The notes under the pieces: generated by a model
What the model was told of the DNA's origin: nothing
The model's database searches: none
The model's input: only the letters and a program-made list of their open reading frames with translations
From: an uncultured Nitrospira sp.
GTDB taxonomy: Bacteria; Nitrospirota; Nitrospiria; Nitrospirales; Nitrospiraceae
Direction: 5' to 3'
NCBI GenBank assembly: GCA_902500785.1
Contig: CABVRW010000012.1
Coordinates: 1 to 64,000 of the forward strand
DNA: 64,000 nt
Part shown: piece by piece, positions 1-64,000 of the stretch
Layout of the letters: every line of letters begins with the position of its first letter
How positions within the stretch are numbered: position 1 is the first letter of the stretch
Made by a program: the position numbers and the translations under genes

Positions 1-100
1 TCGAGGCTCCTTTCAGCCACACTATGCCTCACACACAAAATTTCGGACAAGTCCAGAGTAGTGGACGATTTGAGCAGTCTTAGTTCTTGGTACCCTCCTA

Positions 101-316
101 TTGTTTACCTATGACGGCAACGACAACCTCATCACGCGGCAGACCCCGAAGGGCGACGACATCCTGTTCGCCTACGATGCCGTGAACCAATTGCTCAGCA
201 AGACCCTGCCGGGGAGCCTGGTCACGAGTTACCTCTATGTCCTGGTTGGGAAGGTGACCACCGTCACCACTGCCGGCTCACCTAATCAAGCAGCCTTCTC
301 GTTATTCTTCCCTTGA
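101..316 (+). pseudogene. RHS/YD-repeat protein remnant
   Basis: The 71-codon open frame reads like two consecutive YD repeats of an RHS-family protein: YDGNDNLITRQTPKGDDI, then FAYDAVNQLLSKTLPG and a SYLYVLVGKVTTVT segment that matches the usual Y-D-x-x-G-N pattern with substitutions (V for D, K for N). RHS proteins are normally over 1000 residues and end in a variable toxin domain. Here nothing before or after the fragment continues the repeat, so it is a relic rather than a gene. Its start is arbitrary. It may mark the edge of a deleted polymorphic-toxin locus. Family identification is fairly secure, its history is inference. Confidence 0.6.
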
Positions 317-824
317 GCCCGTCTGGTTGCATCCTTGTTTCGTGCAAGGCGAAACGGGGGTGAGACCGTTCGGGGATGTTGGCATCATGGCCGCTCGCGC
401 CACAAACCTCTCGCGACGGACGCCGCTTCGTGATGTGAGCGAGGCCGGTCCGCGCCACGATCGACGCGTCCTTGATGGCTGGGCCCATCCCCTGTGCCAG
501 GAGTTTTTGTATCGCCTCCATGGATGTATACGTAGTAACACTGGCCTGATCATTCCAAGGCGTGGGCAACCGTTGTCACTGCCGGTAGGTAATGTTTTCC
601 CACCGCGCTCTCCAGTGAGCGTCACACTTTTCCGCATCGTCAACGAATTCACGCCGTTCACTCGGGGCAAGGCGCTGCGGGTGCGCGCACGATTGTTGCA
701 AATGCCGTCATCCCATTCGGCACGTGTCCCATACTAGGAAGAAGGTTCCCGTGCGTGGTGAACATCCCTCCATGATTGTGCGTTGCATGAGTGCGGCCAG
801 CAGAACGCGTCGCGCCTGATAACC
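317..824. other. Region without a confident gene
   Basis: Overlapping open frames exist on both strands (327-737 plus, 302-670 and 282-569 minus), but none has a recognisable domain, and all are rich in Arg, Pro and Ser as expected of chance frames in GC-rich DNA. The end of the region is probably the 5' untranslated and promoter region of the tpsB gene. No clear ribosome binding site or promoter consensus could be assigned. Confidence 0.4.
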
Positions 825-2522
825 ATGTCAGATAAAAGAACGATCGGTGGCCTGCTTTCTGGTGTGCTGCTTGGCGCTCTGGCCATCGTATCTACGCCGC
901 CGCCGTCTTGGGCACAAACTGCACCGGATGCCGGCGCGCTTCAGCAATTGCGCCAACAGCAGCTTGAACAAGACCGTCGGGAACAACTGCCATCCCAAGC
1001 CCCCAGTCTCACACCGGCCCAGCCTTCCCGGGAAGCCGCCCCGGCCTCAGAAACGGTCTGGGTCTCAGCCTATCGATTTGAAGGCAATACCTTGTTGACC
1101 GCCGAGCAACTGCTACCGGTGGTCGTCCCGTTTAGCAATCGTCGGATGGACCTGACCTTGCTGAGAGAGGCTGCCGTTGCCGTCGCCGATCACTATCGGA
1201 AAGCCGGTTGGATCGTGCATGCCTATCTCCCTCAGCAAGACATTACGAGCGGCAGTGTCCTCATCAGGATCGTGGAAGCAACGTTGGGAAAGGCCGCGCT
1301 GGACGGCACGCCTCCCAGGCGAGTCGCACCGGAGCAGGTGGAGAGGATCATCGATCGGCAACTGCAGCCCGGTCAATACCTCAACACCAGAGCCCTCGAC
1401 CGAGGACTCCTGTTGGCGGATGATCTGCCGGGCGTCCGAGTCTCGGGCGCCCTGGAAGCCGGCACCGAACCCGGCCAAACGAATGTGCGCATCACCACCG
1501 CCGACGAACCGATCCTTCACGGCGACCTGAGCCTCGATAACGGCGGCCCCCGCGCCACTGGTTCTCTTCGAGGCATGGGCACCCTGCTCCTGCAGAGCCC
1601 TCTTCATCTGGGCGATCACATCTCGCTGAACACCATGTTCACGGAAGGTAGCGAGTATGGAAGAGTGGCCTATACGCTGCCCGTCGGCCATGACGGTTGG
1701 CGCCTCGGCGTCAATGGTTCGTGGCTTTCCTACCGCCTGATTACCCCGGAGTTCGATGCCTTACGCGCCAAGGGGAGCGCTTCTTTCATGGGGCTGGAGG
1801 CGTCCTATCCTCTTGTCCGAGCCAGGGATTACAACCTGTACTGGCAGATGAATTACGACCATCGTCATTTTGAAAATATCGCCTCGAACGTCCGTCAGGC
1901 CGACTATCGAATCAATGAAGGGACCATGGGCTTCTCGGGCAACTGGTTTGAGAACGCGTTGGGCACTCCTGGCGCGACCTTTGGGAGTCTTGCCGTCGTC
2001 GCGGGGAATATCGACCAGGGCACACACCAGTCCGGTGAAAATCAAAAGCTCGAAGGCACCTTCACCAAACTCACCTGGTACGCAGGCCGTCAACAACAGG
2101 TCCATCCATGGCTGTCCTTGTACGGCGCCTTCATCGGACAGAAAGCCTTTAAGGCCATGGATTCGGCGGAACGCTTCTATGTCGGCGGCCCGCAGAGTGT
2201 CCGGGCGTATCCCGTGAACGAAGCCGGAGGGTCAAGCGGATGGGTTGTGACCGGTGAGCTCCGCGGGCACCTCCCCTGGGGGCTGGGCCTGACCGGCTTC
2301 TTTGATGCGGGCCGCGTCGAGAACCAATTGTTTATCGGACCGAGCTATACGCTGAAAGGAGGCGGGCTGACACTGGGCTGGCAAAGCCCCTTCGGCCTGG
2401 GCCTACAGGCCACCTGGGCCCATCGATTGGGAGACAATCCCAATCCCACCCCAACCGGGAAAGATCAGGACGGTTCGTTTGCTCAAGACCGCTTCTGGTT
2501 TTCGGCGAGTTACCTGTTCTAA
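825..2522 (+). CDS. TpsB-type two-partner secretion transporter (ShlB/FhaC/HecB family)
   Basis: Outer-membrane beta-barrel that exports a partner TpsA exoprotein from the periplasm. An open frame extends up to a TTG at 783, but the ATG at 825 is preferred because it begins a clean signal peptide (MSDKRTIGG, a hydrophobic stretch, then PPSWAQ cleavage site). After a Gln-rich linker a POTRA_2 domain starts around residue 75 (VSAYRFEGNTLLTAEQL), followed by the ShlB-type POTRA (IVHAYLPQQDITSGSV) and a C-terminal 16-strand-type barrel with repeated G-x-D-x-G/GA turns and FFDAGR near the end. The last residues (ASYLF) end in Phe as typical outer-membrane barrels do. The length of 565 residues is normal for the family. 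The tpsA gene follows 226 bp downstream, so the two form a TPS locus. Confidence 0.9.
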   Translation: MSDKRTIGGLLSGVLLGALAIVSTPPPSWAQTAPDAGALQQLRQQQLEQDRREQLPSQAPSLTPAQPSREAAPASETVWVSAYRFEGNTLLTAEQLLPVVVPFSNRRMDLTLLREAAVAVADHYRKAGWIVHAYLPQQDITSGSVLIRIVEATLGKAALDGTPPRRVAPEQVERIIDRQLQPGQYLNTRALDRGLLLADDLPGVRVSGALEAGTEPGQTNVRITTADEPILHGDLSLDNGGPRATGSLRGMGTLLLQSPLHLGDHISLNTMFTEGSEYGRVAYTLPVGHDGWRLGVNGSWLSYRLITPEFDALRAKGSASFMGLEASYPLVRARDYNLYWQMNYDHRHFENIASNVRQADYRINEGTMGFSGNWFENALGTPGATFGSLAVVAGNIDQGTHQSGENQKLEGTFTKLTWYAGRQQQVHPWLSLYGAFIGQKAFKAMDSAERFYVGGPQSVRAYPVNEAGGSSGWVVTGELRGHLPWGLGLTGFFDAGRVENQLFIGPSYTLKGGGLTLGWQSPFGLGLQATWAHRLGDNPNPTPTGKDQDGSFAQDRFWFSASYLF

Positions 2523-2748
2523 GGGCCACGCGACTCCCATGAAAGGGGAGGCCCATAGGCTCGTTGGAGGTTGGTGGGCCCGAGCCTCATCAAATTCCCC
2601 GAAGATATCAAGAATTTCCGGCAAACGCCGAATAGATCTTATGGAGTGCGCCCCCAGAGCGGCCCAAGCATGCCACACGTCCGAATCGCGTCATGAATGA
2701 TCGCTCGTTCTACTTGAATTACGAGCTTTGGTTTCAGGAGAGAGTGCC

Positions 2749-5700
2749 ATGACACGCCTTCTGTTCAGGGCATCATGTGCCCCCTCCCAGCCAGCCAAGT
2801 GGCGCCGGCCGCAGTGGCTCTCCGCGATTGTCCTGGCAGGTCTGCTGGTGAGTGCCGATCTATCCGGCCACGCTGCCGGCCCAGGCACGCCGCCGGCCAA
2901 GACACAACTCCCTACCGGCGAACAGGTTGTAGTCGGACAGGCGACAGTCAGTCGCAATCAGTCTCAGATGACGATCAATCAAAGCACCAACCGGGCCGCA
3001 ATCGACTGGCAGACTTTCAACATCGGCAGCGCTGCCCACGTCGATATTCGTCAGCCGTCCTCGGGAAGCGTTCTGCTCAATCGCATTATCGGCAGCGAGG
3101 CCAGTCAGTTGTTCGGCAAGCTCACGGCGAACGGCCAGGTGTTTCTGTCCAACCCCAATGGCATCTACTTCGCGCCCGGCGCAACCGTGGATGTCGGCGG
3201 CCTCGTGGCCACCACCCATCACCTGACCCTCGACGATTTCATGGCGGGGCGGGATCGTTTCACCCGCAATGGGGCTACCGGGCGGATAGTGAACGAAGCG
3301 CAGCTCCGAGCGTCGCTGGAAGGATACATCGCGTTGCTTGCGCCAGAGGTCCGAAACCACGGCGTCATCATCGCCGAACTGGGCACCGTTGCCCTAGCCG
3401 CCGGGGAAGCCTATGAATTGCATTTTGACCGGAGCCGACGGCTCGAAGGCATTCGTGTGGAACCGGCCTCGATTCATGCGTTAGTCGAAAACGGCCAGGC
3501 CGTGCTGGCTCCCGGCGGCTCTGTCATTTTGTCTGCCCTCGGAGTCCATCAGTTGCAAGGGAGCGTCATACGGAACGATGGCACGCTTGAAGCATCCAGC
3601 CTAGTCGCTAAGGGCGGGCGGATTCTCTTGGAGGGCGACAGGATTACGTTAGGCGCAGGCTCCTCACTCGCCGCCACGGGCGCGACCGGCGGTGGAGACG
3701 TGTTGGTGGGCGGCGGCTGGCAAGGCAGCGGCACTATGCGTCAGGCCACGACCGTCACCATGGAAGAGGGCGCCACCATCGATGTCAGCGCCACGGCCCA
3801 CGGACATGGTGGCACAGCCGTGCTGTGGAGCGATGTGAATCGCGCCGATAGCACCACCACGATGCGCGGTCGGATTACTGCGCGTGGTGCCGGTGAGGAT
3901 CAGTCCGGCGGCGCGGTCGAAACCTCCGGTCGTCGGTTGAGCGTGACGGGGACGGTCGACGCCGGACACGGCGGCCAGTGGCTCCTGGACCCCACCTACA
4001 TTACAGTGGCAACCAGCGGGGGCACCGTCACACCCGCCTCAATTGAAAGCGCGCTGAATGCCGGCAATACGGTCACGCTCGATACCGCCGGCGCAGGCAC
4101 GGATGCCGGAGACATCACGGTCAGCAACAGCATCAGCAAGACGGCGGGAGGCGATGCGACGCTATCCATGAAAGCGGACAGACGAATCACGATCGATAGC
4201 GGCGTCTCCATCTCGTCTACATCCAACAAGCTGGATCTGACGCTGGACTCCTCCGCGGATTCCAGCTTGAGCGGAATCTTCTCAGGATCCGGCAGCTTGA
4301 CTAAGAACGGAGGCGGCTTTCTCAAGATCAATGCGCCGCAAACCTACACCGGCAGCACCATTATCAACGGCGGAATTCTCATGCTGGGGGCGAACAATGT
4401 GCTCCCGGACACCTCGCGAGTGGTGATCAACGGCCACGGGATTCTCAGCCTCAATAGTTTCTCCGATACGGTGGGCTCAATCGAGGGGAGTGGCATCATC
4501 GAAAACGGTTCGGTCGTGCGGGACGGGATCGCCCTCTGGTTGGATGCCGGGAACAGCGCATCCTATGACGGTACGAGAACCACCTGGTACGACCTTAGCG
4601 GGAACGGCTATCACGGGACACTCTTCGGCAGTCCCACTTATAACGGAGCCAACCGGCAATTCGAGTTCACGACCAATTCCCAATATGTGCGCTTGACGTC
4701 GCTGCCTACGAACTTTCTCTCCAAGGGAGACGGCATTCTCAACGGCCTCACCGTCTTTACGGTGGCCGACTTTGGGAGCGCCAACTTTTGGGAGCGCATT
4801 GTGGATTTTGGCAATGGCAGTCCCAGCAGCAACATCATCTTGTCCCGCTTCGGCAACACGAATGCGTTGAACTTCGAGCTGTATAATCCCACCACTGCAA
4901 ACAAGGTCGATCCGTCCGGCGCGAACACGTTGATCCCGTCCGGCGGCGGGGTCCGGAGCTACGCAGGTACAGCGAATGGAACCAACATGGTGCTGTACCA
5001 AAACGGCACGCCGCAACTAACGGTCGCCAATAGCGCCCTTCCCGATCAGGTCCTGCGGACGAATAACTATGTGGGCAAGAGCAACTGGGTTGTCGATGAT
5101 ACCTTGCGTGGAACGATTGGGGTGATCCTGGTTTATGATCGCGCATTGAATGCTGTGGAAGTGCAGCAGAACCACAATGCGTTCATCAATCGGGCTGCAG
5201 CTACCCTGACGGTCGGAGGAAACAACCTCAGTACCACCTTCAGTGGCAAAATTGAGAACGGCGCCGATACTGTGAATTTGGCGAAAATCGGGACGGGAAC
5301 GCTCACGCTGAGTGGCGCGAACAATTATTCGGGCACCACCACCGTGCGCGGAGGAACATTGCAGGTGGGAGCCGGTGGAGCGGCGGGTACGCTAGGGGTG
5401 GGCGCCGTGACGAACAATGCGACCGTGACATTTGACCGGAGCGATGCCGTCACCGTGGCAAATGCCATCGGGGGAAGCGGCGCGCTGATCAAATCGGGCA
5501 CTAATACGCTCACACTGACGGGCCTACATACCTATACCGGCCCCACCACGATCAACGACGGCACGCTCGTGATCGAGAATAACGCCCCCACGTCGTCCAG
5601 CAGCAGTTTCAATGGGCCCGGCGCGCTCGCCATACAACCCGCCGCAAGCAGTTTCAGCAGCGCCTTCAGCACCAGCGGTTGGAGTCTAGGCAACACGCTC

Positions 5701-8700
5701 ACCGGGTTGGCGCTGGGCAAGACGGGCAACACCGCCGCCCTCACCGTCGACCGCGCCACCAGTATCGCCGGGCCGATCAGCCTCTATGGCGGCAACATTG
5801 CCATCAATGCGGCGTTAACGGCCACGGGCACCAACAGCGTGTCGATGACCGGCACCGTCACCGATGGGCCAAGCGGGAGTATCATCGCCGACAAGCTGGC
5901 GCTGCTCAGCGGCACCGTTACTCTCGACAACACCAGTCACAGTGTCAACACCCTCGCCGCGAGCAGCGGCAGCCTGACCTACCGCAATGCCGGCGCCTTG
6001 AACGTGGGCACCGTGGGCAGCACGGACGGCATCACGGCCATCGGCGCAGTGGACATCAGCACCCAGAGTGGCGACCTCATCATAAGCCAGAACGTGACCA
6101 CCACTAACACCACGGCGACCGCGCTCACGCTCAACGCCGGCCGCAGCATAGCGGCGGGCACGACTACGGGGGGGAACCTTCTCATCAGCGGCAGCCCCAC
6201 GGTGAGCGTGGGCAGCGGTGGCACAGCCAAGCTGTTGAGCGGCGGCATAGCAGGCAGTACCGGTCTGACCAGTTTGATCGGCGCTGGTAGTGGTCGTTTT
6301 CGGTACAACAGCGACGAGAGTGCCGCCAATTACACCTTGGGGTTGTCCACCGGTTTGAATGCCGTCTACCGCGAACAACCGTCGATCACTGTGACTGCCG
6401 ACAGCCAGATCGTCACCTATGGCACCGCGCTCACTACTACCGTGAGCCTCAGTGGACAGAACGGTGACACAGCCGTACAGGCCTTCTCGGTGCAACCCAG
6501 CGTGACCGTGGGAGGCAGCACGTCAAGCTCGGGCAATCCCATTGTCGGCAGCCATGCGCTCACCCTCTCGGGCGCCACCAGCCAACTGGGTTATGCGACG
6601 GCGTATGTCGATGGTAACTTGACGGTGAACCAGAAGACGCTGACCCCTGCCTTCACCAGCGCGAACAAGCCCTACGACGGCACCACCACGGCGACGGTCA
6701 GCTCCAGCGACGACCGGATCAGCGGCGACGTGGTGACGATCACTCGCAGCGCAGCCTTTGCCGATAAAAACGCCGCCGACGGCGTGACGGTGAACGTCAG
6801 TGGCGTCAGTTTGTCCGGCACCGATGCGGGCAACTATGTCCTCTCCGGCACGACAGGCACCGCTACCGCCGACATCACTCGCAAGGTCGTCACGGTCTCT
6901 GGCCTCGCCGCCAACACTAAAGCCTACGACGGCACCACCGCCGCTACCATCAGCGACGCCGGCAGCGTCACTGCCGGCGTCGGCAGCGAGACGTTGGGTC
7001 TCAACGGCGGAACCTCAGCCACCTTTGCTGATGCCAATGCCGGCACGGGCAAGACCGTGACCGTCACGGGCTATAGCCTTGCCGACGGCACGGGCGGTGG
7101 CCTCGCGACAAATTATCAACTCAGCATCAGCAGCGCCACGACAACGGCGGATATCACACGGGTGCCCTTGACTGTACAGGCCAACCATGATGCCCGCTTC
7201 GTCACGCAAAGCGACTCGGCAGGTTATGCGGGTGTGACATACTTTGGATTGGTCGGAGGCGAAACGAGCGGGGTCTTGAGCGGCACCCTCAATATGGCGC
7301 GCAGCAACTCCGGCACCAATAGCGTCGGGATCTACAACAACGTCCTCGTGCCCAGTGGCTTGACGTCGAGTAATTATTCCATCACCTTCGGATCCGGTAC
7401 CTACACGATTGTGCCGGCCGATCAGTTGCAAGTACGGGTTACGAATGTCACTACTACCTACGGCTCGACGCCAACCTACAGCATCGCCAGCGCCCGATAC
7501 TTGTCCAGCGGTAGTTCTACGATCGTGGACCTCAGCGGCAATGTGAGTGCGAGCGGAAACGCGATCACCATTACCGATGGAGTGGGCGGCGCAGCACAAT
7601 TCACCGTCGGGGCGACCGGCGCAACACTCAGCGGCGCAGGCCTACTGCCGGTCGGGGTGCATGCAATCGGCTCCAGCGGCGTGACCAGCACCAGCGCCAA
7701 CTTCAGCAATACCTTGACCCTCATTGGATCGCACATGGTCAATGCCCGTTCATTGACGGTCCTGCCCAGCGGAGCGAGTAAGACTTACGACGGCACGAAA
7801 CTCCTTAACGGAACGGTCGTGAGTCTGTCCGGGGTGCAAACCGGCGACGCCGTCTCTGCCACAGGGAACGTAGCCTTCGCGACGACGAATGTGGGCACGA
7901 ATCTCGGCTATACCATCGGCGGTGTGCATGCGAGTGGCGCTGACTTCGGCAACTACGCTCTCGACAGCAGTGCGGCAGTCACCGGTACCAACGGCGCGAT
8001 CGTGCCACGCAGCGTGACGGTATCCGGCCTCACCGTGGCCAGCAAGCCTTACGACGGCACGACGACGGCCTCCGTCGATCACAGTGGTGTGACGTTCAAC
8101 AATAGCGTAGCCGGTGATGTGCTGACGGCCAGCAGTACCGTCGGTGCGTTTGCCGACCCGCTGGTGGGGACCGGAAAATCCGTGACGCTCAGCGGGACCC
8201 TGTACGGTGGAGCGGATATCGGGAACTACACTGTTACCGGCCAGACCTCGACGATCGCCGACATTACCGGATTTCCAAACCCGACTGGAGTCACCAATAC
8301 GACAAGTACGACCAGTGTCGTCAATGCGCTGATGCAATACAGCCGCGGGAACCAGCCGCCGTTCGGTTCCCCATCGACTTTGCCGGTGAGCGGGCTCCAA
8401 GCTTTGCCACACTACATGGCAGGGGGAGTAGTCGGGCTGCATCCTGACGCACAACTGGCTTCCCTCTCTCCTTCATCAGAGGTCACTCACGCGTTGGTGG
8501 TGGAGTGGGAGGCTCGTCCCACGAACGATGACACCGAGGTGGTCTCCGTCTCGATTCCAGAAACCCTGCTGAAGCAGGGAGAACCGATTGCGTTCACGTT
8601 GCCTGACGCTTTGATTCACAAGCTCGGCGGGATCCCGAATGAGTTTACGCAATCGGACGGAGCGTCCCTACCGGCGTGGCTGACGTATGACGCACAGACG

Positions 8701-8811
8701 ATGACTTTCCGCATCGATGGCACGGGATCCTCGTCGCTTCCGGCTGAAGTCGTGGCCACGTTTCAGGGGGAACGAATTCTGGTCACGATGGTCGCCCAGG
8801 CACATGAATAA
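2749..8811 (+). CDS. TpsA filamentous-haemagglutinin-family exoprotein with LamG-like and YDG/MBG repeats
   Basis: Large secreted exoprotein, probably an adhesin or matrix protein, exported by the upstream TpsB. The ATG at 2749 is chosen over a TTG at 2728 because AGGAGAG lies at 2736-2742. Domains: signal sequence to about residue 45; haemagglutination-activity TPS domain (QMTINQSTNRAAIDWQTFNI, then FLSNPNGIYFAPGATVDVGG) to about 300; beta-helical stretch with autotransporter-type strand repeats (GGGFLKINAPQTYTGSTIIN, LTLSGANNYSGTTTVRGGTL); a LamG/concanavalin-like domain near 593-812 (IALWLDAGNSASYDG to RALNAVEVQQNHNAF); MBG-like units; four YDG repeats near 1305, 1389, 1677 and 1764 (NKPYDGTTT, TKAYDGTTA); and a C-terminal Ig-like segment (LPAWLTYDAQTMTFRIDG). 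There is no CDI-type toxin module, VENN motif or anchor, so it is probably released or held non-covalently. Confidence 0.88.
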   Translation: MTRLLFRASCAPSQPAKWRRPQWLSAIVLAGLLVSADLSGHAAGPGTPPAKTQLPTGEQVVVGQATVSRNQSQMTINQSTNRAAIDWQTFNIGSAAHVDIRQPSSGSVLLNRIIGSEASQLFGKLTANGQVFLSNPNGIYFAPGATVDVGGLVATTHHLTLDDFMAGRDRFTRNGATGRIVNEAQLRASLEGYIALLAPEVRNHGVIIAELGTVALAAGEAYELHFDRSRRLEGIRVEPASIHALVENGQAVLAPGGSVILSALGVHQLQGSVIRNDGTLEASSLVAKGGRILLEGDRITLGAGSSLAATGATGGGDVLVGGGWQGSGTMRQATTVTMEEGATIDVSATAHGHGGTAVLWSDVNRADSTTTMRGRITARGAGEDQSGGAVETSGRRLSVTGTVDAGHGGQWLLDPTYITVATSGGTVTPASIESALNAGNTVTLDTAGAGTDAGDITVSNSISKTAGGDATLSMKADRRITIDSGVSISSTSNKLDLTLDSSADSSLSGIFSGSGSLTKNGGGFLKINAPQTYTGSTIINGGILMLGANNVLPDTSRVVINGHGILSLNSFSDTVGSIEGSGIIENGSVVRDGIALWLDAGNSASYDGTRTTWYDLSGNGYHGTLFGSPTYNGANRQFEFTTNSQYVRLTSLPTNFLSKGDGILNGLTVFTVADFGSANFWERIVDFGNGSPSSNIILSRFGNTNALNFELYNPTTANKVDPSGANTLIPSGGGVRSYAGTANGTNMVLYQNGTPQLTVANSALPDQVLRTNNYVGKSNWVVDDTLRGTIGVILVYDRALNAVEVQQNHNAFINRAAATLTVGGNNLSTTFSGKIENGADTVNLAKIGTGTLTLSGANNYSGTTTVRGGTLQVGAGGAAGTLGVGAVTNNATVTFDRSDAVTVANAIGGSGALIKSGTNTLTLTGLHTYTGPTTINDGTLVIENNAPTSSSSSFNGPGALAIQPAASSFSSAFSTSGWSLGNTLTGLALGKTGNTAALTVDRATSIAGPISLYGGNIAINAALTATGTNSVSMTGTVTDGPSGSIIADKLALLSGTVTLDNTSHSVNTLAASSGSLTYRNAGALNVGTVGSTDGITAIGAVDISTQSGDLIISQNVTTTNTTATALTLNAGRSIAAGTTTGGNLLISGSPTVSVGSGGTAKLLSGGIAGSTGLTSLIGAGSGRFRYNSDESAANYTLGLSTGLNAVYREQPSITVTADSQIVTYGTALTTTVSLSGQNGDTAVQAFSVQPSVTVGGSTSSSGNPIVGSHALTLSGATSQLGYATAYVDGNLTVNQKTLTPAFTSANKPYDGTTTATVSSSDDRISGDVVTITRSAAFADKNAADGVTVNVSGVSLSGTDAGNYVLSGTTGTATADITRKVVTVSGLAANTKAYDGTTAATISDAGSVTAGVGSETLGLNGGTSATFADANAGTGKTVTVTGYSLADGTGGGLATNYQLSISSATTTADITRVPLTVQANHDARFVTQSDSAGYAGVTYFGLVGGETSGVLSGTLNMARSNSGTNSVGIYNNVLVPSGLTSSNYSITFGSGTYTIVPADQLQVRVTNVTTTYGSTPTYSIASARYLSSGSSTIVDLSGNVSASGNAITITDGVGGAAQFTVGATGATLSGAGLLPVGVHAIGSSGVTSTSANFSNTLTLIGSHMVNARSLTVLPSGASKTYDGTKLLNGTVVSLSGVQTGDAVSATGNVAFATTNVGTNLGYTIGGVHASGADFGNYALDSSAAVTGTNGAIVPRSVTVSGLTVASKPYDGTTTASVDHSGVTFNNSVAGDVLTASSTVGAFADPLVGTGKSVTLSGTLYGGADIGNYTVTGQTSTIADITGFPNPTGVTNTTSTTSVVNALMQYSRGNQPPFGSPSTLPVSGLQALPHYMAGGVVGLHPDAQLASLSPSSEVTHALVVEWEARPTNDDTEVVSVSIPETLLKQGEPIAFTLPDALIHKLGGIPNEFTQSDGASLPAWLTYDAQTMTFRIDGTGSSSLPAEVVATFQGERILVTMVAQAHE
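6655..8270 (+). repeat. YDG/MBG repeat block inside tpsA
   Basis: Four copies of a [NTS]K-x-YDGT motif at about 6664, 6911, 7779 and 8041 head units of roughly 80-110 residues that run into G-x-D-x-GNY (TDAGNYVLSG, GADFGNYALDS, GADIGNYTVTG). This pattern matches the YDG domain (Pfam) found in bacterial surface exoproteins. The units are diverged at the nucleotide level, so they are protein repeats rather than recent tandem duplications. Confidence 0.75.
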
Positions 8812-9547
8812 CGAGAAGGGGCGGGCTAGTTCGAACGATGACGCCACGCAACCGCTCCACTTATAGATAATTAACCAGAGCGACTGTTTTTCTCCCTGCT
8901 ACTGTACTCGGTTTCGTCCGAACCCGACACGATCGGGAATTCTCGTTGCGCTTGCCTCCGTGACCCTCGTGTGGTTAGAAGCCACACGGTAGCAGCTGAT
9001 CGATCTTCCCGGACTGCGTATCAAGAAACAGTTGTCGTTACTTGCCTGGATACTCCAGATCCGTTGAGTGGATCAATAGATCTGGAGGCAGGTCTTCGTT
9101 TCCAGATGCGCCTTTTGCGGAGAGGTGTGAGTCTGTGTCAGATCAACCGTCGTCGCTTCATCTCTGGGTGTCCCGATGTGACTACCACCCCATGAAGGCT
9201 CATCCTGGGCCAGAGGGTGTCACGGTACCACGGCGAAGGGGTTCGACGAAGCACAGAGGGAGGGAGTGCGCAGCAAGGCGCCTGGAGTGAGTGTCACGCC
9301 GATCGCCGAAGAGTTGAGGATTATGGAGAGGCCATGCGGGCTGCGATCACGAGGGGTGGATCCCGCACGGCTCTGGCGATGGTCGACCATAAGGAAAGAA
9401 GCTGTGGACGCGGTGCAATGCGAGTGAGGCGCGCGACTTGACGCAAGCAGCCGAAAAGTTGGATAAGTTTATCCAAGTCGATAAAGGAATACCACCTGTC
9501 GTATTGCTACTTGAAGAGTCAGATATCGAAGCGCTGAACCTAAGCGT
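8812..9547. other. Non-coding region between tpsA and tRNA-Arg
   Basis: About 735 bp without a gene I can support; the small open frames here (8971-9195, 9042-9290, 9217-9441) have no domain or good ribosome binding site. It contains a 9-bp perfect inverted repeat, CTCCAGATC at 9053-9061 and GATCTGGAG at 9079-9087, separated by 17 nt, with no T-tract. Bases just before 9548 presumably hold the tRNA promoter, but I could not pick a convincing -35/-10 pair. Confidence 0.5.
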
Positions 9548-9624
<77 letters not shown>

Positions 9625-9641
9625 CAACGACTATAATCTTT

Positions 9642-12584
9642 ATGGCATTCCTTTCGCGCCATCGAACGCTTCTGCTGATTGTATTGTGCGGGCTCATCGC
9701 ACTGTACGCCTTGCTGGGGTTTTTCGGCGTACCCTATGCCGTCAAGACCTACGGCATTCCAGCCCTGTCCGAGCGACTACAGCATCCTGTTCTGTTGAAG
9801 GAGATCTCGTTCAATCCCTTCACCTTTGCCGTGACGGTCTCGGAGTTCGAAATTCAACAGGCGAATCAGCGGCCGATGCTCGGGTTCGGCGAGTTGTTTG
9901 TTGATTTCGAAGCGACCTCGATCGTCCGGTCGTCCTACCTGTTCGAGGAGATTCGGCTGACCTTTCCGTTCGGCTTTGTGCATCTTCCTGCGGAAGGCAA
10001 GCTCAACCTCCTCGGTCTGATCCCTCAGACGACCGACAAGGGCGAGGGAGCGGAGTCGCCGGCGCCGAGTGACAACGCGGAAGACTCGTCCATGCCTCCC
10101 GTCGACATCCGCCTCTTGAGCATCACGCAGGGGGTCATCGAATACCGGGATGACACTAAACGAAAACCGATCATGATCGACGTCGTGCCGATCGAAATTA
10201 CCCTTCAAAACTTCAGCACCCGACGGGGGGAAGAAAATGCCTATGCGTTCACGGCTGAATTCGGAAAGGGAGAAACCCTGACGTGGGAAGGAGCGATCCA
10301 CCTCGATCCATTACAATCGACCGGGAAAGTGTCGTTATCCAACGTGAAGTTGAACACCTTTTGGCCGAGCATCCGCGATCAATTTCATTTCGAGATCCTG
10401 AGCGGCGCGGTTCAGGTCGACGCGCGTTATCGTTTCGATATGAAGGCGACCCCCTTTCATCTGCAACTGAGTGATGGAAGCATTGCGCTGTCCGATTTTC
10501 GGTTGGCCTCCGACAGGGTGAGTGATCCGGTCATTGTCCTCCCATCGTTGGAACTCGACGAAATTCGTCTGGATCTCCCAGCACGAGACCTCGGGGTCGG
10601 AACTATTCGGACGTCAGGGGCGCAGGTTAGGACCTGGTTGGAACAGGACGGGGCCATAAATTTCAGTGGGCTCTTTGTTCCCGTGGCAGGAGAAAAGGAG
10701 ACCGACCCGCCCGCTTCGGAGGATACCGCACCCTGGACGGTGGAGGTGCAGAAGGTGGAGGTGGCGAAGACACAGGTTGCTTTCGAGGATCGCAGCCTGA
10801 AGATTCCCATGAACCTGGCGATCGACGATTTGCAGGCGACAGTCACAGACATCCGTTGGCCGTCAAAAGGGTCGCTTCCGATTACCGCCAGCCTTTGGCT
10901 CAACAAGTTGGGAAGCCTGGAGATCGACGGCACGGTGCAGATCGACCCCCTTCAAGCCGATCTCAAGCTGACCCTGGCGCACATCGGCCTTCGGCCGTTT
11001 CAACCCTATCTCGATCAAATGGTGCAGCTCGACGTGAAGGAGGGCGAACTCGAATTGGAGGGCGAGGTGCAATACCGAAGTCGGCACGAGGCGGAACCGT
11101 TGTTGCGGTACCAGGGACAGCTCGGGATCGACAAGCTGGATGTGACCGATGCCGCATCAGACAAAAAACTCCTCGGTTGGACCGCGCTGGACCTGAGCCA
11201 GATCGCATTGGAAGTGGCGCCCACCACAGTCAAGATTGGGGAGATCGCCCTGCGTGATCCGGCGATTCAATTGGTCACGGCCGAAGACGGGACGATGAAC
11301 GTTACTCGTGCTTTGCGTTCCCCTGAGCAGGTCGGAACGCAACAGGAGCCGTCCAAGCCGGTGAATACAGCAGGGGGCAAGAAAGAACCGCCGCCGATTC
11401 CGATTTCCATCGACGTCGTGACGCTGTCGAACCTGTCCGCCACCTATGTGGACGAGTCCATCGAACCGACCGTCACCACCGGGATTTCCGACCTCCGCGG
11501 CAGCATCAAGGGGCTGTCCTCAAAACAGGTGGCCAAGGCCGAAGTCTCGTTGAGCGGGAAGGTGGATCGGGTGGCATCGCTCAAGATACAAGGCAAGATC
11601 AATCCGCTCAGTGAGCTGACCTATACGGATCTCAAGGTGGTGCTCGATGGCATGGATCTGACCGCGGTGTCACCCTATGCGGGCAAATATGCCGGATTCC
11701 CGATTACCAAAGGGAAGCTCTCTCTGGATTTGAAGTATCTGGTGTCGAAAAAGAAATTGGTCGGGGAAAACGACGTGCTCATCGATCAGCTCACGTTCGG
11801 TAAGGAAACCGACAGTCCCGATGCGACCAACTTGCCGGTCGGTCTGGCGGTCGCCTTGCTCAAGGATCGGCGTGGGCGGATCGACATCGACTTGCCGGTG
11901 CGGGGAGATCTCAGCGAGCCGGATTTTCACTACGGCCAGGTCGTGCTCGATGCGTTGGTCAACTTGATTACGAAAGTCGCCACCTCTCCATTCGCCGCGC
12001 TGGGGAGTTTGATAGGAGGCAGCGGGGAGGAACTGCAGTTCATCGGGTTTAAGCCAGGCAGCAAGGAAATCGAGGATGCGGCAGGGGAGAAGGTCGAAAC
12101 GTTGATCAAGGCACTCAACGAGCGGCCGGCTTTACGTCTGGAGGTCATCGGGACCGCGGATCCCAAGCGAGACCGGGATGCCTTGGCCACCTCGAAGGTG
12201 GAGGCTGAATTGCAGCGGCGCTTCACGCAAGGCGGAAAGACCAATCTGCAAGCCACGCTTTCGAAAGACCGTGAGCTTGCTCTGCTCGGCGACCTGTATG
12301 CCGAAAAATTAGGCAAACAACCGACGAAACGCACACAGGTGTCCGGAGGAGAGTCCGTCGAGCGGGTGCTGACGGCGGAAGAAATTCGGCAGCAACTCGT
12401 GCCGGCCATGACGGTCGAGGAGGGGGAATTGCGCAGACTCGCGCAGGACCGCGCCAAGGCGATCCGAGAAACACTGATGGCGACGGGAGAGATGTCCGAA
12501 GACCGGATCTTTCTCGTAGAGGCCGAGGTGACCGCATCCGAAGGGGAAAGGATTCCAGCCCGTTTGAACCTGACGGGGGGGTGA
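9642..12584 (+). CDS. AsmA-like DUF748 protein
   Basis: Predicted inner-membrane-anchored periplasmic protein of 980 residues. A single hydrophobic segment at about residues 8-32 (TLLLIVLCGLIALYALLGFF) is followed by a long beta-rich region. The text reads as DUF748: LQNFSTRRGEENAYAF, the repeated KVSLSNVKLNTFWP-type strands, GKLSLDLKYLVSKKKLVGEN and LPVRGDLSEPDFHYGQVV. The C-terminal part (FKPGSKEIEDAAGEKVETL...LEVIGTADPKRDRDAL) resembles an OmpA-like or BON-like module that often ends this family. AsmA/TamB/YdbH relatives form hydrophobic grooves that move phospholipid between the membranes; that role here is inferred from the family. It begins 17 bp after the tRNA, and converges with the pentapeptide-repeat gene. 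Confidence 0.85.
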   Translation: MAFLSRHRTLLLIVLCGLIALYALLGFFGVPYAVKTYGIPALSERLQHPVLLKEISFNPFTFAVTVSEFEIQQANQRPMLGFGELFVDFEATSIVRSSYLFEEIRLTFPFGFVHLPAEGKLNLLGLIPQTTDKGEGAESPAPSDNAEDSSMPPVDIRLLSITQGVIEYRDDTKRKPIMIDVVPIEITLQNFSTRRGEENAYAFTAEFGKGETLTWEGAIHLDPLQSTGKVSLSNVKLNTFWPSIRDQFHFEILSGAVQVDARYRFDMKATPFHLQLSDGSIALSDFRLASDRVSDPVIVLPSLELDEIRLDLPARDLGVGTIRTSGAQVRTWLEQDGAINFSGLFVPVAGEKETDPPASEDTAPWTVEVQKVEVAKTQVAFEDRSLKIPMNLAIDDLQATVTDIRWPSKGSLPITASLWLNKLGSLEIDGTVQIDPLQADLKLTLAHIGLRPFQPYLDQMVQLDVKEGELELEGEVQYRSRHEAEPLLRYQGQLGIDKLDVTDAASDKKLLGWTALDLSQIALEVAPTTVKIGEIALRDPAIQLVTAEDGTMNVTRALRSPEQVGTQQEPSKPVNTAGGKKEPPPIPISIDVVTLSNLSATYVDESIEPTVTTGISDLRGSIKGLSSKQVAKAEVSLSGKVDRVASLKIQGKINPLSELTYTDLKVVLDGMDLTAVSPYAGKYAGFPITKGKLSLDLKYLVSKKKLVGENDVLIDQLTFGKETDSPDATNLPVGLAVALLKDRRGRIDIDLPVRGDLSEPDFHYGQVVLDALVNLITKVATSPFAALGSLIGGSGEELQFIGFKPGSKEIEDAAGEKVETLIKALNERPALRLEVIGTADPKRDRDALATSKVEAELQRRFTQGGKTNLQATLSKDRELALLGDLYAEKLGKQPTKRTQVSGGESVERVLTAEEIRQQLVPAMTVEEGELRRLAQDRAKAIRETLMATGEMSEDRIFLVEAEVTASEGERIPARLNLTGG

Positions 12585-12599
12585 CTTTGCGTGGAAGAG

Positions 12600-12968
12600 T
12601 CAGACTTTCGATCCGTACCGCATGCGCGTGCCGTGCAGGAGCGAGAGTTCAATTTCACTCGCGCTCAATTCGGGGGGGAAGTACGCTCCAGAGATCTTGG
12701 CCGCATTGATGCTCGCGCCTTCGAGTTTAGCTTTCCGGAAATCGATGCCTCGCAAATCAGCTTGCCGGAAGTAACATTCGCTGAAATCCAATCCATCGGT
12801 CTCCAGCCCACGCAGATCAAGTCCGCGCAGGTCACAGCGTGTCAGGTCGACCGGTTCCCCTCCCGCTCGTTTGACGTTGAATTCCTTGATGCACCCCTCG
12901 CGAAGCAAGCGGTACATGGGATCGTTGGAGATTCGTAGTCCAGTGGACGAGGGTTTGGTGTTTTCCAT
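12600..12968 (-). CDS. Pentapeptide-repeat protein
   Basis: A 122-residue cytoplasmic protein whose centre is a run of A(D/N)Lxx-like pentapeptides: CDLRG LDLRG LETDG LDFSE CYFRQ ADLRG IDFRK AKLEG ASINA AKISG AYF. About eleven consecutive units would make nearly three turns of a right-handed quadrilateral beta-helix. An N-terminal stretch (LREGCIKEFNVKRAGGEPV) precedes the repeat. Molecular function of such small pentapeptide proteins is mostly unknown; some bind DNA gyrase. The gene converges on the AsmA-like gene with 15 bp between the stops. Confidence 0.8.
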   Translation of the reverse strand: MENTKPSSTGLRISNDPMYRLLREGCIKEFNVKRAGGEPVDLTRCDLRGLDLRGLETDGLDFSECYFRQADLRGIDFRKAKLEGASINAAKISGAYFPPELSASEIELSLLHGTRMRYGSKV

Positions 12969-13180
12969 GCGGTCTCCTCCGGCACCTGGGTTTCTTATCG
13001 GATACCTGAGGGAAAACTTGAGAAGGCCGACGGTCGTTGGTGCGTGTCTCCGGTGTCACGGCTCCGTCCCTGGGAGCTTCCGCTTGCGCCGGACTCCTCA
13101 GAAACGGTACTCTTAACACGTCTTTCTGCTCTCTACTCAGTATCATCACCACGTTCGGCCGAATATTGAAGGAGGAAACC

Positions 13181-13816
13181 ATGGGATTACGATTGGGGGA
13201 TGAGGCCCCGAATTTTACAGCGGAGACGACGGAAGGGACGGTCAATTTCCACGAGTGGCTGGGAGGGGGGTGGGGAATTCTCTTTTCACACCCCAAGGAT
13301 TATACCCCGGTTTGCACGACGGAATTGGGGTACATGGCAAAGATCAAAGGGGAGTTCGATAAGCGCGGGGTGAAGATTTTGGCCATCAGTGTGGATCCAT
13401 TGGATTCACATCGCGGTTGGACCAAGGATATCAACGAAACCCAGAACTGTACGGTCAGTTACCCGATTATTGCCGACCCCGAGAAGAAGGTCGCCGATCT
13501 GTATGACATGATCCACCCGAATTCGCTCGACAGTATGACGGTGCGATCGGTGTTTGTGATCGGACCCGATAAGAAGATCAAGCTGATGCTTACGTACCCG
13601 GCCTCCTGCGGGAGGAACTTCGACGAATTGCTGCGGGTGGTGGATTCCCTCCAGCTGACCGCGAAATACAAGGTCGCGACTCCGGTCAACTGGAAAGACG
13701 GGCAAGATTGCATCATCACTCCGGCGGTGAACGATGCCGAAGCCAAGACCCTGTTTCCGAAAGGGTTCAAGGCGGTGAAGCCATATCTTCGGCTGACGCC
13801 TCAGCCTAATAAGTAG
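13181..13816 (+). CDS. 1-Cys peroxiredoxin (Prx6 type)
   Basis: Thiol peroxidase that reduces hydrogen peroxide and organic peroxides in the cytoplasm. The 211-residue product has the peroxidatic cysteine at about residue 45 in DYTPVCTTELG, the Prx6-typical C-terminal half (YPASCGRNFDELLRVVDSLQ, then TPVNWKDGQDCIITP) and the family's usual length. The open frame extends to 13037, but the ATG at 13181 follows GGAGGA (13170-13175) at good spacing and starts the conserved MGLRLGDEAPNF. A perfect hairpin follows the stop. The Cys in PASCGRN sits where many homologues have Thr, so a second thiol is available near the active site, although it is not the standard resolving position. Confidence 0.95.
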   Translation: MGLRLGDEAPNFTAETTEGTVNFHEWLGGGWGILFSHPKDYTPVCTTELGYMAKIKGEFDKRGVKILAISVDPLDSHRGWTKDINETQNCTVSYPIIADPEKKVADLYDMIHPNSLDSMTVRSVFVIGPDKKIKLMLTYPASCGRNFDELLRVVDSLQLTAKYKVATPVNWKDGQDCIITPAVNDAEAKTLFPKGFKAVKPYLRLTPQPNK

Positions 13817-13842
13817 TCGTCTCTTCGAGAGTGGCAGAAACC

Positions 13843-13872
13843 AGAGGAGCCGGCCTGTGGGCCGGCTCCTCT
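13843..13872. terminator. Bidirectional hairpin terminator candidate
   Basis: Perfect 13-bp stem: AGAGGAGCCGGCC (13843-13855) and GGCCGGCTCCTCT (13860-13872) with a TGTG loop. It lies 26 bp after the peroxiredoxin stop and before the end of the convergent pseudogene, where a shared terminator is expected. There is no long T-tract, so Rho-independent activity is not assured. Confidence 0.65.
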
Positions 13873-13903
13873 GAGAGTATTCGCCTGGTTTCAGGAGCGC
13901 ACG

Positions 13904-14773
13904 TCAGGGATCTTCCGCCTCATTCTCACCGCGGCCCCCAGCGGCACCTGTCCATTCGAGCTTGCCCAGTTCCGCGAACTTCTTCAACATGCCGATCTCA
14001 TACTCGTCCAGTTGGTTGCGCGGGTTTCTGGGCGCGGTCATGGTCTGAGGGAGATAGATGCCGGTGTGGCGGCGAAAGCGATTTGTCGCCGACGTTGCGA
14101 AGGTCGTGGGAATGAATCCCTTGAAGCCGATGCCGGGAATATTGATGACCCCTTGAGCCTCAGCGATCACCTGTTTTTCCATCTCGATCAGAATCGGCAG
14201 CGTGCGTTTCGAAACGTCGGGTACCGCGGCCGTGGGGAGTTTGGAAAGATCCACGCCGGTGCGCTCTAGAAATTTGGTCGTGAGGTGTGTTTCGAAGACG
14301 GCGGGGCTGAAGTTCTTCTCCGCCTTGGACGCATCGTTGATGACGGCCTGGTAATCTCCGACCACCAGTCGACCGGTGTCCAGGAGCAGCGCCAGCCATC
14401 GCGCGGTTTGGACGGTATCGGCTCGCGACTCCGGTGATCTCAAGAGAGCAACGCTCTCGTATCGGTCGGAACGTCGTATTTCAGTACCAAGCCGTGTGAG
14501 GTCAACGCGAAGCGCATCGCTCCGGGCTGATTCGTGCCGGGAACGAAGAACTTCATATCAACAATATTGCTGTCGATGGCCGTACAGAATTCCTGGGGAC
14601 TGAACATGGAAAGCTGTTCGGGAACGAGGGGTTGAGGCTGCCGAAGCGCACCGGTGTGGCCGATCCTGAGTTTGCGCTGACCGTGAATCCGGACTCCGGC
14701 GTTTCAAACACGGCGCCGCGGGCCGAATTCGAATTGAAGAAATTTCCCGGCAGATGGATAGGAGGAAGGACAT
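13904..14773 (-). pseudogene. DUF3365 (Tll0287-like) protein, frameshifted
   Basis: The intact 3' part (13904-14443) encodes ADTVQTARWLALLLDTGR, a long helical region and a C-terminal half with RHTGIYLPQTMTAPRNPRNQ and LDEYEIGMLKKFAELGK, which fits the Tll0287-like/DUF3365 haem-sensor-type domain. The N-terminal continuation is in other frames: EQLSMFSPQEFCTAIDSNIV to DVPTDTRALL (about 14445-14640), then further upstream LPGNFFNSNSARGAVFETPE (about 14640-14750). The junction at 14445 is a CTCTCT run, a natural slippage site. An ATG at 14773 overlaps the stop of the upstream radical SAM gene (TGATG). At least two frameshifts imply a decayed gene, unless the assembly has errors. Domain name is by eye. 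Confidence 0.6.
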
Positions 14774-16965
14774 CAGACCAGGAGGAGGCCTGCTTGGCGA
14801 ATCGTCTGCCAGGGGGTGGTCTTGCTGAATCGATCGAACCCGCGTGGGCCAGAGGCCGGAAACTGTTGACGCGCTTCAGCGAGACGCGGGTATTCGCGGT
14901 TGGTCCGGCTGGGCGCGGGAGTCGCTTCGTGGAGCAGCCGGAGCATCCATTCGGCCTGCTGGGACGACAGGGTGATCGTAAAATCGTCGGTGCGACTCGG
15001 GAGAATGATTCTGATCCGAGCGGCTCCCGTTGAGGGCACTACGGGTCGGCCGCCGATCCAGACGCAGCGTCGTTCGGCAGTGAGTGGTGCGGGGGAAGAC
15101 GCGCTCAGCGCGCGCTTGAGCCAGGTTCGCGCCACCCGGGGTGGCGTAACAGGATGTGAAAACCAGCGTTGTGCAGGAATATCGAATCCGACCTGTTCCA
15201 TGTAGTTGAGCAACGCTGCCCGCAGGCCTTCGCCGAGCCAGGCCGGGCAGGTGGCGGCGGGATCGGCATGACGGAGATCGTTTTCAGCAAACCCTCCGAA
15301 TGCCGGGCCGAGAATGGTGATGCCTTCCGCGGTGGGGTTGAGCCCGATCGGACTATGGGCCGTGGCCGTGAATTTGTGCCAGAAGGCGGACTGCAGCAGA
15401 TTATTCGCAAACAGTTGTCGCACGCGTTCCAACGAATCCACGGTGTCCGCAATGGTCTCGCCGGGGCACCCATACATGAGATAGGCGTGGACCAGAATGC
15501 CTGCCTGGCGAAACGCCGCCGCAACTCGGGCGGTTTGATCCACGGTGATTCCTTTCTTCATCCGTTCCAGCAGGCGATCCGATGCCGCTTCGAGACCCGC
15601 GGTGAGGGCGATGCAGCCGGATGCCGCCAGTAATCTTGCCAAGTCGGGTGAGAAGGCTTCCTCGAATCGAATGTTGCCCCACCAGGAAATGGTCGTCCCT
15701 GTTTCCAGCAGGCGAAGGGCCAGGGCTTTCAGCGCCGCCGGCGGCGCGGCTTCGTCTACAAAATGGAACCCTCGCTGCCCGGTTTCTTGAATCAGAGCCG
15801 TAATCTGCACAAGCAAGACGTCGGTCGGCGTCATTTCATACCGCGCGATGTAGTTCAGCCCGACATCGCAGAAGGTGCACTGCTTCCAATAACAGCCGTG
15901 CGCGACGGTCAGCTTGTTCCAGTGCCCCTCCGACCAGAGTCGATGCATCGGATTGAAACTGTCGAGGATCGAGAGGTAGCCGGACAACGGTAGTCCTGCA
16001 TAGGTCGGTGTGCCGAGTTCGTGCATCGGAACGTCCGGTTCGACGCTGCCGTCTCGAAAGAGCACGGTCTTGTTCCGGCACAGATAGGTCCGGCGAAGCA
16101 GGGTATCCGGCCGTCCGCCGGCGACGTGGTCGAGGAGGCAGAGGAGCGGGCGTTCGCCGTCATCGAGCGTGACAAAGTCCACGTATTGGAACAGTCGCGG
16201 GTCGTTCAGCCGTCTCAGCTCGGTGTTCACATATCCGCCGCCCAGGACGACGACGGTATCCGGATATCGTCTCTTGAGCGCTTGCGCAATTCGCAATGCC
16301 CCGAACAGATTGCCCGGAAAGGGGACCGTGAGGCCGACGATATCGGGAGTCGTTCGGCGCATGTGCGGCCACAGCGCGTCAAGCAACAACTCGTCCGTGA
16401 GGCTGAGGGGTTGAGCCAGGGCATCTTCGATGGGGTCGAATGACGAGGTGGCCTGTAGGATGTGCTCGGCGTACCGATTCAGGGCTAATTGGGGCGCGAC
16501 GGTACTGTGGAGGAGGTCGGTCAGGTCTTCGATGTAGAGCGTGGCGCGATGTCGAGCAGTGTCGGACGGTGAGGAGGAGAGGGATCCCTGTCCTGGCCGA
16601 CGATCACCGGCAAAGCGAGGGCCTTCCGGAAGAAATCCCGGACGGGCGAGAAGGGGGGCCAACATCGGGTCTTTTCCCTGAAGAAATGCGATCACCGACT
16701 CGACGGTTTCGAGGTAGATGTCTTGCAGCGCCAGGATCTGTTGGATCTCTCCTCGCCACGGCCGGTCCATCCGGCTGATACGCGTGAATGCCTGCTCCAG
16801 TCCGGCTCGCGAGAAGAGACGGAGGACCATTTCGAGGCCGAGGTCGGCCTGCGCAGCCTCATAGCCATGGGCACGCAGGAAGCCCGTCAGATAGGCGGTG
16901 GCCGGGTAGGGCGTATTCAATTGGGTCAGCGGAGGAATGAGAAGCAGGACACGAGGCAAAGCCAT
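14773..16965 (-). CDS. B12-binding-type radical SAM protein
   Basis: A 730-residue enzyme with the layout of cobalamin-binding radical SAM proteins. Residues 4-50 (RVLLLIPPLTQLNTPYPATA) and 200-280 (DIVGLTVPFPGNLFGALRIA, VVVLGGGYVNTELRR, DDGERPL) form the Rossmann-like B12-binding half. The radical SAM core carries its [4Fe-4S] ligands in HGCYWKQCTFCD near residues 355-365, a CX4CX2C spacing seen in GCYW-type members of this superfamily. Later come TAGLEAASDRLLERMKKGI and YLMYGCPGETIADTVDS. No B12-coordinating DxHxxG motif was found, so cobalamin binding, if it occurs, would be base-off without a protein histidine. The substrate is unknown: no precursor peptide or pathway gene is adjacent, only the broken DUF3365 gene coupled to its stop. 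Confidence 0.82.
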   Translation of the reverse strand: MALPRVLLLIPPLTQLNTPYPATAYLTGFLRAHGYEAAQADLGLEMVLRLFSRAGLEQAFTRISRMDRPWRGEIQQILALQDIYLETVESVIAFLQGKDPMLAPLLARPGFLPEGPRFAGDRRPGQGSLSSSPSDTARHRATLYIEDLTDLLHSTVAPQLALNRYAEHILQATSSFDPIEDALAQPLSLTDELLLDALWPHMRRTTPDIVGLTVPFPGNLFGALRIAQALKRRYPDTVVVLGGGYVNTELRRLNDPRLFQYVDFVTLDDGERPLLCLLDHVAGGRPDTLLRRTYLCRNKTVLFRDGSVEPDVPMHELGTPTYAGLPLSGYLSILDSFNPMHRLWSEGHWNKLTVAHGCYWKQCTFCDVGLNYIARYEMTPTDVLLVQITALIQETGQRGFHFVDEAAPPAALKALALRLLETGTTISWWGNIRFEEAFSPDLARLLAASGCIALTAGLEAASDRLLERMKKGITVDQTARVAAAFRQAGILVHAYLMYGCPGETIADTVDSLERVRQLFANNLLQSAFWHKFTATAHSPIGLNPTAEGITILGPAFGGFAENDLRHADPAATCPAWLGEGLRAALLNYMEQVGFDIPAQRWFSHPVTPPRVARTWLKRALSASSPAPLTAERRCVWIGGRPVVPSTGAARIRIILPSRTDDFTITLSSQQAEWMLRLLHEATPAPSRTNREYPRLAEARQQFPASGPRGFDRFSKTTPWQTIRQAGLLLV

Positions 16966-17033
16966 GCGAGGGAAATACCATACTGCACGGCATGGCTGCC
17001 AGCCGTGGGGTCAGGCCTTGGTGTCCTGTCAGT

Positions 17034-18374
17034 TCAGGCCGTGCGCATGGACGCTTGGATGAAATACCCGGTCCATCGTTTGATGCGGAAGTACTCCACC
17101 ACTTCTTGGGCCAACTCCTCGCGTGGCATGGCCCGGAGGATGGTCAGCCCGGATTGTTCCAAAAGGTCAACGGTGTGAGGCTGTTCTGGCGGAGCGGTTG
17201 GGTCGTAGATCAGCACGAGGGGCTTGAGCCGGTGTTTGAAGTTGATGTTGAGCACCAGTCCGAGGGCGTTGTCGGACAACGCGACCACCGTTCCGGGCGG
17301 ATACACGCCCAGCGTATGGATCATAGCCACGACCACATCCGGGGCAAACAGCTGGTTTTGATGCCGATACATGGTGGCCAAGGCTTCCGCCGGCGAGAGG
17401 GCCTCTTCAGGATGGAGGCTGTTGACCAGGGTATCATAGTGATCGACGGCGCTGACGATTCGGGTGGGGAGCGAGATTTGATCGCCCTTGAGCCTCTCGG
17501 GATAGCCGGAACCATCCAGCCGTTCGTGGTGACAGCGAATGACGTCCAGCACTTCTTCTGGAAACCCGGGGTATCGTCTGAGCATTTCCACCCCGAGGTA
17601 TGGGTGAAGCTGGTACTTCACATTCTCCACGACGGAGCGGCGCGCACGGCTCTGCAATATATGGCGCGGGATGCGCTGCTCTCCAACGTCGAGCAGCAGT
17701 CCGGCCATGCCGATCAGTTGAAGTGCCTCCGGGTCGATTTCGAAATGCTGTGCCACCATCATGGAAAGCGTGGCGACATTGAGGGCATGGAGGACGCTCG
17801 CATTGCCGATATCTTCGGGATCAAAGGCGCTGGCTACCGTGCCGGCGGCCTCGGTATTGGTCAGCAGTGCGCTGAGTCCGCCGATCATGCCCTGGGCGGA
17901 GCGCAATCCCTCCTCGGACCCCGTGGTGAGGTCTTTCATCATCTGCGAACTCGTATCCAGCATTTGGCGATAGGCCTCGGAGGCCAATTCCACCGCCTGA
18001 TGATAGTCGCCGTGTGTCGGCAGCTCCTCGTCGGTCGGCGGAACATCCGGCTCGGCGAGGACCTGATTCGACGCGGTCACTGTCGTCGGGTTCAGCGAGG
18101 CCGGAGCCGGCGCGAGCGGGGTCCCGTCCGCGTCTACCTCTGCATCCGAATCAGACTCCCGTGGATAGACCAATACGGTGGCCAACCCGAGTCCACGGAT
18201 TGTCGCGATCTGGCTTTGGGAAGTCAGTTTGAAGGAACGTCGTGGGAACGGGTGCCGGAACCAGGAGCAATTGAGATCGACATACATGCCGAGTCGAAGA
18301 TGCTCAGGCCGGAGGACGATCGTGCCAGACGTGTCGAGTTTGGAAGAGTCGTCGGAGGTTCGGGCCAAGGCCAT
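17034..18374 (-). CDS. HD-GYP-type protein with DUF3391 and degenerate HD dyad
   Basis: HD-GYP proteins hydrolyse cyclic di-GMP. A DUF3391-type N-terminus (VLRPEHLRLGMYVDL, WFRHPFPRRSFKL) is followed by a Pro/Thr-rich linker and an HD-GYP domain: LHALNVATLSMMVAQ, GLLLDVGEQRIP near residue 225, and HHERLDGSGYPERLKG near 288. The GYP motif is intact, but the expected HD dyad (LLHDIGK) reads LLLDVGE, losing the metal-binding His and the following Lys. Catalysis is therefore doubtful, and it may bind c-di-GMP or partners instead. The open frame reaches 18497, but the ATG at 18374 starts just before conserved sequence and follows GAAGAAAGAA. An AT-rich stretch at 18565-18615 could hold its promoter. 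Confidence 0.82.
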   Translation of the reverse strand: MALARTSDDSSKLDTSGTIVLRPEHLRLGMYVDLNCSWFRHPFPRRSFKLTSQSQIATIRGLGLATVLVYPRESDSDAEVDADGTPLAPAPASLNPTTVTASNQVLAEPDVPPTDEELPTHGDYHQAVELASEAYRQMLDTSSQMMKDLTTGSEEGLRSAQGMIGGLSALLTNTEAAGTVASAFDPEDIGNASVLHALNVATLSMMVAQHFEIDPEALQLIGMAGLLLDVGEQRIPRHILQSRARRSVVENVKYQLHPYLGVEMLRRYPGFPEEVLDVIRCHHERLDGSGYPERLKGDQISLPTRIVSAVDHYDTLVNSLHPEEALSPAEALATMYRHQNQLFAPDVVVAMIHTLGVYPPGTVVALSDNALGLVLNINFKHRLKPLVLIYDPTAPPEQPHTVDLLEQSGLTILRAMPREELAQEVVEYFRIKRWTGYFIQASMRTA

Positions 18375-18620
18375 GGTTCTTTCTTCTGCAGACGAACGGG
18401 CGGTCCCTGATGAGGACGTCAGGCTAGGGACTGTATCGGATGGGGGAAGATGAAACTTGACGCAGCAACGGGAAATGATGGAGTGGCGGGTACCCATGTC
18501 ACGTCGGCCTCGTCTGCCGCGAGAGTCGACATGGGTTCTGTGACCGGTGAGGGCAATGCTGTTTCATAGCAGTAACTATTCAATTTATATTTCAATTGTT
18601 TACGTTAAATAGATTAATTT

Positions 18621-19805
18621 TTACATCATGTCATTGCAGGCCTGTTGAGATGTCTCTGCCTCGACACGTCGGAGAAAGTCCTGGCACGCAGTACGGATGG
18701 TCGCCGGCCCTCGCCGCACATCGCTTCCGAGAATAAAGACCAGGTCTCGACCATAAATTGTGCCCATCTCACGAATGCGCGACGCGGTCATTCTTCCGGC
18801 AGCGGTCGGAAAGATAGGCGGGAATGGGCCGAGTGTGCGCCGACAGGAAGCGGCGATCTGCCGACAATCGGTTTCCGAAATCGGGTAGGTCAAACCGAAG
18901 GTAGGATAGATGGAAACGTCGGCGCCGGCCAGTCTGGGGAGGAGTCCAAATAGGAGAGAGGGAGTGAGGCCGCTGTCCGGTGAGACGTAGTGACTCCCGA
19001 GAAAGTCCGGGTGCGCGATGAGTGGCAGTGACAGCGAGGCGAGCTGCGCAAGCGAGGCCATGGCGTCAAAGCCGGTCAGGCCAGGACAGATCAACAGCGC
19101 CCCTGCCCCCGACGTCTGGGCCAGACCGGCCTGTTCCAGGATGACGGGCCAGGCGCCGGAGACATGCGGGGCATAGAGGCAGCGTTTTCCGGTTTGGCGC
19201 GAGGCTTCGGCGACGGCTGCTGCACAGCGAGCGACCCGCTCCCCAAATCGGCAGAAGGGGTGATCGCGCAAACTTTGGTCGTCCTTAATCAGATCGACTC
19301 CGCCGAGGGCAAACTCCCGGGCGAGAGCAGCCAGTTCCCGCGGAGGAAGCCCGAGCGGTTTCAGCACCGCGCACACCAATGGGCGTCGTGGCACCTGGAG
19401 CAGGTCGCGCAGGCCTTGCGAGCCGAAGCGCGGGCCCGTCATCCGGGCGACGATCTCGTTGGGCAGCGACAGGTCGGTGACGCGGAGTTGTCCTTGCAGG
19501 CCGGCCATACCGGAGGTCATATGAAGCAGGGCGCTCATGGTGCCGTCAAGGAGTTCGGTAGGAAAACTGATGACCGCCCGGTGAGACTCGGGACTGAGTG
19601 TTTCGAGATGAACCACATGACCCAACAGCTGCTCTCGAATTACTCCGGGAGGAATGACGTGATCGGCGGCTTCGACGGTTTGGTCGATGCAAATCAGATC
19701 TGCTCGCCTGCGCGCATCTGAGGCTGACCCATGGAATTGATACTCCACAGAAAAGCGCTCTCCAGAAAGCTGAAGATGGTTATTCCCTGGTGAATCGGTC
19801 GGCAT
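18621..19805 (-). CDS. RuBisCO-like protein (form IV)
   Basis: A 394-residue member of the RuBisCO large-subunit superfamily: N-terminal alpha/beta domain (FSVEYQFHGSASDARRRADL, AVISFPTELL), then the TIM barrel with VCAVLKPLGLPP (Lys175 equivalent), GGVDLIKDDQSL (Lys201 and Asp203 equivalents) and LPLIAHPDF (His294). By eye the metal ligand Glu204 is Gln, Lys177 is Leu, the catalytic loop-6 Lys334 is absent (GADVSIYPTFGLTYP), Asn123 is missing (TSGMAGLQG), and two phosphate-loop glycine pairs are altered (AAGRM, LGSDV). It cannot be a CO2-fixing enzyme. Form IV proteins include sulphur-salvage enolases/isomerases, but no methionine-salvage genes are adjacent, so the reaction is unknown. An AAGGGA precedes the ATG. 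Confidence 0.88.
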   Translation of the reverse strand: MPTDSPGNNHLQLSGERFSVEYQFHGSASDARRRADLICIDQTVEAADHVIPPGVIREQLLGHVVHLETLSPESHRAVISFPTELLDGTMSALLHMTSGMAGLQGQLRVTDLSLPNEIVARMTGPRFGSQGLRDLLQVPRRPLVCAVLKPLGLPPRELAALAREFALGGVDLIKDDQSLRDHPFCRFGERVARCAAAVAEASRQTGKRCLYAPHVSGAWPVILEQAGLAQTSGAGALLICPGLTGFDAMASLAQLASLSLPLIAHPDFLGSHYVSPDSGLTPSLLFGLLPRLAGADVSIYPTFGLTYPISETDCRQIAASCRRTLGPFPPIFPTAAGRMTASRIREMGTIYGRDLVFILGSDVRRGPATIRTACQDFLRRVEAETSQQACNDMM

Positions 19806-19976
19806 GCCTGTTCCCTTGCTCGGTTGTACTGTTCAGTGAAGAGAGGGTACCCTATTCGCCCGCAGTCGGATAGTGTCGGAGAGATGCCGCGTTTCGACCG
19901 TGCGGCTGTGGCCTCACTGGACAGTCTCGTTGAGCATCCCGGCCTGCTTAGTGGTCATTCATCTTGAGGTAGTGCC

Positions 19977-20555
19977 ATGAATACCTGTCGGCTCTATAGC
20001 GATTTCAACTGCCCCTTCTGTTACGCCATGCATGGGCGTCTCCATACGCTTGAGGTGATGGATGGGATCTCCTGGCAGGGTGTGCAGCACGCGCCACACT
20101 TGCCCTCGCCGATGGTGAGTTGGGCCGGAGGCATGGGGGCTGAATTGAAGCAGGAAGTCGAGATGGTTCGTCGGCTGGCGCCTGACCTGCCGATCACGGT
20201 GCCCCAGGGAAAGCCCAATACCAGACGCGCGATTGTCGCGGCGATTCGCGCCCATCACATCGACTCTCTTCGAGCCCGTGATTTTGTGTCCTCCTTGTAT
20301 CGACTCTTCTGGGTCGAGGGCCAGGATCTCTCCGATGAAGTTGTGTTGCAGCGGGAGGCCGGACGTCATGGGTTTCTCCCTGAGCAGGTATCGGAGGCGA
20401 ATGCCATGGCCGTGGATCCGGTCCTCCGAGCCTGGGAGGGACAGTGGGTGGAGACGGAGCAGCAAGGCGTGCCGCTCCTTCAACGCTCGGATGGAGCCGT
20501 GCTCGTCGGCCTGTTGCCGCTGGATGTGATCCATAAATTTCTCATCGGCGGGTAG
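19977..20555 (+). CDS. DsbA-fold thiol oxidoreductase / 2-hydroxychromene-2-carboxylate isomerase-like
   Basis: A 192-residue cytoplasmic protein (no signal peptide) starting RLYSDFNCPFCYAMHGRL, a thioredoxin-fold active site with the CPFC motif near residues 12-15. The rest is the helical insertion typical of the DsbA/FrnE/HCCA isomerase family (NTRRAIVAAIRAHHIDSLRA, DFVSSLYRLFWVEGQDLSD) and a C-terminal strand with GVPLLQRSDGAVLVGLLPLD, where the usual cis-Pro is in the GVPLL segment. A GAGGTA precedes the ATG. CPFC suggests redox activity over isomerase activity; the substrate is unknown. It lies divergently from the RuBisCO-like gene with about 170 bp between starts. Confidence 0.8.
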   Translation: MNTCRLYSDFNCPFCYAMHGRLHTLEVMDGISWQGVQHAPHLPSPMVSWAGGMGAELKQEVEMVRRLAPDLPITVPQGKPNTRRAIVAAIRAHHIDSLRARDFVSSLYRLFWVEGQDLSDEVVLQREAGRHGFLPEQVSEANAMAVDPVLRAWEGQWVETEQQGVPLLQRSDGAVLVGLLPLDVIHKFLIGG

Positions 20556-20805
20556 CGCTGAGTAAGTCGGCCTTCCGCGGAGCCTCGCCGGACACCCATC
20601 TGAGTTGATTCGCAGCCTGCGACTCTCATTCCTTTCACCGGTGTCGATTCAATTCGACAAACCAGGTGCACATCTCCGCCCTATTTCCTTGTCGTCGGGA
20701 ACGTGGGGCCTAGCCCGCTCAGGCTGACGAGAACGCAGGGATTCGTCCGCAGCGGCTGGATAGAGACGTGAGTCAGGGCCCGACACCAGCCCTATCGCGA
20801 TGGTG

Positions 20806-21210
20806 CTAAATGATGTCGTCGTTCGGCTGAGAGGCCTGTGGACCTGTGGAGGATTTAAAACGAAGCGTGAATTCTTGTTGCCCAGGGTCGGGTGAGAGGC
20901 GGAAGGACCCTTCGGCGGTCACGTATTCCTGCGAACGGGATTTTCCATGGGGAAAGAGTTTGAGTCGAAACTGTCCCGCCTGCTCCTGTGTCCGGCCATC
21001 CTGCGGCAGAGCTCCGTCGATCTCAACGTACTCCTGTAACGCGGCCTGGGCTCGATTGTAGAGTTCCTGCAGAAGATTCGTGAGAATTGTCTGGTCGAAT
21101 GATTCGGTCGGGTTTGGAGCGGGTAGTTCTTCGCCTGGTGCGGCGTGACTGTCCGCTGCCGCGAGTAAGGGCGCGGCGAGGAATAGTGCCACGATGAGCC
21201 AGCGGTTCAT
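20806..21210 (-). CDS. Small exported protein of unknown function
   Basis: A 134-residue protein with a clear signal peptide (MNRWLIVALFLAAPLLAAAD, cleavage after SHA). The mature part has a helical stretch (TILTNLLQELYNRAQAALQE) and a C-terminal beta segment (YVTAEGSFRLSP, FTLRFKSS). I do not recognise a family. It follows the 388-residue lipoprotein gene in the same direction with a gap of about 50 bp, so they may be co-transcribed and act together in the envelope. Confidence 0.65.
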   Translation of the reverse strand: MNRWLIVALFLAAPLLAAADSHAAPGEELPAPNPTESFDQTILTNLLQELYNRAQAALQEYVEIDGALPQDGRTQEQAGQFRLKLFPHGKSRSQEYVTAEGSFRLSPDPGQQEFTLRFKSSTGPQASQPNDDII

Positions 21211-21259
21211 ACCAGCAGTCTAGCGAGCGGAAAAATTCGAGTCAAGCCGAGGCCGAAGG

Positions 21260-22426
21260 CTAGCAGCGCGACAGCAGTTTCTCATTCCGGTGCCATTGCG
21301 AAACCATACCGCTCGTGTCGGTAAGTTCCAGCTTATCCTGAGCCAACACCTGTACCGACAGGGGAGGGGTTTTGCTCTGGGGGATGAGCAGGCGGAACCG
21401 ATTCTGTTCCGGCTCGATCCGGCCTGTCTGGATCGTGGCCTTGTAGAATTCAGACACGTTGGCGGAGGTGATCGTCCACACGAATTCTTCCTGGCGATCG
21501 ACGTACTTGGCCGATCCTTCCCAGGTTCCCACAAGCGCCGGTTCCACCGGCGTCAGCCGCTTGACTGTCATCTTGCGAGGGCTGGTGTCGAAGGATTGCC
21601 AGAGCAGCGGGTCGAATTTATTCGGTCCCTGATTTTTCGCGAGCTTCTCCCAGGTCACACTCAGCACTCCGGTCGTGGAGAATCGGTCGCTTCCGGCCAG
21701 TTGATAGGTTCCGTGCAGAATCTCTTGGTAGGACTCGGCCTCCCAGCGTCCCCGGTCCGCCGTCACTGTGCCCGGCATCAGCACGGCAGTGGTCAGAGTC
21801 CAGGTGCCCGCTTCGCTCAAGGCGAGATGGCCCTTCCCGTACATCATTCCGACCGGCAGGCAGCCATACCAATCACCGGTCCATTGCGAGGCGGTGGTTG
21901 TCGGACGTGGTTCCGTCGCGGTCGCGGGATGTGCGCGAAGTGGTCCGTCGAGTCGGGTCGCAGCCACTTTTGCGAGGGTGGTCATGGCCGCCTCTGCGTT
22001 CGCTTGTTTTGGAGAGGAGAGAGAGAGCGTCACGAGCGCATCGGCCTTCAAGAACGTCAATTGAATGCCGCCGATGGGAGACCGCAGGGTAAAGGCTCCG
22101 TCGCCGACCCCGGGAATCGGCTGGTGACCGACCTTGGAGCGCTGATCGTGAAAGAGGCTTTTCTTGTCCCCGTCAGGTCCGGGGTTCAGCTCGACCGTCA
22201 CCGTCTCTTGGGGATTGCGCTTCGCCTGGTAGAGGCACTGGCGATCAGTTTGAGGCAGGCCAGGCGTGACGGGGGTTCCGATGGCTAGCTCGACCTCGGC
22301 TTCCGTCACGATCAAGCATGCATTGAGATTCGTTGAGATGCCCTCGGAGGACTGCGAGCACCCGACCAGGGCAGTCAATCCAACGAGGAGGCATAGGGGC
22401 GATGGTATTGCGGTGAAGGACGCCAT
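21260..22426 (-). CDS. Putative lipoprotein of unknown function
   Basis: A 388-residue protein with a lipoprotein signal (LCLLVGLTALVGC, lipobox cysteine at about residue 23). The N-terminal mature part (CLIVTEAEVELAIGTPVT, RQCLYQ, then VPGVGDGAF-like text) resembles DUF3558-type lipoproteins in having a conserved disulfide-like Cys pair around a helix; this is a weak likeness. The C-terminal half contains two beta-rich units, each with a WxGxW start: TASQWTGDWYGCLPVGM and PALVGTWEGSAKYVDRQEE, the second followed by KATIQTGRIEPEQNRF. These look like small calycin-like or lipocalin-like modules. It is transcribed toward the small exported protein at 20806-21210. Confidence 0.7.
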   Translation of the reverse strand: MASFTAIPSPLCLLVGLTALVGCSQSSEGISTNLNACLIVTEAEVELAIGTPVTPGLPQTDRQCLYQAKRNPQETVTVELNPGPDGDKKSLFHDQRSKVGHQPIPGVGDGAFTLRSPIGGIQLTFLKADALVTLSLSSPKQANAEAAMTTLAKVAATRLDGPLRAHPATATEPRPTTTASQWTGDWYGCLPVGMMYGKGHLALSEAGTWTLTTAVLMPGTVTADRGRWEAESYQEILHGTYQLAGSDRFSTTGVLSVTWEKLAKNQGPNKFDPLLWQSFDTSPRKMTVKRLTPVEPALVGTWEGSAKYVDRQEEFVWTITSANVSEFYKATIQTGRIEPEQNRFRLLIPQSKTPPLSVQVLAQDKLELTDTSGMVSQWHRNEKLLSRC

Positions 22427-22626
22427 GCAGTGGGCAGTCTAGGAGGGTTCAGCGACAAATTGCAAGGTGCGTCGTCGCGACGAGGACGCCGATGAGGTGC
22501 GGAGCCACTCGATCTTCTCGATCGTCGCACCATGCCCCGCGTCCATCAGCCCATGTGCCAGGTTGGTATCAGAATGACCTGCCGGCTGCTCAGACGGCAT
22601 CATCGAGTCGGCCCGCATGCGCGAAC

Positions 22627-23046
22627 TTAGGCTGGAACAAATTTCAACGCAAGGCCGTTGATGCAATATCGCAGTCCCGTGGGCTTGGGGCCATCATCGA
22701 AGATATGTCCCTGATGGCCGCCGCAGCGAGCACAGTGGACTTCGACCCGGGTCATGAAAAATTTTGAATCCGTGCGGGTGTCTACCACCTTGGGATCGAT
22801 GGGTTGCCAAAAGCTGGGCCAGCCGGTCCCGCTGTCAAACTTATGTTCCGAGGAATAAGCCGGAAGGTCACAGCCCGCGCAGTGGTAGATGCCGGTCTGG
22901 TGATTCTCGTGGAGCGGACTCGAAAAGGCGCGCTCGGTGTCTTCATGCCGCAAGACTTTATAGGCGGCGGGCGACAGCAATTTTTTCCATTCGTCGTCGG
23001 TCTTGGTCACCGGGGTGATTTCCCCGATGTCAATTTTAGGCGGCAT
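22627..23046 (-). CDS. msrB: Peptide-methionine (R)-S-oxide reductase
   Basis: Repairs oxidised methionine (R-sulfoxide) in proteins using thioredoxin. The 139-residue product carries the two zinc CxxC motifs (YHCAGCDLPAY and HCARCGGHQGH), the substrate-binding FDSGTGWPSFWQP and the catalytic cysteine in GLRYCINGLALKF. The frame is open to 23100, but the ATG at 23046 follows AAGGAGA and gives the usual length; no signal peptide is present, so it is cytoplasmic. It sits between an envelope lipoprotein gene and lon on the same strand, consistent with a general protein-quality role. Confidence 0.95.
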   Translation of the reverse strand: MPPKIDIGEITPVTKTDDEWKKLLSPAAYKVLRHEDTERAFSSPLHENHQTGIYHCAGCDLPAYSSEHKFDSGTGWPSFWQPIDPKVVDTRTDSKFFMTRVEVHCARCGGHQGHIFDDGPKPTGLRYCINGLALKFVPA

Positions 23047-23239
23047 GGGCAATCTCCTTCCGATCGTTGCAGGACGTGCCTCTGAGTCGACCAGGAACAT
23101 TTATCCTGACATAAGTCTGTACGGAACGGCAAGGCAAGCGGATGGATCGTGAGCGGATCGACACAATGCCGCGCGGTCAGGCCGATCACGCGCGGGGCTC
23201 TACGTATGGGCCCCGGCCTTGCAGCCGGAGCCCGAAGTG

Positions 23240-25636
23240 TTACGATGCGGTGGAGGTGGCCAACGGTTCCCCTCGTTCTGGCGAAGACGCCGAATCCTGA
23301 TTGAACGCCGCCGGCAGCACCTCTTCAATCCGTTCCACAGGAATGACCGTGAGTTCATCCCGCACGTCTTGCGGCACTTCTTTCAAATCTTTCTCGTTGG
23401 CCTTCGGCAGAATGATCCGGCGAATGCCGGCGCGATGGGCGGCGAGGACTTTTTCCTTGATGCCGCCGACCGGCAGGACCAACCCGGTCAGGCTGATTTC
23501 TCCGGTCATCGCCGTGTCGCTGCGTACCGGCTTGCCGACATAGGCCGAAGCCAGCGCGGTGGCCATCGTAATGCCGGCCGAGGGGCCGTCTTTGGGAATG
23601 GCCCCCGACGGGACGTGAATGTGGACCCCGTTGCGTTTGAAGCGCGAGATATCGAGTCCCATGCTCTCGGCATGCGACCAGAGGTAGCTGCGCGCCGCGC
23701 GAGCGGATTCCTGCATGACATCGCCCAATTGTCCCGTGAGCGTCAGCTCGTGACTGCCTGGCAACAGGGTGGTTTCGATATACAGTACGTCACCACCCGT
23801 CGGAGTCCAGGCCAGACCTGTGGCCACTCCGGCCGGCAAGTGCTTTCGTGCCTCTTCCGGCTGGAAGCGTTCCTGCCCGAGCCACTCGTCCAGGAGTGGT
23901 TGCGTGATTTCGGCCGGGCTGACCGGGGCGTCGGCCGGTCGATCGGCGAAGGTCACGGCGACCTTTCTCGTGATGCGGCCCAACATTTGCTCCAGCTGCC
24001 GCACGCCCGACTCCCTGGTATAGCGGCCGATGATATGGTCGAGTACCGTATCGGGCAGATTTACCTCCTCGGCTCGCAGCCCGGCTTCCTTCAATCGTCT
24101 CGGCCAGAGGTACCGCAGGGCGATTTCTCGCTTCTCCCGCTCGCTGTAGCCGTTCAATCGAATGATTTCCATGCGATCGAGCAAGGGCTGCGAGAGGGTC
24201 TCCAGCGTGTTCGCCGTCGTGATGAAAAACACTTTGGACAGATCGAACGGTAAATCGAGATAATGGTCGCGGAACGTATGATTCTGCGCGGGATCCAAAA
24301 TCTCCAACAACGCCGCCGCGGGATCGCCGCGGAAATCGCGTCCGAGTTTATCCACTTCGTCCAGCATGATGACCGGATTGTTGACCCCGGCGCGTCGTAC
24401 CGCCTGGATGATGCGGCCGGGAAGGGCGCCGACATAGGTGCGGCGGTGGCCGCGCAGTTCGCCTTCGTCATGCAACCCGCCGAGGCTGAAGCGCTCAAAC
24501 GTGCGCCCCATGGACTTGGCTATGGACTGGCCCAAACTGGTTTTTCCTACCCCGGGAGGCCCGACCAGGCAGAGGATCGGCGCCTTGGCGGTGGGGTTCA
24601 ATTTCAAGACCGCCAGATGTTCCACGATGCGTTCTTTGACTTCCTTGATGCCGTAGTGGTCCTCGTCCAACACCGTGCGGACATAGGACAGGTCCAGGCC
24701 TTCTTCCGAGGACTTGTTCCACGGCAATTCGAGCACCAGTTCCAGGTAGCTCCGGATCACCTGATGTTCGGGCGACGCGCTCGGCGTCTTGGCGAGACGC
24801 GCCAATTCACGATCGGTTTCCTTCCGCACCGCCTCGGGAAGATCGGCCTCTTGAATTTTCGTTCTCAGCGCGCCGACGTCATCCTCTTCCCCCGTGCTTT
24901 CGCCCAGTTCCTGCTGAATCGTCTTCAGCTGCTCTCGCAGCAGATATTCCCGCTGCGTCTTGCCTAACTTTTCCCTCGCTTCGCCGGCGATCTTGTCGCG
25001 CAACTGCAGAATTTGAACCTCGCGGGACAGGGCCGCATAGAGTCCGCGCAGGAGATCCGCGCGGGTGGCGGCCGCGAGCAACTGCTGTTCGCCGTCCAAC
25101 GTGAGATTCAGCAACGACGCGATACGGTAGGCCAGGAGCACCGGATCTTCTTCCGTGCCCAGCGCCGCCACGGCTTCGTGCACGCCGGGCGTCTGAATCA
25201 GTTTCGGCAGTTCGGTGATGATGTCCAGGATCGCCCGATGCAGCGCCTCGACTTCCGTGCTCTGCTCACTCGGAGGTGGCAGCTGTTTTACGCGGGCTTG
25301 CAGATACGGATCGACTTGGTCGAGCTTCAGCAGCACGACACGCTCCAGGCCCTGGATCAGGATATTGTAATGCCCCTCCGGTGTACGGACCGTCTGTTTG
25401 ATGACGGCCTTGGTCCCAATGGGATAGAGATCTTCCAGCGTCGGCTGATCGGTTTGCGCATCCCGCTGGGCTACCACGAGCAACGTTTTATCTTCGGTTT
25501 TCAAGGCTGCGTCCACGGCCGCAACGGAACGGTCCCGCCCGACGGTCAAGGGCATCATCGTGCCGGGGAACAGCACGGTTCGCTTCAACGGGACAATGGG
25601 CAGGTTCGTAAGTATCGGGGCGTTGGAATCAGTCAT
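23240..25636 (-). CDS. lon: ATP-dependent Lon protease
   Basis: Hexameric AAA+ serine protease that degrades misfolded and regulatory proteins. The 798-residue product has the LonN substrate-binding domain (LPIVPLKRTVLFPGTMMPL), the long coiled-coil, the Walker A GPPGVGKTSLGQS near residue 360, Walker B IMLDEVDKL, and the LonC protease domain with catalytic Ser in PKDGPSAGITM near 685 and Lys in GIKEKVLAAHRAG near 728. Residue spacing agrees with LonA. GGAGGA lies just upstream of the ATG. The gene is followed by msrB on the same strand after a gap of about 190 bp. Confidence 0.97.
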   Translation of the reverse strand: MTDSNAPILTNLPIVPLKRTVLFPGTMMPLTVGRDRSVAAVDAALKTEDKTLLVVAQRDAQTDQPTLEDLYPIGTKAVIKQTVRTPEGHYNILIQGLERVVLLKLDQVDPYLQARVKQLPPPSEQSTEVEALHRAILDIITELPKLIQTPGVHEAVAALGTEEDPVLLAYRIASLLNLTLDGEQQLLAAATRADLLRGLYAALSREVQILQLRDKIAGEAREKLGKTQREYLLREQLKTIQQELGESTGEEDDVGALRTKIQEADLPEAVRKETDRELARLAKTPSASPEHQVIRSYLELVLELPWNKSSEEGLDLSYVRTVLDEDHYGIKEVKERIVEHLAVLKLNPTAKAPILCLVGPPGVGKTSLGQSIAKSMGRTFERFSLGGLHDEGELRGHRRTYVGALPGRIIQAVRRAGVNNPVIMLDEVDKLGRDFRGDPAAALLEILDPAQNHTFRDHYLDLPFDLSKVFFITTANTLETLSQPLLDRMEIIRLNGYSEREKREIALRYLWPRRLKEAGLRAEEVNLPDTVLDHIIGRYTRESGVRQLEQMLGRITRKVAVTFADRPADAPVSPAEITQPLLDEWLGQERFQPEEARKHLPAGVATGLAWTPTGGDVLYIETTLLPGSHELTLTGQLGDVMQESARAARSYLWSHAESMGLDISRFKRNGVHIHVPSGAIPKDGPSAGITMATALASAYVGKPVRSDTAMTGEISLTGLVLPVGGIKEKVLAAHRAGIRRIILPKANEKDLKEVPQDVRDELTVIPVERIEEVLPAAFNQDSASSPERGEPLATSTAS

Positions 25637-25820
25637 GTCATCCTCCAGGTTCTCGGCTCATCGTCACGCTAGAGGTGAATCGCATTTACCGCGATCCGCT
25701 CTCGCGCCGATCACCGTTCTTTGAGATAGCCACGGCAGAGAGTGAGTCAAGCGCCGGTGTCAGAGAGGAGCCTGTCTGAACGTTGCGAGCACGGAGCCGG
25801 CGGGCCTGTCGGCCATCCCG

Positions 25821-27932
25821 TCAGCGGTCGATGAAGAGGCTGCCCGCGTTCTCGATATAGGTTTTTCGATTGAGTCGTTCGGGGCGGGCTCCGTTGGTCG
25901 GCGGAGGAAGAGAAGAATAATCGTCCCTTCCCTCAAGGTCGAAAAATGCGCCGATGCCGGCATCCGCACCAAGTCCAAGCCCACGACTGACGGCGTATTG
26001 GTCGGCGCCGCCCTCTTCAATGAACAGTCCCCAACCACTGAGGTCAGCCATACCCAGTCCGGTCGAGGCAGGCAGGTCATAGAAATCGCTCGCCGGGCCG
26101 CCGTCGATCGCCAGCGCGACGCTTTCGTCCCAGGCCGCCCCCCCGTTATAAAAGGGACCTTTGGAGCCATACCGGTCCTTATCTTGGTAATCGATGTGCA
26201 AACCCACGCCGAAGTGCGCGGCGGTTCCTTGACCATAACGGGCGGCTTGGTGCTCGTCGTCACCGCGCAGATCCAGTTTCACGCCGAGGCCGAAAAAATA
26301 CCCGTGCCCCTGAGAGAAGTTGGCGCTGTGATACCGGTCACGACCATCCAGATCGATGAAGAGTCCCCACCCACCGGCCAAACTCTGCGCGCGCTGCGCC
26401 GGGAGTTTGCTGAAGACACGGAGTCCCGATCCGGTTCCAAGCCCGAAGCAATCGTATTGAAACGCTGCGTCGTGCGGTTGCGCCTGCGGGGCCTCAGTTT
26501 CATTGTAGGCGCTGGGATAACGCCCACCACAGTCGTAGGAATCGTTACCGGATACATCGATGAGGGCGCCGACGCCCAATGGAGCGCCGAAGCCCAACGC
26601 ATAGCCGAAGCTCGTGTACCGGTCGTCGCCCGCGCGATCCACCAGCAAGCCAAACCCGCCGAAGGCCGCGCCTTGGGTGAACCGGTTCCCTTCATAGATA
26701 TCCTGTCCTTCTCCATCATACAGGATACCAAGCCCCGCGAGGCCCACGCCCCCGGAGCCGGGCGCCAAGCGGTAGATATCGTCGCCGCTGTGGTCGATGA
26801 CGACCCCGATTCCAGCTCGACCCGTGGCGAGGCCCAGCGGAGCCGGCTGATACAGATCGTTCCCGCTCAGGTCGATGACCACGCTGTTGCCCAGATCGCC
26901 GTTCGGACTGGCACCGACAAGGCCGCGGTAGGTGTCGTTGCCGCCGAGATCGATGATCAGCGCGGCGCCCTGATCGAGGTCGTAGGTGTTCGGGCCCCGG
27001 CCTCCCACCACCAGCAGTCCGTAGGACGTGTGCTCAATCAGGAGCAGATCTCCGGTGATGCCGGAAACGGTTTGGACGATCGGGTTCCGATTGTGGAAGG
27101 CAATATCCAATTGTTGCAAAAATTTCCGATTGCCGAGCCGCGCCAACCGTTGCGCGGCACTGATGAGCGACGCATAGTCGATCTGCTGCATGAGGAGAGT
27201 CGCGTATCGGGCCGTGGCTTCGGCGTCCGAGAGGTGCATGGGTGGCGTGACTTGGGGACTGAACCGTTCCACCAGGGGGCGTGCTTGCGTGAAGATGAAC
27301 TCCCGGTCCTGCGGAGACAGATGGCGTAGCGCATGTTCACGATCCTGATAGGCATCTTCGAGGGCTTCCATGATAAAGCCGAGCACGTCCTCGCGCGCGA
27401 GGGTGGCAGGAAAAATCAGCGGCCTGAACGGTGCGCCGGTGCGATCCATGCCCCCTTCAAGGATGTCGATCACGGCCGGAAGTCCCTCGACGCCTGACTC
27501 GGCCGCGGTGGCCGCGAGGAGGCCGGCCTGCTCGATTGCGGCCAGGCCCTCCCACGGATCGGTGAGCGCGCGCAGGACCAGGCCTTGTTTGAACTTGGCT
27601 ATTTTGTTCGTCTGGTCGGCCAGGCTTGCGCGAACCGCCGGGAGAGTCCTCGTGAGGTTATCGCGGAGCTCCGGCTCGACGACGGCTTTCAGCCGCGTCA
27701 CAATCGCCTGTTGTTGTCGATCCACTGGGTGGTCGGCGGATTCGGTAACGGCAAACAGGTGTCCGAGTTGTGCGCAGCCGCCGAGGAGAAGCCAGAGACT
27801 CATGGTGAGCAGCAGGCCCAGCGGTCGATGCAGGATGCCATAAAAAGTGGTGTTCGTCCGACGCTGGTAGGGGACGCCCAGACAGGGGCTGAGTGGTGGG
27901 GTGCGGAGCGGCGGCGAGCTTGTTGCCATCAC
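25821..27932 (-). CDS. Lipoprotein with a 26-residue G-x-D-x-Y repeat, function unknown
   Basis: A 703-residue protein with an N-terminal lipoprotein-type signal (RPLGLLLTMSLWLLLGGC, lipobox Cys53). Residues 70-300 are helical. From about 307 to 675 there is a regular repeat ending in G-[ND]-D-x-Y: GNDTY 331, GNDLY 357, GDDIY 383, GQDIY 409, GDDRY 435, GNDSY 462, GRDRY 530, GDDEH 557, DKDRY 584, ASDFY 614, GADQY 642 and GRDDY 668. Spacing is 26-30 residues except for one 68-residue insert. Each unit has G-[LIV]-x-[LIV]-D before the motif, like a beta-solenoid with acidic, possibly Ca2+-binding, turns. It starts 36 bp after otsA on the same strand, so they are probably co-transcribed. I do not recognise a named family. 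The exact start is uncertain (27932 or 27929). Confidence 0.75.
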   Translation of the reverse strand: MMATSSPPLRTPPLSPCLGVPYQRRTNTTFYGILHRPLGLLLTMSLWLLLGGCAQLGHLFAVTESADHPVDRQQQAIVTRLKAVVEPELRDNLTRTLPAVRASLADQTNKIAKFKQGLVLRALTDPWEGLAAIEQAGLLAATAAESGVEGLPAVIDILEGGMDRTGAPFRPLIFPATLAREDVLGFIMEALEDAYQDREHALRHLSPQDREFIFTQARPLVERFSPQVTPPMHLSDAEATARYATLLMQQIDYASLISAAQRLARLGNRKFLQQLDIAFHNRNPIVQTVSGITGDLLLIEHTSYGLLVVGGRGPNTYDLDQGAALIIDLGGNDTYRGLVGASPNGDLGNSVVIDLSGNDLYQPAPLGLATGRAGIGVVIDHSGDDIYRLAPGSGGVGLAGLGILYDGEGQDIYEGNRFTQGAAFGGFGLLVDRAGDDRYTSFGYALGFGAPLGVGALIDVSGNDSYDCGGRYPSAYNETEAPQAQPHDAAFQYDCFGLGTGSGLRVFSKLPAQRAQSLAGGWGLFIDLDGRDRYHSANFSQGHGYFFGLGVKLDLRGDDEHQAARYGQGTAAHFGVGLHIDYQDKDRYGSKGPFYNGGAAWDESVALAIDGGPASDFYDLPASTGLGMADLSGWGLFIEEGGADQYAVSRGLGLGADAGIGAFFDLEGRDDYSSLPPPTNGARPERLNRKTYIENAGSLFIDR

Positions 27933-27968
27933 AGGCCCACTCCGCCGACGCGTGGAATCCGGCGCCGG

Positions 27969-29495
27969 TTATTCACGAGAGCGACTGTCATTGGATGGGA
28001 GGCTTCCGGCATCCCGCAGGCACTCGTCCGACCAGGCCCGAATGTCGTGGGTCTCAAGATAGGCCCGCATGCGACGCATGCGGTGTCGGCGTTCCTCCAC
28101 AGGCATTTCAATGGCCTGGCGAATGGCGTCGGCAACCCCCTCGAGGTCGTAGGGATTGATGACCAAGGCATCGGTCAGTTCCTCCGCCGCGCCGGCCAGG
28201 TGGCTCACCAGCAGCACGCCCTGTTCGTCGACCTGGCTGGCGACATACTCCTTGGCGACTAGATTCATGCCGTCGTACACGGAACTCACCAGGGCGAGAT
28301 CCGCCATTCGGTAGTAGGCGGCCAAGGTGTTCATGCCGATGCGTCCTTCACGGAATTCGATCGGGCGCCAGCGCGATGCCTGAGGGCTTCCGAGGTCGGA
28401 GATGCTGCCGTAACGCATATTGATATCGTTGACGGTTTCACGGATGAGTTCACGGTAGCTGCGATAGGCCTCGACATCGCCTCTGGTCGGCACAGCGATC
28501 TGAATGAAGGTGAAGCGGCCTCGATAGTGAGGGTACTGCTCGAAGAAGGCATCCACCGCCCACAACCGCTTGAGGAGCCCCTTGGTATAGTCCAGGCGAT
28601 CGACGCCCAGCCCGATGCGGATCTCGGGTTGAAAGACATGCAGATTGCGCAAGACATCCATCGCGCGCACGACTTGCGATGAGTGGGCCCGTTCGGACCA
28701 AGCCTGAAAACTGACACTGATCGGCCTGGCCACGAGCCGCGTCGTATGGCCTTTGTAGTCGATCTGGTGACCATCGCTCCGGACGTCGGCGCCCAGGAAT
28801 TCCTTTGCGCATTCGACAAAACAATGGAGAAAATTTCTCGTCTGGAACATCGCCAGGTCGCTGGCCAGCAGCGATTCGAGCAGTTCCCGACGTTCGGGCA
28901 ATATGCGAAATGCGTCGGGACCGGGCCAAGGCGTATGCCAGAAGACCGCGACCGGCTGGCTTGGCAGCGAGGCCTTGATCAGCCCGGGGAGCAGGGCCAG
29001 GTGGAAGTCGTGAATCCAGACAAAGCCGGACTTGTCGCCTAACTCATCAAGGACGACCGCCGCGAACTTCGCGTTCATGGCTTGGTAGGCGTGCCAAAAC
29101 GACTTCCGATAGGCCACACGGTCCAACGTGAGATGGCATAAGGGCCAGAGCACCTGGTTGGCATAGCCCTGATAGCCGCCTTTGATCTCAGACGCGTCCA
29201 GCCAGACGCGGCGTAGCCGATAGGTCGGGGCGTCGGGAGGCACTTCCACGACCATGTCTTGGTCCACCACGTCGCGGTCCGATTTGCCGCTGCCCCAAGC
29301 AATCCATGTGCCGCCGAGCCGCCGCATGACCGGATCGAGTGCCGACGTCAGGCCGCCGGACGTTCGTTCCCAGATCAGGTGATTTTTGATCAGCCGATGT
29401 TCGTACGGCTCTCGATTGGAGACCATGATGAGGCGTGACAGGGAGAGATCGCTCTCCGGCTGCAGTTCTTCGAGGGGAGCGTGAGACGGACTCAT
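27969..29495 (-). CDS. otsA: Alpha,alpha-trehalose-phosphate synthase (GT20 family)
   Basis: Joins glucose from a nucleotide-sugar to glucose-6-phosphate to make trehalose-6-phosphate, an osmotic and desiccation protectant. The 508-residue product has the GT20 landmarks: MVSNREPYEHR, TSGGLTSALDPVMRRLGGTW, WIHDFHLALLPGL, FWHTPWPGPDAFRILP, GVDRLDYTKGLLKRLWAVD and DGMNLVAKEYVASQ. No OtsB phosphatase is adjacent. A glucosylglycerol-phosphate synthase, a close GT20 relative, cannot be excluded by eye. The repeat lipoprotein gene follows at 36 bp. Confidence 0.88.
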   Translation of the reverse strand: MSPSHAPLEELQPESDLSLSRLIMVSNREPYEHRLIKNHLIWERTSGGLTSALDPVMRRLGGTWIAWGSGKSDRDVVDQDMVVEVPPDAPTYRLRRVWLDASEIKGGYQGYANQVLWPLCHLTLDRVAYRKSFWHAYQAMNAKFAAVVLDELGDKSGFVWIHDFHLALLPGLIKASLPSQPVAVFWHTPWPGPDAFRILPERRELLESLLASDLAMFQTRNFLHCFVECAKEFLGADVRSDGHQIDYKGHTTRLVARPISVSFQAWSERAHSSQVVRAMDVLRNLHVFQPEIRIGLGVDRLDYTKGLLKRLWAVDAFFEQYPHYRGRFTFIQIAVPTRGDVEAYRSYRELIRETVNDINMRYGSISDLGSPQASRWRPIEFREGRIGMNTLAAYYRMADLALVSSVYDGMNLVAKEYVASQVDEQGVLLVSHLAGAAEELTDALVINPYDLEGVADAIRQAIEMPVEERRHRMRRMRAYLETHDIRAWSDECLRDAGSLPSNDSRSRE

Positions 29496-29736
29496 ACGCC
29501 TTCGAGGTTCCTGTGACGAGAGGATGACGTCATATCCATCGATTGAAAATAGGAGTCTTTCGCCGTGCTGTCAAGAGCTGTGTTCCAGCGCGAGGAGCTT
29601 CGGATCCGAAGCATATGGCGTATGGTTGATGGCAGGAAATCAAATGGCAAAAAGCCACTGGTCTGCCTATTAGGACGCTCGCTCCTGGCCGGAAGTGATC
29701 GGCCAATAGGTCCTCTCTTCTCTCGGCGATAAGCCA

Positions 29737-30921
29737 TCAGCGCTGATCGGCGGCTCCGATCTGCGGGCGTGGTTTTCTGAGGCTGCCGGCCACCATGCGA
29801 AATTCGAAGAGGCGGCATTCGATCGCCCCGTTGAAGAGTGGGACACGACGGGAAGGGGCCAGGCGCAACTGTCCGGGCAGTTTCAAGTCGGCCGTAAAGA
29901 TGTGCACCGTCCAGCCACAGAAGTGTTTTTTTAGATGGTCGCCAAACGGTGGATAGAAGGTGCGCAGGGTCTCCCCCTCTCCCATGCGGTGGCCGTAGGG
30001 AGGGTTCGTGACGAGGAGGCCGGCCTCGGCCGGGGCGGGAAGCTGCAGGACATCCCCCTGCTGAAGCGTGACGGCCTCGCTGCTCCCGGCGACGGTGAGA
30101 TTGGCTTTGATCGACGCAATCGCATGCGCGCTGTGATCGGCCGCGTGGATCAGGCCCGGCTCAACAGGGAGTTCCGCGGCCTGCAGCTCCGCACGCAGAT
30201 CGTTCAGTAGCCGAGGATCGCAGACGAGCAGTTTTTCGAACGCGAAATGCCGGCCCATACCGGGAGCGACTCGGCGTGCCATCAACGCGGCCTCGATGAC
30301 AAACGTTCCGCTGCCGCACATGGGATCGTAGAGCAGGGTGCCCGGCGTCCACTTCGCGAGGCGCAGGATGCCGGCCGCCAGATTTTCTCTGATCGGCGCA
30401 TCTCCGGCCGACTTTCGCCAGCCCCGTTTGAACAGCGGCTCGCCGGACGTATCCAGATAGAAGGTGCAGGTGGTCGTATCCAAGTACACCGCGATCAGCA
30501 TGTCCGGCGCGTGGGTGTCCACCGTCGGGCGCTTGCCCCGTGCAAATTGGAATCGATCGCAGACGGCATCCTTCACCCGCAGGGTGACAAAATCCAAACT
30601 CTTCAGCGGACAGTGGTGCGCGCTCACCTTCACCTTGATTGTCTGTTGCGGAGTGAACCAATCCTGCCAGCGGATCGCCTTGGCCGCGTCATACACATCG
30701 TGCTCGTCGCGATAGGAGCCCTCGGCGATACGTAGGAGGATACGGCTGGCGATACGGCTTTGCAGATTCACTCGATAACAGAGGGCGAAGGGACCGCGAA
30801 AGGCGACTCCACCGGCCGTGGCCTCCACGTCGGAAGCGCCCAGGTGGGTGAGTTCGTCGACGAGGACGGCTTCGAGTCCGCGAGGGCAGGGTGCAAAGAA
30901 GGCGTGGTTTGTGCTATCCAT
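29737..30921 (-). CDS. THUMP-domain class I SAM-dependent RNA methyltransferase
   Basis: Predicted rRNA/tRNA guanine methyltransferase (RlmL/Trm14/YpsC-like). The N-terminal part (FFAPCPRGLEAVLVDELTHL, GVAFRG, AKAIRWQDW) is a ferredoxin-like plus THUMP RNA-binding region, followed by the typical SLDFVTLRVKDAVCDRF and DTSGEPLFKRGWR. The methyltransferase fold shows LAKWTPGTLLYDPMCGSGTF (SAM-binding) and VTNPPYGHRMGEG, the NPPY motif for N2-guanine methylation, near residue 305. The 394-residue length fits single-domain YpsC-like members. The ATG lies only 34 bp from the divergent NUDIX start. Confidence 0.9.
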   Translation of the reverse strand: MDSTNHAFFAPCPRGLEAVLVDELTHLGASDVEATAGGVAFRGPFALCYRVNLQSRIASRILLRIAEGSYRDEHDVYDAAKAIRWQDWFTPQQTIKVKVSAHHCPLKSLDFVTLRVKDAVCDRFQFARGKRPTVDTHAPDMLIAVYLDTTTCTFYLDTSGEPLFKRGWRKSAGDAPIRENLAAGILRLAKWTPGTLLYDPMCGSGTFVIEAALMARRVAPGMGRHFAFEKLLVCDPRLLNDLRAELQAAELPVEPGLIHAADHSAHAIASIKANLTVAGSSEAVTLQQGDVLQLPAPAEAGLLVTNPPYGHRMGEGETLRTFYPPFGDHLKKHFCGWTVHIFTADLKLPGQLRLAPSRRVPLFNGAIECRLFEFRMVAGSLRKPRPQIGAADQR

Positions 30922-30955
30922 TTCTGTCTTTCTGTCGTCGTGATTGGGAGCCGCA

Positions 30956-31498
30956 ATGAAGTTCTGCAGCGAGTGTGGGGCCGGGCTGTCGACAAGAATT
31001 CCTCCCGGCGATAACCTGCCGCGGTTTGTGTGCGATACCTGTCAGGCCATCCATTACATCAATCCGAAAATCGTCGCCGGCTGCATTCCTGAGTGGGAAG
31101 GCAAGATTTTGCTGTGCCGCCGGGCGATCGAACCGCGCACCGGCCATTGGACCTTTCCCGCGGGCTTCATGGAGATCGGAGAGAGCACCGAACAGGCGGC
31201 GATCCGTGAAACCTTTGAAGAGGCGCATGCCGATGTGGAGATCACGTCGCTGTATGCCGTGCTGAGTCTGCCCCGTATCAGCCAAGTCCATATGGTCTTT
31301 CGCGGCTCCATGCGGACCCCGGAGTTCAAGCCCGGCACGGAAAGCCTGGACGTGCAATTGTTCGCGCTGGACGACATTCCGTGGGAGGATTTGGCCTTTC
31401 CCGTGATCCATGAGGCGCTCGAACGTTATGTCGCTGATGTGGCCCGTGGCACCTTCTCCATGCATTTCGGCAGCGTCTTTCCACGGATGAAATCGTAG
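30956..31498 (+). CDS. NUDIX hydrolase with N-terminal zinc ribbon
   Basis: A 180-residue protein with a zinc ribbon (FCSECGAGL...FVCDTCQAIHY) followed by a NUDIX domain. The NUDIX box runs GFMEIGESTEQAAIRETFEE, matching Gx5Ex7REUXEEXGU except that the last G is replaced (EEAHADV). The zinc ribbon plus NUDIX layout is that of NudC-like (NAD pyrophosphatase/decapping) and ADP-ribose pyrophosphatase relatives, though the NudC SQPWPFP motif was not seen. The ATG at 30956 follows GGGAG, upstream TTG 30944 is less likely. Confidence 0.88.
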   Translation: MKFCSECGAGLSTRIPPGDNLPRFVCDTCQAIHYINPKIVAGCIPEWEGKILLCRRAIEPRTGHWTFPAGFMEIGESTEQAAIRETFEEAHADVEITSLYAVLSLPRISQVHMVFRGSMRTPEFKPGTESLDVQLFALDDIPWEDLAFPVIHEALERYVADVARGTFSMHFGSVFPRMKS

Positions 31499-31513
31499 GC
31501 TGTTCCAGTCCTG

Positions 31514-31578
31514 CAGGATGCTCAACAAGGTCGTCCGGCGATGCGAGAACAAAGCCGGCGGCTTGGGTCAGCATCCTG
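31514..31578. repeat. Inverted repeat with CAGGATGCT ends
   Basis: CAGGATGCTCA (31514-31524) and TCAGCATCCTG (31568-31578) are inverted copies with one mismatch, 43 nt apart, in the 80-bp gap between the convergent NUDIX and IscA-like genes. It could be a weak bidirectional terminator or a small dispersed element. No second copy was seen in this window. Confidence 0.4.
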
Positions 31579-31579
31579 G

Positions 31580-31888
31580 CTAGTTGCTGCTGGGCATGAT
31601 CAGCCCCAAGTCGTTCGACGGGGGATGCGCGAAGGTGAATCCCTTGTCGGCCTGGTACTCCACGGTCATTCCGCTGGTGCGGTGCACACTCGCGCGATCC
31701 AGGGCGATCGTCAAACCTTCGATGTGCTGCACTTCGTCTTCTTCCAAGGCCGCAGGTTCCAGGGTAATGGATAAGGACAGGCGTTGCGCATCGATGTCAC
31801 GCAGCGTAATCCGCACGACCGGATCGTCCGGATGTTCTTCAATCAGCTGACGCAATCGTTCGATGGCGGTCCACGTGAGATTCAGCAT
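31580..31888 (-). CDS. Cysteine-free A-type (HesB/IscA-fold) protein
   Basis: A 102-residue protein that follows the A-type iron-sulfur carrier pattern: LTWTAIERLRQLIEEHPDDP, VRITLRD, ALEEDEVQHIEGLTIALDRAS, SGMTVEYQADKGFTFAHP. Canonical IscA/ErpA proteins bind [Fe-S] through one Cys in GGCSG and two in a CGCG tail. All three are missing; there is no Cys in the protein, so it cannot act as a classical carrier. It lies 2 bp after the RelE-type toxin gene on the same strand and is probably in its operon. Family call is by pattern only. Confidence 0.7.
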   Translation of the reverse strand: MLNLTWTAIERLRQLIEEHPDDPVVRITLRDIDAQRLSLSITLEPAALEEDEVQHIEGLTIALDRASVHRTSGMTVEYQADKGFTFAHPPSNDLGLIMPSSN

Positions 31889-31890
31889 GG

Positions 31891-32166
31891 TCAGGCCGGT
31901 CTGGCTCCTTGCGTCGGCGCCAGGCGCTGGATGTGGTGAATGTCCACGAGTTGTTCGGTTCGGTCGATCGAATAAAAAATCCGCCAGTCACCCACGGCGT
32001 ATTTGTGGATGCCGGGCAGGTCGGTGGCGACCGGTTCGTGTCGCAGATTGTCCACATTGGAAGCCAGCCATTTTGTCTTGTCGAATAGGCGTTGCGCCAT
32101 GGCGGGGTCCGCGGTGCGCAGGTCGGTGATCACATCGGGCCGGAAAGCTAAACGGAACCAGGGCAT
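31891..32166 (-). CDS. RelE/ParE-family toxin
   Basis: A 91-residue basic protein of the RelE/ParE fold (FRLAFRPDVITDLRTADPAM, AVGDWRIFYSIDRTEQLVDI, HHIQRLAPT). The signature GDWRIFYSID strand and the preceding LPGIHKY segment are typical of ribosome-dependent mRNA interferases, and the C-terminal HHIQ could supply catalytic His. The ATG at 32166 follows the antitoxin stop at 1 bp; the open frame extends further upstream only as a continuation inside the antitoxin gene. The order antitoxin-toxin, close packing and lengths fit a type II module. Confidence 0.85.
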   Translation of the reverse strand: MPWFRLAFRPDVITDLRTADPAMAQRLFDKTKWLASNVDNLRHEPVATDLPGIHKYAVGDWRIFYSIDRTEQLVDIHHIQRLAPTQGARPA

Positions 32167-32167
32167 G

Positions 32168-32383
32168 TCACCACCGCAGGCCGAGCTTGTCGGCCACGTC
32201 GTCACCCGTGAGACGTTCCGTCGAAGCCAGTGATTGCTTGAGGCGATCGCGAACCGATTGGCCGAGTGGCGCGCCCAGATCCGGGTCGCCGAGCAATGTG
32301 CGCAGCCGATCGTCAACCATCCCTTGGACCAAGTCCTTGAGTTCGGCCAACGTCAGCTTGGATAGGGTTGTTGGCTCCGTCAT
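32168..32383 (-). CDS. Antitoxin of the RelE-type pair
   Basis: A 71-residue acidic protein (MTEPTTLSKLTLAELKDLVQ, DDRLRTLLGDPDLG, ERLTGDDVADKLGLRW). The ATG at 32383 was preferred over the 32587 frame start, which would add a Pro/Arg-rich tail unrelated to the sequence. Charged helices and the overall length are as in type II antitoxins; I do not recognise a named DNA-binding fold. It directly precedes the toxin gene, with its stop 1 bp from the toxin ATG. Assignment as antitoxin is mainly from context. Confidence 0.7.
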   Translation of the reverse strand: MTEPTTLSKLTLAELKDLVQGMVDDRLRTLLGDPDLGAPLGQSVRDRLKQSLASTERLTGDDVADKLGLRW

Positions 32384-32423
32384 CGTGTCACCACTATCAT
32401 GAGGGGAGCATACGGGGCTGGTC

Positions 32424-33041
32424 TCAGGAATTGCAAGACGGAGCTGAGGATGAAGGCGCAGAATGTTGATTGTTGCCGGCTGCTTCACAGGAACAATCCA
32501 GACAACCATGGACGGAACAGGTACCGCAGGCCTGTTCGATTCGGCGGCGAAGCGCCGCCCTGGCTCGATGCACGCGAACTGCCGCATTTTCGGCGGTGAT
32601 GCCTGACTGCTGAGCGAGATCTTTCAGTTTACCTTCCTCCAGATCCACGATCCGCAGGGCCTCGCGATATTCGGGCTTGAGGGTCTCCAGCAGGCTAGAC
32701 ACGCATCGGCAGATCTCCTGACGCAGCTCCGCTTCGGGCTCATGAACATCCGGAAATTCCCTTCTCCAGGTTTCCATCGCTCGTGCGGCGGTGGTCCGCT
32801 GACGGTAGTGATCGATCACGGCATTGCGCAGAACCCGGTAGAACCAGGCCACGACCTTTTCATCCCGGACGTCGCCGCCGCGCTCCAATCCACGTGCAAA
32901 GGCCGCTTGCAGGATATCTTCGGCGACCGCTCGAGATTCCACGCGCCGTTCCAAGAATGCCAAGAACTCATGGTGTCCGTTCACCAGCTGCGCAAGGGCT
33001 TCGGGGGAGAGTGCTGTCGATGGGTTCGATTCGGAGTTCAT
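32424..33041 (-). CDS. ECF-type sigma factor with cysteine-rich C-terminus
   Basis: A 205-residue sigma-70-family factor. Region 2 reads FLERRVESRAVAEDILQAAF and AWFYRVLRNAVIDHYRQR; region 4 reads LETLKPEYREALRIVDLEEG and GITAENAAVRVHRARAALRR. It ends with a cysteine-rich tail, CGTCSVHGCLDCSC, which is five Cys and one His within 14 residues, and then a Ser/Pro-rich stretch. No anti-sigma factor is adjacent, so the tail may sense metal or thiol state directly. The divergent metallothionein-like gene, 106 bp away, is an obvious regulon candidate. Function of the tail is inference. Confidence 0.88.
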   Translation of the reverse strand: MNSESNPSTALSPEALAQLVNGHHEFLAFLERRVESRAVAEDILQAAFARGLERGGDVRDEKVVAWFYRVLRNAVIDHYRQRTTAARAMETWRREFPDVHEPEAELRQEICRCVSSLLETLKPEYREALRIVDLEEGKLKDLAQQSGITAENAAVRVHRARAALRRRIEQACGTCSVHGCLDCSCEAAGNNQHSAPSSSAPSCNS

Positions 33042-33071
33042 AGAGGCAGCTTACCACGATGTTTTTCGGAC

Positions 33072-33098
33072 TGTAAGGTTTCCGAGTGTCCTGCGTCA
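33072..33098 (+). promoter_or_regulatory. Candidate ECF-type promoter before the metallothionein-like gene
   Basis: TGTAAGG at 33072-33078 and CGTCA at 33094-33098, 15 nt apart, have the look of an ECF sigma -35/-10 pair about 50 bp before the ATG at 33148. The site is in the gap shared with the divergent sigma-factor gene. There is only one copy to look at, so this is a weak guess. Confidence 0.25.
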
Positions 33099-33147
33099 GC
33101 CTCTGTGACGACGCAATTACGCGTTGGCATCTCAAAGGAGACCCATC

Positions 33148-33309
33148 ATGGCCGAAGTGAACACGTCCACCACGCAGCAGGCTGCGAAGGCGAGCTGCTG
33201 CGGAACCTGCGATTGCGCATCCTGTTCCTGCGGGTGCCAGGCACAGGCCTGTCGCTGCGAGCAAACCAACTGCCAGTGTGGGTGCCGCACACGAAGTTCC
33301 GGTCGGTAG
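33148..33309 (+). CDS. Metallothionein-like cysteine-rich peptide
   Basis: A 53-residue peptide with 12 cysteines in the last 40 residues: ASCCGTCDCASCSCGC, then ACRCEQTNCQCGC. The dense CxC and CC pairs match metallothionein-type metal chelators (Zn, Cu, Cd), with no other domain; the N-terminus (MAEVNTSTTQQAAKA) is soluble and not a signal peptide, so it should be cytoplasmic. AAGGAG at 33135-33140 supports the ATG at 33148 over an in-frame ATG at 33124. A strong hairpin follows the stop, so the gene is probably monocistronic. It faces the ECF sigma gene with the cysteine-rich tail. Confidence 0.85.
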   Translation: MAEVNTSTTQQAAKASCCGTCDCASCSCGCQAQACRCEQTNCQCGCRTRSSGR

Positions 33310-33319
33310 GCTGGTTATG

Positions 33320-33348
33320 CCCCGCCCGCCGGACGGTGGTGGGCGGGG
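33320..33348 (+). terminator. Hairpin terminator candidate after metallothionein-like gene
   Basis: CCCCGCCC (33320-33327) and GGGCGGGG (33341-33348) form a perfect 8-bp GC stem, extended by GCC...GGT pairing, with a short loop. It starts 11 bp after the stop. It is not followed by a long T run. Confidence 0.6.
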
Positions 33349-33476
33349 TCTCAGATCTCAACAGGCAGGGCCATGTGTGCCGGCATTGAGCGGACTTCGT
33401 CGCTCGCGTATCATGTGTGCTCTCGCGAGGTTCGGTGCATGAAGTTGGGACAGCGACGAAACACTGAATTGATCCC

Positions 33477-34115
33477 ATGCAGCGCTTGGAATTAACAGTT
33501 CCTCCAGTGGCTCTCATGCTGCTCGCGGGTGGATTCATGTGGATCATCACCTGGGCAACGCCGGCCCTTGAGTTCACCTTTCCCGCTGGACTCATCTGCG
33601 CAGCGGGCGCGGTGCTTATCGGCATCACCATGGCAGGGATGGGTGTGTTTTCATTCAGCCGTGCCAAGACCACCGTCAATCCCATGAAGCCGGATTCCTC
33701 ATCCGCGCTGGTCGTGAGCGGCGTCTATCGACTGACACGCAATCCGATGTATCTGGGCATCTTGCTGTTGCTGATCGGCTGGGGCATATTCCTCTCGAAC
33801 GCGCTGGCTTTCCCAGCCCGGACTATTCATGAATACCTGCTCCGGCGTCCGATCCTCTCGCCCGGCGAGGCTGTTCTCGTTCAGCCTTCTCGACGGACTG
33901 CGAGTACGCCTGCGTCGGCCTCACGTGCGAGCAGTCTCGGCGGGCTTCCGTCTCGAACGCCTCGCGACGGCAGTCATGAATAATCCGGGCTAGTACTTCC
34001 CGGCTTCGTCATGTATATGAATCGTTTCCAAATCGAGCCAGAGGAAAGGGCGCTCACCCGTCTGTTCGGCGAGGCATTCGTGATCTATCGTAGCCAGGTC
34101 CGGAGATGGATATAA
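33477..34115 (+). pseudogene. Isoprenylcysteine carboxyl-methyltransferase-type protein, interrupted by a MITE
   Basis: The first part encodes a membrane methyltransferase of the phospholipid/isoprenylcysteine methyltransferase family: three hydrophobic segments, FSFSRAKTTVNPMKPDSSSA and GVYRLTRNPMYLGILLLLIG, the SAM-binding signature. The end of the family, RFQIEPEERALTRLFGEAFV and YRSQVRRWI, is found in the same reading frame at 34018-34112, beyond a 177-bp insertion (33815-33991). A TAA within the element (33981-33983) cuts the product to 168 residues and removes the conserved C-terminus. It is therefore a recently disrupted gene, and whether the truncated form works is unknown. Confidence 0.8.
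33815..33991. mobile_element. 177-bp MITE-like element with 18-bp terminal inverted repeats
   Basis: Terminal inverted repeats AGCCCGGACTATTCATGA (33815-33832) and TCATGAATAATCCGGGCT (33974-33991) differ at one base. There is no transposase. Removal rejoins the methyltransferase reading frame. From memory the ends resemble those of IS1380-family elements, so it would be a non-autonomous derivative; this needs an ISfinder search. I could not define a clean target-site duplication. Confidence 0.75.
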
Positions 34116-34210
34116 CCCGCTACAGGATGATCTCATATTGATCCGATTGGGTTGACGATCGGCTGCGTTCTTCAACGCTTCTTAATGAAACCGGCGGTGC
34201 CTATCTTTTC

Positions 34211-35470
34211 ATGCGCTTCATTCATGCTTCCGACCTTCACATCGATAGTCCCTTGCGCGGCCTGGATCGGTACGACGGTGCGCCGGTTGAGCGGTTGCGC
34301 ACCGCCACTCGCAGCGCGCTCGAGCGCTTAGTAGACAAGGCGCTTGCCGAGCGCGTGGACTTCGTGCTGTTCGCGGGCGACATCTATGATCAGGATTGGC
34401 AAGACTTTCACACCGGCCTGTTCTTTCGCGGGCAGATGGTGCGGTTGGAGCGCGCGGGCATCCGTTGTTTCATCGTGCAGGGAAACCACGATGCGCAGGG
34501 GGTGATCTCGCGGCAGTTGACCCTGCCGTCCAATGTCACGGTGTTTTCCAGCCGCACGGCCCAGACGATCCGGCTCGATGACCTGTCCGTGGCCATTCAT
34601 GGACGTAGCTTCCCGGAGCGCGAGGTGAACGAAGACCTGGTTCCGTCCTACCCGCCGCCGGTGCCGGGCTTCTTTAATATCGGTCTGCTGCATACGAGTC
34701 TGACGGGGCGAGCCGGCCACGATACCTATGCGCCGACCGATCTGCCGACGCTGGTCGCCAAGGGATATGACTACTGGGCGCTGGGACATGTCCACGCGCG
34801 TGAGGTAGTGAACGCACAGCCGCGCATCGTCTTTTCCGGCAACCTGCAGGGCCGCCATGCGAAAGAAACGGGGGCGAAGGGGTGCGAGCTCGTGACGGTG
34901 GAAGCGGGACGGCTCGAGGCAGAATTCGTCGCGCTGGATGTGGTGCGCTGGAGTCAGTTGGCGGTGCCGCTCGATGGTGTGGATCGCTTGGAATCGCTCC
35001 ACGAGGCCTTTGCCCACGCGATTGAGCCGCTGCTCGCCGGGACGACGGATCGTCTGCATGCGGTGCGTGTGACGTTGACTGGATCGACCTTGTTGCATCG
35101 GCTCGAGGCGGCGCAACCAGGTACGCTTGCCGCGGCGATGTATGCGGCGGCTCAAGACATCGGCGTGGCGGAGATCTGGATCGAACAGGTCCGACTCGAA
35201 CTCTCCATGCCGCTGGATCGTGCCCAGGCTGTCCAACGTCAAGATGCGGTCGGTGAGTTGCTCCGTCTGGTCGATGCGATTGTCAACGACGATACGGAAC
35301 TGATGCGCCGAGCGCAGGGTGAACTGGGCGACCTGCTGGGCGCGATGCCCGCGGAAGTTACGGCCGGTGATGTGCCGCGTCTCGACGACCTCACTGAACT
35401 ACGAAGTCTGATGATGGATGCGGAAGCCACGGTGCTGGCGCGCCTGTCCGCCGCTGGAGAAGAGGCATGA
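34211..35470 (+). CDS. YhaO/SbcD-like DNA repair exonuclease (metallophosphatase)
   Basis: A 419-residue calcineurin-like phosphoesterase, nuclease half of an Mre11-Rad50-like complex with the next gene. Motifs: HASDLHIDSPLRGL (metal-binding DxH), LFAGDIYDQDW (GDIYD), GNHDAQGV (GNHD), NIGLLHTSLTGR and YDYWALGHVHAREV (GHVH), all metal ligands intact. The C-terminal part (QVRLELSMPLDRAQAV...) is the DNA/ATPase-contact domain. The stop overlaps the start of the YhaN-like gene by 4 bp (ATGA), so translation is coupled. It follows the methyltransferase pseudogene by about 95 bp. Confidence 0.93.
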   Translation: MRFIHASDLHIDSPLRGLDRYDGAPVERLRTATRSALERLVDKALAERVDFVLFAGDIYDQDWQDFHTGLFFRGQMVRLERAGIRCFIVQGNHDAQGVISRQLTLPSNVTVFSSRTAQTIRLDDLSVAIHGRSFPEREVNEDLVPSYPPPVPGFFNIGLLHTSLTGRAGHDTYAPTDLPTLVAKGYDYWALGHVHAREVVNAQPRIVFSGNLQGRHAKETGAKGCELVTVEAGRLEAEFVALDVVRWSQLAVPLDGVDRLESLHEAFAHAIEPLLAGTTDRLHAVRVTLTGSTLLHRLEAAQPGTLAAAMYAAAQDIGVAEIWIEQVRLELSMPLDRAQAVQRQDAVGELLRLVDAIVNDDTELMRRAQGELGDLLGAMPAEVTAGDVPRLDDLTELRSLMMDAEATVLARLSAAGEEA

Positions 35471-38400
35471 AGCTGGCGCGCCTGTTGCTGCTCGCCTTTG
35501 GTCCCTTCACCAGGAAGACGTTGGACTTTTCCGCCGGCTCCAGCAATGTGCATGTGATCTATGGACCGAACGAAGCGGGGAAGTCGTCGGCGTTGCGGGC
35601 CATGACGGACCTGCGTTTCGGAATTCCGCTGCGCAGCCCTGACGACTTCATTCACCCGGCAAGCGATCTGCGGATCGGCGGCATCTTCGTCGATCAGGCA
35701 GGCCGGTCGATCGGGCTGATCAGGCGCAAGGGCAGAGGGGCGACCCTCGCCGGCCTCGATATTCGCACGGAACAGACAGATCCTGCTTTTCCCGTGGACA
35801 GCCGGTTGGAACGGGAGCTGACCGGGGGGTTGGAGCGCCAGGAATTCGAAGCGATGTTCGGGTTGAATCATGCGCGCCTGCGCGAAGGCGGCGCGGTCCT
35901 GTTGAGCGGCGAGGGTGATCTGGGATCCGCGCTGTTTGAGGCCAGCGCAGGCACCACCGGTATTGCGGCGTTGCTGGCGGCCTTGGATGCCGACGCGAAA
36001 AAGCTCTATAGCCACCATGGTCGTGCGCAGAATGCGGTGATCAATGAAGCGCGGCGTCAGTTGGATGAGCAGCGGCAGACCTGGCGCCAGGCACAGACCA
36101 AACCGGCTGAGTGGCAGGCCCTGAATCGTGCGCACGAAACCGCCAAGGCGGCCCTCGATGATCTCACTCAGCACTTGGAGACCTTCCGTCGACGCGAGAA
36201 CGAATTGACCGAACTGCGCACGGTTGAGCCCTTGCTGCGGGAGCATGACCGCCTGGCGGCTGCACTCCACTCCTATGCGGCGATTCCGGATTTGTCCGAG
36301 CAGCAACGTGAGGAACGGTTAGCGGCGGAGCAGGCGTTGCACCGCGCGCAGCAGGATCTTCGTGAAGCCGAAACGGAGCTTGCGCGTTGCGCTGCTGCGT
36401 TGGATGGACTGGTCATCGAACCGCTGCTGCTCGACCATGCCGAAGTCATCGAACGGCTGGTCTCCGGGGTTGAAGCCGCCGCGCAGAATCGACATGACGT
36501 GCATCAGCAGCATAGCCTCATCGCGAAGATCGAGGGCGAGTTGGAACTGGCTGTGGCCAGGATCGCACCGGGAGTGGATCGCCGAACGCTGCTGAAGGCC
36601 GTTCCTTCATCTGCCGACCGTGCGGCGTTGGAGGGACATTTGGCTGATGTGAGTCTGTTGGGCGAGCGGCTGGAAGGATATCGGGAGCGTGCCGAGGCGT
36701 TGGATGCAGCCTTGCAACCGGCGGCCGCATGGTCCACTCCGATACCGGATCCGCTTCACAGGCAGTCGTTGGCGGCGGCGATACGCGAGGGACAGGCACA
36801 GGGTGATGTGGTCAGACAGCAGCGTGATGTGGACCGCCGGCTTCGCGAACAGGAGGGCCGGCTTGCGCAGGCCCTGTCCGAACTTGGTATCGAATCGGAG
36901 CAGGCGCTCCGCCGTAGTCAGCCGGTTCTGGAAGCCCACATCACGCGGACAAAACAGGACCTCGCGGATGTCGAGGCACAATTGAAAACACGGCGGGATG
37001 AATCCGAGTTGGTCGGACGCGATCTCGACGGCCAGCGCCTACGGCAACGACAGCTCGCGGCGGAAGGTGAAGTGGTGACGGCGGAGACATTGCGCCAGGC
37101 TCGCGCCAGACGCACCGAGGGGTGGGCCGCGATCCGCCGCACCTTTATCGACCGGACCAGCGGGACGGACCAGTTGCCGTTGGGTTTCGATGCCGTCAAG
37201 GCGTTACCAGAAATTTTTGAGGCAACCGTCGGCGAAGCCGATCGGCAGGCGGATCTACTCCGCGCCGATACGAAACGCGCGGCGGGATTGGAAGAATGCT
37301 CGGTCCGCATCGAACAGATGGAATTGCGCCGCAAGGAACTGGACGGCGACATGGCTGCGCTCCGCGCCGACCGAGACCGAATACAAGCGGCGTGGGCGCA
37401 ACATCTTGTCCGGGCCGGCCTGCCCGACCTTGATCCGGAGTCGTTGCGTGAATGGCAGGGACGGCGGCATGAGGCGCTGGAGCTGGTCGAACGGGTGACG
37501 GCGCTGCGCGCCGACCGTGACCGGTTGCTGGCCGATGCGGACAGCGCGGCGGCGGGCATCGTCGAGGGACTGCGAATCGTCGGACATTCCATGGCTCTGG
37601 CTCACGCGGAAGGGGCGGATGGGTTGTCCCTGTTGATCAACCACGCCGTGCGATGGGAGCAATCGGCAACCGAAGCGGATGCCGAACAGCAGGCTCGTCT
37701 CAAGACCGCCCATCATCAACGGATCGAGCGCAAAAAGGTCGGGCGACAGCTCGACGAGACCGCGGCCGACCGCCGGCGCCACGTGGATGCCTTGCAGGCC
37801 TGGCATGCGCGGTTGTTTCTGACGGGTGACGTGCCTCCGGACGCACTGAAGTCTCGGCTGGATGAGCTCGATGCACTCGCGCGACAGGCGTCGATGCTGG
37901 CGGATGCGCAACAACGGAAGGCGCAACTGGAGGCCGTGGTCGACGACCTCATGACACAAGCGACGCAGGTGGCGGAGTTACTCGGCGAGGCCGTTCCCAC
38001 GGTCCTGGATGATTTTTCTGATCGTCTGCGCAAGCGATTGGCCGTTTCGCGGCAACACCAGCAAGAGGGCCATGCCGTGATTCGCGACCGCACGAGGGCC
38101 CAGGAGCAGAAGCGCCAGGCCGCCGCCGCGCAGGTGACGGAGGCGGCAGTGCTGGCGGGGTTGTGCGCGCGCGCGAAGGGAGCCACGATCGATCAGCTGC
38201 CTGAATTGGAAGAACAGGCGTCGAAGAAGCGAGAGGTACGGAAATCACTCGCCATGCTGCGCCAGCAATTGACCAGCGCGTCGGCTCAGTCGGAAGGCGA
38301 GTTACGGACGCGCCTTGCTGGGTTGGATGTGCTCGCCCTTGAAAGTGAACGTGAGCGTTGTCGCAGCGAGATCGTGCGGCTTGAACAGGACCAGGCTTCG

Positions 38401-38997
38401 GCACAGCGGATCGAGGAACAGGCCAGGCGGGCGCTGGAAGTGATCGACGCGTCCGACCGGGCGGCGCAGGCTCGCGAGGCCATGGAGTCCGCGGCGGCGC
38501 GGTATCGTTCGGCGGTCAGGCCATGGGCCAGACTGAAACTCGCGCGCGCGTTGCTGCAGGAAGCCTTGAACCGGTTTCGTGAACGGGCGCAGGCGCCCAT
38601 GGTGTCAGCCGCGGGTGCCTACTTCTCGCTCATGACGGGCGGCGCGTACGACCGGCTCGTAACGGACGAGCGTGCAGACCGTCCGGTCTTGCGCGCACAA
38701 CGAGCCGGCGGGGCGGCCATCGGGATTGAGGAGATGAGCGAAGGCACCGCTGATCAATTGTATCTGGCGCTGCGGCTGGCGGCGCTGGAATTGCGGCGGC
38801 CTTCCCATCCGTCGATGCCTCTGTTGCTGGACGACACACTCATCACGTCCGACGACGCGCGCGCGGCCAACATCCTGCGGGCATTGGCTCGATTCGCCGA
38901 GGGCAGCCAGGTCATGCTGTTCACGCACCATCGCCATCTGCTCGACGTGGCCCATGCCGCATTGGGTGAGTCGGGATTCATCACGCACCATCTCTGA
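35467..38997 (+). CDS. YhaN/SbcC-like AAA-type ATPase
   Basis: A 1176-residue SMC/Rad50-like ATPase that pairs with the YhaO-like nuclease to process DNA ends. The N-terminus has Walker A YGPNEAGKSSALRAM and the C-terminus has the signature EEMSEGTADQLYLALRLAAL with Walker B LLLDDTLITSDDARA and a D-loop/H-loop FTHHRHLL. Between them lie long coiled coils (about residues 200-980) rich in Glu, Arg, Leu and Ala. Length is typical for the YhaN group. It starts inside the last codons of the upstream gene. A 7-bp hairpin follows the stop. Confidence 0.92.
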   Translation: MKLARLLLLAFGPFTRKTLDFSAGSSNVHVIYGPNEAGKSSALRAMTDLRFGIPLRSPDDFIHPASDLRIGGIFVDQAGRSIGLIRRKGRGATLAGLDIRTEQTDPAFPVDSRLERELTGGLERQEFEAMFGLNHARLREGGAVLLSGEGDLGSALFEASAGTTGIAALLAALDADAKKLYSHHGRAQNAVINEARRQLDEQRQTWRQAQTKPAEWQALNRAHETAKAALDDLTQHLETFRRRENELTELRTVEPLLREHDRLAAALHSYAAIPDLSEQQREERLAAEQALHRAQQDLREAETELARCAAALDGLVIEPLLLDHAEVIERLVSGVEAAAQNRHDVHQQHSLIAKIEGELELAVARIAPGVDRRTLLKAVPSSADRAALEGHLADVSLLGERLEGYRERAEALDAALQPAAAWSTPIPDPLHRQSLAAAIREGQAQGDVVRQQRDVDRRLREQEGRLAQALSELGIESEQALRRSQPVLEAHITRTKQDLADVEAQLKTRRDESELVGRDLDGQRLRQRQLAAEGEVVTAETLRQARARRTEGWAAIRRTFIDRTSGTDQLPLGFDAVKALPEIFEATVGEADRQADLLRADTKRAAGLEECSVRIEQMELRRKELDGDMAALRADRDRIQAAWAQHLVRAGLPDLDPESLREWQGRRHEALELVERVTALRADRDRLLADADSAAAGIVEGLRIVGHSMALAHAEGADGLSLLINHAVRWEQSATEADAEQQARLKTAHHQRIERKKVGRQLDETAADRRRHVDALQAWHARLFLTGDVPPDALKSRLDELDALARQASMLADAQQRKAQLEAVVDDLMTQATQVAELLGEAVPTVLDDFSDRLRKRLAVSRQHQQEGHAVIRDRTRAQEQKRQAAAAQVTEAAVLAGLCARAKGATIDQLPELEEQASKKREVRKSLAMLRQQLTSASAQSEGELRTRLAGLDVLALESERERCRSEIVRLEQDQASAQRIEEQARRALEVIDASDRAAQAREAMESAAARYRSAVRPWARLKLARALLQEALNRFRERAQAPMVSAAGAYFSLMTGGAYDRLVTDERADRPVLRAQRAGGAAIGIEEMSEGTADQLYLALRLAALELRRPSHPSMPLLLDDTLITSDDARAANILRALARFAEGSQVMLFTHHRHLLDVAHAALGESGFITHHL

Positions 38998-39022
38998 TTG
39001 ATGCGATATCGACCGCTCTCCA

Positions 39023-39042
39023 CCCGATGAACCGCCATCGGG
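39023..39042 (+). terminator. Weak hairpin terminator candidate
   Basis: CCCGATG (39023-39029) and CATCGGG (39036-39042) make a 7-bp stem with a 6-nt loop, 25 bp after the YhaN-like stop. It is followed by a G-rich stretch rather than T residues. Confidence 0.35.
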
Positions 39043-39139
39043 ATGCGGGGGGTCCTCCTAGTATGCTGTGTCAGGTTGCGGCGTTATACTGAATTATTGG
39101 GCACGGTCCTGATTCCGGGGTTCGAGGGAGGGTGAGACG

Positions 39140-39409
39140 ATGTCGAATGACACGAAGAATATCCGCATCACCGGCTGTGATGTGCGTCTGACATTCCATG
39201 CAGTCGGCGATGGTCGCTGGACCGTGGACGGCATCGTCCATTGTGGGACCGGAGAAAACAGTGACGAACAGTCTGTCACCTCCGGGCCCTGTGCCTCGCG
39301 GGAAGCGGCTGAACATGACGTGCTTGAGCGGGTGGGCCACATCCTCGGGCATAACGTGGACCGCCACACTTCACGCATCGAGAATCCGACCGAGCAAAAC
39401 CCTCGTTAG
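39140..39409 (+). CDS. Small conserved-looking hypothetical protein
   Basis: An 89-residue soluble protein with no signal peptide: VRLTFHAVGDGRWTVDGIVH, then GPCASREAAEHDVLERVGHI and a hydrophilic tail. A GAGGGAGGGTGAG stretch lies just before the ATG. The alternating beta-alpha layout (GRWTVDG strands, AAEHDVLERVGHILG helix) suggests a compact domain. I do not recognise the family. It is followed after about 140 bp by the SDR gene; a link is unknown. Confidence 0.65.
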   Translation: MSNDTKNIRITGCDVRLTFHAVGDGRWTVDGIVHCGTGENSDEQSVTSGPCASREAAEHDVLERVGHILGHNVDRHTSRIENPTEQNPR

Positions 39410-39551
39410 GTCCGCCGAACCTCTTCACCATCCCGTAGGATGGCGATCCATTCTAGGTTCTTTCTCCACCATTGGTTCCGCTGTATCGTACGCGGAAGTG
39501 TGGACGGGAGATGACGGATGCTCAGCGAAATCTGTGACCAGAGGAGGACCT

Positions 39552-40271
39552 ATGGGACGACTGAAGGGCAAAATTGCGATCGTTACCGGCAGCAGCAGCG
39601 GGATCGGCAAGGCCATCGCGCTCCGGTTTGCGCAAGAAGGGGCGACCGTCGTAGTTGCGGCTCGGCGTTTCTATAAATGTGAAGAAACCGTCGCCCAGAT
39701 CGAAGCGGCGGGAGGCATTGCCGTCCCGCTTCAGACCGACGTGGCGGATGAGTCGCAGGTGGAGGAGCTGATCGGTGACACCGTCCGCCGCTTTCAGCGC
39801 CTCGATATTCTGGTGAACAATGCCGGAATTTTCGGCGGACGCCGGTTGGCTGAGACCAGCACCGAGGCCTTCGACGAAGTGATGAACGTCAATCTCCGCG
39901 GCACCTTTTTCTGTTGCCGCGCCGGGTTCGCGCAGATGAAGAAGCAGGGGAGCGGCACGATCCTTAACATGTCAAGCGTGGCGGGCGTGCAGGCCTGGAA
40001 CGGCACCGGGACCTATAGCGCGTCAAAACACGCGATCATGGCATTGAGCAAGGCGCTGGCGGACGAGGGCCGCGCCCTCGGGATCAAAGTGAGCGCGATT
40101 TGTCCCGGCGGAGTGGCGGATGAATTGGTGGATGCCACGCCCGAGCAGCGGGCGCGCAGCGAAAAGATCGATCCCTTCGACATTGCCGAAACTGCCGTCT
40201 ACTTGGCCTGTCTCGGGCCGCAGGCGGCCGTGCATCAGCTGGTGGTGGATCGGTTGGCCGCAGAATGGTGA
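39552..40271 (+). CDS. Short-chain dehydrogenase/reductase (SDR)
   Basis: A 239-residue classical SDR NAD(P)H oxidoreductase. It has the cofactor glycine motif VTGSSSGIGKAIALRF, the NNAGIFGG motif, and the catalytic Ser-Tyr-Lys in NMSSVAGVQ...GTYSASKHA. After the cofactor loop, VVAARRFYKCEE with Arg-Arg suggests NADP preference. The ATG at 39552 follows GAGGAGG; the open frame extends to 39198 only by overlapping the previous gene. The substrate is unknown. It converges with the acetate-transporter-type gene with 6 bp between stops. Confidence 0.92.
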   Translation: MGRLKGKIAIVTGSSSGIGKAIALRFAQEGATVVVAARRFYKCEETVAQIEAAGGIAVPLQTDVADESQVEELIGDTVRRFQRLDILVNNAGIFGGRRLAETSTEAFDEVMNVNLRGTFFCCRAGFAQMKKQGSGTILNMSSVAGVQAWNGTGTYSASKHAIMALSKALADEGRALGIKVSAICPGGVADELVDATPEQRARSEKIDPFDIAETAVYLACLGPQAAVHQLVVDRLAAEW

Positions 40272-40277
40272 GGGACG

Positions 40278-40934
40278 TTACACCACCTTTGTCATGGCGT
40301 GCAGGGATTTCTTGTCGTGAAACAACAAGGGCGGGCCGAGCGGAAGAATAGCCCGGCCGGTGAAGGCTTGGGTCAGACTGCCCACGGCGTGATAGAAGGC
40401 CATCAATCCAACGAGCAGATGTCCCCATCCGGGCAGCAACTCGCTGATGAAGTCGAGTCTGGCAAACGTCGTCGCAAGAAAGGTTACGGTAATGACGACG
40501 TGCAGTGCGCTGAGTGTGAGATTCCGGTAGGCCGTCAAGTAGACCATGACCGCCGAAAAAGCTGCGTATACCAGGTTGATGGGCGCATAGAGCACGGCGT
40601 CGAATTGGAATGTCGAACTGGTGCTGACAAGTTTGACGGTGCAGAGGGTTACCCAGAGAAAGCCATACATCGTCAATGCGGTGCCGCCCAATTGCTCGTT
40701 ATAGCGAATATCGGTGATGCCGGCCAGGAGCTGTACCACCCCGCCGAAGATGAGCGCGATCACAAGGGCTCCGACCATGTTTTTGTGCTGAATCCATCCC
40801 AACTGGGCAACTCCTAAGGTCAGCGCGCCAACTGCCAAGCCGAAGAGCCCGATCGCCAACACGTCGATCCGTCGAGTCTGATTGTCTTCGTTCATGGGAT
40901 ATTTCTCTCTCAGGGTTGGTGATAGCACGTTCAT
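40278..40934 (-). CDS. GPR1/FUN34/YaaH-family acetate transporter-like protein
   Basis: A 218-residue inner-membrane protein with six hydrophobic segments. The sequence (IGLFGLAVGALTLGVAQLGW, ALIFGGVVQLLAGITDI, NLVYAAFSAVMVYLTAYRN) fits the YaaH/SatP acetate-succinate channel family; the typical family NPAPLGL motif is not obvious by eye, so the call rests on topology and segment pattern. The start at 40934 was chosen because AAGAGGAGG lies just before it (on the minus strand); the ATG at 40895 is less well placed. Confidence 0.75.
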   Translation of the reverse strand: MNVLSPTLREKYPMNEDNQTRRIDVLAIGLFGLAVGALTLGVAQLGWIQHKNMVGALVIALIFGGVVQLLAGITDIRYNEQLGGTALTMYGFLWVTLCTVKLVSTSSTFQFDAVLYAPINLVYAAFSAVMVYLTAYRNLTLSALHVVITVTFLATTFARLDFISELLPGWGHLLVGLMAFYHAVGSLTQAFTGRAILPLGPPLLFHDKKSLHAMTKVV

Positions 40935-41046
40935 TCTGGCCTCCTCTTGGCGAGGAAACGGCCAGCAGCATGCAAGAGCGGCGTGGAAAAGGCAAGGACA
41001 CGTGCCGGAAGGAGGCTCCGGCGGACAGCGTGGGGCCTCGGATGCG

Positions 41047-41370
41047 TCAGTCGACGTCAGGAAAAGGCGGCTTTTTCAGCGGGTTAGCAGCGGTGAGGAA
41101 CGCTTGCAGCCGCTTGGCTTGGAGCGGCTGGATGGAGAGAAAATGGACGCCGCAAGTGGTTCCACCGGTCCATCGCACGGCTGCGAGGTCGACCAAGATC
41201 GGTAACTCCTGAGGCGAAATGAGCAGTCTCAGTGAAAGGTAGGTGTTAACCGGCAAATGACTCGTGCATTCGATACGGCAGCCTTCCACCGAGAGATCCA
41301 AGAGCCGACCTTCCCCGCTTACGGACGAATCCGTTGAGAGAGACACTCGATAGTGAACCGTCATGGTCAT
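41047..41370 (-). CDS. PilZ-domain protein
   Basis: A 107-residue single-domain protein with a PilZ-like beta-barrel: YRVSLSTDSSVSGEGRLLDL, the motif LDLSVEGCRI (the D/NxSxxG element), ISPQELPILVDLAAVRWTGG, and GVHFLSIQPLQAKRLQAFL. Only one of the usual c-di-GMP motifs is plain; the RxxxR element ahead of it is missing (HYRVSLST has one Arg). It may be a non-canonical c-di-GMP effector or PilZ-fold protein. No strong ribosome binding site is visible. Confidence 0.75.
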   Translation of the reverse strand: MTMTVHYRVSLSTDSSVSGEGRLLDLSVEGCRIECTSHLPVNTYLSLRLLISPQELPILVDLAAVRWTGGTTCGVHFLSIQPLQAKRLQAFLTAANPLKKPPFPDVD

Positions 41371-41961
41371 GTGATGGTCGGCATCCTTGCTTGAGTTGAA
41401 TCCTCGCGCTGCCTTGCAGCGCTCGATCGGGTCCGGCGGGGTATGGTGATGCGCACAGCACCGCCGCCAATATCGGGAACGGACCTCGTGATCGCTGGAT
41501 TGGGAGCGGCGTAACGAGTGCGGCGACGATTGTTTCGATAGAAGGACATACCATGCCTTTCATGGTGAGCGCGATTGGGATAATGTCTCCATCCATACGG
41601 AGCTGGGGATATCCCTAGGACTGCACCCAGTAACCTCGCCTCACATTATTTGCAGATCGGAAAGCGGCAGAAAGACGAGAAAGACGAGACCTCAGGGTCG
41701 CATGTTGAGGCCTCCGTGCCCGCGCTTCAGGAAACAGGATGCCTGTTGATAGTTGGTCGTTCATCAGAGCCGGTTTGCGCGGCCTTGACTACAGGATGCA
41801 GGAGGTGCAAGCTGAATATATCTTAGGAGGTCGTTATGACACCTCACGAGATGCTCCGTCACTCCCCCTATCTTTCTCTCCCCTCCGTCCGTGCATCTCC
41901 GGCAGGTTCCCGGCAATGAAGCCGGGGCGCTGCGTTCACTCGCATGACAAGGAGGTCTTTG
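41371..41961. other. Region without a confident gene (upstream of small exported protein)
   Basis: No supported gene. Minus-strand frames here (41246-41596) are Pro/Arg-rich and lack domains. A small frame with a strong ribosome binding site is listed separately at 41836-41919. GGAGGT runs occur at 41810-41815, 41825-41832 and 41951-41956, the last serving the gene at 41962. Confidence 0.4.
41836..41919 (+). CDS. Possible 27-residue leader-type peptide
   Basis: An ATG at 41836 follows TTAGGAGGT at about 5 nt and opens a 27-codon frame ending at a TGA (41917-41919). The peptide is MTPHEMLRHSPYLSLPSVRA then SPAGSRQ. It has no domain or regulated-codon cluster, and ends 42 bp before the next gene. 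It may be a leader or a chance frame. Confidence 0.25.
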   Translation: MTPHEMLRHSPYLSLPSVRASPAGSRQ

Positions 41962-42318
41962 ATGAAAGCATCAATCTTGATCAGTGTGTTCATATTGTCC
42001 GGGGCGATGGTTGCCGCTACGGCGTTCGCTAATCCTTCCATGTTGCCGAACCATCCTGGGTACCCGATGGGAAAGGCGACCGACCCAGTTAAGGGTCAGG
42101 CGCTTGCCAATGATCCCGGCCGGGATAACGCAGTCGGGGATGAGGCGCTGAGCAAGGCGGCGGCGTTTGGCGACCAGCAATTGCAATTGCAGCAACGTAT
42201 GGCCATACAGGATAAGGCGTCCGGCGCCGTGTCCAGAGCACAAGACGCGGATGGAGGCTCGGGCATGAAGTCCGACCGACCGATGAAAGGATCGGGAGGC
42301 CAGTCTTCGTCGAAATAG
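41962..42318 (+). CDS. Small exported protein of unknown function
   Basis: A 118-residue protein starting MKASILISVFILSGAMVAAT, a signal peptide with cleavage near AFA. The mature part is hydrophilic and low-complexity (Asp, Gln, Ser, Lys), with LPNHPGYPMGKATDP, a Gln-rich helix (DQQLQLQQRMAIQDKASGAV) and a Gly/Ser tail. AAGGAGG (41950-41956) favours the ATG at 41962 over an earlier ATG at 41944. The family is unknown; it is probably a periplasmic intrinsically disordered protein. Confidence 0.7.
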   Translation: MKASILISVFILSGAMVAATAFANPSMLPNHPGYPMGKATDPVKGQALANDPGRDNAVGDEALSKAAAFGDQQLQLQQRMAIQDKASGAVSRAQDADGGSGMKSDRPMKGSGGQSSSK

Positions 42319-42469
42319 TCGTTGTCACGAGACCCCAGAGGAGTGGCGGTCGGTGGTTCTGCAGGGTCGGGTCAAAGGCCGACCGACCCAAGACCGGGCC
42401 CTGCGGTTCACCATCGTTTGATTTTCCGATTCCTGCCTTTTAGAATGCGCCCACCTGTCATCAACTGAT

Positions 42470-43192
42470 ATGCCTACAAAGTCTCGCGTTCAGAAATCTC
42501 GGCCACGTAGAAAGAAGTCGCCGCAGTCCTCCGTTACGCTTGCGCGCGGTCAGAAGCAGCGTTTTCAACAGCGGCTGTTGAAGTGGTACAAGGAGTACGG
42601 GCGTGATTTGCCGTGGAGAAAGACCTCCGACCCCTATCACATCCTCGTGTCGGAGGTGATGCTGCAGCAGACTCAAGTGGATCGTGTGATTCCGAAGTAC
42701 CACGAGTTTCTGGAACGATATCCGTCGTTCGAGGAGTTGGCCGAGGCCCCTGTCTCGGAGGTCAAGCAGACCTGGTATCCGCTGGGATACAACATCCGCC
42801 CGGAACGGTTGCACAGCATCGCGTGTGAAACGGTGGCTCGCTACGGGGGGCGTTTGCCGAATGCTGCGGACGAGCTCTTGTCCTTCAAGGGAATCGGACG
42901 GTACACGGCCGGAGCGATTCGTTCCTTTGCATTCAACGAAGATGCCCCGATCCTGGACACGAACGTGATCCGCCTATTGCACCGTGTGTTCATCGCCGAG
43001 GGTGAACCCAAGGCGCAAAAAGCCGCCCTGTGGGAGCTCTCTGAACTCTTGATTCCGCGCGGCAAGGGGTATGACTTCAATCAAGCCATCATGGATTTCG
43101 GCGCCACGATTTGCACGGCGCGTGATCCTTATTGTCTTCTCTGTCCGATGAAAACCTTCTGCAAGACCTATCCGTTCGAGGGCAGGAAGTAA
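42470..43192 (+). CDS. mutY: A/G-specific adenine DNA glycosylase, short form without NUDIX domain
   Basis: A 240-residue HhH-GPD base-excision glycosylase. Key features: DPYHILVSEVMLQQTQVDRV (the MutY-type SEVMLQQTQ with catalytic Glu), LLSFKGIGRYTAGAIRSFAF (HhH), ILDTNVIRLLHRVF (catalytic Asp region), and the [4Fe-4S] cluster CTARDPYCLLCPMKTFC with CX6CX2CX5C spacing. Full MutY has a C-terminal NUDIX-like domain of about 110 residues for 8-oxoG recognition; here it is absent, and a separate MutT-type NUDIX gene follows 137 bp later. The basic N-terminal leader (SRVQKSRPRRKKSPQSS) may be unstructured. Endonuclease III-like specificity is not excluded. Confidence 0.85.
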   Translation: MPTKSRVQKSRPRRKKSPQSSVTLARGQKQRFQQRLLKWYKEYGRDLPWRKTSDPYHILVSEVMLQQTQVDRVIPKYHEFLERYPSFEELAEAPVSEVKQTWYPLGYNIRPERLHSIACETVARYGGRLPNAADELLSFKGIGRYTAGAIRSFAFNEDAPILDTNVIRLLHRVFIAEGEPKAQKAALWELSELLIPRGKGYDFNQAIMDFGATICTARDPYCLLCPMKTFCKTYPFEGRK

Positions 43193-43209
43193 CGAGGGGA
43201 CAGGTGTTT

Positions 43210-43281
43210 AATGCTCACCGTTCAATCGAAAGAAACGGCCCGCCTGAATCTTACGGTTAGTTCCATCGGACCGTGAGCATT
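43210..43281. repeat. Inverted repeat between mutY and mutT-like genes
   Basis: AATGCTCACCG (43210-43220) and CCGTGAGCATT (43271-43281) are inverted with a single mismatch, 50 nt apart. They flank most of the gap between the MutY and NUDIX genes and could fold a long-loop stem or mark a short insertion. No T-tract follows. Confidence 0.35.
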
Positions 43282-43329
43282 GCGCAGTGAACAGGTTCGA
43301 TCTCGACGAGGCAGGCGTCACGGCACATC

Positions 43330-43722
43330 ATGGAAGTGATCGAGGTTGCGGCAGGCATCATTGTTCAGGAAGGACGTTACCTGATCGCGCGTCGGAAGGC
43401 AGGCGCGCATCTGGGAGGATTATGGGAGTTTCCGGGCGGGAAGCGGGAACCAGGCGAAACATTGGAGGAGTGTCTGCGGCGGGAATTGTGGGAAGAGTTG
43501 AACGTTCGTATCGGCGTCCCGACTCCCTTTCGGATCGTACGGCATGAATATCCCGAGAAAGTTGTGGAATTGCATTTCTATTGCTGCCGGATCGAGGCCG
43601 GTCGTGCGATCGCGTTGGACTGCGCGGAGCTTCGATGGGTCTATCCTCATGAGATGGCCGCGTTCGAGTTTCCTTCGGCCGACCAGCCCGTTATCGCGGC
43701 GCTTCGAGAGGGGACGGTGTAG
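43330..43722 (+). CDS. NUDIX hydrolase, MutT-type
   Basis: A 130-residue NUDIX enzyme of the MutT/CTP-pyrophosphohydrolase type: VAAGIIVQEGRYLIARRKAG, LGGLWEFPGGKREPGET, and the NUDIX box GGKREPGETLEECLRREL plus WEELNV. Members clear 8-oxo-dGTP and other oxidised nucleotides before they enter DNA. It lies between the MutY-type glycosylase and an exonuclease gene, which supports a joint role against oxidised guanine. The start codon is followed directly by MEVIEVAAGI, as in other family members. Confidence 0.9.
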   Translation: MEVIEVAAGIIVQEGRYLIARRKAGAHLGGLWEFPGGKREPGETLEECLRRELWEELNVRIGVPTPFRIVRHEYPEKVVELHFYCCRIEAGRAIALDCAELRWVYPHEMAAFEFPSADQPVIAALREGTV

Positions 43723-43728
43723 GGGCGT

Positions 43729-44445
43729 ATGAAAGTGGTCCTGGATATCGAAACAGTGCAAGCTACCAGGGAGGACTGGGCTCGGCTGGCTGGCCGTCAG
43801 CTCGCGTCGGGAGAGGCGGCCTTCGAGGAGACCGGCGGCGACTTGTTCGCGGTGGGAGAGGCGCAGGCGCAACACCGATTGGACGATGAGCTCTACGAAA
43901 AATCCTCCTTCGATGGGACGTTCAGCAAAATCGTGTGCATCGGCCTCCTGGAGTTTTCCGACAACCTGGAACCGCGGGGCGCCACCTCTTGGTACGGCGG
44001 GAACGAACGCGAGTTGTTGCGCAGCTTCTGGAGCCATCTCGGGCAGCTCCGACCCTCGTTGTTCATTACGCACAATGGTTTGAATTTCGACCTGCCCTTC
44101 ATCAAGAAGCGCTCGATCATTCATCAGGTGAAGCCGACCATGGAGATCAACCTGGCCAAGTTTCGGGCCGAGCCGGTGTACGACACCATGGCGATTTGGA
44201 GCAATTGGGACAATCGTGGATGGGTCAAGCTGGATGTGCTGGCGCGGGCCCTAAACGTGGAAAGCAAGTCGGGCAGCGGGTCGCAGGTGGCGAAGATGTG
44301 GGCGGACGGGCAGGGCCAGGAGATTGCCCTCTACTGTCTGCAGGATACCTATGTCACCTATGGGTGTTATTGCCGTATGAATTTCAGGCCGCCGATCTCG
44401 CGGGAGATCGTACTGTTGAAGCCGGAGCTGATCGATGTGGGATGA
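43729..44445 (+). CDS. PolB-like 3'-5' exonuclease (predicted)
   Basis: A 238-residue ribonuclease-H-fold exonuclease. The N-terminus MKVVLDIETVQATREDW carries the metal-binding DIE motif; the middle has SKIVCIGLLEFSD, FITHNGLNFDLPFIKKRSI (HNGxxFDxP, second metal-binding segment), and the end has EIALYCLQDTYVTYGCYCRM (YCxxDxxxT, final Asp). This fits the predicted PolB_2/3 exonuclease family. It starts 6 bp after the NUDIX stop, so it probably shares an operon with the oxidised-guanine repair genes. Confidence 0.85.
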   Translation: MKVVLDIETVQATREDWARLAGRQLASGEAAFEETGGDLFAVGEAQAQHRLDDELYEKSSFDGTFSKIVCIGLLEFSDNLEPRGATSWYGGNERELLRSFWSHLGQLRPSLFITHNGLNFDLPFIKKRSIIHQVKPTMEINLAKFRAEPVYDTMAIWSNWDNRGWVKLDVLARALNVESKSGSGSQVAKMWADGQGQEIALYCLQDTYVTYGCYCRMNFRPPISREIVLLKPELIDVG

Positions 44446-44462
44446 GCGAACAGGCTGTGCGG

Positions 44463-45509
44463 TCAGCGAACGGTGAGTTCGGCTTTATTGCGGGTGTTAC
44501 GTTTGGGTTGAGTCTGCTGGGTGCTCTTCACGGCTCGAAGTTCCTTGTCTTTCGTTTCCAACTGCGTGCGCATCGACTCTAAGTCTCTCCGCAGGGCGGT
44601 GATCTTGGCGTCTTTCCGGGCCATGGCGTCCCGCGCGTCCTGTAATTTCTGCATAGCCTCGGTCAAGCGTTCTTCCTCGGCGGGGGAAGATTGCGCCGCA
44701 GGGGAAGCTGTGACCGAAGGTTGCGGCGCAGTGACGTTCTTGGCCGGTGCCTCTTCTGCTACTGAGGCGACCACCATCCGCGGTGCCATGCCTAGGTCGG
44801 GTTGGGGGGCCGATGCCACCATTCCCGCCGTCACCGCAGGAGCCGGTTCCGGATTCTTGGCAAAGAGCTTGTAGTCGATGGCGAGTGATTTGAGCGGCGG
44901 CAGGCCCTGAGTGATCGCCGGCAACGCTTGCTCGATTTGCCCCGCTGATTCGGGAGCCATGCTGACGATGCGCGCCGGTCTTCCGCTGCTGAACAGCGAC
45001 GACTCGACTTTCGCCAGCGAGCCGTGGTGCTCGGTCAACGTGAAATACAACCGCTCATTCCGAACGTAAAGGGTGCCCGCGGTGGGTTCAGAGCCTGACC
45101 CTGCCGATGAGGACAGACGGAAAGCGACCACATATTCGGGTTGCGCTTGGGACAACGCTTGGGCTAGCAGGGGAGCAAGATAGGACGCGTCCTCATCGCT
45201 GAACACTTTCATCGGCTTGCTGCCATCCACGGGCAGACTCGACAAATCCGTGTGTGCCTCCGAGATCATGACACCCCGTAACAGGGTATCGAGGGTGGCG
45301 ATGTCAATGGTGCTGGGGTGGTGAGCTTCAAATTCCCAATCGGCGACTTCTTCAAGCCTGACGGAGCCCTCTGGGTGCGTCGCGGCTGTTTGCTGAACGG
45401 AGGCGGCGGTTGATGAGCAACCTGCGGTCATGGCTCCCAACAGAGTTAACCCGAGGAGTCCGGAGTTCAGGGTCTTTGCGAGGGTAGCGCGGGAGTCGTG
45501 AATTCGCAT
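44463..45509 (-). CDS. Putative lipoprotein with C-terminal coiled coil
   Basis: A 348-residue envelope protein with a lipoprotein signal (LLGLTLLGAMTAGC, cysteine near residue 31). A middle domain (ATLDTLLRGVMISEAHTD, FSDEDASYLAPLLAQALSQA, YVVAFRLSSSAGSGSEPTAG, LYVRNERLYFTLTEHHG) is alpha-beta and unassigned. After a Pro/Ala linker there is a coiled coil (ERLTEAMQKLQDARDAMARK, DLESMRTQLETKDKELRA), then a basic tail. It might tether an envelope domain to peptidoglycan or a partner; the family is unknown. It converges with the exonuclease gene. Confidence 0.7.
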   Translation of the reverse strand: MRIHDSRATLAKTLNSGLLGLTLLGAMTAGCSSTAASVQQTAATHPEGSVRLEEVADWEFEAHHPSTIDIATLDTLLRGVMISEAHTDLSSLPVDGSKPMKVFSDEDASYLAPLLAQALSQAQPEYVVAFRLSSSAGSGSEPTAGTLYVRNERLYFTLTEHHGSLAKVESSLFSSGRPARIVSMAPESAGQIEQALPAITQGLPPLKSLAIDYKLFAKNPEPAPAVTAGMVASAPQPDLGMAPRMVVASVAEEAPAKNVTAPQPSVTASPAAQSSPAEEERLTEAMQKLQDARDAMARKDAKITALRRDLESMRTQLETKDKELRAVKSTQQTQPKRNTRNKAELTVR

Positions 45510-45596
45510 GACGGTCTTCCTTCTCGACTGGTCGCTGCAGGACGAACGGGGTGGCGCGGCTTCATGACGAAGGCGCGGAGCGGCAATAGAAAACGA

Positions 45597-45728
45597 CTAC
45601 CAGATGCCCAAGCCCATCATCACCACACCAAGGGCCATCCATCCGAACACTCCGACGGCGATCATGGTTTCCAGGCTCATACCCCGAGGGGCTTCTTCGA
45701 CTCGAATCTGGGTGGTGTCTTTCTTCAT
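45597..45728 (-). CDS. 43-residue single-pass membrane peptide
   Basis: A short frame MKKDTTQIRVEEAPRGMSLE then one hydrophobic helix (TMIAVGVFGWMALGVVMMGL) ending GIW. The start at 45728 is used instead of the Pro/Ser-rich extension to 45800. It is separated from the 348-residue lipoprotein gene by about 90 bp on the same strand, reading toward it. Function unknown; similar small helices often regulate or stabilise partner membrane proteins. Confidence 0.55.
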   Translation of the reverse strand: MKKDTTQIRVEEAPRGMSLETMIAVGVFGWMALGVVMMGLGIW

Positions 45729-46202
45729 GATGGGAGGTCCTCTGGGGCCCGGGTCGGTGGTTGATGAATCTGATGGAATGTGGTTGCCAGACTGGACCAA
45801 GCAAAGGCTATGCCCTGTTCCATGGACTTAGGGAGCAGCGGAAGACGGCTCTCAGGGGTCGACAGAGGAGCGGACTCTTGCGAGTCTCGCGTGAAGGCGC
45901 GTAGCGAGCGACGAGGTCTAAGCTATTGATGTTTCAACGTCGCGATGCAACTCCATAACGAGGCAGGGGGTGATGAACTCGCATAGCGGACTGAAAACGG
46001 ATGAAGAAGGAGGGAACGGAGCCTCCCGATTCGCTGTCAGTCTGACGGTGGTGGGCGTCTAAAAATTGGCAAGGATGGTACAGGACTGGGCAACAATGTT
46101 CTCGTCCGCCTGCGATGCCAGACCCGCTGTGGTGGCTGTACGAGGCACATACCGAGGCAGGGGAGAGATCGGGGAGCAAATTCTGGGGGAAACAGCAATC
46201 AC
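45729..46202. other. Region without a confident gene
   Basis: Between the small membrane peptide (minus strand) and the end of miaB. Frames on both strands (46066-46278 plus, 45934-46206 minus) have no recognisable domain. A short perfect stem GACTC-ttgc-GAGTC lies near 45870-45885. It may hold the promoter of the membrane peptide. Confidence 0.4.
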
Positions 46203-47561
46203 TCACGACTGGGTTGCACCGGCGTCACATCGTCCCATGAGGACGGCGGCGCTCCCGTCGAGGATAGTAATGGGTTGAATGCTGCCGAGGAACGCCGGGG
46301 CGTCGCTCTTGTTCCAAATGACGAATATGCCGGTATCCGTCCGGCCCATCCATTGATCGGAGGAGCGTTTCGAGTCGCCCTCGGCCATCACCGGGAGGGT
46401 CTGTCCGATCAACTCTCGATTGAGGCGGGCGGTGATGGGACGTTGCAGGTCCACCAGGCGGCTGACCCGTTCGCCTTTGACCGCTTCCGGCACGTCGTCC
46501 GGGAACTTCCGCGCCGCGATGGTATTCTTCCGCTCCGAGTACTTGAACACATAGGCGGAGTGGTACTGCACTTCCTGGACGATCCGATAGGTATCCAGAA
46601 ACTCCGCTTCGGTTTCCGAGCAAAAGCCACAGATGATATCGGTCGTGAGCGCGATCCCGGGATGCCGGCGGCGAATGTGCGCGGCCAGATCAAGGTATTC
46701 TGTTCGGCTGTAGGTACGATTCATGAGTTCCAAGATTCGGTCGTTGCCGGACTGCAGGGGGAGGTGGATGTGTTTGCAAATCTTCGGATGGCCCGCGACG
46801 GCGTCGAGCAGGGCAGCAGGAAAGTCTTTCGGGTGCGGAGAGGTAAAGCGGACCCGCCGGACTCCCGGAACCTCGGCCACGGCAAGGATCAGGCGGGCAA
46901 AGTCCCAGTCCTCGTACCGGTAGGAATTCACGTTTTGCCCGAGCAACGTAATCTGCGCATGACCGGTTTCGACCGACTTCTCCACCTCGCGCAGGATCCC
47001 CTGGGGGTCGCGTGAACGCTCGCGTCCTCGCGTATAGGGCACCACGCAGAAGCTGCAAAAGTTGTCGCAGCCGCGCATGATGGCGATCCAGGCGTTGCTG
47101 CCACCGTCGCGCTCGGGCAGGATGTCGTCGTAGGTTTCATATTCCGACAGATCCACGGCCAATCCCCGTCGCGCGAGTCCCTGTTCTTCGGCGTGCAGCG
47201 CCTTCGTCAGCAGTCCGGGGAGTTGCCGGTATCCGTCCGGGCCCACCAACACGTCCACGAGCGGCTGTTTGTCCGTCAACTCTTCCTTGAGGTTTTGGGC
47301 CATGCAGCCGAGCACCCCGACGACCAGCGGGCGCTGCTCCTTGACGGCCTTGAGTTCGGCGAGATGCCCGTAGACTTTGTTGTGGGCATTCTCACGAATC
47401 GCGCAGGTGTTCATGAGCATGACATCGGCATGCTCGCGATCCTCGGTGAACTGAAATCCCGCCTTTCGGAGCAACGACCGGACGAGTTCCGAATCGTATT
47501 CGTTCATCTGGCAGCCGAAGGTTTCGATATGGACGGTATGGGGCTTATGGGGCTGTGTCAT
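46203..47561 (-). CDS. miaB: tRNA-2-methylthio-N6-dimethylallyladenosine synthase
   Basis: Radical SAM methylthiotransferase that adds a methylthio group to i6A37 of tRNAs. The 452-residue product has the N-terminal UPF0004 domain (HIETFGCQMNEYDSELVRSL, MLMNTCAIRENAHNKVYG, VGVLGCMAQNLKEEL; three cluster cysteines), the radical SAM core with CDNFCSFCVVPYTRGRERSR and the C-terminal TRAM region. All cluster cysteines of both [4Fe-4S] sites are present. The start overlaps the stop of mtaB by 4 bp (ATGA), so it is the second gene of a two-gene operon on the minus strand. Confidence 0.95.
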   Translation of the reverse strand: MTQPHKPHTVHIETFGCQMNEYDSELVRSLLRKAGFQFTEDREHADVMLMNTCAIRENAHNKVYGHLAELKAVKEQRPLVVGVLGCMAQNLKEELTDKQPLVDVLVGPDGYRQLPGLLTKALHAEEQGLARRGLAVDLSEYETYDDILPERDGGSNAWIAIMRGCDNFCSFCVVPYTRGRERSRDPQGILREVEKSVETGHAQITLLGQNVNSYRYEDWDFARLILAVAEVPGVRRVRFTSPHPKDFPAALLDAVAGHPKICKHIHLPLQSGNDRILELMNRTYSRTEYLDLAAHIRRRHPGIALTTDIICGFCSETEAEFLDTYRIVQEVQYHSAYVFKYSERKNTIAARKFPDDVPEAVKGERVSRLVDLQRPITARLNRELIGQTLPVMAEGDSKRSSDQWMGRTDTGIFVIWNKSDAPAFLGSIQPITILDGSAAVLMGRCDAGATQS

Positions 47562-48901
47562 AAGAGGGGCCTATATGAGCGAGTGTCGGGTGGAGTGACC
47601 AGGTGGCCATAGGCCAGACCATCCATGATCCCGGTGACGGTGACATCGTGCATGGCACCGGCTGAGACCGACTCGACTGCCACAGCCACACGGGTAAAGT
47701 TCGCCGTGGTACCGGTGCGAAACCCGTCGCGTTCCCCTTGTTCGAAGAGGACGGAGACGGTGCGGCCGATCTGTTGCTGGTAAAAGGTCAACGTCTTCGC
47801 GCGGGACAGTTCCGCAAGGGTCCTGCTCCGTTGCCGAATGACGGCAGGCTGAATCCGGTCCTCCAGGCGCAGGGCTGCCGTACCTGGTCGGGACGAATAG
47901 CTGAACACGTGGAAATAAGAAAAGGGGAGTCTCTCGGCAGTCCGGACCGTGTTCGCAAAGGCCTGCTCATCTTCGCCGGGAAATCCGACCATGAGATCCG
48001 TTCCCAATCCCAGATCCGGCATCAGCGCTCGGGCCTGTTCGACCAGCTCCTCATACTCCTGGATGTCATAGCGTCTGTTCATCGCCTTCAAGATTCCGTC
48101 ATCGCCGCTTTGTAAGGGCAGATGCAGGTAATGACAGAGTTTTGTCGAGGCGGCCATGTGTTCAAGCAACGAGGTGGGGACCGTCGTGGGTTCGATCGAG
48201 GAAATCCTGATCCGGGTGACGTCGGGAATCGCCTCGAGTTCCCGGAGAAGCTCAAGCAGCCCGAGGCCTCCATGGGAGTATCGGCCGATGTTCACGCCGG
48301 TGAGGACCAATTCTCGATAACCGTGAGCCGCGAGTTCACGGGCTTCCCGCAACACATCGTCGGCGGTGCGGCTGCGCTCTCGCCCGCGAGCGAAGGGGAT
48401 CAGGCAAAAACTGCACATGAAATCGCATCCGTCTTGAATCTTCAACAGGGCGCGTGTCGAGTCGGAGTAGGCGGTGCCGGGCAGCACGAAGTCTTCTCGA
48501 TCGATGGTGCGACTATGACGGAGTTCCGGCTCCGGCTGTTTCCGGAGGTTGGCCGGGGACGGGAGATAGTCCGGGAGATTCATTTTGAACTGTGTGCCGA
48601 CGATCAGGTCGATGCCGGGAACTTTTTGCAGTTGCGTGGCACCGGTCTGGGCATAACAACCCGTGACCGCGACGAAGGCATGCGGCGAGTGACGCAACGT
48701 TTTGCGCACGGCATACCGGCAATCTTTTTCGGCGTTCTCCGTGACAGAGCAGGTGTTTAAGACGAGGAGGTCGGTCTCCTTGCCGAATTCCACCACCTGA
48801 TAACCTTGGCGAGCCAGGGTATCGGCCAACATGGAGGTTTCAGATTGGCTGAGGCGGCAACCCAAGGTATGCAGAGATGCGCGTGGCGTGCTGGTCGACA
48901 T
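47558..48901 (-). CDS. mtaB: tRNA t6A37 methylthiotransferase
   Basis: Converts t6A37 to ms2t6A in tRNAs, improving decoding of ANN codons. The 447-residue product is of the MiaB/MtaB/RimO superfamily: LHTLGCRLSQSETSMLADTL, LNTCSVTENAEKDCRYAV, VTGCYAQTGATQLQKV, DGCDFMCSFCLIPFARGRER with radical SAM CX3CX2C. HTLGCRLSQSE and CSVTENAEKDCR are characteristic of MtaB (YqeV type). miaB follows with a 4-bp overlap. Having both modifications co-expressed suggests coordinated tRNA maturation. Confidence 0.92.
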   Translation of the reverse strand: MSTSTPRASLHTLGCRLSQSETSMLADTLARQGYQVVEFGKETDLLVLNTCSVTENAEKDCRYAVRKTLRHSPHAFVAVTGCYAQTGATQLQKVPGIDLIVGTQFKMNLPDYLPSPANLRKQPEPELRHSRTIDREDFVLPGTAYSDSTRALLKIQDGCDFMCSFCLIPFARGRERSRTADDVLREARELAAHGYRELVLTGVNIGRYSHGGLGLLELLRELEAIPDVTRIRISSIEPTTVPTSLLEHMAASTKLCHYLHLPLQSGDDGILKAMNRRYDIQEYEELVEQARALMPDLGLGTDLMVGFPGEDEQAFANTVRTAERLPFSYFHVFSYSSRPGTAALRLEDRIQPAVIRQRSRTLAELSRAKTLTFYQQQIGRTVSVLFEQGERDGFRTGTTANFTRVAVAVESVSAGAMHDVTVTGIMDGLAYGHLVTPPDTRSYRPLL

Positions 48902-49045
48902 CGTGTGGGATTATAAGTGGGCACGCCTTCCATCGGCAAGGTGACGGGGGCGCGAAAAAGTCAGTCGAGCGCTTGAACGAGGTATATCTGAATGGTAGCA
49001 TGAACGCAATTGCCTAAACTACGGCGTTGGTCGGATCCCTGAACC

Positions 49046-49453
49046 ATGAAGAATCTTCGCATTGCCGCCAGTCTGCTTCTCGCGTTGATCCTATTTCTTC
49101 CGGCTACTCCCGCTTGGCCATTGGAACCGCTTCCCCTCGAACCGGACCTGAACAGCCGTTTGGACGAGTTATACGATCATGAATCGCGGTTATTCATCAT
49201 GCTGTATTCGTTGCATGGCGATGGGAAGGTCGATTACATCACGGGTCGTCTCGTCCAGGACTACACGAGGAGTAACTATGGGAATCCGGTGTACTACACC
49301 GAGCAGTTCCCGTTGTTCTATTGGTGGGACCACACGATGTTTAACGATCCGGATCAGGACGGCGTGAATGGGAACGAAAAAGTCTACCAGGAAAATATCG
49401 AGTTCGACGTCGCGCGGTACAAGCCCTGCCTGTTTAACGGACAGCCCTGCTGA
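49046..49453 (+). CDS. Small exported protein of unknown function
   Basis: A 135-residue protein with a signal peptide (MKNLRIAASLLLALILFLPA, cleavage near PAWP). The mature part has aromatic-rich text (LYDHESRLFIMLYSLHGDGK, YWWDHTMFNDPDQDGVNGNE) with a D-x-D-x-D-type DPDQDGVNG that could bind Ca2+ like an EF-hand loop, and two Cys near the end that could form a disulfide (YKPCLFNGQPC). Similar small secreted proteins are common in this type of genome but have no named function to my knowledge. Confidence 0.7.
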   Translation: MKNLRIAASLLLALILFLPATPAWPLEPLPLEPDLNSRLDELYDHESRLFIMLYSLHGDGKVDYITGRLVQDYTRSNYGNPVYYTEQFPLFYWWDHTMFNDPDQDGVNGNEKVYQENIEFDVARYKPCLFNGQPC

Positions 49454-49557
49454 TTCCGGACCGCCTGTGATAAGGATTCAATCCGTTCGTCCTATCTTGT
49501 GACGCGTAGTTCGTTTGCGGACTGTCCCCGTTCTCCCTTCGCCTGCTCCGTCGTCCG

Positions 49558-50421
49558 TTACTCAAATACCAACACCTGACTGGAGGCTCGATGCAACACG
49601 GCATGGGAGACGCTGCCCAAGACGAACCGGGCGAGGCCTTGCTTGGCGCGTGAGCCCATCATGATCAGGTCTACCCCCATTTTTTCCGCCTCCTGGAGAA
49701 TCATCGCCACGGGAGGCCCCAGCACACTGGCACTCTGGGTGGCATACCCAACCGTTTGAAGCTCGGTTGCCACGCCGTCCACGAAATCGCGGGCATGTCG
49801 CAGGGCCTGCGCCTCCAACTGTTGGGCCGCCGTGTCGTCCACCGGCCAAGGGGGACGGGTCGACGGCAGCACCGTCAGCAGGTTGATGGTCACCGGGTTA
49901 TGAAAGGGGCGCTTCCGGAGAAAACGGAGGGCCGCTTCCGCGTCCGATTGCCCCTCCAATGGCAGTAAGACCTGTTTCAGGTCACGAAGCGAGCCTTGGA
50001 GGATGAGTTTGGCGCAAGAGGCCAGGCTCAATACACGATGGGAGACACTGCCGAATAGTCGTTCTTTCACCGGCCCCATGCCTCTCGCCCCCATGACGAT
50101 GAGATCCGCATGTCGGGTCTCCGCCGCTCTCACGATGACCTCCGCCGGGGAACCCACAGCCAGCTCCTTGGTGACTGGTCCGCTGTGCGGAGGGAGGAGA
50201 GAATGAATCCGAGTCAGCAAGCGCTCGCCGTCTTCCTTCATGCTGCGCTCCAATTGCGCATAGAGTTCCTGCGCCACCTCGGGCACCATCATGGGGTAGG
50301 CCGGTCGTGGAGCGTCAACGACGTGGAGCAGAGTCAGCTCATCCGCGCGACGCAGGTGCGTCAGCGCCCGGACGGCTTCATAGGAATGGTCGGAGCCATC
50401 GACGGCCAAGAGGATGTTCAT
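49558..50421 (-). CDS. Universal stress protein, tandem UspA
   Basis: A 287-residue protein with two UspA domains. The first starts MNILLAVDGSDHSYEAVRAL and ends with GARGMGPVKERLFGSVSHRV; the second starts KQVLLPLEGQSDAEAALRFL and ends with GSRAKQGLARFVLGSVSHAV. Both keep the G-x2-G-x9-G-[ST] ATP-binding pattern. It is the downstream partner of the alpha/beta hydrolase gene, with a 4-bp ATGA overlap (50418-50421), and probably helps with survival under starvation or oxidative stress. Confidence 0.9.
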   Translation of the reverse strand: MNILLAVDGSDHSYEAVRALTHLRRADELTLLHVVDAPRPAYPMMVPEVAQELYAQLERSMKEDGERLLTRIHSLLPPHSGPVTKELAVGSPAEVIVRAAETRHADLIVMGARGMGPVKERLFGSVSHRVLSLASCAKLILQGSLRDLKQVLLPLEGQSDAEAALRFLRKRPFHNPVTINLLTVLPSTRPPWPVDDTAAQQLEAQALRHARDFVDGVATELQTVGYATQSASVLGPPVAMILQEAEKMGVDLIMMGSRAKQGLARFVLGSVSHAVLHRASSQVLVFE

Positions 50422-51092
50422 GACAGGGACTCCTTTGTTGCGTTGGGTTCCTGATGGAGATAGCGTTGGAACCAGCGAAGGGCTTCCTGGGCAACCTGCT
50501 CCAGCGTTCCCGGTTCCTCAAACAGATGACTGGCCCTCGGGACAATCATCAAATGCTTTGTGCAAGTCAGTTGCGCGAACGCCTCCTGATTCATCCCGAT
50601 CACGGGACCGTCATCTCCTCCGACCAGCAGTAACGTCGGCGCGGCGACACGACTCAAGTAGTGCCCTGCCAAGTCAGGCCGACCGCCGCGCGAAACGACC
50701 GCCCCGACTGCCTCAGGCTTGCGCGCCGCCGCTTGCAGCGCCGCGCCGGCTCCCGTGCTGGCACCGAAGTAACCGGCCTGTAGTGCGACCGTCGGAGGAT
50801 GTGTGTGCAGCCAGGTTTCAGCGAGCAGCAACCGATCCGCCAAGAGGTCGATATCGAAGACCTTTCGGCGGTCGTCCGCCTCCTCCGAAGTGAGAAGTTC
50901 CAGCAGCAAGGTCGCGAACCCTCCCGCTTCCAGATGACGAGCTACGAACTGATTGCGCGGACTGAAGCGCCCGCTGCCGCTCCCATGGGCGAAGAGGATG
51001 ACGCCCTTGGGGCGTTCCGGTAGTCCCAGGAGGCCATCGAGCAGGACCCCATCACCGCTGATTCGTATCTGAAAGATCGTTTCGATTCCCAT
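50418..51092 (-). CDS. Dienelactone-hydrolase-like alpha/beta hydrolase
   Basis: A 224-residue alpha/beta hydrolase: VILFAHGSGSGRFSPRNQFV (oxyanion HGSG), AGYFGASTGAGAALQAA (nucleophile elbow GxSxG with Ser in GASTGA), VGGDDGPVIGMNQEAF (Asp) and ASHLFEEPGTL (His). These give an intact triad of dienelactone hydrolase type. No N-terminal signal is present, so it is cytoplasmic. It is coupled to the tandem UspA gene. The substrate is unknown; such hydrolases next to phosphoribosyltransferase or Usp genes are a recurring but unexplained arrangement. Confidence 0.88.
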   Translation of the reverse strand: MGIETIFQIRISGDGVLLDGLLGLPERPKGVILFAHGSGSGRFSPRNQFVARHLEAGGFATLLLELLTSEEADDRRKVFDIDLLADRLLLAETWLHTHPPTVALQAGYFGASTGAGAALQAAARKPEAVGAVVSRGGRPDLAGHYLSRVAAPTLLLVGGDDGPVIGMNQEAFAQLTCTKHLMIVPRASHLFEEPGTLEQVAQEALRWFQRYLHQEPNATKESLS

Positions 51093-51338
51093 GCTGGATA
51101 TGCCGCAGGCGCGGCCCTCGCCGGTCGAAGCATCTATTGCCGAACGGTACTCGCGATTCCCACATCGATCCCGAGACTCTGAATGTTGTGCACGATCGTG
51201 GCCACAGGCCCGCTATCCAAGGCTGAGTCGTCGCCCGGTTCGGCGAGCGCCATGGGAGAATGCCGGCCCGAGGGACCAAGGCGGTCATGAGATCGGCCGC
51301 AGTCGTCATCGCTGTGAGATCCACCGGTTGGTCGCTGG

Positions 51339-51434
51339 TCAGTGACAGTCCGTCGGACAGAAGAAGATCAGATACAGTGCGACCGCGACTCCGACCAGCA
51401 CCGCTCCGAGCAACAGCCACTGTGTTCGCGACAT
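51339..51434 (-). CDS. 31-residue membrane peptide
   Basis: ATG at 51434, with AAGGA about 7 nt upstream on the minus strand, opens a 31-codon frame MSRTQWLLLGAVLVGVAVAL then YLIFFCPTDCH and a TGA. It is a single hydrophobic helix with a short CPTDCH tail. No other feature supports it, but the good ribosome binding site, lack of rare codons and location at the head of the stress-protein gene group make it plausible. It lies 246 bp upstream of the hydrolase gene. Confidence 0.5.
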   Translation of the reverse strand: MSRTQWLLLGAVLVGVAVALYLIFFCPTDCH

Positions 51435-51814
51435 GGTTGGTTCCTTTGACTCACTCGTTGAGCAAGAGGGGTGCCATCCGCGATCGCGTCTTGAGGGCGC
51501 TTGCGTAGATCATGGCATACATGAACGCATCTGCAGTGAATCGTCCCTCGGAAATGATCGAAGCGGCGGTCGCTGCCGGTGGATTTCTGTCTTTCCGATC
51601 TGTGGCGTTCCGCTACAGGATGATGTGCATGGCTGTAGCAGGACACCACCCCGAGAGCCATGGAGCAGCCGGCCTATGGCTGAGGTCATAAGGAAAACCG
51701 GCATTCTTGACCATTCGCTATCGGACGGCCGTTTTCATCGATGGCATCGGCCTTGCTGATGTCTTGCTGATGTGATGTATGGAGAGGTAAGACGAAGCGT
51801 TGATCGGAGGTGTG
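51435..51814. other. Divergent intergenic region of the stress island
   Basis: About 380 bp between the minus-strand hydrolase group and the plus-strand Usp operon. No gene is supported. It should hold the promoter(s) of the UspA/cupredoxin operon; GGAGGT before 51815 is the ribosome binding site of the first gene. I could not assign a -35/-10 pair with confidence. Confidence 0.4.
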
Positions 51815-52315
51815 ATGGTCGATCGTCTGTTCACCAAGATTCTTGTGCCGGTGGATTTTTCTCCCTGTTCGGGAGAGGCCTTCCGGATTGCCCTCTCGTT
51901 CGCGAAATTGTATCAAGCCGAGGTGCTCCTATTGCACGTCGTCGATACGAGAAGTTTGGAGGCGCTGAATCGATTGGGGTTGGCGCCTGCTTCCGAAGGC
52001 GCGAAGCAGAAGAAACAGTTGCATCATTTCGCCCGCTTGAATGCCCGGCAAATGCTGGCCGGTGAGGAGGTCAAGGGGGTGGCGATTCGGAGGTTGCTTG
52101 CAGACGGAAGTCCCTTCGAAGAAATTGCGCGCACCGCTCGGGTGGAAGGGGTTGATTTGGTCGTAATGGGAAGTTATGGAGGAACGATCGGCGGCGTCGA
52201 CAAGATATTCTTCGGCAGCACGGCGGAGAAGGTCGTCCGGACGGCTGGTTGTCCGGTTCTGACGGTTCCGCTGCCTACGAAACGGGGTAAAACACGAACC
52301 GGCAAGAGCGTGTAA
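51815..52315 (+). CDS. Universal stress protein (single UspA domain)
   Basis: A 166-residue UspA-family protein: ILVPVDFSPCSGEAFRIALS, VLLLHVVD and GSYGGTIGGVDKIFFGSTAE (ATP-binding loop), then VVRTAGCPVLTV. GGAGGT at 51805-51810 supports the ATG at 51815 over a TTG at 51800. It opens an operon with cupredoxin, tandem UspA and DUF2934 genes, each 4-15 bp apart. Such clusters are associated with anaerobic or oxidative stress responses. Confidence 0.92.
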   Translation: MVDRLFTKILVPVDFSPCSGEAFRIALSFAKLYQAEVLLLHVVDTRSLEALNRLGLAPASEGAKQKKQLHHFARLNARQMLAGEEVKGVAIRRLLADGSPFEEIARTARVEGVDLVVMGSYGGTIGGVDKIFFGSTAEKVVRTAGCPVLTVPLPTKRGKTRTGKSV

Positions 52316-52326
52316 AGGAGGTCCCT

Positions 52327-52755
52327 ATGGGTGTGAAGCGGCGGTCGGCGGTTCTGAGCGGAAGACGAGTATGGTTGGCCGCCTGTTTCGTGTTGGCCTT
52401 TTGCTCGCAGGGCGGCGCGCAAGCGGAGCAGCGGATCGAAGTGACGATCAAGGATTTCACCTTTGTCACCAAACAAGCCCCGCTCCGTCTGGGGGTGGCG
52501 ACGGTCATCGTCATCACCAATCAGGATCAGGAGCGCCACGACTTTGGAACGACCATGTTCGACGGCATTCCGACGCGTGTCGAATCCGGCGGCATCGTGT
52601 CGTACGGCAGAAGCATCGGCGGATTGTTTTTGGATGCGAAGAAGGAGGCGGTCATTCGATTCACCATGGAACGGCCGGGTCGACATGAATTCCGCTGCTC
52701 CATCCATCCGAACATGAAAGGCGAACTCCTGCTTGTAAACGTAGAGGCGGTCTAA
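52327..52755 (+). CDS. Secreted cupredoxin-like blue-copper protein
   Basis: A 142-residue periplasmic protein: signal peptide (VWLAACFVLAFCSQGGAQA) then a plastocyanin-like domain. The type-1 copper ligands are all visible: His in QERHDF, Cys in FRCSIHP, His in SIHP and Met in PNMKGE, i.e. the C-x3-H-x2-M pattern at the C-terminal loop. Copper would be bound in the periplasm for electron transfer or copper handling. It is the second gene of the Usp operon and its stop is 3 bp from the next start, so it is likely translated together with the stress proteins. Confidence 0.88.
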   Translation: MGVKRRSAVLSGRRVWLAACFVLAFCSQGGAQAEQRIEVTIKDFTFVTKQAPLRLGVATVIVITNQDQERHDFGTTMFDGIPTRVESGGIVSYGRSIGGLFLDAKKEAVIRFTMERPGRHEFRCSIHPNMKGELLLVNVEAV

Positions 52756-52758
52756 GTC

Positions 52759-53709
52759 ATGGCCCTGATCAAGCGAGTGCTCTTTGCCACGGATTTCTCG
52801 GCCTGTGCGAATCGAGCGATGGGGTATGCCTTAGTCATGGCATCGGCGTGGAAGGCCGACCTCTGTGTGATGACGGTCCTCGAATTCTATCCGGGAATGG
52901 ACCCGGACTACACGGTCAATAAGATGTATCTGGATCACTTGCGGGAGGAGGCCAGTCGTCAAATGGCGGCTGTGGAGGCGCGAGCCAAGGCGGCCGGACA
53001 GCCGGTCACGATACGGATCGAAACCGGCATCCCGAGTCAGGCTGTCGAGACGGTCGCCCAAACCCTCAAGGCGGACTTGCTGGTGGTCGGAACCCATGGG
53101 CGCACGGGACTGGATCATGTCCTGATCGGCAGTACGGCGGAGCGGGTGGTGCGCACGGCACCTTGCCCGGTTCTGACGGTGAAGGCCGAGAAGAGCGGCA
53201 TGGCGGCCGGAATTCTGAACATCAAGCGGATCGTGGTTCCCATCGACCTCTCCACCTGTTCGCTCGATGCGTTGGAATATGCTGCGCAGTTTGCGAAACC
53301 GCTCGGGGCCTCGCTCACGATTCTCCATGTCCTGGAACCGGTCGCCTACGGATTAGACTTCAGTTTGAGTCATGCAAAGGAGTGGCGAGAGCAGCGGACC
53401 TATTTAGAGAAACGCCTTACCGTGCTGACGGCCTGTCTGCACGCGCAGGGACTGCAAGCCGAGTCTATCCTCAAACCCGGGCTGCCGGCCGATTCGATCG
53501 TTTCGTACATCACCCAGCAAGGGTTTGATTTGATGATCATGGGTACCCATGGGAGGCGCGGCATCTCCCATGTCCTTGTCGGCAGCGTTGCCGGCGCCAT
53601 GCTCCGTCACGCACCCTGTCCGGTTCTCACGGTGCGTCAGTTCGATTTCGGGGCCGACTATCAACGTGTCATGCCCCTCGGGGACCCGTCACCGGTCGGT
53701 AATTCGTAA
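52759..53709 (+). CDS. Universal stress protein, tandem UspA
   Basis: A 316-residue protein with two UspA domains: RVLFATDFSACANRAMGYAL...GTHGRTGLDHVLIGSTAERV and RIVVPIDLSTCSLDALEYAA...GTHGRRGISHVLVGSVAGAM. Both end in a PCPVLTV tail and keep the ATP-binding G-x2-G-x9-G-[ST] loop. It is the third member of the stress operon, 3 bp after the cupredoxin gene. ATP binding or hydrolysis may signal energy state. Confidence 0.93.
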   Translation: MALIKRVLFATDFSACANRAMGYALVMASAWKADLCVMTVLEFYPGMDPDYTVNKMYLDHLREEASRQMAAVEARAKAAGQPVTIRIETGIPSQAVETVAQTLKADLLVVGTHGRTGLDHVLIGSTAERVVRTAPCPVLTVKAEKSGMAAGILNIKRIVVPIDLSTCSLDALEYAAQFAKPLGASLTILHVLEPVAYGLDFSLSHAKEWREQRTYLEKRLTVLTACLHAQGLQAESILKPGLPADSIVSYITQQGFDLMIMGTHGRRGISHVLVGSVAGAMLRHAPCPVLTVRQFDFGADYQRVMPLGDPSPVGNS

Positions 53710-53720
53710 AGGAGTCTTCT

Positions 53721-53945
53721 ATGAAACCCAAGATAAAAAAACAGTCCGCTGCGAGGCCGAAGGCCAGAGATGCCGAGCGATCCCTGACGAATACGATCAA
53801 GCTGCCGGAAGGAATCTGGGAACGGATCTCGCTGAAGGCATTTGAGTTGTGGCGAGAACGCGGCTGCCGTGAAGGATACGCGTTGCAGGACTGGCTGGAT
53901 GCCAAAGGGGTCGTTATGGGGGAGATTCATGAAGCTCGCGAATGA
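53721..53945 (+). CDS. DUF2934 small protein
   Basis: A 74-residue soluble protein with the DUF2934 pattern: WERISLKAFELWRERGCREG then YALQDWLDAKGV. A basic Ala/Lys N-terminus (KPKIKKQSAARPKAR) might bind nucleic acid or be a charged tail. DUF2934 proteins occur next to stress genes in many bacteria but have no known function. It is preceded by a ribosome-binding AAAGGAG and follows the tandem UspA stop by 12 bp. Confidence 0.85.
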   Translation: MKPKIKKQSAARPKARDAERSLTNTIKLPEGIWERISLKAFELWRERGCREGYALQDWLDAKGVVMGEIHEARE

Positions 53946-55299
53946 ACGGGTGGCCGGGCGATCGGTACCGGTCGCTAAGGAACTGGACCTCGTGTTGATG
54001 AGACTCGATCGTCTGTCGATGACGCCGGGTTTCGCCCAACAGCGCCGGATAGCCTTCGGGCGCGCACTGCAGGTGTATGTTGAACTGGGGAACCAGGCAC
54101 CCTTATCCCCATTGCCGGAAGAAGTCGGTCTGGCCGATTTGTTGCTGTACGCGGACTTCTACCCGGAAGACGGCCAGCTGACCCTGATCGAACAGCTCCG
54201 GGACGTCGTGACCGAACACATTCCCGAGGAAGAGCGGGTCTGGCTTGATCCGCTCAAACATTCTTATATGGATCTCGTCCAAGTGATGTCGAAGGAGATC
54301 GGAAAGGAACGTCTGAGTGTGCGGTCGATCGGGAACGATCGGGTGTATGAGATCCCCGCAGGCAGCCTGGGGCCGGAGGCCGAAAGCGGACAGGTACTGT
54401 TCACGCGGCTCGTTCGAGAGCCCGGTGATCCCGAAAGCCCATTGGCGATCTTGGCGGGACCGTTGTTGCAGTTGTCGGCGGAGGATGCCCGGGCGCTCTA
54501 CGAGACGACCTCTGACGAACGTCGTGAGATGGAAGTCGTCGGTGGATCATTCGAACTGGGCAACTGGCCTGAGTTCGCGAAGCGGTTTGGTCATCTGTTG
54601 TTGAGGAATTTTGCGCGGATGCGCCTGGCGGCACTGGTCGAGGCCGTGAGCGAGATTCGGTATCGGACCCCCGAGGGGGCACCCTATTTCTACGTCATGG
54701 CCCTGTATGAGCATCGCGAGTTTACGTTTATCGCCGGAAGCATGGGCGAGTTGGAGGGATGGACTGAGGAGACTTCGAATCGGCTGGTGGGCGTTCCGGT
54801 GTCAAAGAAACTGCGGCGGTTCGCCCAGGGCATGAGCGACGCACCGCCGGGAGCGGGCGTGACGGCTAGAGTGACCGTGACGGCGACCGAATTTTTCCTC
54901 GAATGTGACTCGCGGGAGCGGCTCGACGCCATCAAGCATCAATTGGCGGCCACGTTCGGGTTTTCATTGCACTTCCGTGGTGAAGCGGTTCAGCCGCCGG
55001 TTCGTGAGGTGACGCAAGCAGAATTATCCGCGGCCGAGCCACTCACGGTGGTCGTCGCGGCGGAAGAAGATCGGACGCTGGTGAATGCCTTTCTTGAAAC
55101 CGTGTTCCTCGATTGGGCCGACCGGGAGTCGCCCGCGCTCGGCGGGGAGACTCCTCGTCATTTCATGGCCACCCCGACGGGGCGCAGTCAGGTGACCGAG
55201 CTCATCGATGACATGGAACGGAACGATCTCGGCGTCCTTCGTACTGGTGCCGCGGCCTTTGACTACAACAAGCTCCGTGCGCATGTCGGGCTCTGCTGA
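53929..55299 (+). CDS. 456-residue protein of unknown function with antitoxin-like C-terminus
   Basis: Start at the ATG at 53929 (GGGGGA at 53918-53923) rather than the open frame from 53842; it overlaps the DUF2934 stop by 17 bp. The N-terminal half is helical (KELDLVLMRLDRLSMTPGFA, LTLIEQLRDVVTEHI). In the middle are alpha-beta segments (RMRLAALVEAVSEIRYRTPE, AGVTARVTVTATEFFLE). The C-terminus, FLDWADRESPALGGETPRHF then MATPTGRSQVTELIDDMER, resembles the DUF2384 (MbcA/ParS/Xre antitoxin C-terminal) helix pattern with LGGxTPxxxxxTxxGRxxV. Such tails also end SEC-C-type proteins. The whole is not a family I can name. Probable last gene of the Usp/cupredoxin operon. Confidence 0.65.
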   Translation: MKLANERVAGRSVPVAKELDLVLMRLDRLSMTPGFAQQRRIAFGRALQVYVELGNQAPLSPLPEEVGLADLLLYADFYPEDGQLTLIEQLRDVVTEHIPEEERVWLDPLKHSYMDLVQVMSKEIGKERLSVRSIGNDRVYEIPAGSLGPEAESGQVLFTRLVREPGDPESPLAILAGPLLQLSAEDARALYETTSDERREMEVVGGSFELGNWPEFAKRFGHLLLRNFARMRLAALVEAVSEIRYRTPEGAPYFYVMALYEHREFTFIAGSMGELEGWTEETSNRLVGVPVSKKLRRFAQGMSDAPPGAGVTARVTVTATEFFLECDSRERLDAIKHQLAATFGFSLHFRGEAVQPPVREVTQAELSAAEPLTVVVAAEEDRTLVNAFLETVFLDWADRESPALGGETPRHFMATPTGRSQVTELIDDMERNDLGVLRTGAAAFDYNKLRAHVGLC

Positions 55300-55835
55300 C
55301 CCTGATACTTGGAGCGCCACTAGCCAGGCGGGACATGCTCAATGTTCGATGATGACTGTTCGATCGAGCCGTCATCCCAGCCATCCGGAAGGCAGAAGAA
55401 GCGGAGTTGTTGGAGCTGGATGGTGAATCATTTCCGATCGAGGTAATGGAGGGGCTGGTTCCTATGTCTGTGGAGCGGAGACGGCCCTTCTGGTATCGCT
55501 CGAAGGGTAACCGGAGCGTCGTGCGGGCAAGACCGCCCTATCCGGCCCAGTCGGGATTGTTTGCAATGATCCTCGATATGCTTTCCCGCGGCGGCGCCTG
55601 AGAGCCGGCGACTGTGGTCCCTCCTCAGTACCGTCGACAACCTATTTCCGGTCACCCTCGGTGGCATCATCGGGCGGATGGTATTGGTCGGGCTGGTGTA
55701 TTGCTCGTGTAGTTCCGGACAGAGCCTGCCTCATAACGCACGTCACGCGTTTCGCTTAAATTCTCGATTCTGTGCGCAGGAGAGCTTCGGCGGTGGTATG
55801 CTGCACCTCGTGATCTCCCGGTCTCCTTCAATCTC
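55300..55835. other. Region without a confident gene
   Basis: No supported coding sequence. A frame at 55407-55601 (TTG start, 64 residues) has no recognisable domain. The region separates the stress operon from the AmpG-type gene and should contain a terminator and a promoter, but no strong hairpin with T-tract was found by eye. Confidence 0.4.
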
Positions 55836-57101
55836 ATGAACAGAGCGACTCTGCGCGCCGCCCTCACTCCACGCCTCGGCATCATGCTGCCCTTGGGCTT
55901 TGCTTCAGGGTTGCCGCTGGCTCTCACGGGTGGAACCCTCCAGGCCTGGCTTACGGAAGCCGGTTTGGATCTGACCACCATCGGCCTGTTCGCCTACGTG
56001 GGACTTCCCTATACGCTGAAATTTCTCTGGGCGCCGGTCATGGATCGGATCGTGCCGCCCTGGCTCGGACACCGCCGGGGGTGGATGATCGTGACCCAGA
56101 GCGGCCTTGCTGTGGCCCTGACGCTGATGGCGTTCATTGGTCCCAGCGCCGGCGCCCAAATCTTTGCAGCGTTGGCCTTGGGTGTCGCCTTTCTCTCTGC
56201 CTCGCAAGATATCGTTTTTGATGCCTATCGTACCGATTTGCTGAAACCGGCTGAACGGGGATTGGGCGCTGCCACTTGGGTAATGGGATATCGCATCGCG
56301 ATGATCGCGTCCGGTTCGCTGGCCTTGATCGTCGCGGCGCGCCTGGGATGGGCTTCGGCATATCTCTGCATGGCCATGTTGATGGCGCTGGGGGTGATCA
56401 CCATCTTGATGATCCCGGAACCGGAAGCGGCGAAGGCCGCACCGCAGTCGATGGCGGAGGCGGTCTGGGGACCGTTGTCGGAATTCCTGTCGCGTCCGAT
56501 GGCGGTGGCGCTGCTGGGCCTGATCGTCCTCTACAAATTGGGCGATGCGTTTGCGGGCGCGCTGACGACCTCATTCCTGCTGCGCGGGATGGAGTTTTCG
56601 TCGGAAGATATCGGAGTGGTTCGGGCCTTCGGCATCGGGGCGACTATTTTGGGCGCGTTCATCGGGGGCGGCTTGATGCCGCAGTTGGGCCTCTTCCGTT
56701 CTCTTATGCTGTTCGGGGTGTTTCAGGCGCTGTCGAACCTGTCCTTCTTGTGGCTGGCCTGGGCGGGGAAGAGCTACGCCGTCATGGCGTTCGCGGTCGG
56801 ATTTGAAAACCTCACCGGCGGCATGGGCACAGCGGCATTCGTGGCGCTGGTCATGTCGCTCTGCAATCACCGTTATACGGCGACTCAGTTCGCCTTGCTC
56901 TCCTCCGTTGAAGCCCTCGGGCGTGTCTTTCTCGGGTGGCCGGCCGCCAAGCTCGTGGGAGTCGCCGGTTGGGGGCCGTTTTTCTTCGTGACGTTTCTGG
57001 CCGCGCTACCGGGTCTGTGGCTTTTGTGGTTCCTACGCAAGCCGGTGACGCAGCATGCGGAGATGGGCGAAGCTAGACGCGAGCCTCTCTCCGCATGCTG
57101 A
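55836..57101 (+). CDS. AmpG-like MFS muropeptide/drug transporter
   Basis: A 421-residue inner-membrane transporter with about 12 hydrophobic segments. The text LPLGFASGLPLALTGGTLQA, YTLKFLWAPVMDRIVPP and FLSASQDIVFDAYRTDLL is typical of AmpG, which imports anhydro-muropeptides for cell-wall recycling. The short loop AYRTDLL and GFENLTGGMGTAAFVALVMS at the end of the pack are also family-typical. It is monocistronic as far as can be seen. The ATG has only a weak ribosome binding site. Confidence 0.88.
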   Translation: MNRATLRAALTPRLGIMLPLGFASGLPLALTGGTLQAWLTEAGLDLTTIGLFAYVGLPYTLKFLWAPVMDRIVPPWLGHRRGWMIVTQSGLAVALTLMAFIGPSAGAQIFAALALGVAFLSASQDIVFDAYRTDLLKPAERGLGAATWVMGYRIAMIASGSLALIVAARLGWASAYLCMAMLMALGVITILMIPEPEAAKAAPQSMAEAVWGPLSEFLSRPMAVALLGLIVLYKLGDAFAGALTTSFLLRGMEFSSEDIGVVRAFGIGATILGAFIGGGLMPQLGLFRSLMLFGVFQALSNLSFLWLAWAGKSYAVMAFAVGFENLTGGMGTAAFVALVMSLCNHRYTATQFALLSSVEALGRVFLGWPAAKLVGVAGWGPFFFVTFLAALPGLWLLWFLRKPVTQHAEMGEARREPLSAC

Positions 57102-57482
57102 AAATTTCGGAAGACGGTCGAACAGGGCCATCGAAATGACAGTTCGCTCTGCACGCGGCTGCCGTCAGCTGTTGGGTGAAGTCTCTCCGATGTGCCATAG
57201 GTCTGACTACAAGACCTCATCTTAACCAGACACCACAACCTGCCCTTGATAGGACGCTGCTACCCGATGGTGCGCACATCAATCGGTTCCAGTGCCTTGC
57301 ACAGGCACATAGACCGAGTCTGGGCGCGGGGAGTCGGATTGTTGACACCGTCTTAGAATAGCGCAACTGGGGCTTTGCCGAGTATTGTCGTGTGAGACGA
57401 CCTATTAGTGTGAGGAGTAGAAGAAAAGTGCATGGCGTTTGAACCGTCATGACGGTGGGTACATCACATGCGAGGAGCTGAC
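57102..57482. other. Region without a confident gene
   Basis: About 380 bp between the AmpG-like gene and the DNA-binding-free membrane protein at 57483. Small frames on both strands lack domains. GAGGAG just before 57483 is the next gene's ribosome binding site. No clear hairpin terminator was found. Confidence 0.4.
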
Positions 57483-58454
57483 ATGGAAATCACACGTACA
57501 GTGGATCACGATATAGGGTTGTCGCACATTCGTTGGAGTGCCGTCTTTGCCGGTTTTGTGGTCGGTATTGCAGTTCAAATGGTCCTGACTCTGTTGGGAC
57601 TTGCCATCGGCGCCTGGACGATTGATGTGCATGAATCGCAGACCGCCGAGGGGATTCCCTTGGGAACGGGGATTTGGACGGGCCTCTCCATGCTGGTATC
57701 CGCCTTCATTGGAGGGTACGTCACGTCGCGACTGTCCGGAGTATCCATTCGTTCTGACGGTGTCTACCATGGAGCGGTGGTGTGGGGCGTCACATGGCTG
57801 GTGTTTGCCTGGCTCACGACCACGGCGATGGCCACTATGGTAGGAGGATTGTTTAGTGCGTTCGGCTCGGGTCTTCAGACGCTCAGCCAAGCGGCCGGCC
57901 AAGGTGTCAGCACGGCCGTCTCGAAGCTGGCGGATACCAAAACTACCAACGTCAATGTCTCCGGATCCGAATTGAAACGGCAGATCGAATCGATATTGAG
58001 CGCAACGGAGAAACCAGAATTACAGCCGGGAAACATCAAGAAGGACACGGAACGGATTACGGGCAACGCCCAGAGCGGACAGTCTTTGAGTCAGGTGACA
58101 AATTCAGGCATTGCCGAATTGAAAGAAAAGCTGCTGGCGTTGGATCGTGAAGCGGCGGTCAACGTGATGGTGAACAAATTCGGCATGTCCGAGGCTCAGG
58201 CGGAAGAAGTGGTACGGTCATCGATCGGCATGGTCGAACCGGTCAAAGAAGCCTTGAAGGACCTAAAACAACAATCGATGGATGTCGCCAATACCACGAT
58301 TCAGAATCTGGCATCCGCCGCTTGGTGGATGTTTGTGCTCGCCATGCTCTCGCTCTTTGCCACCCTCGGCGGCGGGGCAATTGGTATTGCTGAGCGGTTC
58401 ACGGAGGACGCTGAAGGACGAAGGGTCATGAGACAGGCCCATGTAGGCGTGTAG
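57483..58454 (+). CDS. Membrane protein of unknown function with central coiled region
   Basis: A 323-residue protein. Hydrophobic segments at about residues 18-42 (RWSAVFAGFVVGIAVQMVLT), 62-82 (GIWTGLSMLVSAFIGGYVTS) and 95-122 (VVWGVTWLVFAWLTTTAMAT), plus one near the C-terminus (AAWWMFVLAMLSLFATLGGG). Between the third and last segments is a helical hydrophilic stretch (ELKRQIESILSATEKPEL, NSGIAELKEKLLALDREA). GAGGAG precedes the ATG at 57483, which is preferred to the one at 57468. The combination of Gly-rich membrane helices and a soluble centre is reminiscent of small stress-linked membrane proteins, but I do not recognise a family. Confidence 0.65.
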   Translation: MEITRTVDHDIGLSHIRWSAVFAGFVVGIAVQMVLTLLGLAIGAWTIDVHESQTAEGIPLGTGIWTGLSMLVSAFIGGYVTSRLSGVSIRSDGVYHGAVVWGVTWLVFAWLTTTAMATMVGGLFSAFGSGLQTLSQAAGQGVSTAVSKLADTKTTNVNVSGSELKRQIESILSATEKPELQPGNIKKDTERITGNAQSGQSLSQVTNSGIAELKEKLLALDREAAVNVMVNKFGMSEAQAEEVVRSSIGMVEPVKEALKDLKQQSMDVANTTIQNLASAAWWMFVLAMLSLFATLGGGAIGIAERFTEDAEGRRVMRQAHVGV

Positions 58455-58469
58455 CGGGCTCTCATCACT

Positions 58470-58500
58470 CCGGAGCGGCTCCGAAGCGGAGCCGCTCCGG
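58470..58500 (+). terminator. Perfect 14-bp palindromic hairpin
   Basis: CCGGAGCGGCTCCG (58470-58483), loop AAG, then CGGAGCCGCTCCGG (58487-58500): all 14 pairs match. It lies 15 bp after the stop of the membrane-protein gene, so it is a likely transcription stop or mRNA-stabilising stem, despite lacking a following T-tract. Confidence 0.65.
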
Positions 58501-59233
58501 CTTCGCGCAGCATATCCGATCTTGTATGCGGCACGGTCGGTTCAGTGCTCGCGCCTTACCGCAAGGTTTCTTTTTGCCGGTGCTTCAGTGTGCTGTCTGT
58601 GGTCCAGCGCTCCCATTTCGTGAGGTCGCGCGACTGATTATTTATGGGACGGTTGCAATCGCTCCGTCGAGTGACTTGCCATATATCAAAAGATCATTAC
58701 CCACTCTCGATCGAATGCACTGTCTTGTCGCTCACTGAACGGTGTATCGAACCTAGGCAGGATCGTGAAGGCTGCGGCGTCGCTGCCTTGACCTAATCGC
58801 ATTCCAGGCCATTCAGCATGAGCATCTCGAAGTCACCTTCCGTTGCACCCCTGCGTTGACGACTCGTCGACGGCGCACCACCTGGTGATGCCAAGTTGTC
58901 CTAGTACGGACATCCTGTCCGCATTACCACCGGGAAGTGGTCGCAACCAATGATGATCGCTCCTCGGCGGGATCATTCCACAAGATAGTTCAACTGGGTG
59001 AGACAAAGAGTCAGCCCGATGGGTCCACGGCGAAGCCGTTCTCCTCCGCAGGCCATGCCGCAAGACTCCTATCGATCGTCGGACGAAGCCGTTAAATGCG
59101 GAGATTCTGACCTTTCAGGTGAAGATCGATGTCGGAGACAGCCTCGGCCGACTTCGATTGACCTCAGGCCCACCCCTTGCACCTGGCGGCGGCAACAGCA
59201 GAGCTTTACCTTCTTATTTTTTTAGAGGTGACC
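58501..59233. other. Long non-coding stretch before the outer-membrane protein gene
   Basis: About 730 bp with only short unsupported frames (58526-58738, 58998-59225 plus, 58833-59063 minus). It should contain the promoter and 5' untranslated region of the outer-membrane barrel gene; GAGGTG precedes its ATG at 59234 and TTTTTTT lies just before. Nothing else was recognised. Confidence 0.45.
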
Positions 59234-60127
59234 ATGTCGGTAAAACGAGGAGTGGTGCAATGTGTGGTCGTATCCGGACTGGTATTGGGGGCGACCTTGA
59301 CCGGGTTCGCACAGTCGGATCCGGTGGTCGGGCAGACCAGAACAGAAGAAGTCGGACCATTGACGAGTGACCGTGAACGGGTGGTCACTCGTGACAGGAG
59401 AGGAGACGTGACCGTCGTCGAGGAGCGGGTCGTCGAGCGGCGAAGAGAAGGGGAGGTCTATATTGCCGGGTTCGGCGGGTTCACGTGGGGTCATAACCTT
59501 TCAGATGTGGAGGGGAGGGGGTCGCTTGCAGGCCAGCAATTCGGCGGTCGGGACCTGGCCAACTCCGTCATCTATGGAGCCAAGCTCGGCTATTTCCACC
59601 CGGGTCGCTTGAATTGGCTGGGGCTGGAAGTCGAAGGGTTCAATACGACTCCCCATATCGAGCAGGGAGCCGGCCTTCCGGGCTCCCATTTACGCGTGAC
59701 CACCCTCGCCTTCAACGTGATCGCTCGGACGAAGGTGGGCTGCCGGAATCGAGATGAGGTGCGTCACCGAGAGGGAGTCCGCCATCGCGAGGACGGGACG
59801 GTCCATGATGCCGACGACGATCGTGCCTATTGGTCTCCCTTGGATGAAAATCTGCGCTGCCCGCTTCAACTGTACGCAGGAGCTGGACCGGGCCTCTTTT
59901 TCGCCGAGACCTCGAATCAGTTCGGACGCAGCACCGACAATGCGCGCGTGGGGCTGAATGCCCTCGCCGGGATGAAGTACTTCATGAATCGCAATGTGGC
60001 GGTGTTCGCGGAGTACAAATTCAACTATGCGCAGTTCGATTTCAACCAGGCGCAGGGTTCCACCGCTGGTTTGACCGGGGAATATACCGCGAGCCATGTG
60101 ATCGGGGGACTGGCGATGCATTTCTAA
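59234..60127 (+). CDS. Outer-membrane beta-barrel protein
   Basis: A 297-residue envelope protein. Start at the ATG at 59234 (GAGGTG upstream); the signal peptide ends near LTGFAQ. After an acidic/Arg-rich linker (REGEVYIAG) the barrel strands are typical of OmpA/OmpW-type or Opa-type proteins: YIAGFGGFTWGHNLSD, GAKLGYFHPGRLNWLGLEVE, TTLAFNVIARTK, LYAGAGPGLFFAETSN, GLNALAGMKYFMNRNVAVFA, and a C-terminal HVIGGLAMHF ending in Phe. An Arg/His/Glu-rich internal loop (RNRDEVRHREGVRHRE) is unusual and exposed. No peptidoglycan-binding OmpA domain follows. Confidence 0.8.
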   Translation: MSVKRGVVQCVVVSGLVLGATLTGFAQSDPVVGQTRTEEVGPLTSDRERVVTRDRRGDVTVVEERVVERRREGEVYIAGFGGFTWGHNLSDVEGRGSLAGQQFGGRDLANSVIYGAKLGYFHPGRLNWLGLEVEGFNTTPHIEQGAGLPGSHLRVTTLAFNVIARTKVGCRNRDEVRHREGVRHREDGTVHDADDDRAYWSPLDENLRCPLQLYAGAGPGLFFAETSNQFGRSTDNARVGLNALAGMKYFMNRNVAVFAEYKFNYAQFDFNQAQGSTAGLTGEYTASHVIGGLAMHF

Positions 60128-60131
60128 CGAC

Positions 60132-60154
60132 TGGCAAACGCGCCCACTTTGCCA
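60132..60154 (+). terminator. Weak hairpin after outer-membrane protein gene
   Basis: TGGCAAA (60132-60138) and TTTGCCA (60148-60154) form a perfect 7-bp stem with a 9-nt loop immediately after the stop codon. No T-tract follows. Confidence 0.35.
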
Positions 60155-60287
60155 AGAGAGATTGAGGCTCGGACAATAGGGATGCCACGGTCTCGGCCTT
60201 AAAGAACAGGCGGGTGCCGCCGGGAAATCGGCGGTGCCCCTGTCCGGTTCCAGTCGGCATCACGTCGGCTGTGAGAAGGAGGGCATC

Positions 60288-60509
60288 ATGCGATCCGTCA
60301 CACGATATCTCGGACTCGGCCCGCTGGTCTGTGTCGCGATGCTGGGGATCGGATGTGACCAAGGCTCCAAACCGCCGGAGCAGGCGGCGCAGCCATCGGA
60401 CACCCCGGCGACGTCATCCGAACGGACGGAAACCCATCCGGACCAACCGACCGGAGTACCGCAAAGCGGCGAAGTGACGCAGCCGGTGAGTCCGTCCTCG
60501 GGACAGTAG
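60288..60509 (+). CDS. Small lipoprotein of unknown function
   Basis: A 73-residue protein: signal and lipobox YLGLGPLVCVAMLGIGCDQG, then a disordered Pro/Ser/Gln/Thr-rich tail (PEQAAQPSDTPATSSERTET). The ATG at 60288 follows GAAGGAGGG and is preferred over an earlier start at 60234 without one. The mature part has no domain. It could be a spacer-type or entericidin-like lipoprotein, but no known family is recognised. Confidence 0.65.
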   Translation: MRSVTRYLGLGPLVCVAMLGIGCDQGSKPPEQAAQPSDTPATSSERTETHPDQPTGVPQSGEVTQPVSPSSGQ

Positions 60510-60689
60510 AGGTTCTTTCACAGACATCCTGTCGTTGTGCTCCATTCCCGGGATGATAAGCGAAGGGGTGGTTCGTTACCCGGCATCAGGAGCCCCCGCC
60601 GAGACGGTCAGGCCCAGACCCGATCGTTGAGGGAGAGAGCACCCGGTTTGTCCCTCACGGGGAGGGCAGGCAGAAGTTGTCGGAGGCCA

Positions 60690-61238
60690 TCACGCCCCGC
60701 TCCAGGCGAATTCCTCGATCATCTTGTTGATGAAGGTGGGTAAGTCATCCGGCTTGCGGCTGGAAATCAGGTTTCCATCGACTACGACCTCCTGATCGAC
60801 CCATTCCGCGCCCGCATTCTTCAGGTCGGTTTGCAAGGCGTGGTAGGAGGTGAGGCGACGGCCCTTGACGAGATCGGCATCGATGAGCGTCCAGGGTCCA
60901 TGGCAAATTACGGCGACCGGTTTGCTGGCATCGAAGAACGCTTTTACAAAGGCCAGTGCTTGCTTGTTTCGTCGGAGCGTATCCGGATTCATCACCCCGC
61001 CCGGCAGCAGGAGCGCCTGGTACGTCCGGGGATCGGCGACCGGGAGCGCGACATCCACCGCCACCTCCTTTCCCCAATCCGTATGGTTCCACCCCTTCAC
61101 CTTCTTCTGACTGGGGGAAATGACGTGAACGACGGCGCCCTCTTTCTCGAGTGCCTTCCGAGGCTCGGTCAGTTCCACCTGTTCAAAACCATCCGCGACG
61201 AGGACGGCGATCTGTTTGCCCTGAAGTCTCTGTGCCAC
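60690..61238 (-). CDS. PfpI/DJ-1-family type 1 amidotransferase-like protein
   Basis: A 182-residue protein from a GTG at 61238, which follows GGAAGGA; the frame extends to 61292 but without a signal. Key motifs: IAVLVADGFEQVELTEPRKA, YQALLLPGGVMNPDTLRRN and KPVAVICHGPWTLIDA, the nucleophile elbow with Cys in ICHGPW and His next to it, and VDGNLISSRKPDDLPTFINK. This fits the PfpI group, with protease, chaperone or glyoxalase III activities known in the family. It lies next to the FdhA-like alcohol dehydrogenase on the same strand, an arrangement suggesting aldehyde or oxidative stress defence. Confidence 0.9.
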   Translation of the reverse strand: MAQRLQGKQIAVLVADGFEQVELTEPRKALEKEGAVVHVISPSQKKVKGWNHTDWGKEVAVDVALPVADPRTYQALLLPGGVMNPDTLRRNKQALAFVKAFFDASKPVAVICHGPWTLIDADLVKGRRLTSYHALQTDLKNAGAEWVDQEVVVDGNLISSRKPDDLPTFINKMIEEFAWSGA

Positions 61239-61336
61239 TCTGTGATCCTTCCGCGTGAGTCTCGATGATTGCCATCGGTTGTTTCGAGGCATGAAGAGTT
61301 TGCCGGCCTCGTCTGGTGCCGAGAAGTGCGGGCCGC

Positions 61337-62476
61337 CTACGCGGCGGGCTTTAGGAGGACCTTGGTCCAGCCACGTTCGCGCGCATCGAAGCGTTGATAG
61401 GCTTCCGGGGCTTCCGGCAAGGAGAGCTGGTGTGATACGAGGAACGACGGCTTGGCTTTGCCTTCGTGAATAAGATTGCAGAGGTATCGGTTATATTTTT
61501 TCACGTTCGCCTGACCGGATCCCATCTGCAGGCCTTTCGAGAAGAACAGGCCCAGGTCGAACGCAATCTGTCCTTTCTTCTGCAGTTCACCCGAGGCCTT
61601 TGGATCCTCAGGCACGAACACGCCGATCACTCCGATGCCGGCGGTGGGCCTGACCGACTTCACGAGGTTGTTCATGGTCAGGTTCGGCTGTTCCTGTCCC
61701 TCACTGTCGTGCGCCTGGTACCCGACGCATTCGCATCCCCGGTCCGCACCGGTTCCGTCGGTGAGTGCCATGATCTGCTCGACAGGAGAAGCCTTTGAAT
61801 CGTCGATCGGAATGGCCCCCATGGCTTCCACCAGCTTGAGCCGATCCGGAAGCCGGTCCACGACCATGACCTTGCTTGCGCCCTTGATATAGGCTGAATA
61901 GGCAGCCATGAGCCCGACCGGTCCCGCTCCATACACGACCACCGTCTCGCCTGGGCGCACGCCGGCCAGTTCGGTCGATTCATAGCCGGTGGGGAAGATG
62001 TCGGAGAGCATGACGTAATCGGCTTCTTTATCCTGCGCATCCTCCGGCAGGATCAGGCAATTGAAGTCGCCGTATGGAACGCGCAGGTACTCGGCCTGCC
62101 CGCCTTGGAACGGTCCCATATCCGCATAACCGTAGGCGGCGCCGGCGACGCCGGGGTTTAGGGTCAGGCAGAACCCGGTAAAGCCACGCTCGCAGTTGCG
62201 GCAGAAGCCGCAGCTGATATTGAAGGGCAGGCAGACCATGTCGCCCACCTTCACCCGAACCACTGCCTTGCCGACTTCGATGACGCGGCCGAGATTTTCA
62301 TGTCCGAGCACCTTGCCCTGTTCGACATTGGTGCGGCCTTCATACATATGGAGGTCGGAGCCGCAAATATTGGTCGTCGTGATCTTCACCAGCACATCGG
62401 TCGGCTGCTCGATTTTCGCGTCCGGCACATTGTCGATCCTCACGTCGCGGGGACCATGGTAGACGAGCGCTTTCAT
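61337..62476 (-). CDS. Zinc-dependent alcohol dehydrogenase, formaldehyde-dehydrogenase-like
   Basis: A 379-residue medium-chain dehydrogenase. Catalytic zinc: Cys in NICGSDLHMYEG, His in LGHENLG; structural zinc: SCGFCRNCERGFTGFC (CX2CX2CX7C). Rossmann motif VVVYGAGPVGLMAAYSAYIK binds NAD(P). The long insertion after the Rossmann fold (VGYQAHDSEGQEQPNLTMNN) and the overall layout match glutathione-independent formaldehyde dehydrogenase/aldehyde dismutase relatives. The ATG at 62476 follows AAGGAG; the frame extends to 62662 without homology. The PfpI-like gene lies about 100 bp downstream, and the HPF/CSD gene is upstream in the same direction. Confidence 0.9.
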   Translation of the reverse strand: MKALVYHGPRDVRIDNVPDAKIEQPTDVLVKITTTNICGSDLHMYEGRTNVEQGKVLGHENLGRVIEVGKAVVRVKVGDMVCLPFNISCGFCRNCERGFTGFCLTLNPGVAGAAYGYADMGPFQGGQAEYLRVPYGDFNCLILPEDAQDKEADYVMLSDIFPTGYESTELAGVRPGETVVVYGAGPVGLMAAYSAYIKGASKVMVVDRLPDRLKLVEAMGAIPIDDSKASPVEQIMALTDGTGADRGCECVGYQAHDSEGQEQPNLTMNNLVKSVRPTAGIGVIGVFVPEDPKASGELQKKGQIAFDLGLFFSKGLQMGSGQANVKKYNRYLCNLIHEGKAKPSFLVSHQLSLPEAPEAYQRFDARERGWTKVLLKPAA

Positions 62477-62570
62477 AGGTACTCCTTTTCCTGCTGCAAG
62501 AATATGTGCCCCGTCCGACCGACCCCAGGCCGCATCATTGTGGTGGTACCATCCCGGAAGGAGGCGGCGG

Positions 62571-63128
62571 TCACGTCGTAGAGCCCTTCTTGGCATAGTG
62601 GGAGACGGCCGGCAGGGGGTTGACGGTGGTGGCCTGCGGACCCTTCTCCCCCGGTTCGACATTCAGACTCACTTCCATGCCGTCTTGCAGATCGTCGAAG
62701 GCCAATTCATGGACGGCATTCCGGTGAAAGTAGACTTCTAGGCCGTCGTCCATTGCGATGAATCCATACCCCTCGTCACGAAAGATCTTGGTGACGATTC
62801 CCCGTTCCGGCGGCGCCGTGATCCGTATGTCGTGCGAAGCCCGTTTCTCTCGAACCTTGTCCAGTTCGATTTTCATGGCGGCGAAGGCTTCACGAATCGC
62901 TTCCTCGAAGCTATCCTCCTGTTTTCTGGCCGTGAGAGTATGCCCGGGAATGTGAACGACGATGAGCGCGTCATAGGAATCATCCGCCTTTTGGTGAGCC
63001 TGTTTGGTCAAGGTCACTCGCACATGCGTCATATCCTGCCCCGGATAGAGGTCGGCCACCCGCGATTCGATGTCCGCTCTCCATTCGGATGTGACCCCGA
63101 CGTGGCGCCCTTCAATCTGTAAGTCCAT
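62571..63128 (-). CDS. HPF/RaiA ribosome-associated domain fused to a cold-shock domain
   Basis: A 185-residue cytoplasmic protein. Residues 1-95 have the pattern of ribosome hibernation promoting factors (EGRHVGVTSEWRADIESRVA, MTHVRVTLTKQAHQKADDSY, ALIVVHIPGHTLTARKQEDS, FEEAIREAFAAMKIELDKVR). Residues 108-175 are a cold-shock-type domain (RGIVTKIFRDEGYGFIAMDD, EVYFHRNAVHEL; RNP1-like GYGFI and RNP2-like VYFHR). The fusion may bind ribosomes and RNA to protect them under stress. It is flanked by an alcohol dehydrogenase and a baeRF-type protein. Confidence 0.88.
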   Translation of the reverse strand: MDLQIEGRHVGVTSEWRADIESRVADLYPGQDMTHVRVTLTKQAHQKADDSYDALIVVHIPGHTLTARKQEDSFEEAIREAFAAMKIELDKVREKRASHDIRITAPPERGIVTKIFRDEGYGFIAMDDGLEVYFHRNAVHELAFDDLQDGMEVSLNVEPGEKGPQATTVNPLPAVSHYAKKGSTT

Positions 63129-63175
63129 TGATCCTCCCCTTCGATGGTGATGTCCGACCGTACGGCGCGATGTGT

Positions 63176-64000
63176 CTAGAAGCGATACACGGCGGCGAGT
63201 ACCTGCTGATCGGGGATCTCTTCCGGCCTGACGCCATAGACGGTCCCGCCATGCAAGACGGTCTGGATGGAGGCGAGGTCCAGCAATTCGTCATCACCCG
63301 GCTGTTCCTGGTCATGTTCGTCCAAGGTGGAACTGTCGAATATGTACCGACCCCATCGACGCACGCCAAGCGGCACGAATAGCGTGGCGATGCGGCCCTG
63401 GTGTGCAGCCGGCAGGACCTCGGCTAGCTGATGTCCGGCCCGACCCTCGGCGAGGCCTTGATGGTATTTGGCCGCTGCGATGGTTCGTTCCTGAAGAAAA
63501 TAGGGCTCCACCAGTTCCCAGGCCTTCTGCTGAAGCTCGGCATCGGACAACCCATCAGGATTTCCGGATAGTACGGGCTCCAGGATAGTGTGGTACCTCG
63601 TGACCCTCCTGAAAAGAGGGGCAAGGTAGTCGACGCAGGCTAAGACGAGCGGCGCCTTGCCGTCCGTCAGCACATCGTTCAGCCCCCGATCCACGCGATG
63701 AAAATATTGCGTCAGGTTTGCCACTGCGAAGTCATCGGTCCCGACTCCCTGTCCGTGAAACTGCGTGGCCTCGGTGGCTCCCATGGGGACGGAATGGTGC
63801 TGCAATTGGGGATCCCTGCCTTCAGAGAGTGCCGCCTCCAGCCCCTGCGGAACCTCAGGCAAGTCTATGGGATGGACCTGGTCTCTGGTGCATTCCAGGA
63901 GCCGCACGTTCTTTTGGCTCAAGGCGAGAACGTAAAATCGAGCGTCGTTAACCAACAGCGGCAGCAGCGGTTTGAGATAGAACCGATCCGAGACCGAGAC
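63176..64000 (-). CDS. baeRF-type (archaeo-eukaryotic release-factor-like) protein, 5' end beyond window
   Basis: The frame is open to the window edge, reading SVSDRFYLKPLLPLLVNDAR, then FYVLALSQKNVRLLECTRDQ, which suits the bacterial eRF1-like (baeRF) family start; the true start is beyond base 64000. Further motifs are FHRVDRGLNDVLTDGKAPLV, LACVDYLAPLFRRVTRYHTI and the C-terminal GRIATLFVPLGVRRWGRYIF, DLASIQTVLHGGTVYGVRPE. Family members are thought to act on stalled or hibernating ribosomes. Its position next to the HPF/CSD gene supports that. The 275 visible residues appear intact. Confidence 0.8.
   Translation of the reverse strand, partial: VSVSDRFYLKPLLPLLVNDARFYVLALSQKNVRLLECTRDQVHPIDLPEVPQGLEAALSEGRDPQLQHHSVPMGATEATQFHGQGVGTDDFAVANLTQYFHRVDRGLNDVLTDGKAPLVLACVDYLAPLFRRVTRYHTILEPVLSGNPDGLSDAELQQKAWELVEPYFLQERTIAAAKYHQGLAEGRAGHQLAEVLPAAHQGRIATLFVPLGVRRWGRYIFDSSTLDEHDQEQPGDDELLDLASIQTVLHGGTVYGVRPEEIPDQQVLAAVYRF

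Follow-up and report, generated by a model that had tools for sequence, protein, structure and literature searches.

A lipoprotein gene in a 3.9 Mb Nitrospira genome encodes a repeat that is real and that is not in the libraries searched (Pfam, NCBIfam, and PDB sequences); the sequence suggests that the protein is most aptly classed among beta-solenoids, with a single acidic turn in each coil. We analyzed the gene within a window of 64 kb, by which we mean the whole stretch of DNA under study. The explanation that we favor, tentatively and with doubt still slightly ahead of belief, is that the product is an outer-membrane lipoprotein in which a helical N-terminal domain is followed by a C-terminal beta-solenoid with Ca2+-type carboxylate ladders, and that it serves as an envelope scaffold or receptor, this last role being our best guess.

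The solenoid-repeat gene is present as a single copy in its own genome and reads from a GTG at 27932 to a stop at 25821, which places it on the minus strand (Table 1). The initial annotation had the coordinates right, and the 36 bp that it gave between the otsA stop and the start of the gene match the gene positions. Its lipoprotein call also stands, as a hydrophobic segment leads into the lipobox LLLGGC, the pattern expected for signal peptidase II, with the lipobox at residues 50−53 and the codon for Cys53 at 27774−27776. In the family alignment, the lipobox Cys is found in 46 of 46 Nitrospiraceae homologs and residue +2 is never Asp. This signal predicts an outer-membrane lipoprotein. The claim of a surface protein fared less well, given that the prediction is for the outer membrane and that the PDZ domain of distant relatives makes the periplasm at least as likely a location.

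Table 1. Features of the solenoid-repeat gene and its neighbors, in window coordinates
Feature	Position	Strand	Remarks
Solenoid-repeat lipoprotein gene	25821..27932	−	703 codons from GTG plus stop; exact start codon uncertain
Signal peptide hydrophobic segment and lipobox LLLGGC	27774..27824	−	residues 37−53; from sequence
Alpha-helical N-terminal domain	27099..27725	−	residues 70−278; AlphaFold2 on 13-sequence alignment, pLDDT about 40−90; common to PDZ-containing relatives
Predicted beta-solenoid	25914..27020	−	residues 305−673; half-unit and twelve DxxGxDxY-type units
Leading half-unit GGxGPNTY			residues 310−317, ahead of the twelve units
Twelve repeat units			first Asp/Glu at residues 328, 354, 380, 406, 432, 459, 527, 554, 581, 610, 639, 665
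Long loop or irregular coil	26379..26534	−	residues 467−518; Cys468 and Cys495 a candidate disulfide; conserved P473, R505
Non-template residues R565, Y566, H573	26214..26240	−	coils 8−9 (with Y545, coil 7); invariant; candidate ligand or active site
otsA, trehalose-6-phosphate synthase (GT20)	27969..29495	−	Pfam PF00982, E 1e-120
RlmL-like THUMP methyltransferase	29737..30921	−	conserved upstream neighbor; profile and synteny
Lon protease	23240..25636	−	conserved downstream neighbor; profile and synteny
MsrB (SelR domain)	22627..23100	−	next conserved downstream neighbor; profile and synteny

The repeat stands out clearly from chance. The motif D..G.D.[YH] occurs in 9 copies, whereas 2000 shuffles gave 0.06 on average and never more than 1, and the self-identity of residues 291−680 has maxima at shifts of 26 and 52. 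The initial annotation had described eleven copies of [LIV]-x-D-x-x-G-[ND]-D-x-Y at a near-constant spacing of 26−28 residues, an observation that was confirmed only in part: the repeat is genuine, while the unit count and the regularity of the spacing need correction. Twelve positions had in fact been listed (331, 357 ... 668), which are the Gly positions of the units, and only five units (starting at 326, 352, 378, 430, and 457) fit that pattern exactly. Eight fit the relaxed form [LIVFA]xDxxGxDxY and two further units fit it once Glu is allowed in place of Asp or His in place of Tyr, whereas those at 581 and 610 are degenerate in the window protein; we grade the twelve as eight strict and four degenerate. 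The spacings are 26, 26, 26, 26, 27, 68, 27, 27, 29, 29, and 26 residues, so that most are indeed 26−27, but the quoted range hid one long interval of 68. That long interval, between 459 and 527, is exactly 52 residues (2 × 26) in all seven PDZ-type relatives, and units 9 to 11 span 28 residues in those relatives versus 58 in Nitrospiraceae, or about one coil fewer. Length differences of nearly whole coils between the groups are steps such as a solenoid allows.

Searches support the claim that no named repeat family applies. The window protein had no match at E values up to 10 among Pfam and NCBIfam models or among PDB sequences, a profile of a 23-member alignment retrieved only helical, coiled-coil-like noise from the PDB, and our literature search found no paper describing the DxxGxDxY repeat motif. 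AlphaFold2, run with 13 closely related sequences, returned helices over residues 70−278 and strand-turn-strand in most units over residues 296−673, a beta-solenoid of low confidence, the mean pLDDT being just 62 whether taken over the full length or over the solenoid by itself. Foldseek searches with these low-confidence models gave no significant match to the PDB or to viral models; PDB entry 3p4g (MpAFP region IV, a one-sided Ca2+ roll) appeared in the lists without significance, ranking second in the first at an E of 1.6. AlphaFold2 is known to yield unrealistic beta-solenoids for repeat sequences and can overpredict this fold (PMC11795689), so the sequence is the firmer basis for the solenoid. 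The interpretation offered with the initial annotation is partly supported: a regular, solenoid-like repeat with acidic turns is present, no known family matches, and the conservation fits a cation ladder. The solenoid prediction has only moderate confidence, and the Ca2+ or carbohydrate binding proposed with it is putative. A knotted solenoid from Brevundimonas (PMC13123833) was set aside as belonging to a different group, its nearest unknotted relatives being pentapeptide repeats.

The solenoid family is widespread in Nitrospiraceae. Exact peptide words from one query sequence placed nearly all close relatives in Nitrospira assemblies, one of them the complete Candidatus Nitrospira defluvii chromosome, and thirteen sequences (that of the window and twelve from a public species collection) align over their full length, with about 80% identity within the genus. 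A first sample had a match in 44 of 246 Nitrospirota genomes; a second, of 396 genomes, had one in each of the 22 genomes listed for the genus of the window. Distant Nitrospirota relatives outside Nitrospiraceae share 24−28% identity and have the helical and solenoid domains too, preceded by a PDZ domain; Pfam matched this PDZ domain in the five distant relatives scanned, whereas the window protein lacks it. Some genomes have lost the gene, with decayed copies in G105 (L049, contig C44), where it lies in separate pieces, and in G133 (L051, contig C11), where only a C-terminal remnant persists between RlmL and Lon. Against plasmid and phage collections, tblastn with the window protein form gave no match and with the PDZ form gave matches in the PDZ region only, mostly to DegP/DegQ-type proteases where annotated. 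A synthetic consensus coil matched nothing among the plasmids, for which the low-complexity filter is possibly responsible, and the family profile matched nothing among viral contigs. PHROGs returned weak matches only, the better one falling in the PDZ region of the PDZ form.

In the genus Nitrospira, the gene order is RlmL-like methyltransferase, otsA, solenoid gene, Lon, and MsrB. It is only in this genus that otsA stands between the RlmL-like gene and the solenoid gene; it is absent from that place in related genera, most of which, among those examined, have RlmL directly before the solenoid gene and Lon or MsrB behind it. In a few related genera neither neighbor is visible in the short stretch examined, and the PDZ-type relatives have unrelated neighbors, as judged from open reading frames. 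The link to trehalose synthesis that had been drawn earlier is therefore lineage-specific and secondary. As Lon, MsrB, and RlmL are normally enzymes of the cytosol, the synteny is weak evidence for function and may mean nothing. Elsewhere in the window, a 388-aa lipoprotein-like gene at 21260−22426 (minus strand) has no Pfam match and is conserved downstream of MsrB in the genus. The minus-strand gene at 18621−19805 encodes a RuBisCO large-chain-like protein (PF00016, E 3e-18) that is probably a RuBisCO-like protein; the genus is thought to fix CO2 via the reductive TCA cycle. On the plus strand, a ShlB/FhaC-type two-partner secretion transporter (783−2522; PF03865, E 2e-23) is followed by an open reading frame of 2027 codons (2728−8811), likely its exported TpsA partner.

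The case for a cation comes from the turn itself. Across 46 family sequences, 10−11 units show essentially no variation at D, G, D, and Y. With the degenerate unit at 610 left out, the 46 Nitrospiraceae sequences provide 506 unit cells, in which the last turn Asp (+5) is invariant (506/506), the first position (0) is Asp in 474 and Glu in 32, position +4 is freely Asn or Asp (171/151), and Tyr at +7 is nearly invariant. Some turns have decayed in the PDZ forms, and the two turn acids are there both kept in 56 cases, both lost in 9, and lost singly in 3 and 9 (Fisher p 4.5e-5, an optimistic figure because related sequences were counted as independent). Acids that are invariant and that are lost jointly suggest that both contribute to one site where carboxylates are required, the simplest candidate being one that holds a divalent cation between coils. 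Cation binding appears to be the best candidate for the mechanism of the turn, and the conservation pattern favors a ladder of cations along one side, comparable to that in the RTX region of the Marinomonas ice-binding protein, without making the protein a member of the RTX family. We give almost no credence to the idea of a genuine RTX protein exported through type I secretion, and the profile and spacing tests ruled out membership in the RTX family. Although the G-x-D-x-hydrophobic turn pattern is held in common and Gly-7 and Asp-9 are found in 91 and 93% of unit cells (46 sequences), Gly-4 is found in 0% and Gly-5 in 10%, the period is 26−27 residues and not that of the nonapeptide (9/18, with 18 residues per coil), and the N-terminus carries a lipoprotein signal. 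The RTX model PF00353 has 26 matches in this genome, every one of them on contig C4 and none in the solenoid gene; a true RTX locus is found there (G000:C4:49210-53834, L083-L090), where the 26 matches fall in two open frames of 1738 and 708 codons. In the RTX motif XUXGGXGXD, Ca2+ is held by carbonyls, including those of Gly-5 and Gly-7, together with the Asp-9 carboxylate (PMC6891781). The first RTX Gly is replaced here by Asp or Glu and the second, the positive-phi residue at position 5, is absent, so the turn cannot be an RTX half-site. The same absence would suit a metal-free beta-solenoid, in which the coils are capped by hydrogen-bonded side-chain ladders of Asp and Tyr, leaving the protein no role beyond that of a rigid spacer or scaffold; the near-invariant Tyr could carry the stacking, and side-chain ladders are common in beta-helices. 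Asn, however, is the usual ladder residue, and it replaces neither acid in any of the 506 cells; the joint loss of both acids in PDZ forms also speaks against this alternative. Two stacked Asp columns would also repel each other without a counterion; RTX Asp carboxylates are 4.8 Å apart and require Ca2+ to offset the repulsion (PMC6891781). We consider the metal-free alternative unlikely.

A further set of conserved residues lies outside the repeat template and bears on what the protein does. R565 and H573 are found in 53 of 53 sequences, Y545 in 52, and Y566 in 51; Cys468 and Cys495 are present in 46 of 46 Nitrospiraceae sequences and absent from the PDZ forms, while P473 and R505 are each present in 44 of 46 and in 7 of 7 PDZ forms. 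Together these residues appear to mark a specific patch on coils 6−9. Asp602 had been considered as an additional invariant residue and was dropped, as two alignments disagree. The patch could belong to an enzyme resembling a beta-helix lyase or hydrolase that acts on polysaccharide of the envelope or outside the cell; R565, H573, and Y545/Y566 would then form its active site, and the conserved loop a lid. The invariant R and H would fit this role, beta-helix lyases and tailspikes populate the nonsignificant Foldseek lists, and one PDZ relative (L044) lies among apparent nucleotide-sugar genes, judged from open reading frame sequences. Nevertheless, an enzyme seems to us quite unlikely, as no Pfam enzyme family matched, the Foldseek TM-scores of 0.1−0.2 amount to no similarity, and the neighbors of the Nitrospiraceae form are not carbohydrate genes, except for the recent otsA. 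More improbable still is a surface adhesin or matrix-binding lipoprotein that works outside the cell, holding Nitrospira microcolonies together or binding ions or polymers of the floc matrix. An outer-membrane-type +2 residue and the likeness to the one-sided Ca2+ rolls of adhesins are consistent with that role, but the PDZ domain of the relatives suggests a periplasmic peptide partner rather than display, and the high identity within the genus is unlike that of fast-evolving adhesins.

In the favored explanation, the lipoprotein scaffold or receptor, the beta-solenoid would have about 13−14 coils, most of 26−27 residues, with one edge of each coil closed by the acidic D-x-x-G-x-D-x-Y turn. 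Stacked on those of neighboring coils, the Asp pairs of the turns would make two carboxylate ladders holding a row of divalent cations, most likely Ca2+. Not until the protein had been exported would these ions lock the rod, much as in RTX beta-rolls and in the Marinomonas one-sided roll. The long loop that separates units 6 and 7, which the candidate disulfide would hold in place in Nitrospiraceae, would combine with Y545, R565, Y566, and H573 into a ligand-binding (or catalytic) patch on a rigid scaffold or receptor in the periplasm or outer membrane, with the PDZ domain of the relatives presumably binding peptides. A bolder and more doubtful proposal is that this is a new kind of Ca2+-ladder solenoid apart from RTX, defined by a 26−27-residue coil and a two-carboxylate DxxGxDxY turn, and used by Nitrospirota as a rigid envelope receptor whose C-terminal coils carry a conserved R/H/Y ligand or active site. 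Nitrospira are the main nitrite oxidizers and include the comammox organisms, and an uncatalogued repeat present in every sampled genome of the genus is a defined target for asking how their envelope is built. A genuine cation ladder would mean that the problem met by RTX proteins, how to confine folding to the space beyond the cytoplasm, has been solved a second time, and it would offer a new rigid scaffold for design.

Several known systems can be compared with the protein. The parallel beta-solenoid class of the right-handed beta-helix enzymes (pectate lyase-like proteins and tailspikes) is suggested only by the low-confidence model, and we know of no acidic turn ladder among those enzymes. 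PDZ-containing periplasmic proteins are connected to the family through the distant relatives alone. With RTX proteins (PF00353, HemolysinCabind, beta-roll) the solenoid shares an acidic turn repeated along the chain, and it may work like them, even though family membership is refuted by profile and spacing. Region IV of the Marinomonas primoryensis ice-binding protein (PDB 3p4g) binds a single Ca2+ in each 19-residue coil, and only along one side (PMC6891781). The solenoid would resemble it in having one Ca2+-type acidic turn per coil and a continuous roll of about a dozen tandem coils with the opposite edge ion-free, and differs from it in its longer coil and in the lack of a sequence match. 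Of the systems compared, this region appears to be the best analogue of the acidic-turn solenoid.

Follow-up and report, generated by a model that had tools for sequence, protein, structure and literature searches.

Direct sensing of the signal has been described for few ECF sigma factors. At the locus presented here, a sigma factor gene with a cysteine-rich tail faces a gene for a small cysteine-rich peptide, and the question is whether the tail is a sensor through which the sigma factor directly controls a chelating peptide. The window, i.e. the whole 64 kb stretch of DNA analysed, comes from a Nitrospira-type genome (3.9 Mb, 129 contigs), and the nearest named orthologues belong to Nitrospira, with 83-92% identity.

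Layout of the locus

The sigma factor gene (32424..33041, minus strand) encodes 205 residues, and the peptide gene (33148..33309, plus strand) encodes 53, with 12 cysteines, as the initial annotation had it, and with no histidine. The two start codons are 106 bp apart in divergent orientation, and sensor, promoter and effector are all contained in less than 900 bp. On the downstream side of the sigma gene, a 71-residue ORF without family is followed by a ParE-type toxin gene (Pfam); this ParE/RelE-type toxin and the small ORF upstream of it (31891-32383, minus strand) are likely a toxin-antitoxin pair. Beyond the peptide gene lies an ICMT/PEMT-type methyltransferase ORF (Pfam; 33477-33983, plus strand), whose C-terminal part is seemingly truncated or out of frame. 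Pfam analysis of the window ORFs revealed no anti-sigma gene among the neighbours of the sigma gene, in agreement with the first description of the locus, and no copper gene adjoins it within the window.

The sigma factor and its cysteine-rich tail

CorE of Myxococcus xanthus is a copper-dependent ECF sigma factor, formerly classified in ECF44 (PMC3107203). In its group, four tail cysteines are invariant and spaced C-x2-C-x7-C-x-C (positions 181, 184, 192 and 194 of CorE; PMC3107203), and a CxC motif between sigma2 and sigma4 is described as the second element of the metal site (PMC8999054).

The window ORF matches Sigma70_r2 (PF04542, 34.4 bits) and Sigma70_r4_2 (PF08281, 33.3 bits), both above the Pfam cut-off, which bears out its reading as an ECF sigma factor. 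It has no domains other than sigma2 and sigma4, the ECF architecture of the CorE-like group. The tail of five cysteines and one histidine in 14 residues, from which the proposal had started, was found as CGTCSVHGCLDCSC (residues 172-185; 32487..32528, minus strand). It reads C-x2-C-x4-C-x2-C-x-C, and C172, C175, C183 and C185 reproduce the C-x2-C-x7-C-x-C spacing. The CxC motif is present as C111-R-C113 at the sigma2/sigma4 junction (32703..32711, minus strand). A linked anti-sigma gene, missing here, is also missing in the CorE-like group. Judged on these sequence features, the sigma factor is a member of the CorE-like (former ECF44) group. Membership in SigZ (TIGR02959) was rejected, with a score of 99.8 bits for a curated cut-off of 168.65.

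We aligned 15 sigma factors with a cysteine-rich domain (CRD), namely the window sigma factor, orthologues, distant Nitrospirota relatives and plasmid-borne members from Alphaproteobacteria. C111, C113, C172, C175, C183 and C185 were invariant (15/15). One plasmid member, PHZ_RS20500 of P. zucineum (on NC_011143.1), is very probably PHZ_p0174 of the CRD sigma factor list published in 2011 (PMC3107203). Among 19 orthologous loci, the five tail cysteines were kept at 18, the 19th being frameshifted ahead of the tail, and residues beyond the tail were variable. The tail cysteines, whose conservation was decisive for the initial proposal, are thus conserved. Frameshifted sigma orthologues, with the shift near residues 151-156 and ahead of the Cys tail, were seen at L054 (genome G018) and L055 (genome G401), through either an assembly error or genuine decay.

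Two tail rules have been published: Cys-x4-Cys-x2-Cys-x-Cys, starting at Cys184 of CorE, for the copper type, and Cys-Cys-x3-Cys-x2-Cys-x-Cys for the Cd/Zn type, CorE2 (PMC9023288). Cys189 is the main CorE residue for copper activation, and only 11 of the 21 listed sigma factors have an equivalent (PMC3107203). The window tail follows the copper pattern, C175-x4-C180-x2-C183-x-C185, the Cys189 equivalent included. The residue following C175 is Ser or Ala in 18/18 intact orthologues of the 19 loci, and none of these 18 has the Cys-Cys of CorE2 at the start of its tail. Because the spacing fits the CorE rule and not the CorE2 rule (PMC9023288), we regard the sigma factor as being of the copper type. 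The AlphaFold model of the sigma factor, made with 18 window and locus sequences, was poor, with a mean pLDDT of 60.7 and values below 50 in the tail; the CxC motif and the tail are not close to each other in it.

The divergent peptide

All 12 cysteines of the peptide are invariant at 19/19 loci, while 10 of their 12 codons vary synonymously, and dN was lower than dS in 18/18 comparisons against the window sequence. The peptide is small and cysteine-rich, with CxC and CC clusters and no aromatic residues, and in these respects it answers the description of a metallothionein. No match was found in Pfam or NCBIfam at E 0.1, among PDB chains at E 10 or in a search of plasmids, and no metallothionein family profile of Pfam or NCBIfam recognises it. 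Because there is no family or PDB match, we infer metal binding from the cysteine content. A second peptide match in the genome of the window (G000:C65, E 0.008, within a 300-residue frame) and one in genome G294 (E 8e-4, within a 167-residue frame) were set aside, both looking like chance matches of cysteines.

Pairing of the two genes in the genus Nitrospira

A sigma orthologue was detected in 20 of the 29 genomes of the genus (81-100% identity), two of the 20 being broken or split. The peptide is present in 19 of these 20 genomes; in the last one (G018), its first 20 residues are followed by the end of the contig. None of the nine genus genomes without the sigma factor has it. The co-occurrence of tail and metallothionein-like neighbour, put forward at the outset as a check, is therefore complete in the genus (20/20 vs 0/9), counts that are not independent events because the genomes are related. 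A peptide profile run over 395 Nitrospirota genomes found 18, of which 17 belong to the genus and all have the sigma factor, and one is a weak, probably chance match. We conclude that the pairing of sigma factor and peptide is real and conserved.

The promoter and leader of the peptide gene

The possible ECF-type promoter proposed between the two genes, TGTAAGG to CGTCA, is present at 33072 and 33094, and the site at 33072 is the sole TGTAA-N17-CGTC of the 64 kb window. The predicted promoter of the peptide gene, ACTGTAAGGTTT-N12-CGTCAGCC (33070..33101, plus strand), is nearly invariant. It scores 19-20/20 in all 19 intergenic regions, where its spacer is constant in length (12 nt) and variable in sequence, and it ends 45-46 nt upstream of the peptide start codon. 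A promoter motif shared across genomes, the other point on which the initial proposal hung, was thus recovered. Like the conservation of the tail and peptide cysteines, that of the promoter goes beyond chance.

A scan of the 29 genus genomes for TGTAAGGTTT-N12-CGTCAG, allowing up to one mismatch, gave 20 sites. All of them lie at the peptide, in the 20 genomes that have the sigma factor (20/20), and there are none elsewhere. At up to two mismatches, 43 sites were found vs 41 for the backwards control. A wider regulon was largely dropped, as this total is close to that of the control and only the 20 sites with no or one mismatch, all at the peptide, stand out. Of the 23 sites with two mismatches, three are the promoter of a DUF4396 gene (see below).

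Between the promoter and the Shine-Dalgarno sequence (AAAGGAG, 33134..33140, plus strand), the 5′ leader of the peptide transcript contains a conserved stem-loop of 6+3 bp with a 6-nt loop (33105..33130, plus strand). Its covariation support is modest: 96% of the cells are standard pairs, vs 14-52% when the stem is slid (14 sequences), and both bases vary in only two pairs. In the Acidobacteriota leaders, a stem of different sequence folds at this position. The element may be a DNA inverted repeat instead of a stem-loop, and it may stabilise the mRNA or act as an operator.

Changed gene order in Acidobacteriota

The most informative natural comparison came from Acidobacteriota MAGs, in which sigma factors 64-77% identical to that of the window were found. 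At two loci (L050 and L056), the divergent order is retained, together with the promoter-peptide unit. At two others (L052 and L053), the two genes share a strand, with the peptide gene downstream of the sigma gene and the promoter immediately before the peptide. At L051 (contig L205), the order is sigma factor, promoter, DJ-1/ICMT fusion, multicopper oxidase, DUF4386-like gene, promoter and peptide, the latter 4.8 kb downstream of the sigma gene and past the multicopper oxidase. The promoter travels with the peptide gene, not merely with the intergenic region. The gene for the DJ-1/PfpI-ICMT fusion, first of the three between sigma factor and peptide (L205:7403-11872), has a promoter copy of its own.

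In a tree of 49 sequences, the 19 sigma factors of the metallothionein-linked (MT) group, from Nitrospira and Acidobacteriota, form a single branch (support 100/100), which suggests a transfer between phyla. Owing to their disrupted sigma frames, L054 and L055 were not included in this tree. The sigma factor of L047 (JADZCI010000367.1, labelled Bryobacterales) nests within Nitrospira; this contig is probably mis-binned, and for these reasons it was not counted as Acidobacteriota.

Distant relatives and DUF4396 loci

We then considered 20 hand-picked distant CRD-sigma loci of Nitrospirota (38-45% identity), with 9-10 kb fetched around each. The CxC motif and the tail C-x2-C-x2-HGC-x2-C-x-C were present in 20/20, and TGTAA-N17-CGTC, the spacing of the window promoter, in 19/20. 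Eighteen of these sites are on the sense strand, 55-260 bp past the tail, and one is on the opposite strand. As a control, 11 other spacings (from 12 to 23) gave 8 sites altogether, and the backwards pattern gave one. Of the 20 stretches, 13 contain a P-type ATPase motif and 5 a DUF4396 motif. The 13 ATPases carry CPCAMGLAVP or CPCALG[LI]ATP motifs, which we take to be of the copper type. No metal-gene motif was found in the stretches fetched for L158 and L160, and that of L160 has no TGTAA-N17-CGTC site. The promoter TGTAA-N17-CGTC, being class-wide, is usable for target prediction in the CorE-like group.

A broken second CRD sigma factor was seen beside a DUF4396 gene at L178 and L222 (G055, N. 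defluvii), L176 (G094), L180 (G127) and L193 (G169). In G055, G094 and G127, the TGTAA-N17-CGTC site ahead of DUF4396 has stayed intact, and this orphaned promoter may have been taken over by another sigma factor, possibly the metallothionein-linked one. Two further genomes (L188 in G399, L189 in G336) have kept TGTAA-N17-CGTC before DUF4396, and no CRD sigma factor was found in either of them; another sigma factor can therefore probably read such sites.

Proposed mechanism and alternatives

Conservation of the tail, a shared promoter and co-occurrence support the proposal that a sigma factor with a sensing tail directly controls the chelating peptide. Given the architecture, its conservation, the pairing and a promoter of cognate type that keeps to the peptide gene even where gene order differs, we consider it likely that the locus is a self-contained unit against copper stress, in which a copper-type sigma factor activated by metal in its own tail would transcribe a chelating peptide. 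The sigma factor would be made without an anti-sigma partner and would be inactive until metal is bound. This metal, which as in CorE is most likely Cu(II), would be held jointly by the Cys-rich tail and the CxC of the sigma2/sigma4 junction, and would activate the sigma factor rather than inhibit it. Once activated, it would recruit RNA polymerase to ACTGTAAGGTTT-N12-CGTCAGCC, a promoter predicted to depend on it, and transcribe the divergent gene for the 12-Cys metallothionein-like peptide, which would in turn chelate and buffer copper.

The same circuit could respond to another signal, the tail sensing Zn/Cd, Hg, Ag or thiol oxidation and the peptide serving as a Zn/Cd or general thiol buffer. 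We hold this possible rather than probable. CorE2, whose tail is closely similar, does respond to Cd and Zn (PMC8999054, PMC9023288), the Cys clusters of the peptide could hold any soft metal, and the MT-linked sigma genes examined, except L051, have no copper gene seen nearby. However, the Cys-Cys pair that specifies CorE2 is missing from 18/18 intact orthologues, a multicopper oxidase stands between sigma factor and peptide in L205, and sister sigma factors are found near P-type ATPases taken to be of the copper type.

A purely structural zinc site in the tail is improbable, as is a distant anti-sigma factor that escaped notice; the sigma factor would then be constitutive or conventionally regulated. 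The tail pattern CG.C..HGC..C.C, which resembles zinc-binding knuckles, would suit the first of these possibilities. Concerning the second, a distant anti-sigma factor could not be entirely ruled out in the CorE study (PMC3107203). Against this explanation, deletion of the CorE tail abolishes induction and overproduced CorE is inactive without copper (PMC3107203), and no anti-sigma gene adjoins the window sigma factor. Least probable of all is that the peptide is not under the sigma factor's control, the two being chance neighbours or under a shared third regulator acting, for instance, at the conserved stem or inverted repeat of the leader: the promoter is of ECF type, with the same grammar at 19/20 distant CRD-sigma loci, it follows the peptide gene through gene-order changes, and co-occurrence among the related genomes of the genus is 20/20 vs 0/9.

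The self-contained copper unit, which we prefer, suggests how nitrite-oxidising Nitrospira, important in wastewater nitrification, may handle copper, and the set of sigma factor, promoter and peptide is a compact candidate part for a copper biosensor. More tentatively, the sigma factor might be essentially dedicated to one gene: copper in the tail would induce the metallothionein, which would strip copper from the tail, giving a self-limiting pulse without anti-sigma factor, repressor or export pump. As part of the same doubtful scenario, it may in addition have acquired the orphaned promoter of DUF4396 in the Nitrospira lineages in which an older CRD sigma factor has decayed (G055, G094, G127).

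Comparison with known systems

For ECF sigma factors with no anti-sigma factor, metal sensing through a Cys tail is already established as a mechanism by CorE and CorE2 (PMC3107203, PMC8999054). With CorE, as known here from its published pattern, the window sigma factor shares the C-terminal Cys-rich domain, the C-x2-C-x7-C-x-C spacing, the Cys189 equivalent, the CxC and the lack of an adjacent anti-sigma gene. The targets of CorE are a multicopper oxidase, copB and an HMA protein (PMC3107203), whereas the neighbour and apparent target of the window sigma factor is a metallothionein-like peptide. CorE2 of M. xanthus, which responds to Cd and Zn, has the same domain plan (PMC8999054, PMC9023288), but its Cd/Zn specificity is set by the Cys-Cys at the start of its tail (Cys173-Cys174), where the window group has Cys-Ser or Cys-Ala (PMC9023288). 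In OrbS of Burkholderia cenocepacia, an iron sensor, a C-terminal Cys cluster likewise serves as an on-board metal sensor without anti-sigma factor; its Cys spacing is different, however, and the metal inhibits OrbS rather than activating it (PMC9023288).

On the side of the peptide, metallothioneins of the MymT and BmtA types are also small Cys-rich chelators under a metal regulator. Their regulators, RicR for MymT and BxmR for BmtA, are repressors of the CsoR/ArsR types (PMC10141476), whereas an activating sigma factor apparently governs the window peptide, which no Pfam or NCBIfam match links to them.

NIDE1902 of Candidatus Nitrospira defluvii is among the 21 CRD sigma factors listed in 2011 (PMC3107203, Figure 9). 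The N. defluvii genome has 55 region-4 matches, and among the 30 loci examined, including all those over the Pfam cut-off, the tail pattern was found only in the orthologue of the window gene. Because it is the sole tail-bearing sigma factor at these loci, NIDE1902 is very probably that orthologue. The available text of the 2011 paper reports the CRD of NIDE1902 and mentions no metallothionein neighbour (PMC3107203), and within the literature searched NIDE1902 appears in no other paper. The sensor itself is already known, because the N. defluvii orthologue is very probably on that list. In the same literature, whose coverage mostly leaves out subscription journals, no paper was found on a CorE-like sigma factor with a metallothionein target; as far as searched, both the promoter rule and a metallothionein as output are new. 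With the mechanism established for CorE and CorE2 and the orthologue listed, the locus adds a new output to a sensor class that is already known, and the CorE-like group gains a new kind of output, a metallothionein-like peptide.
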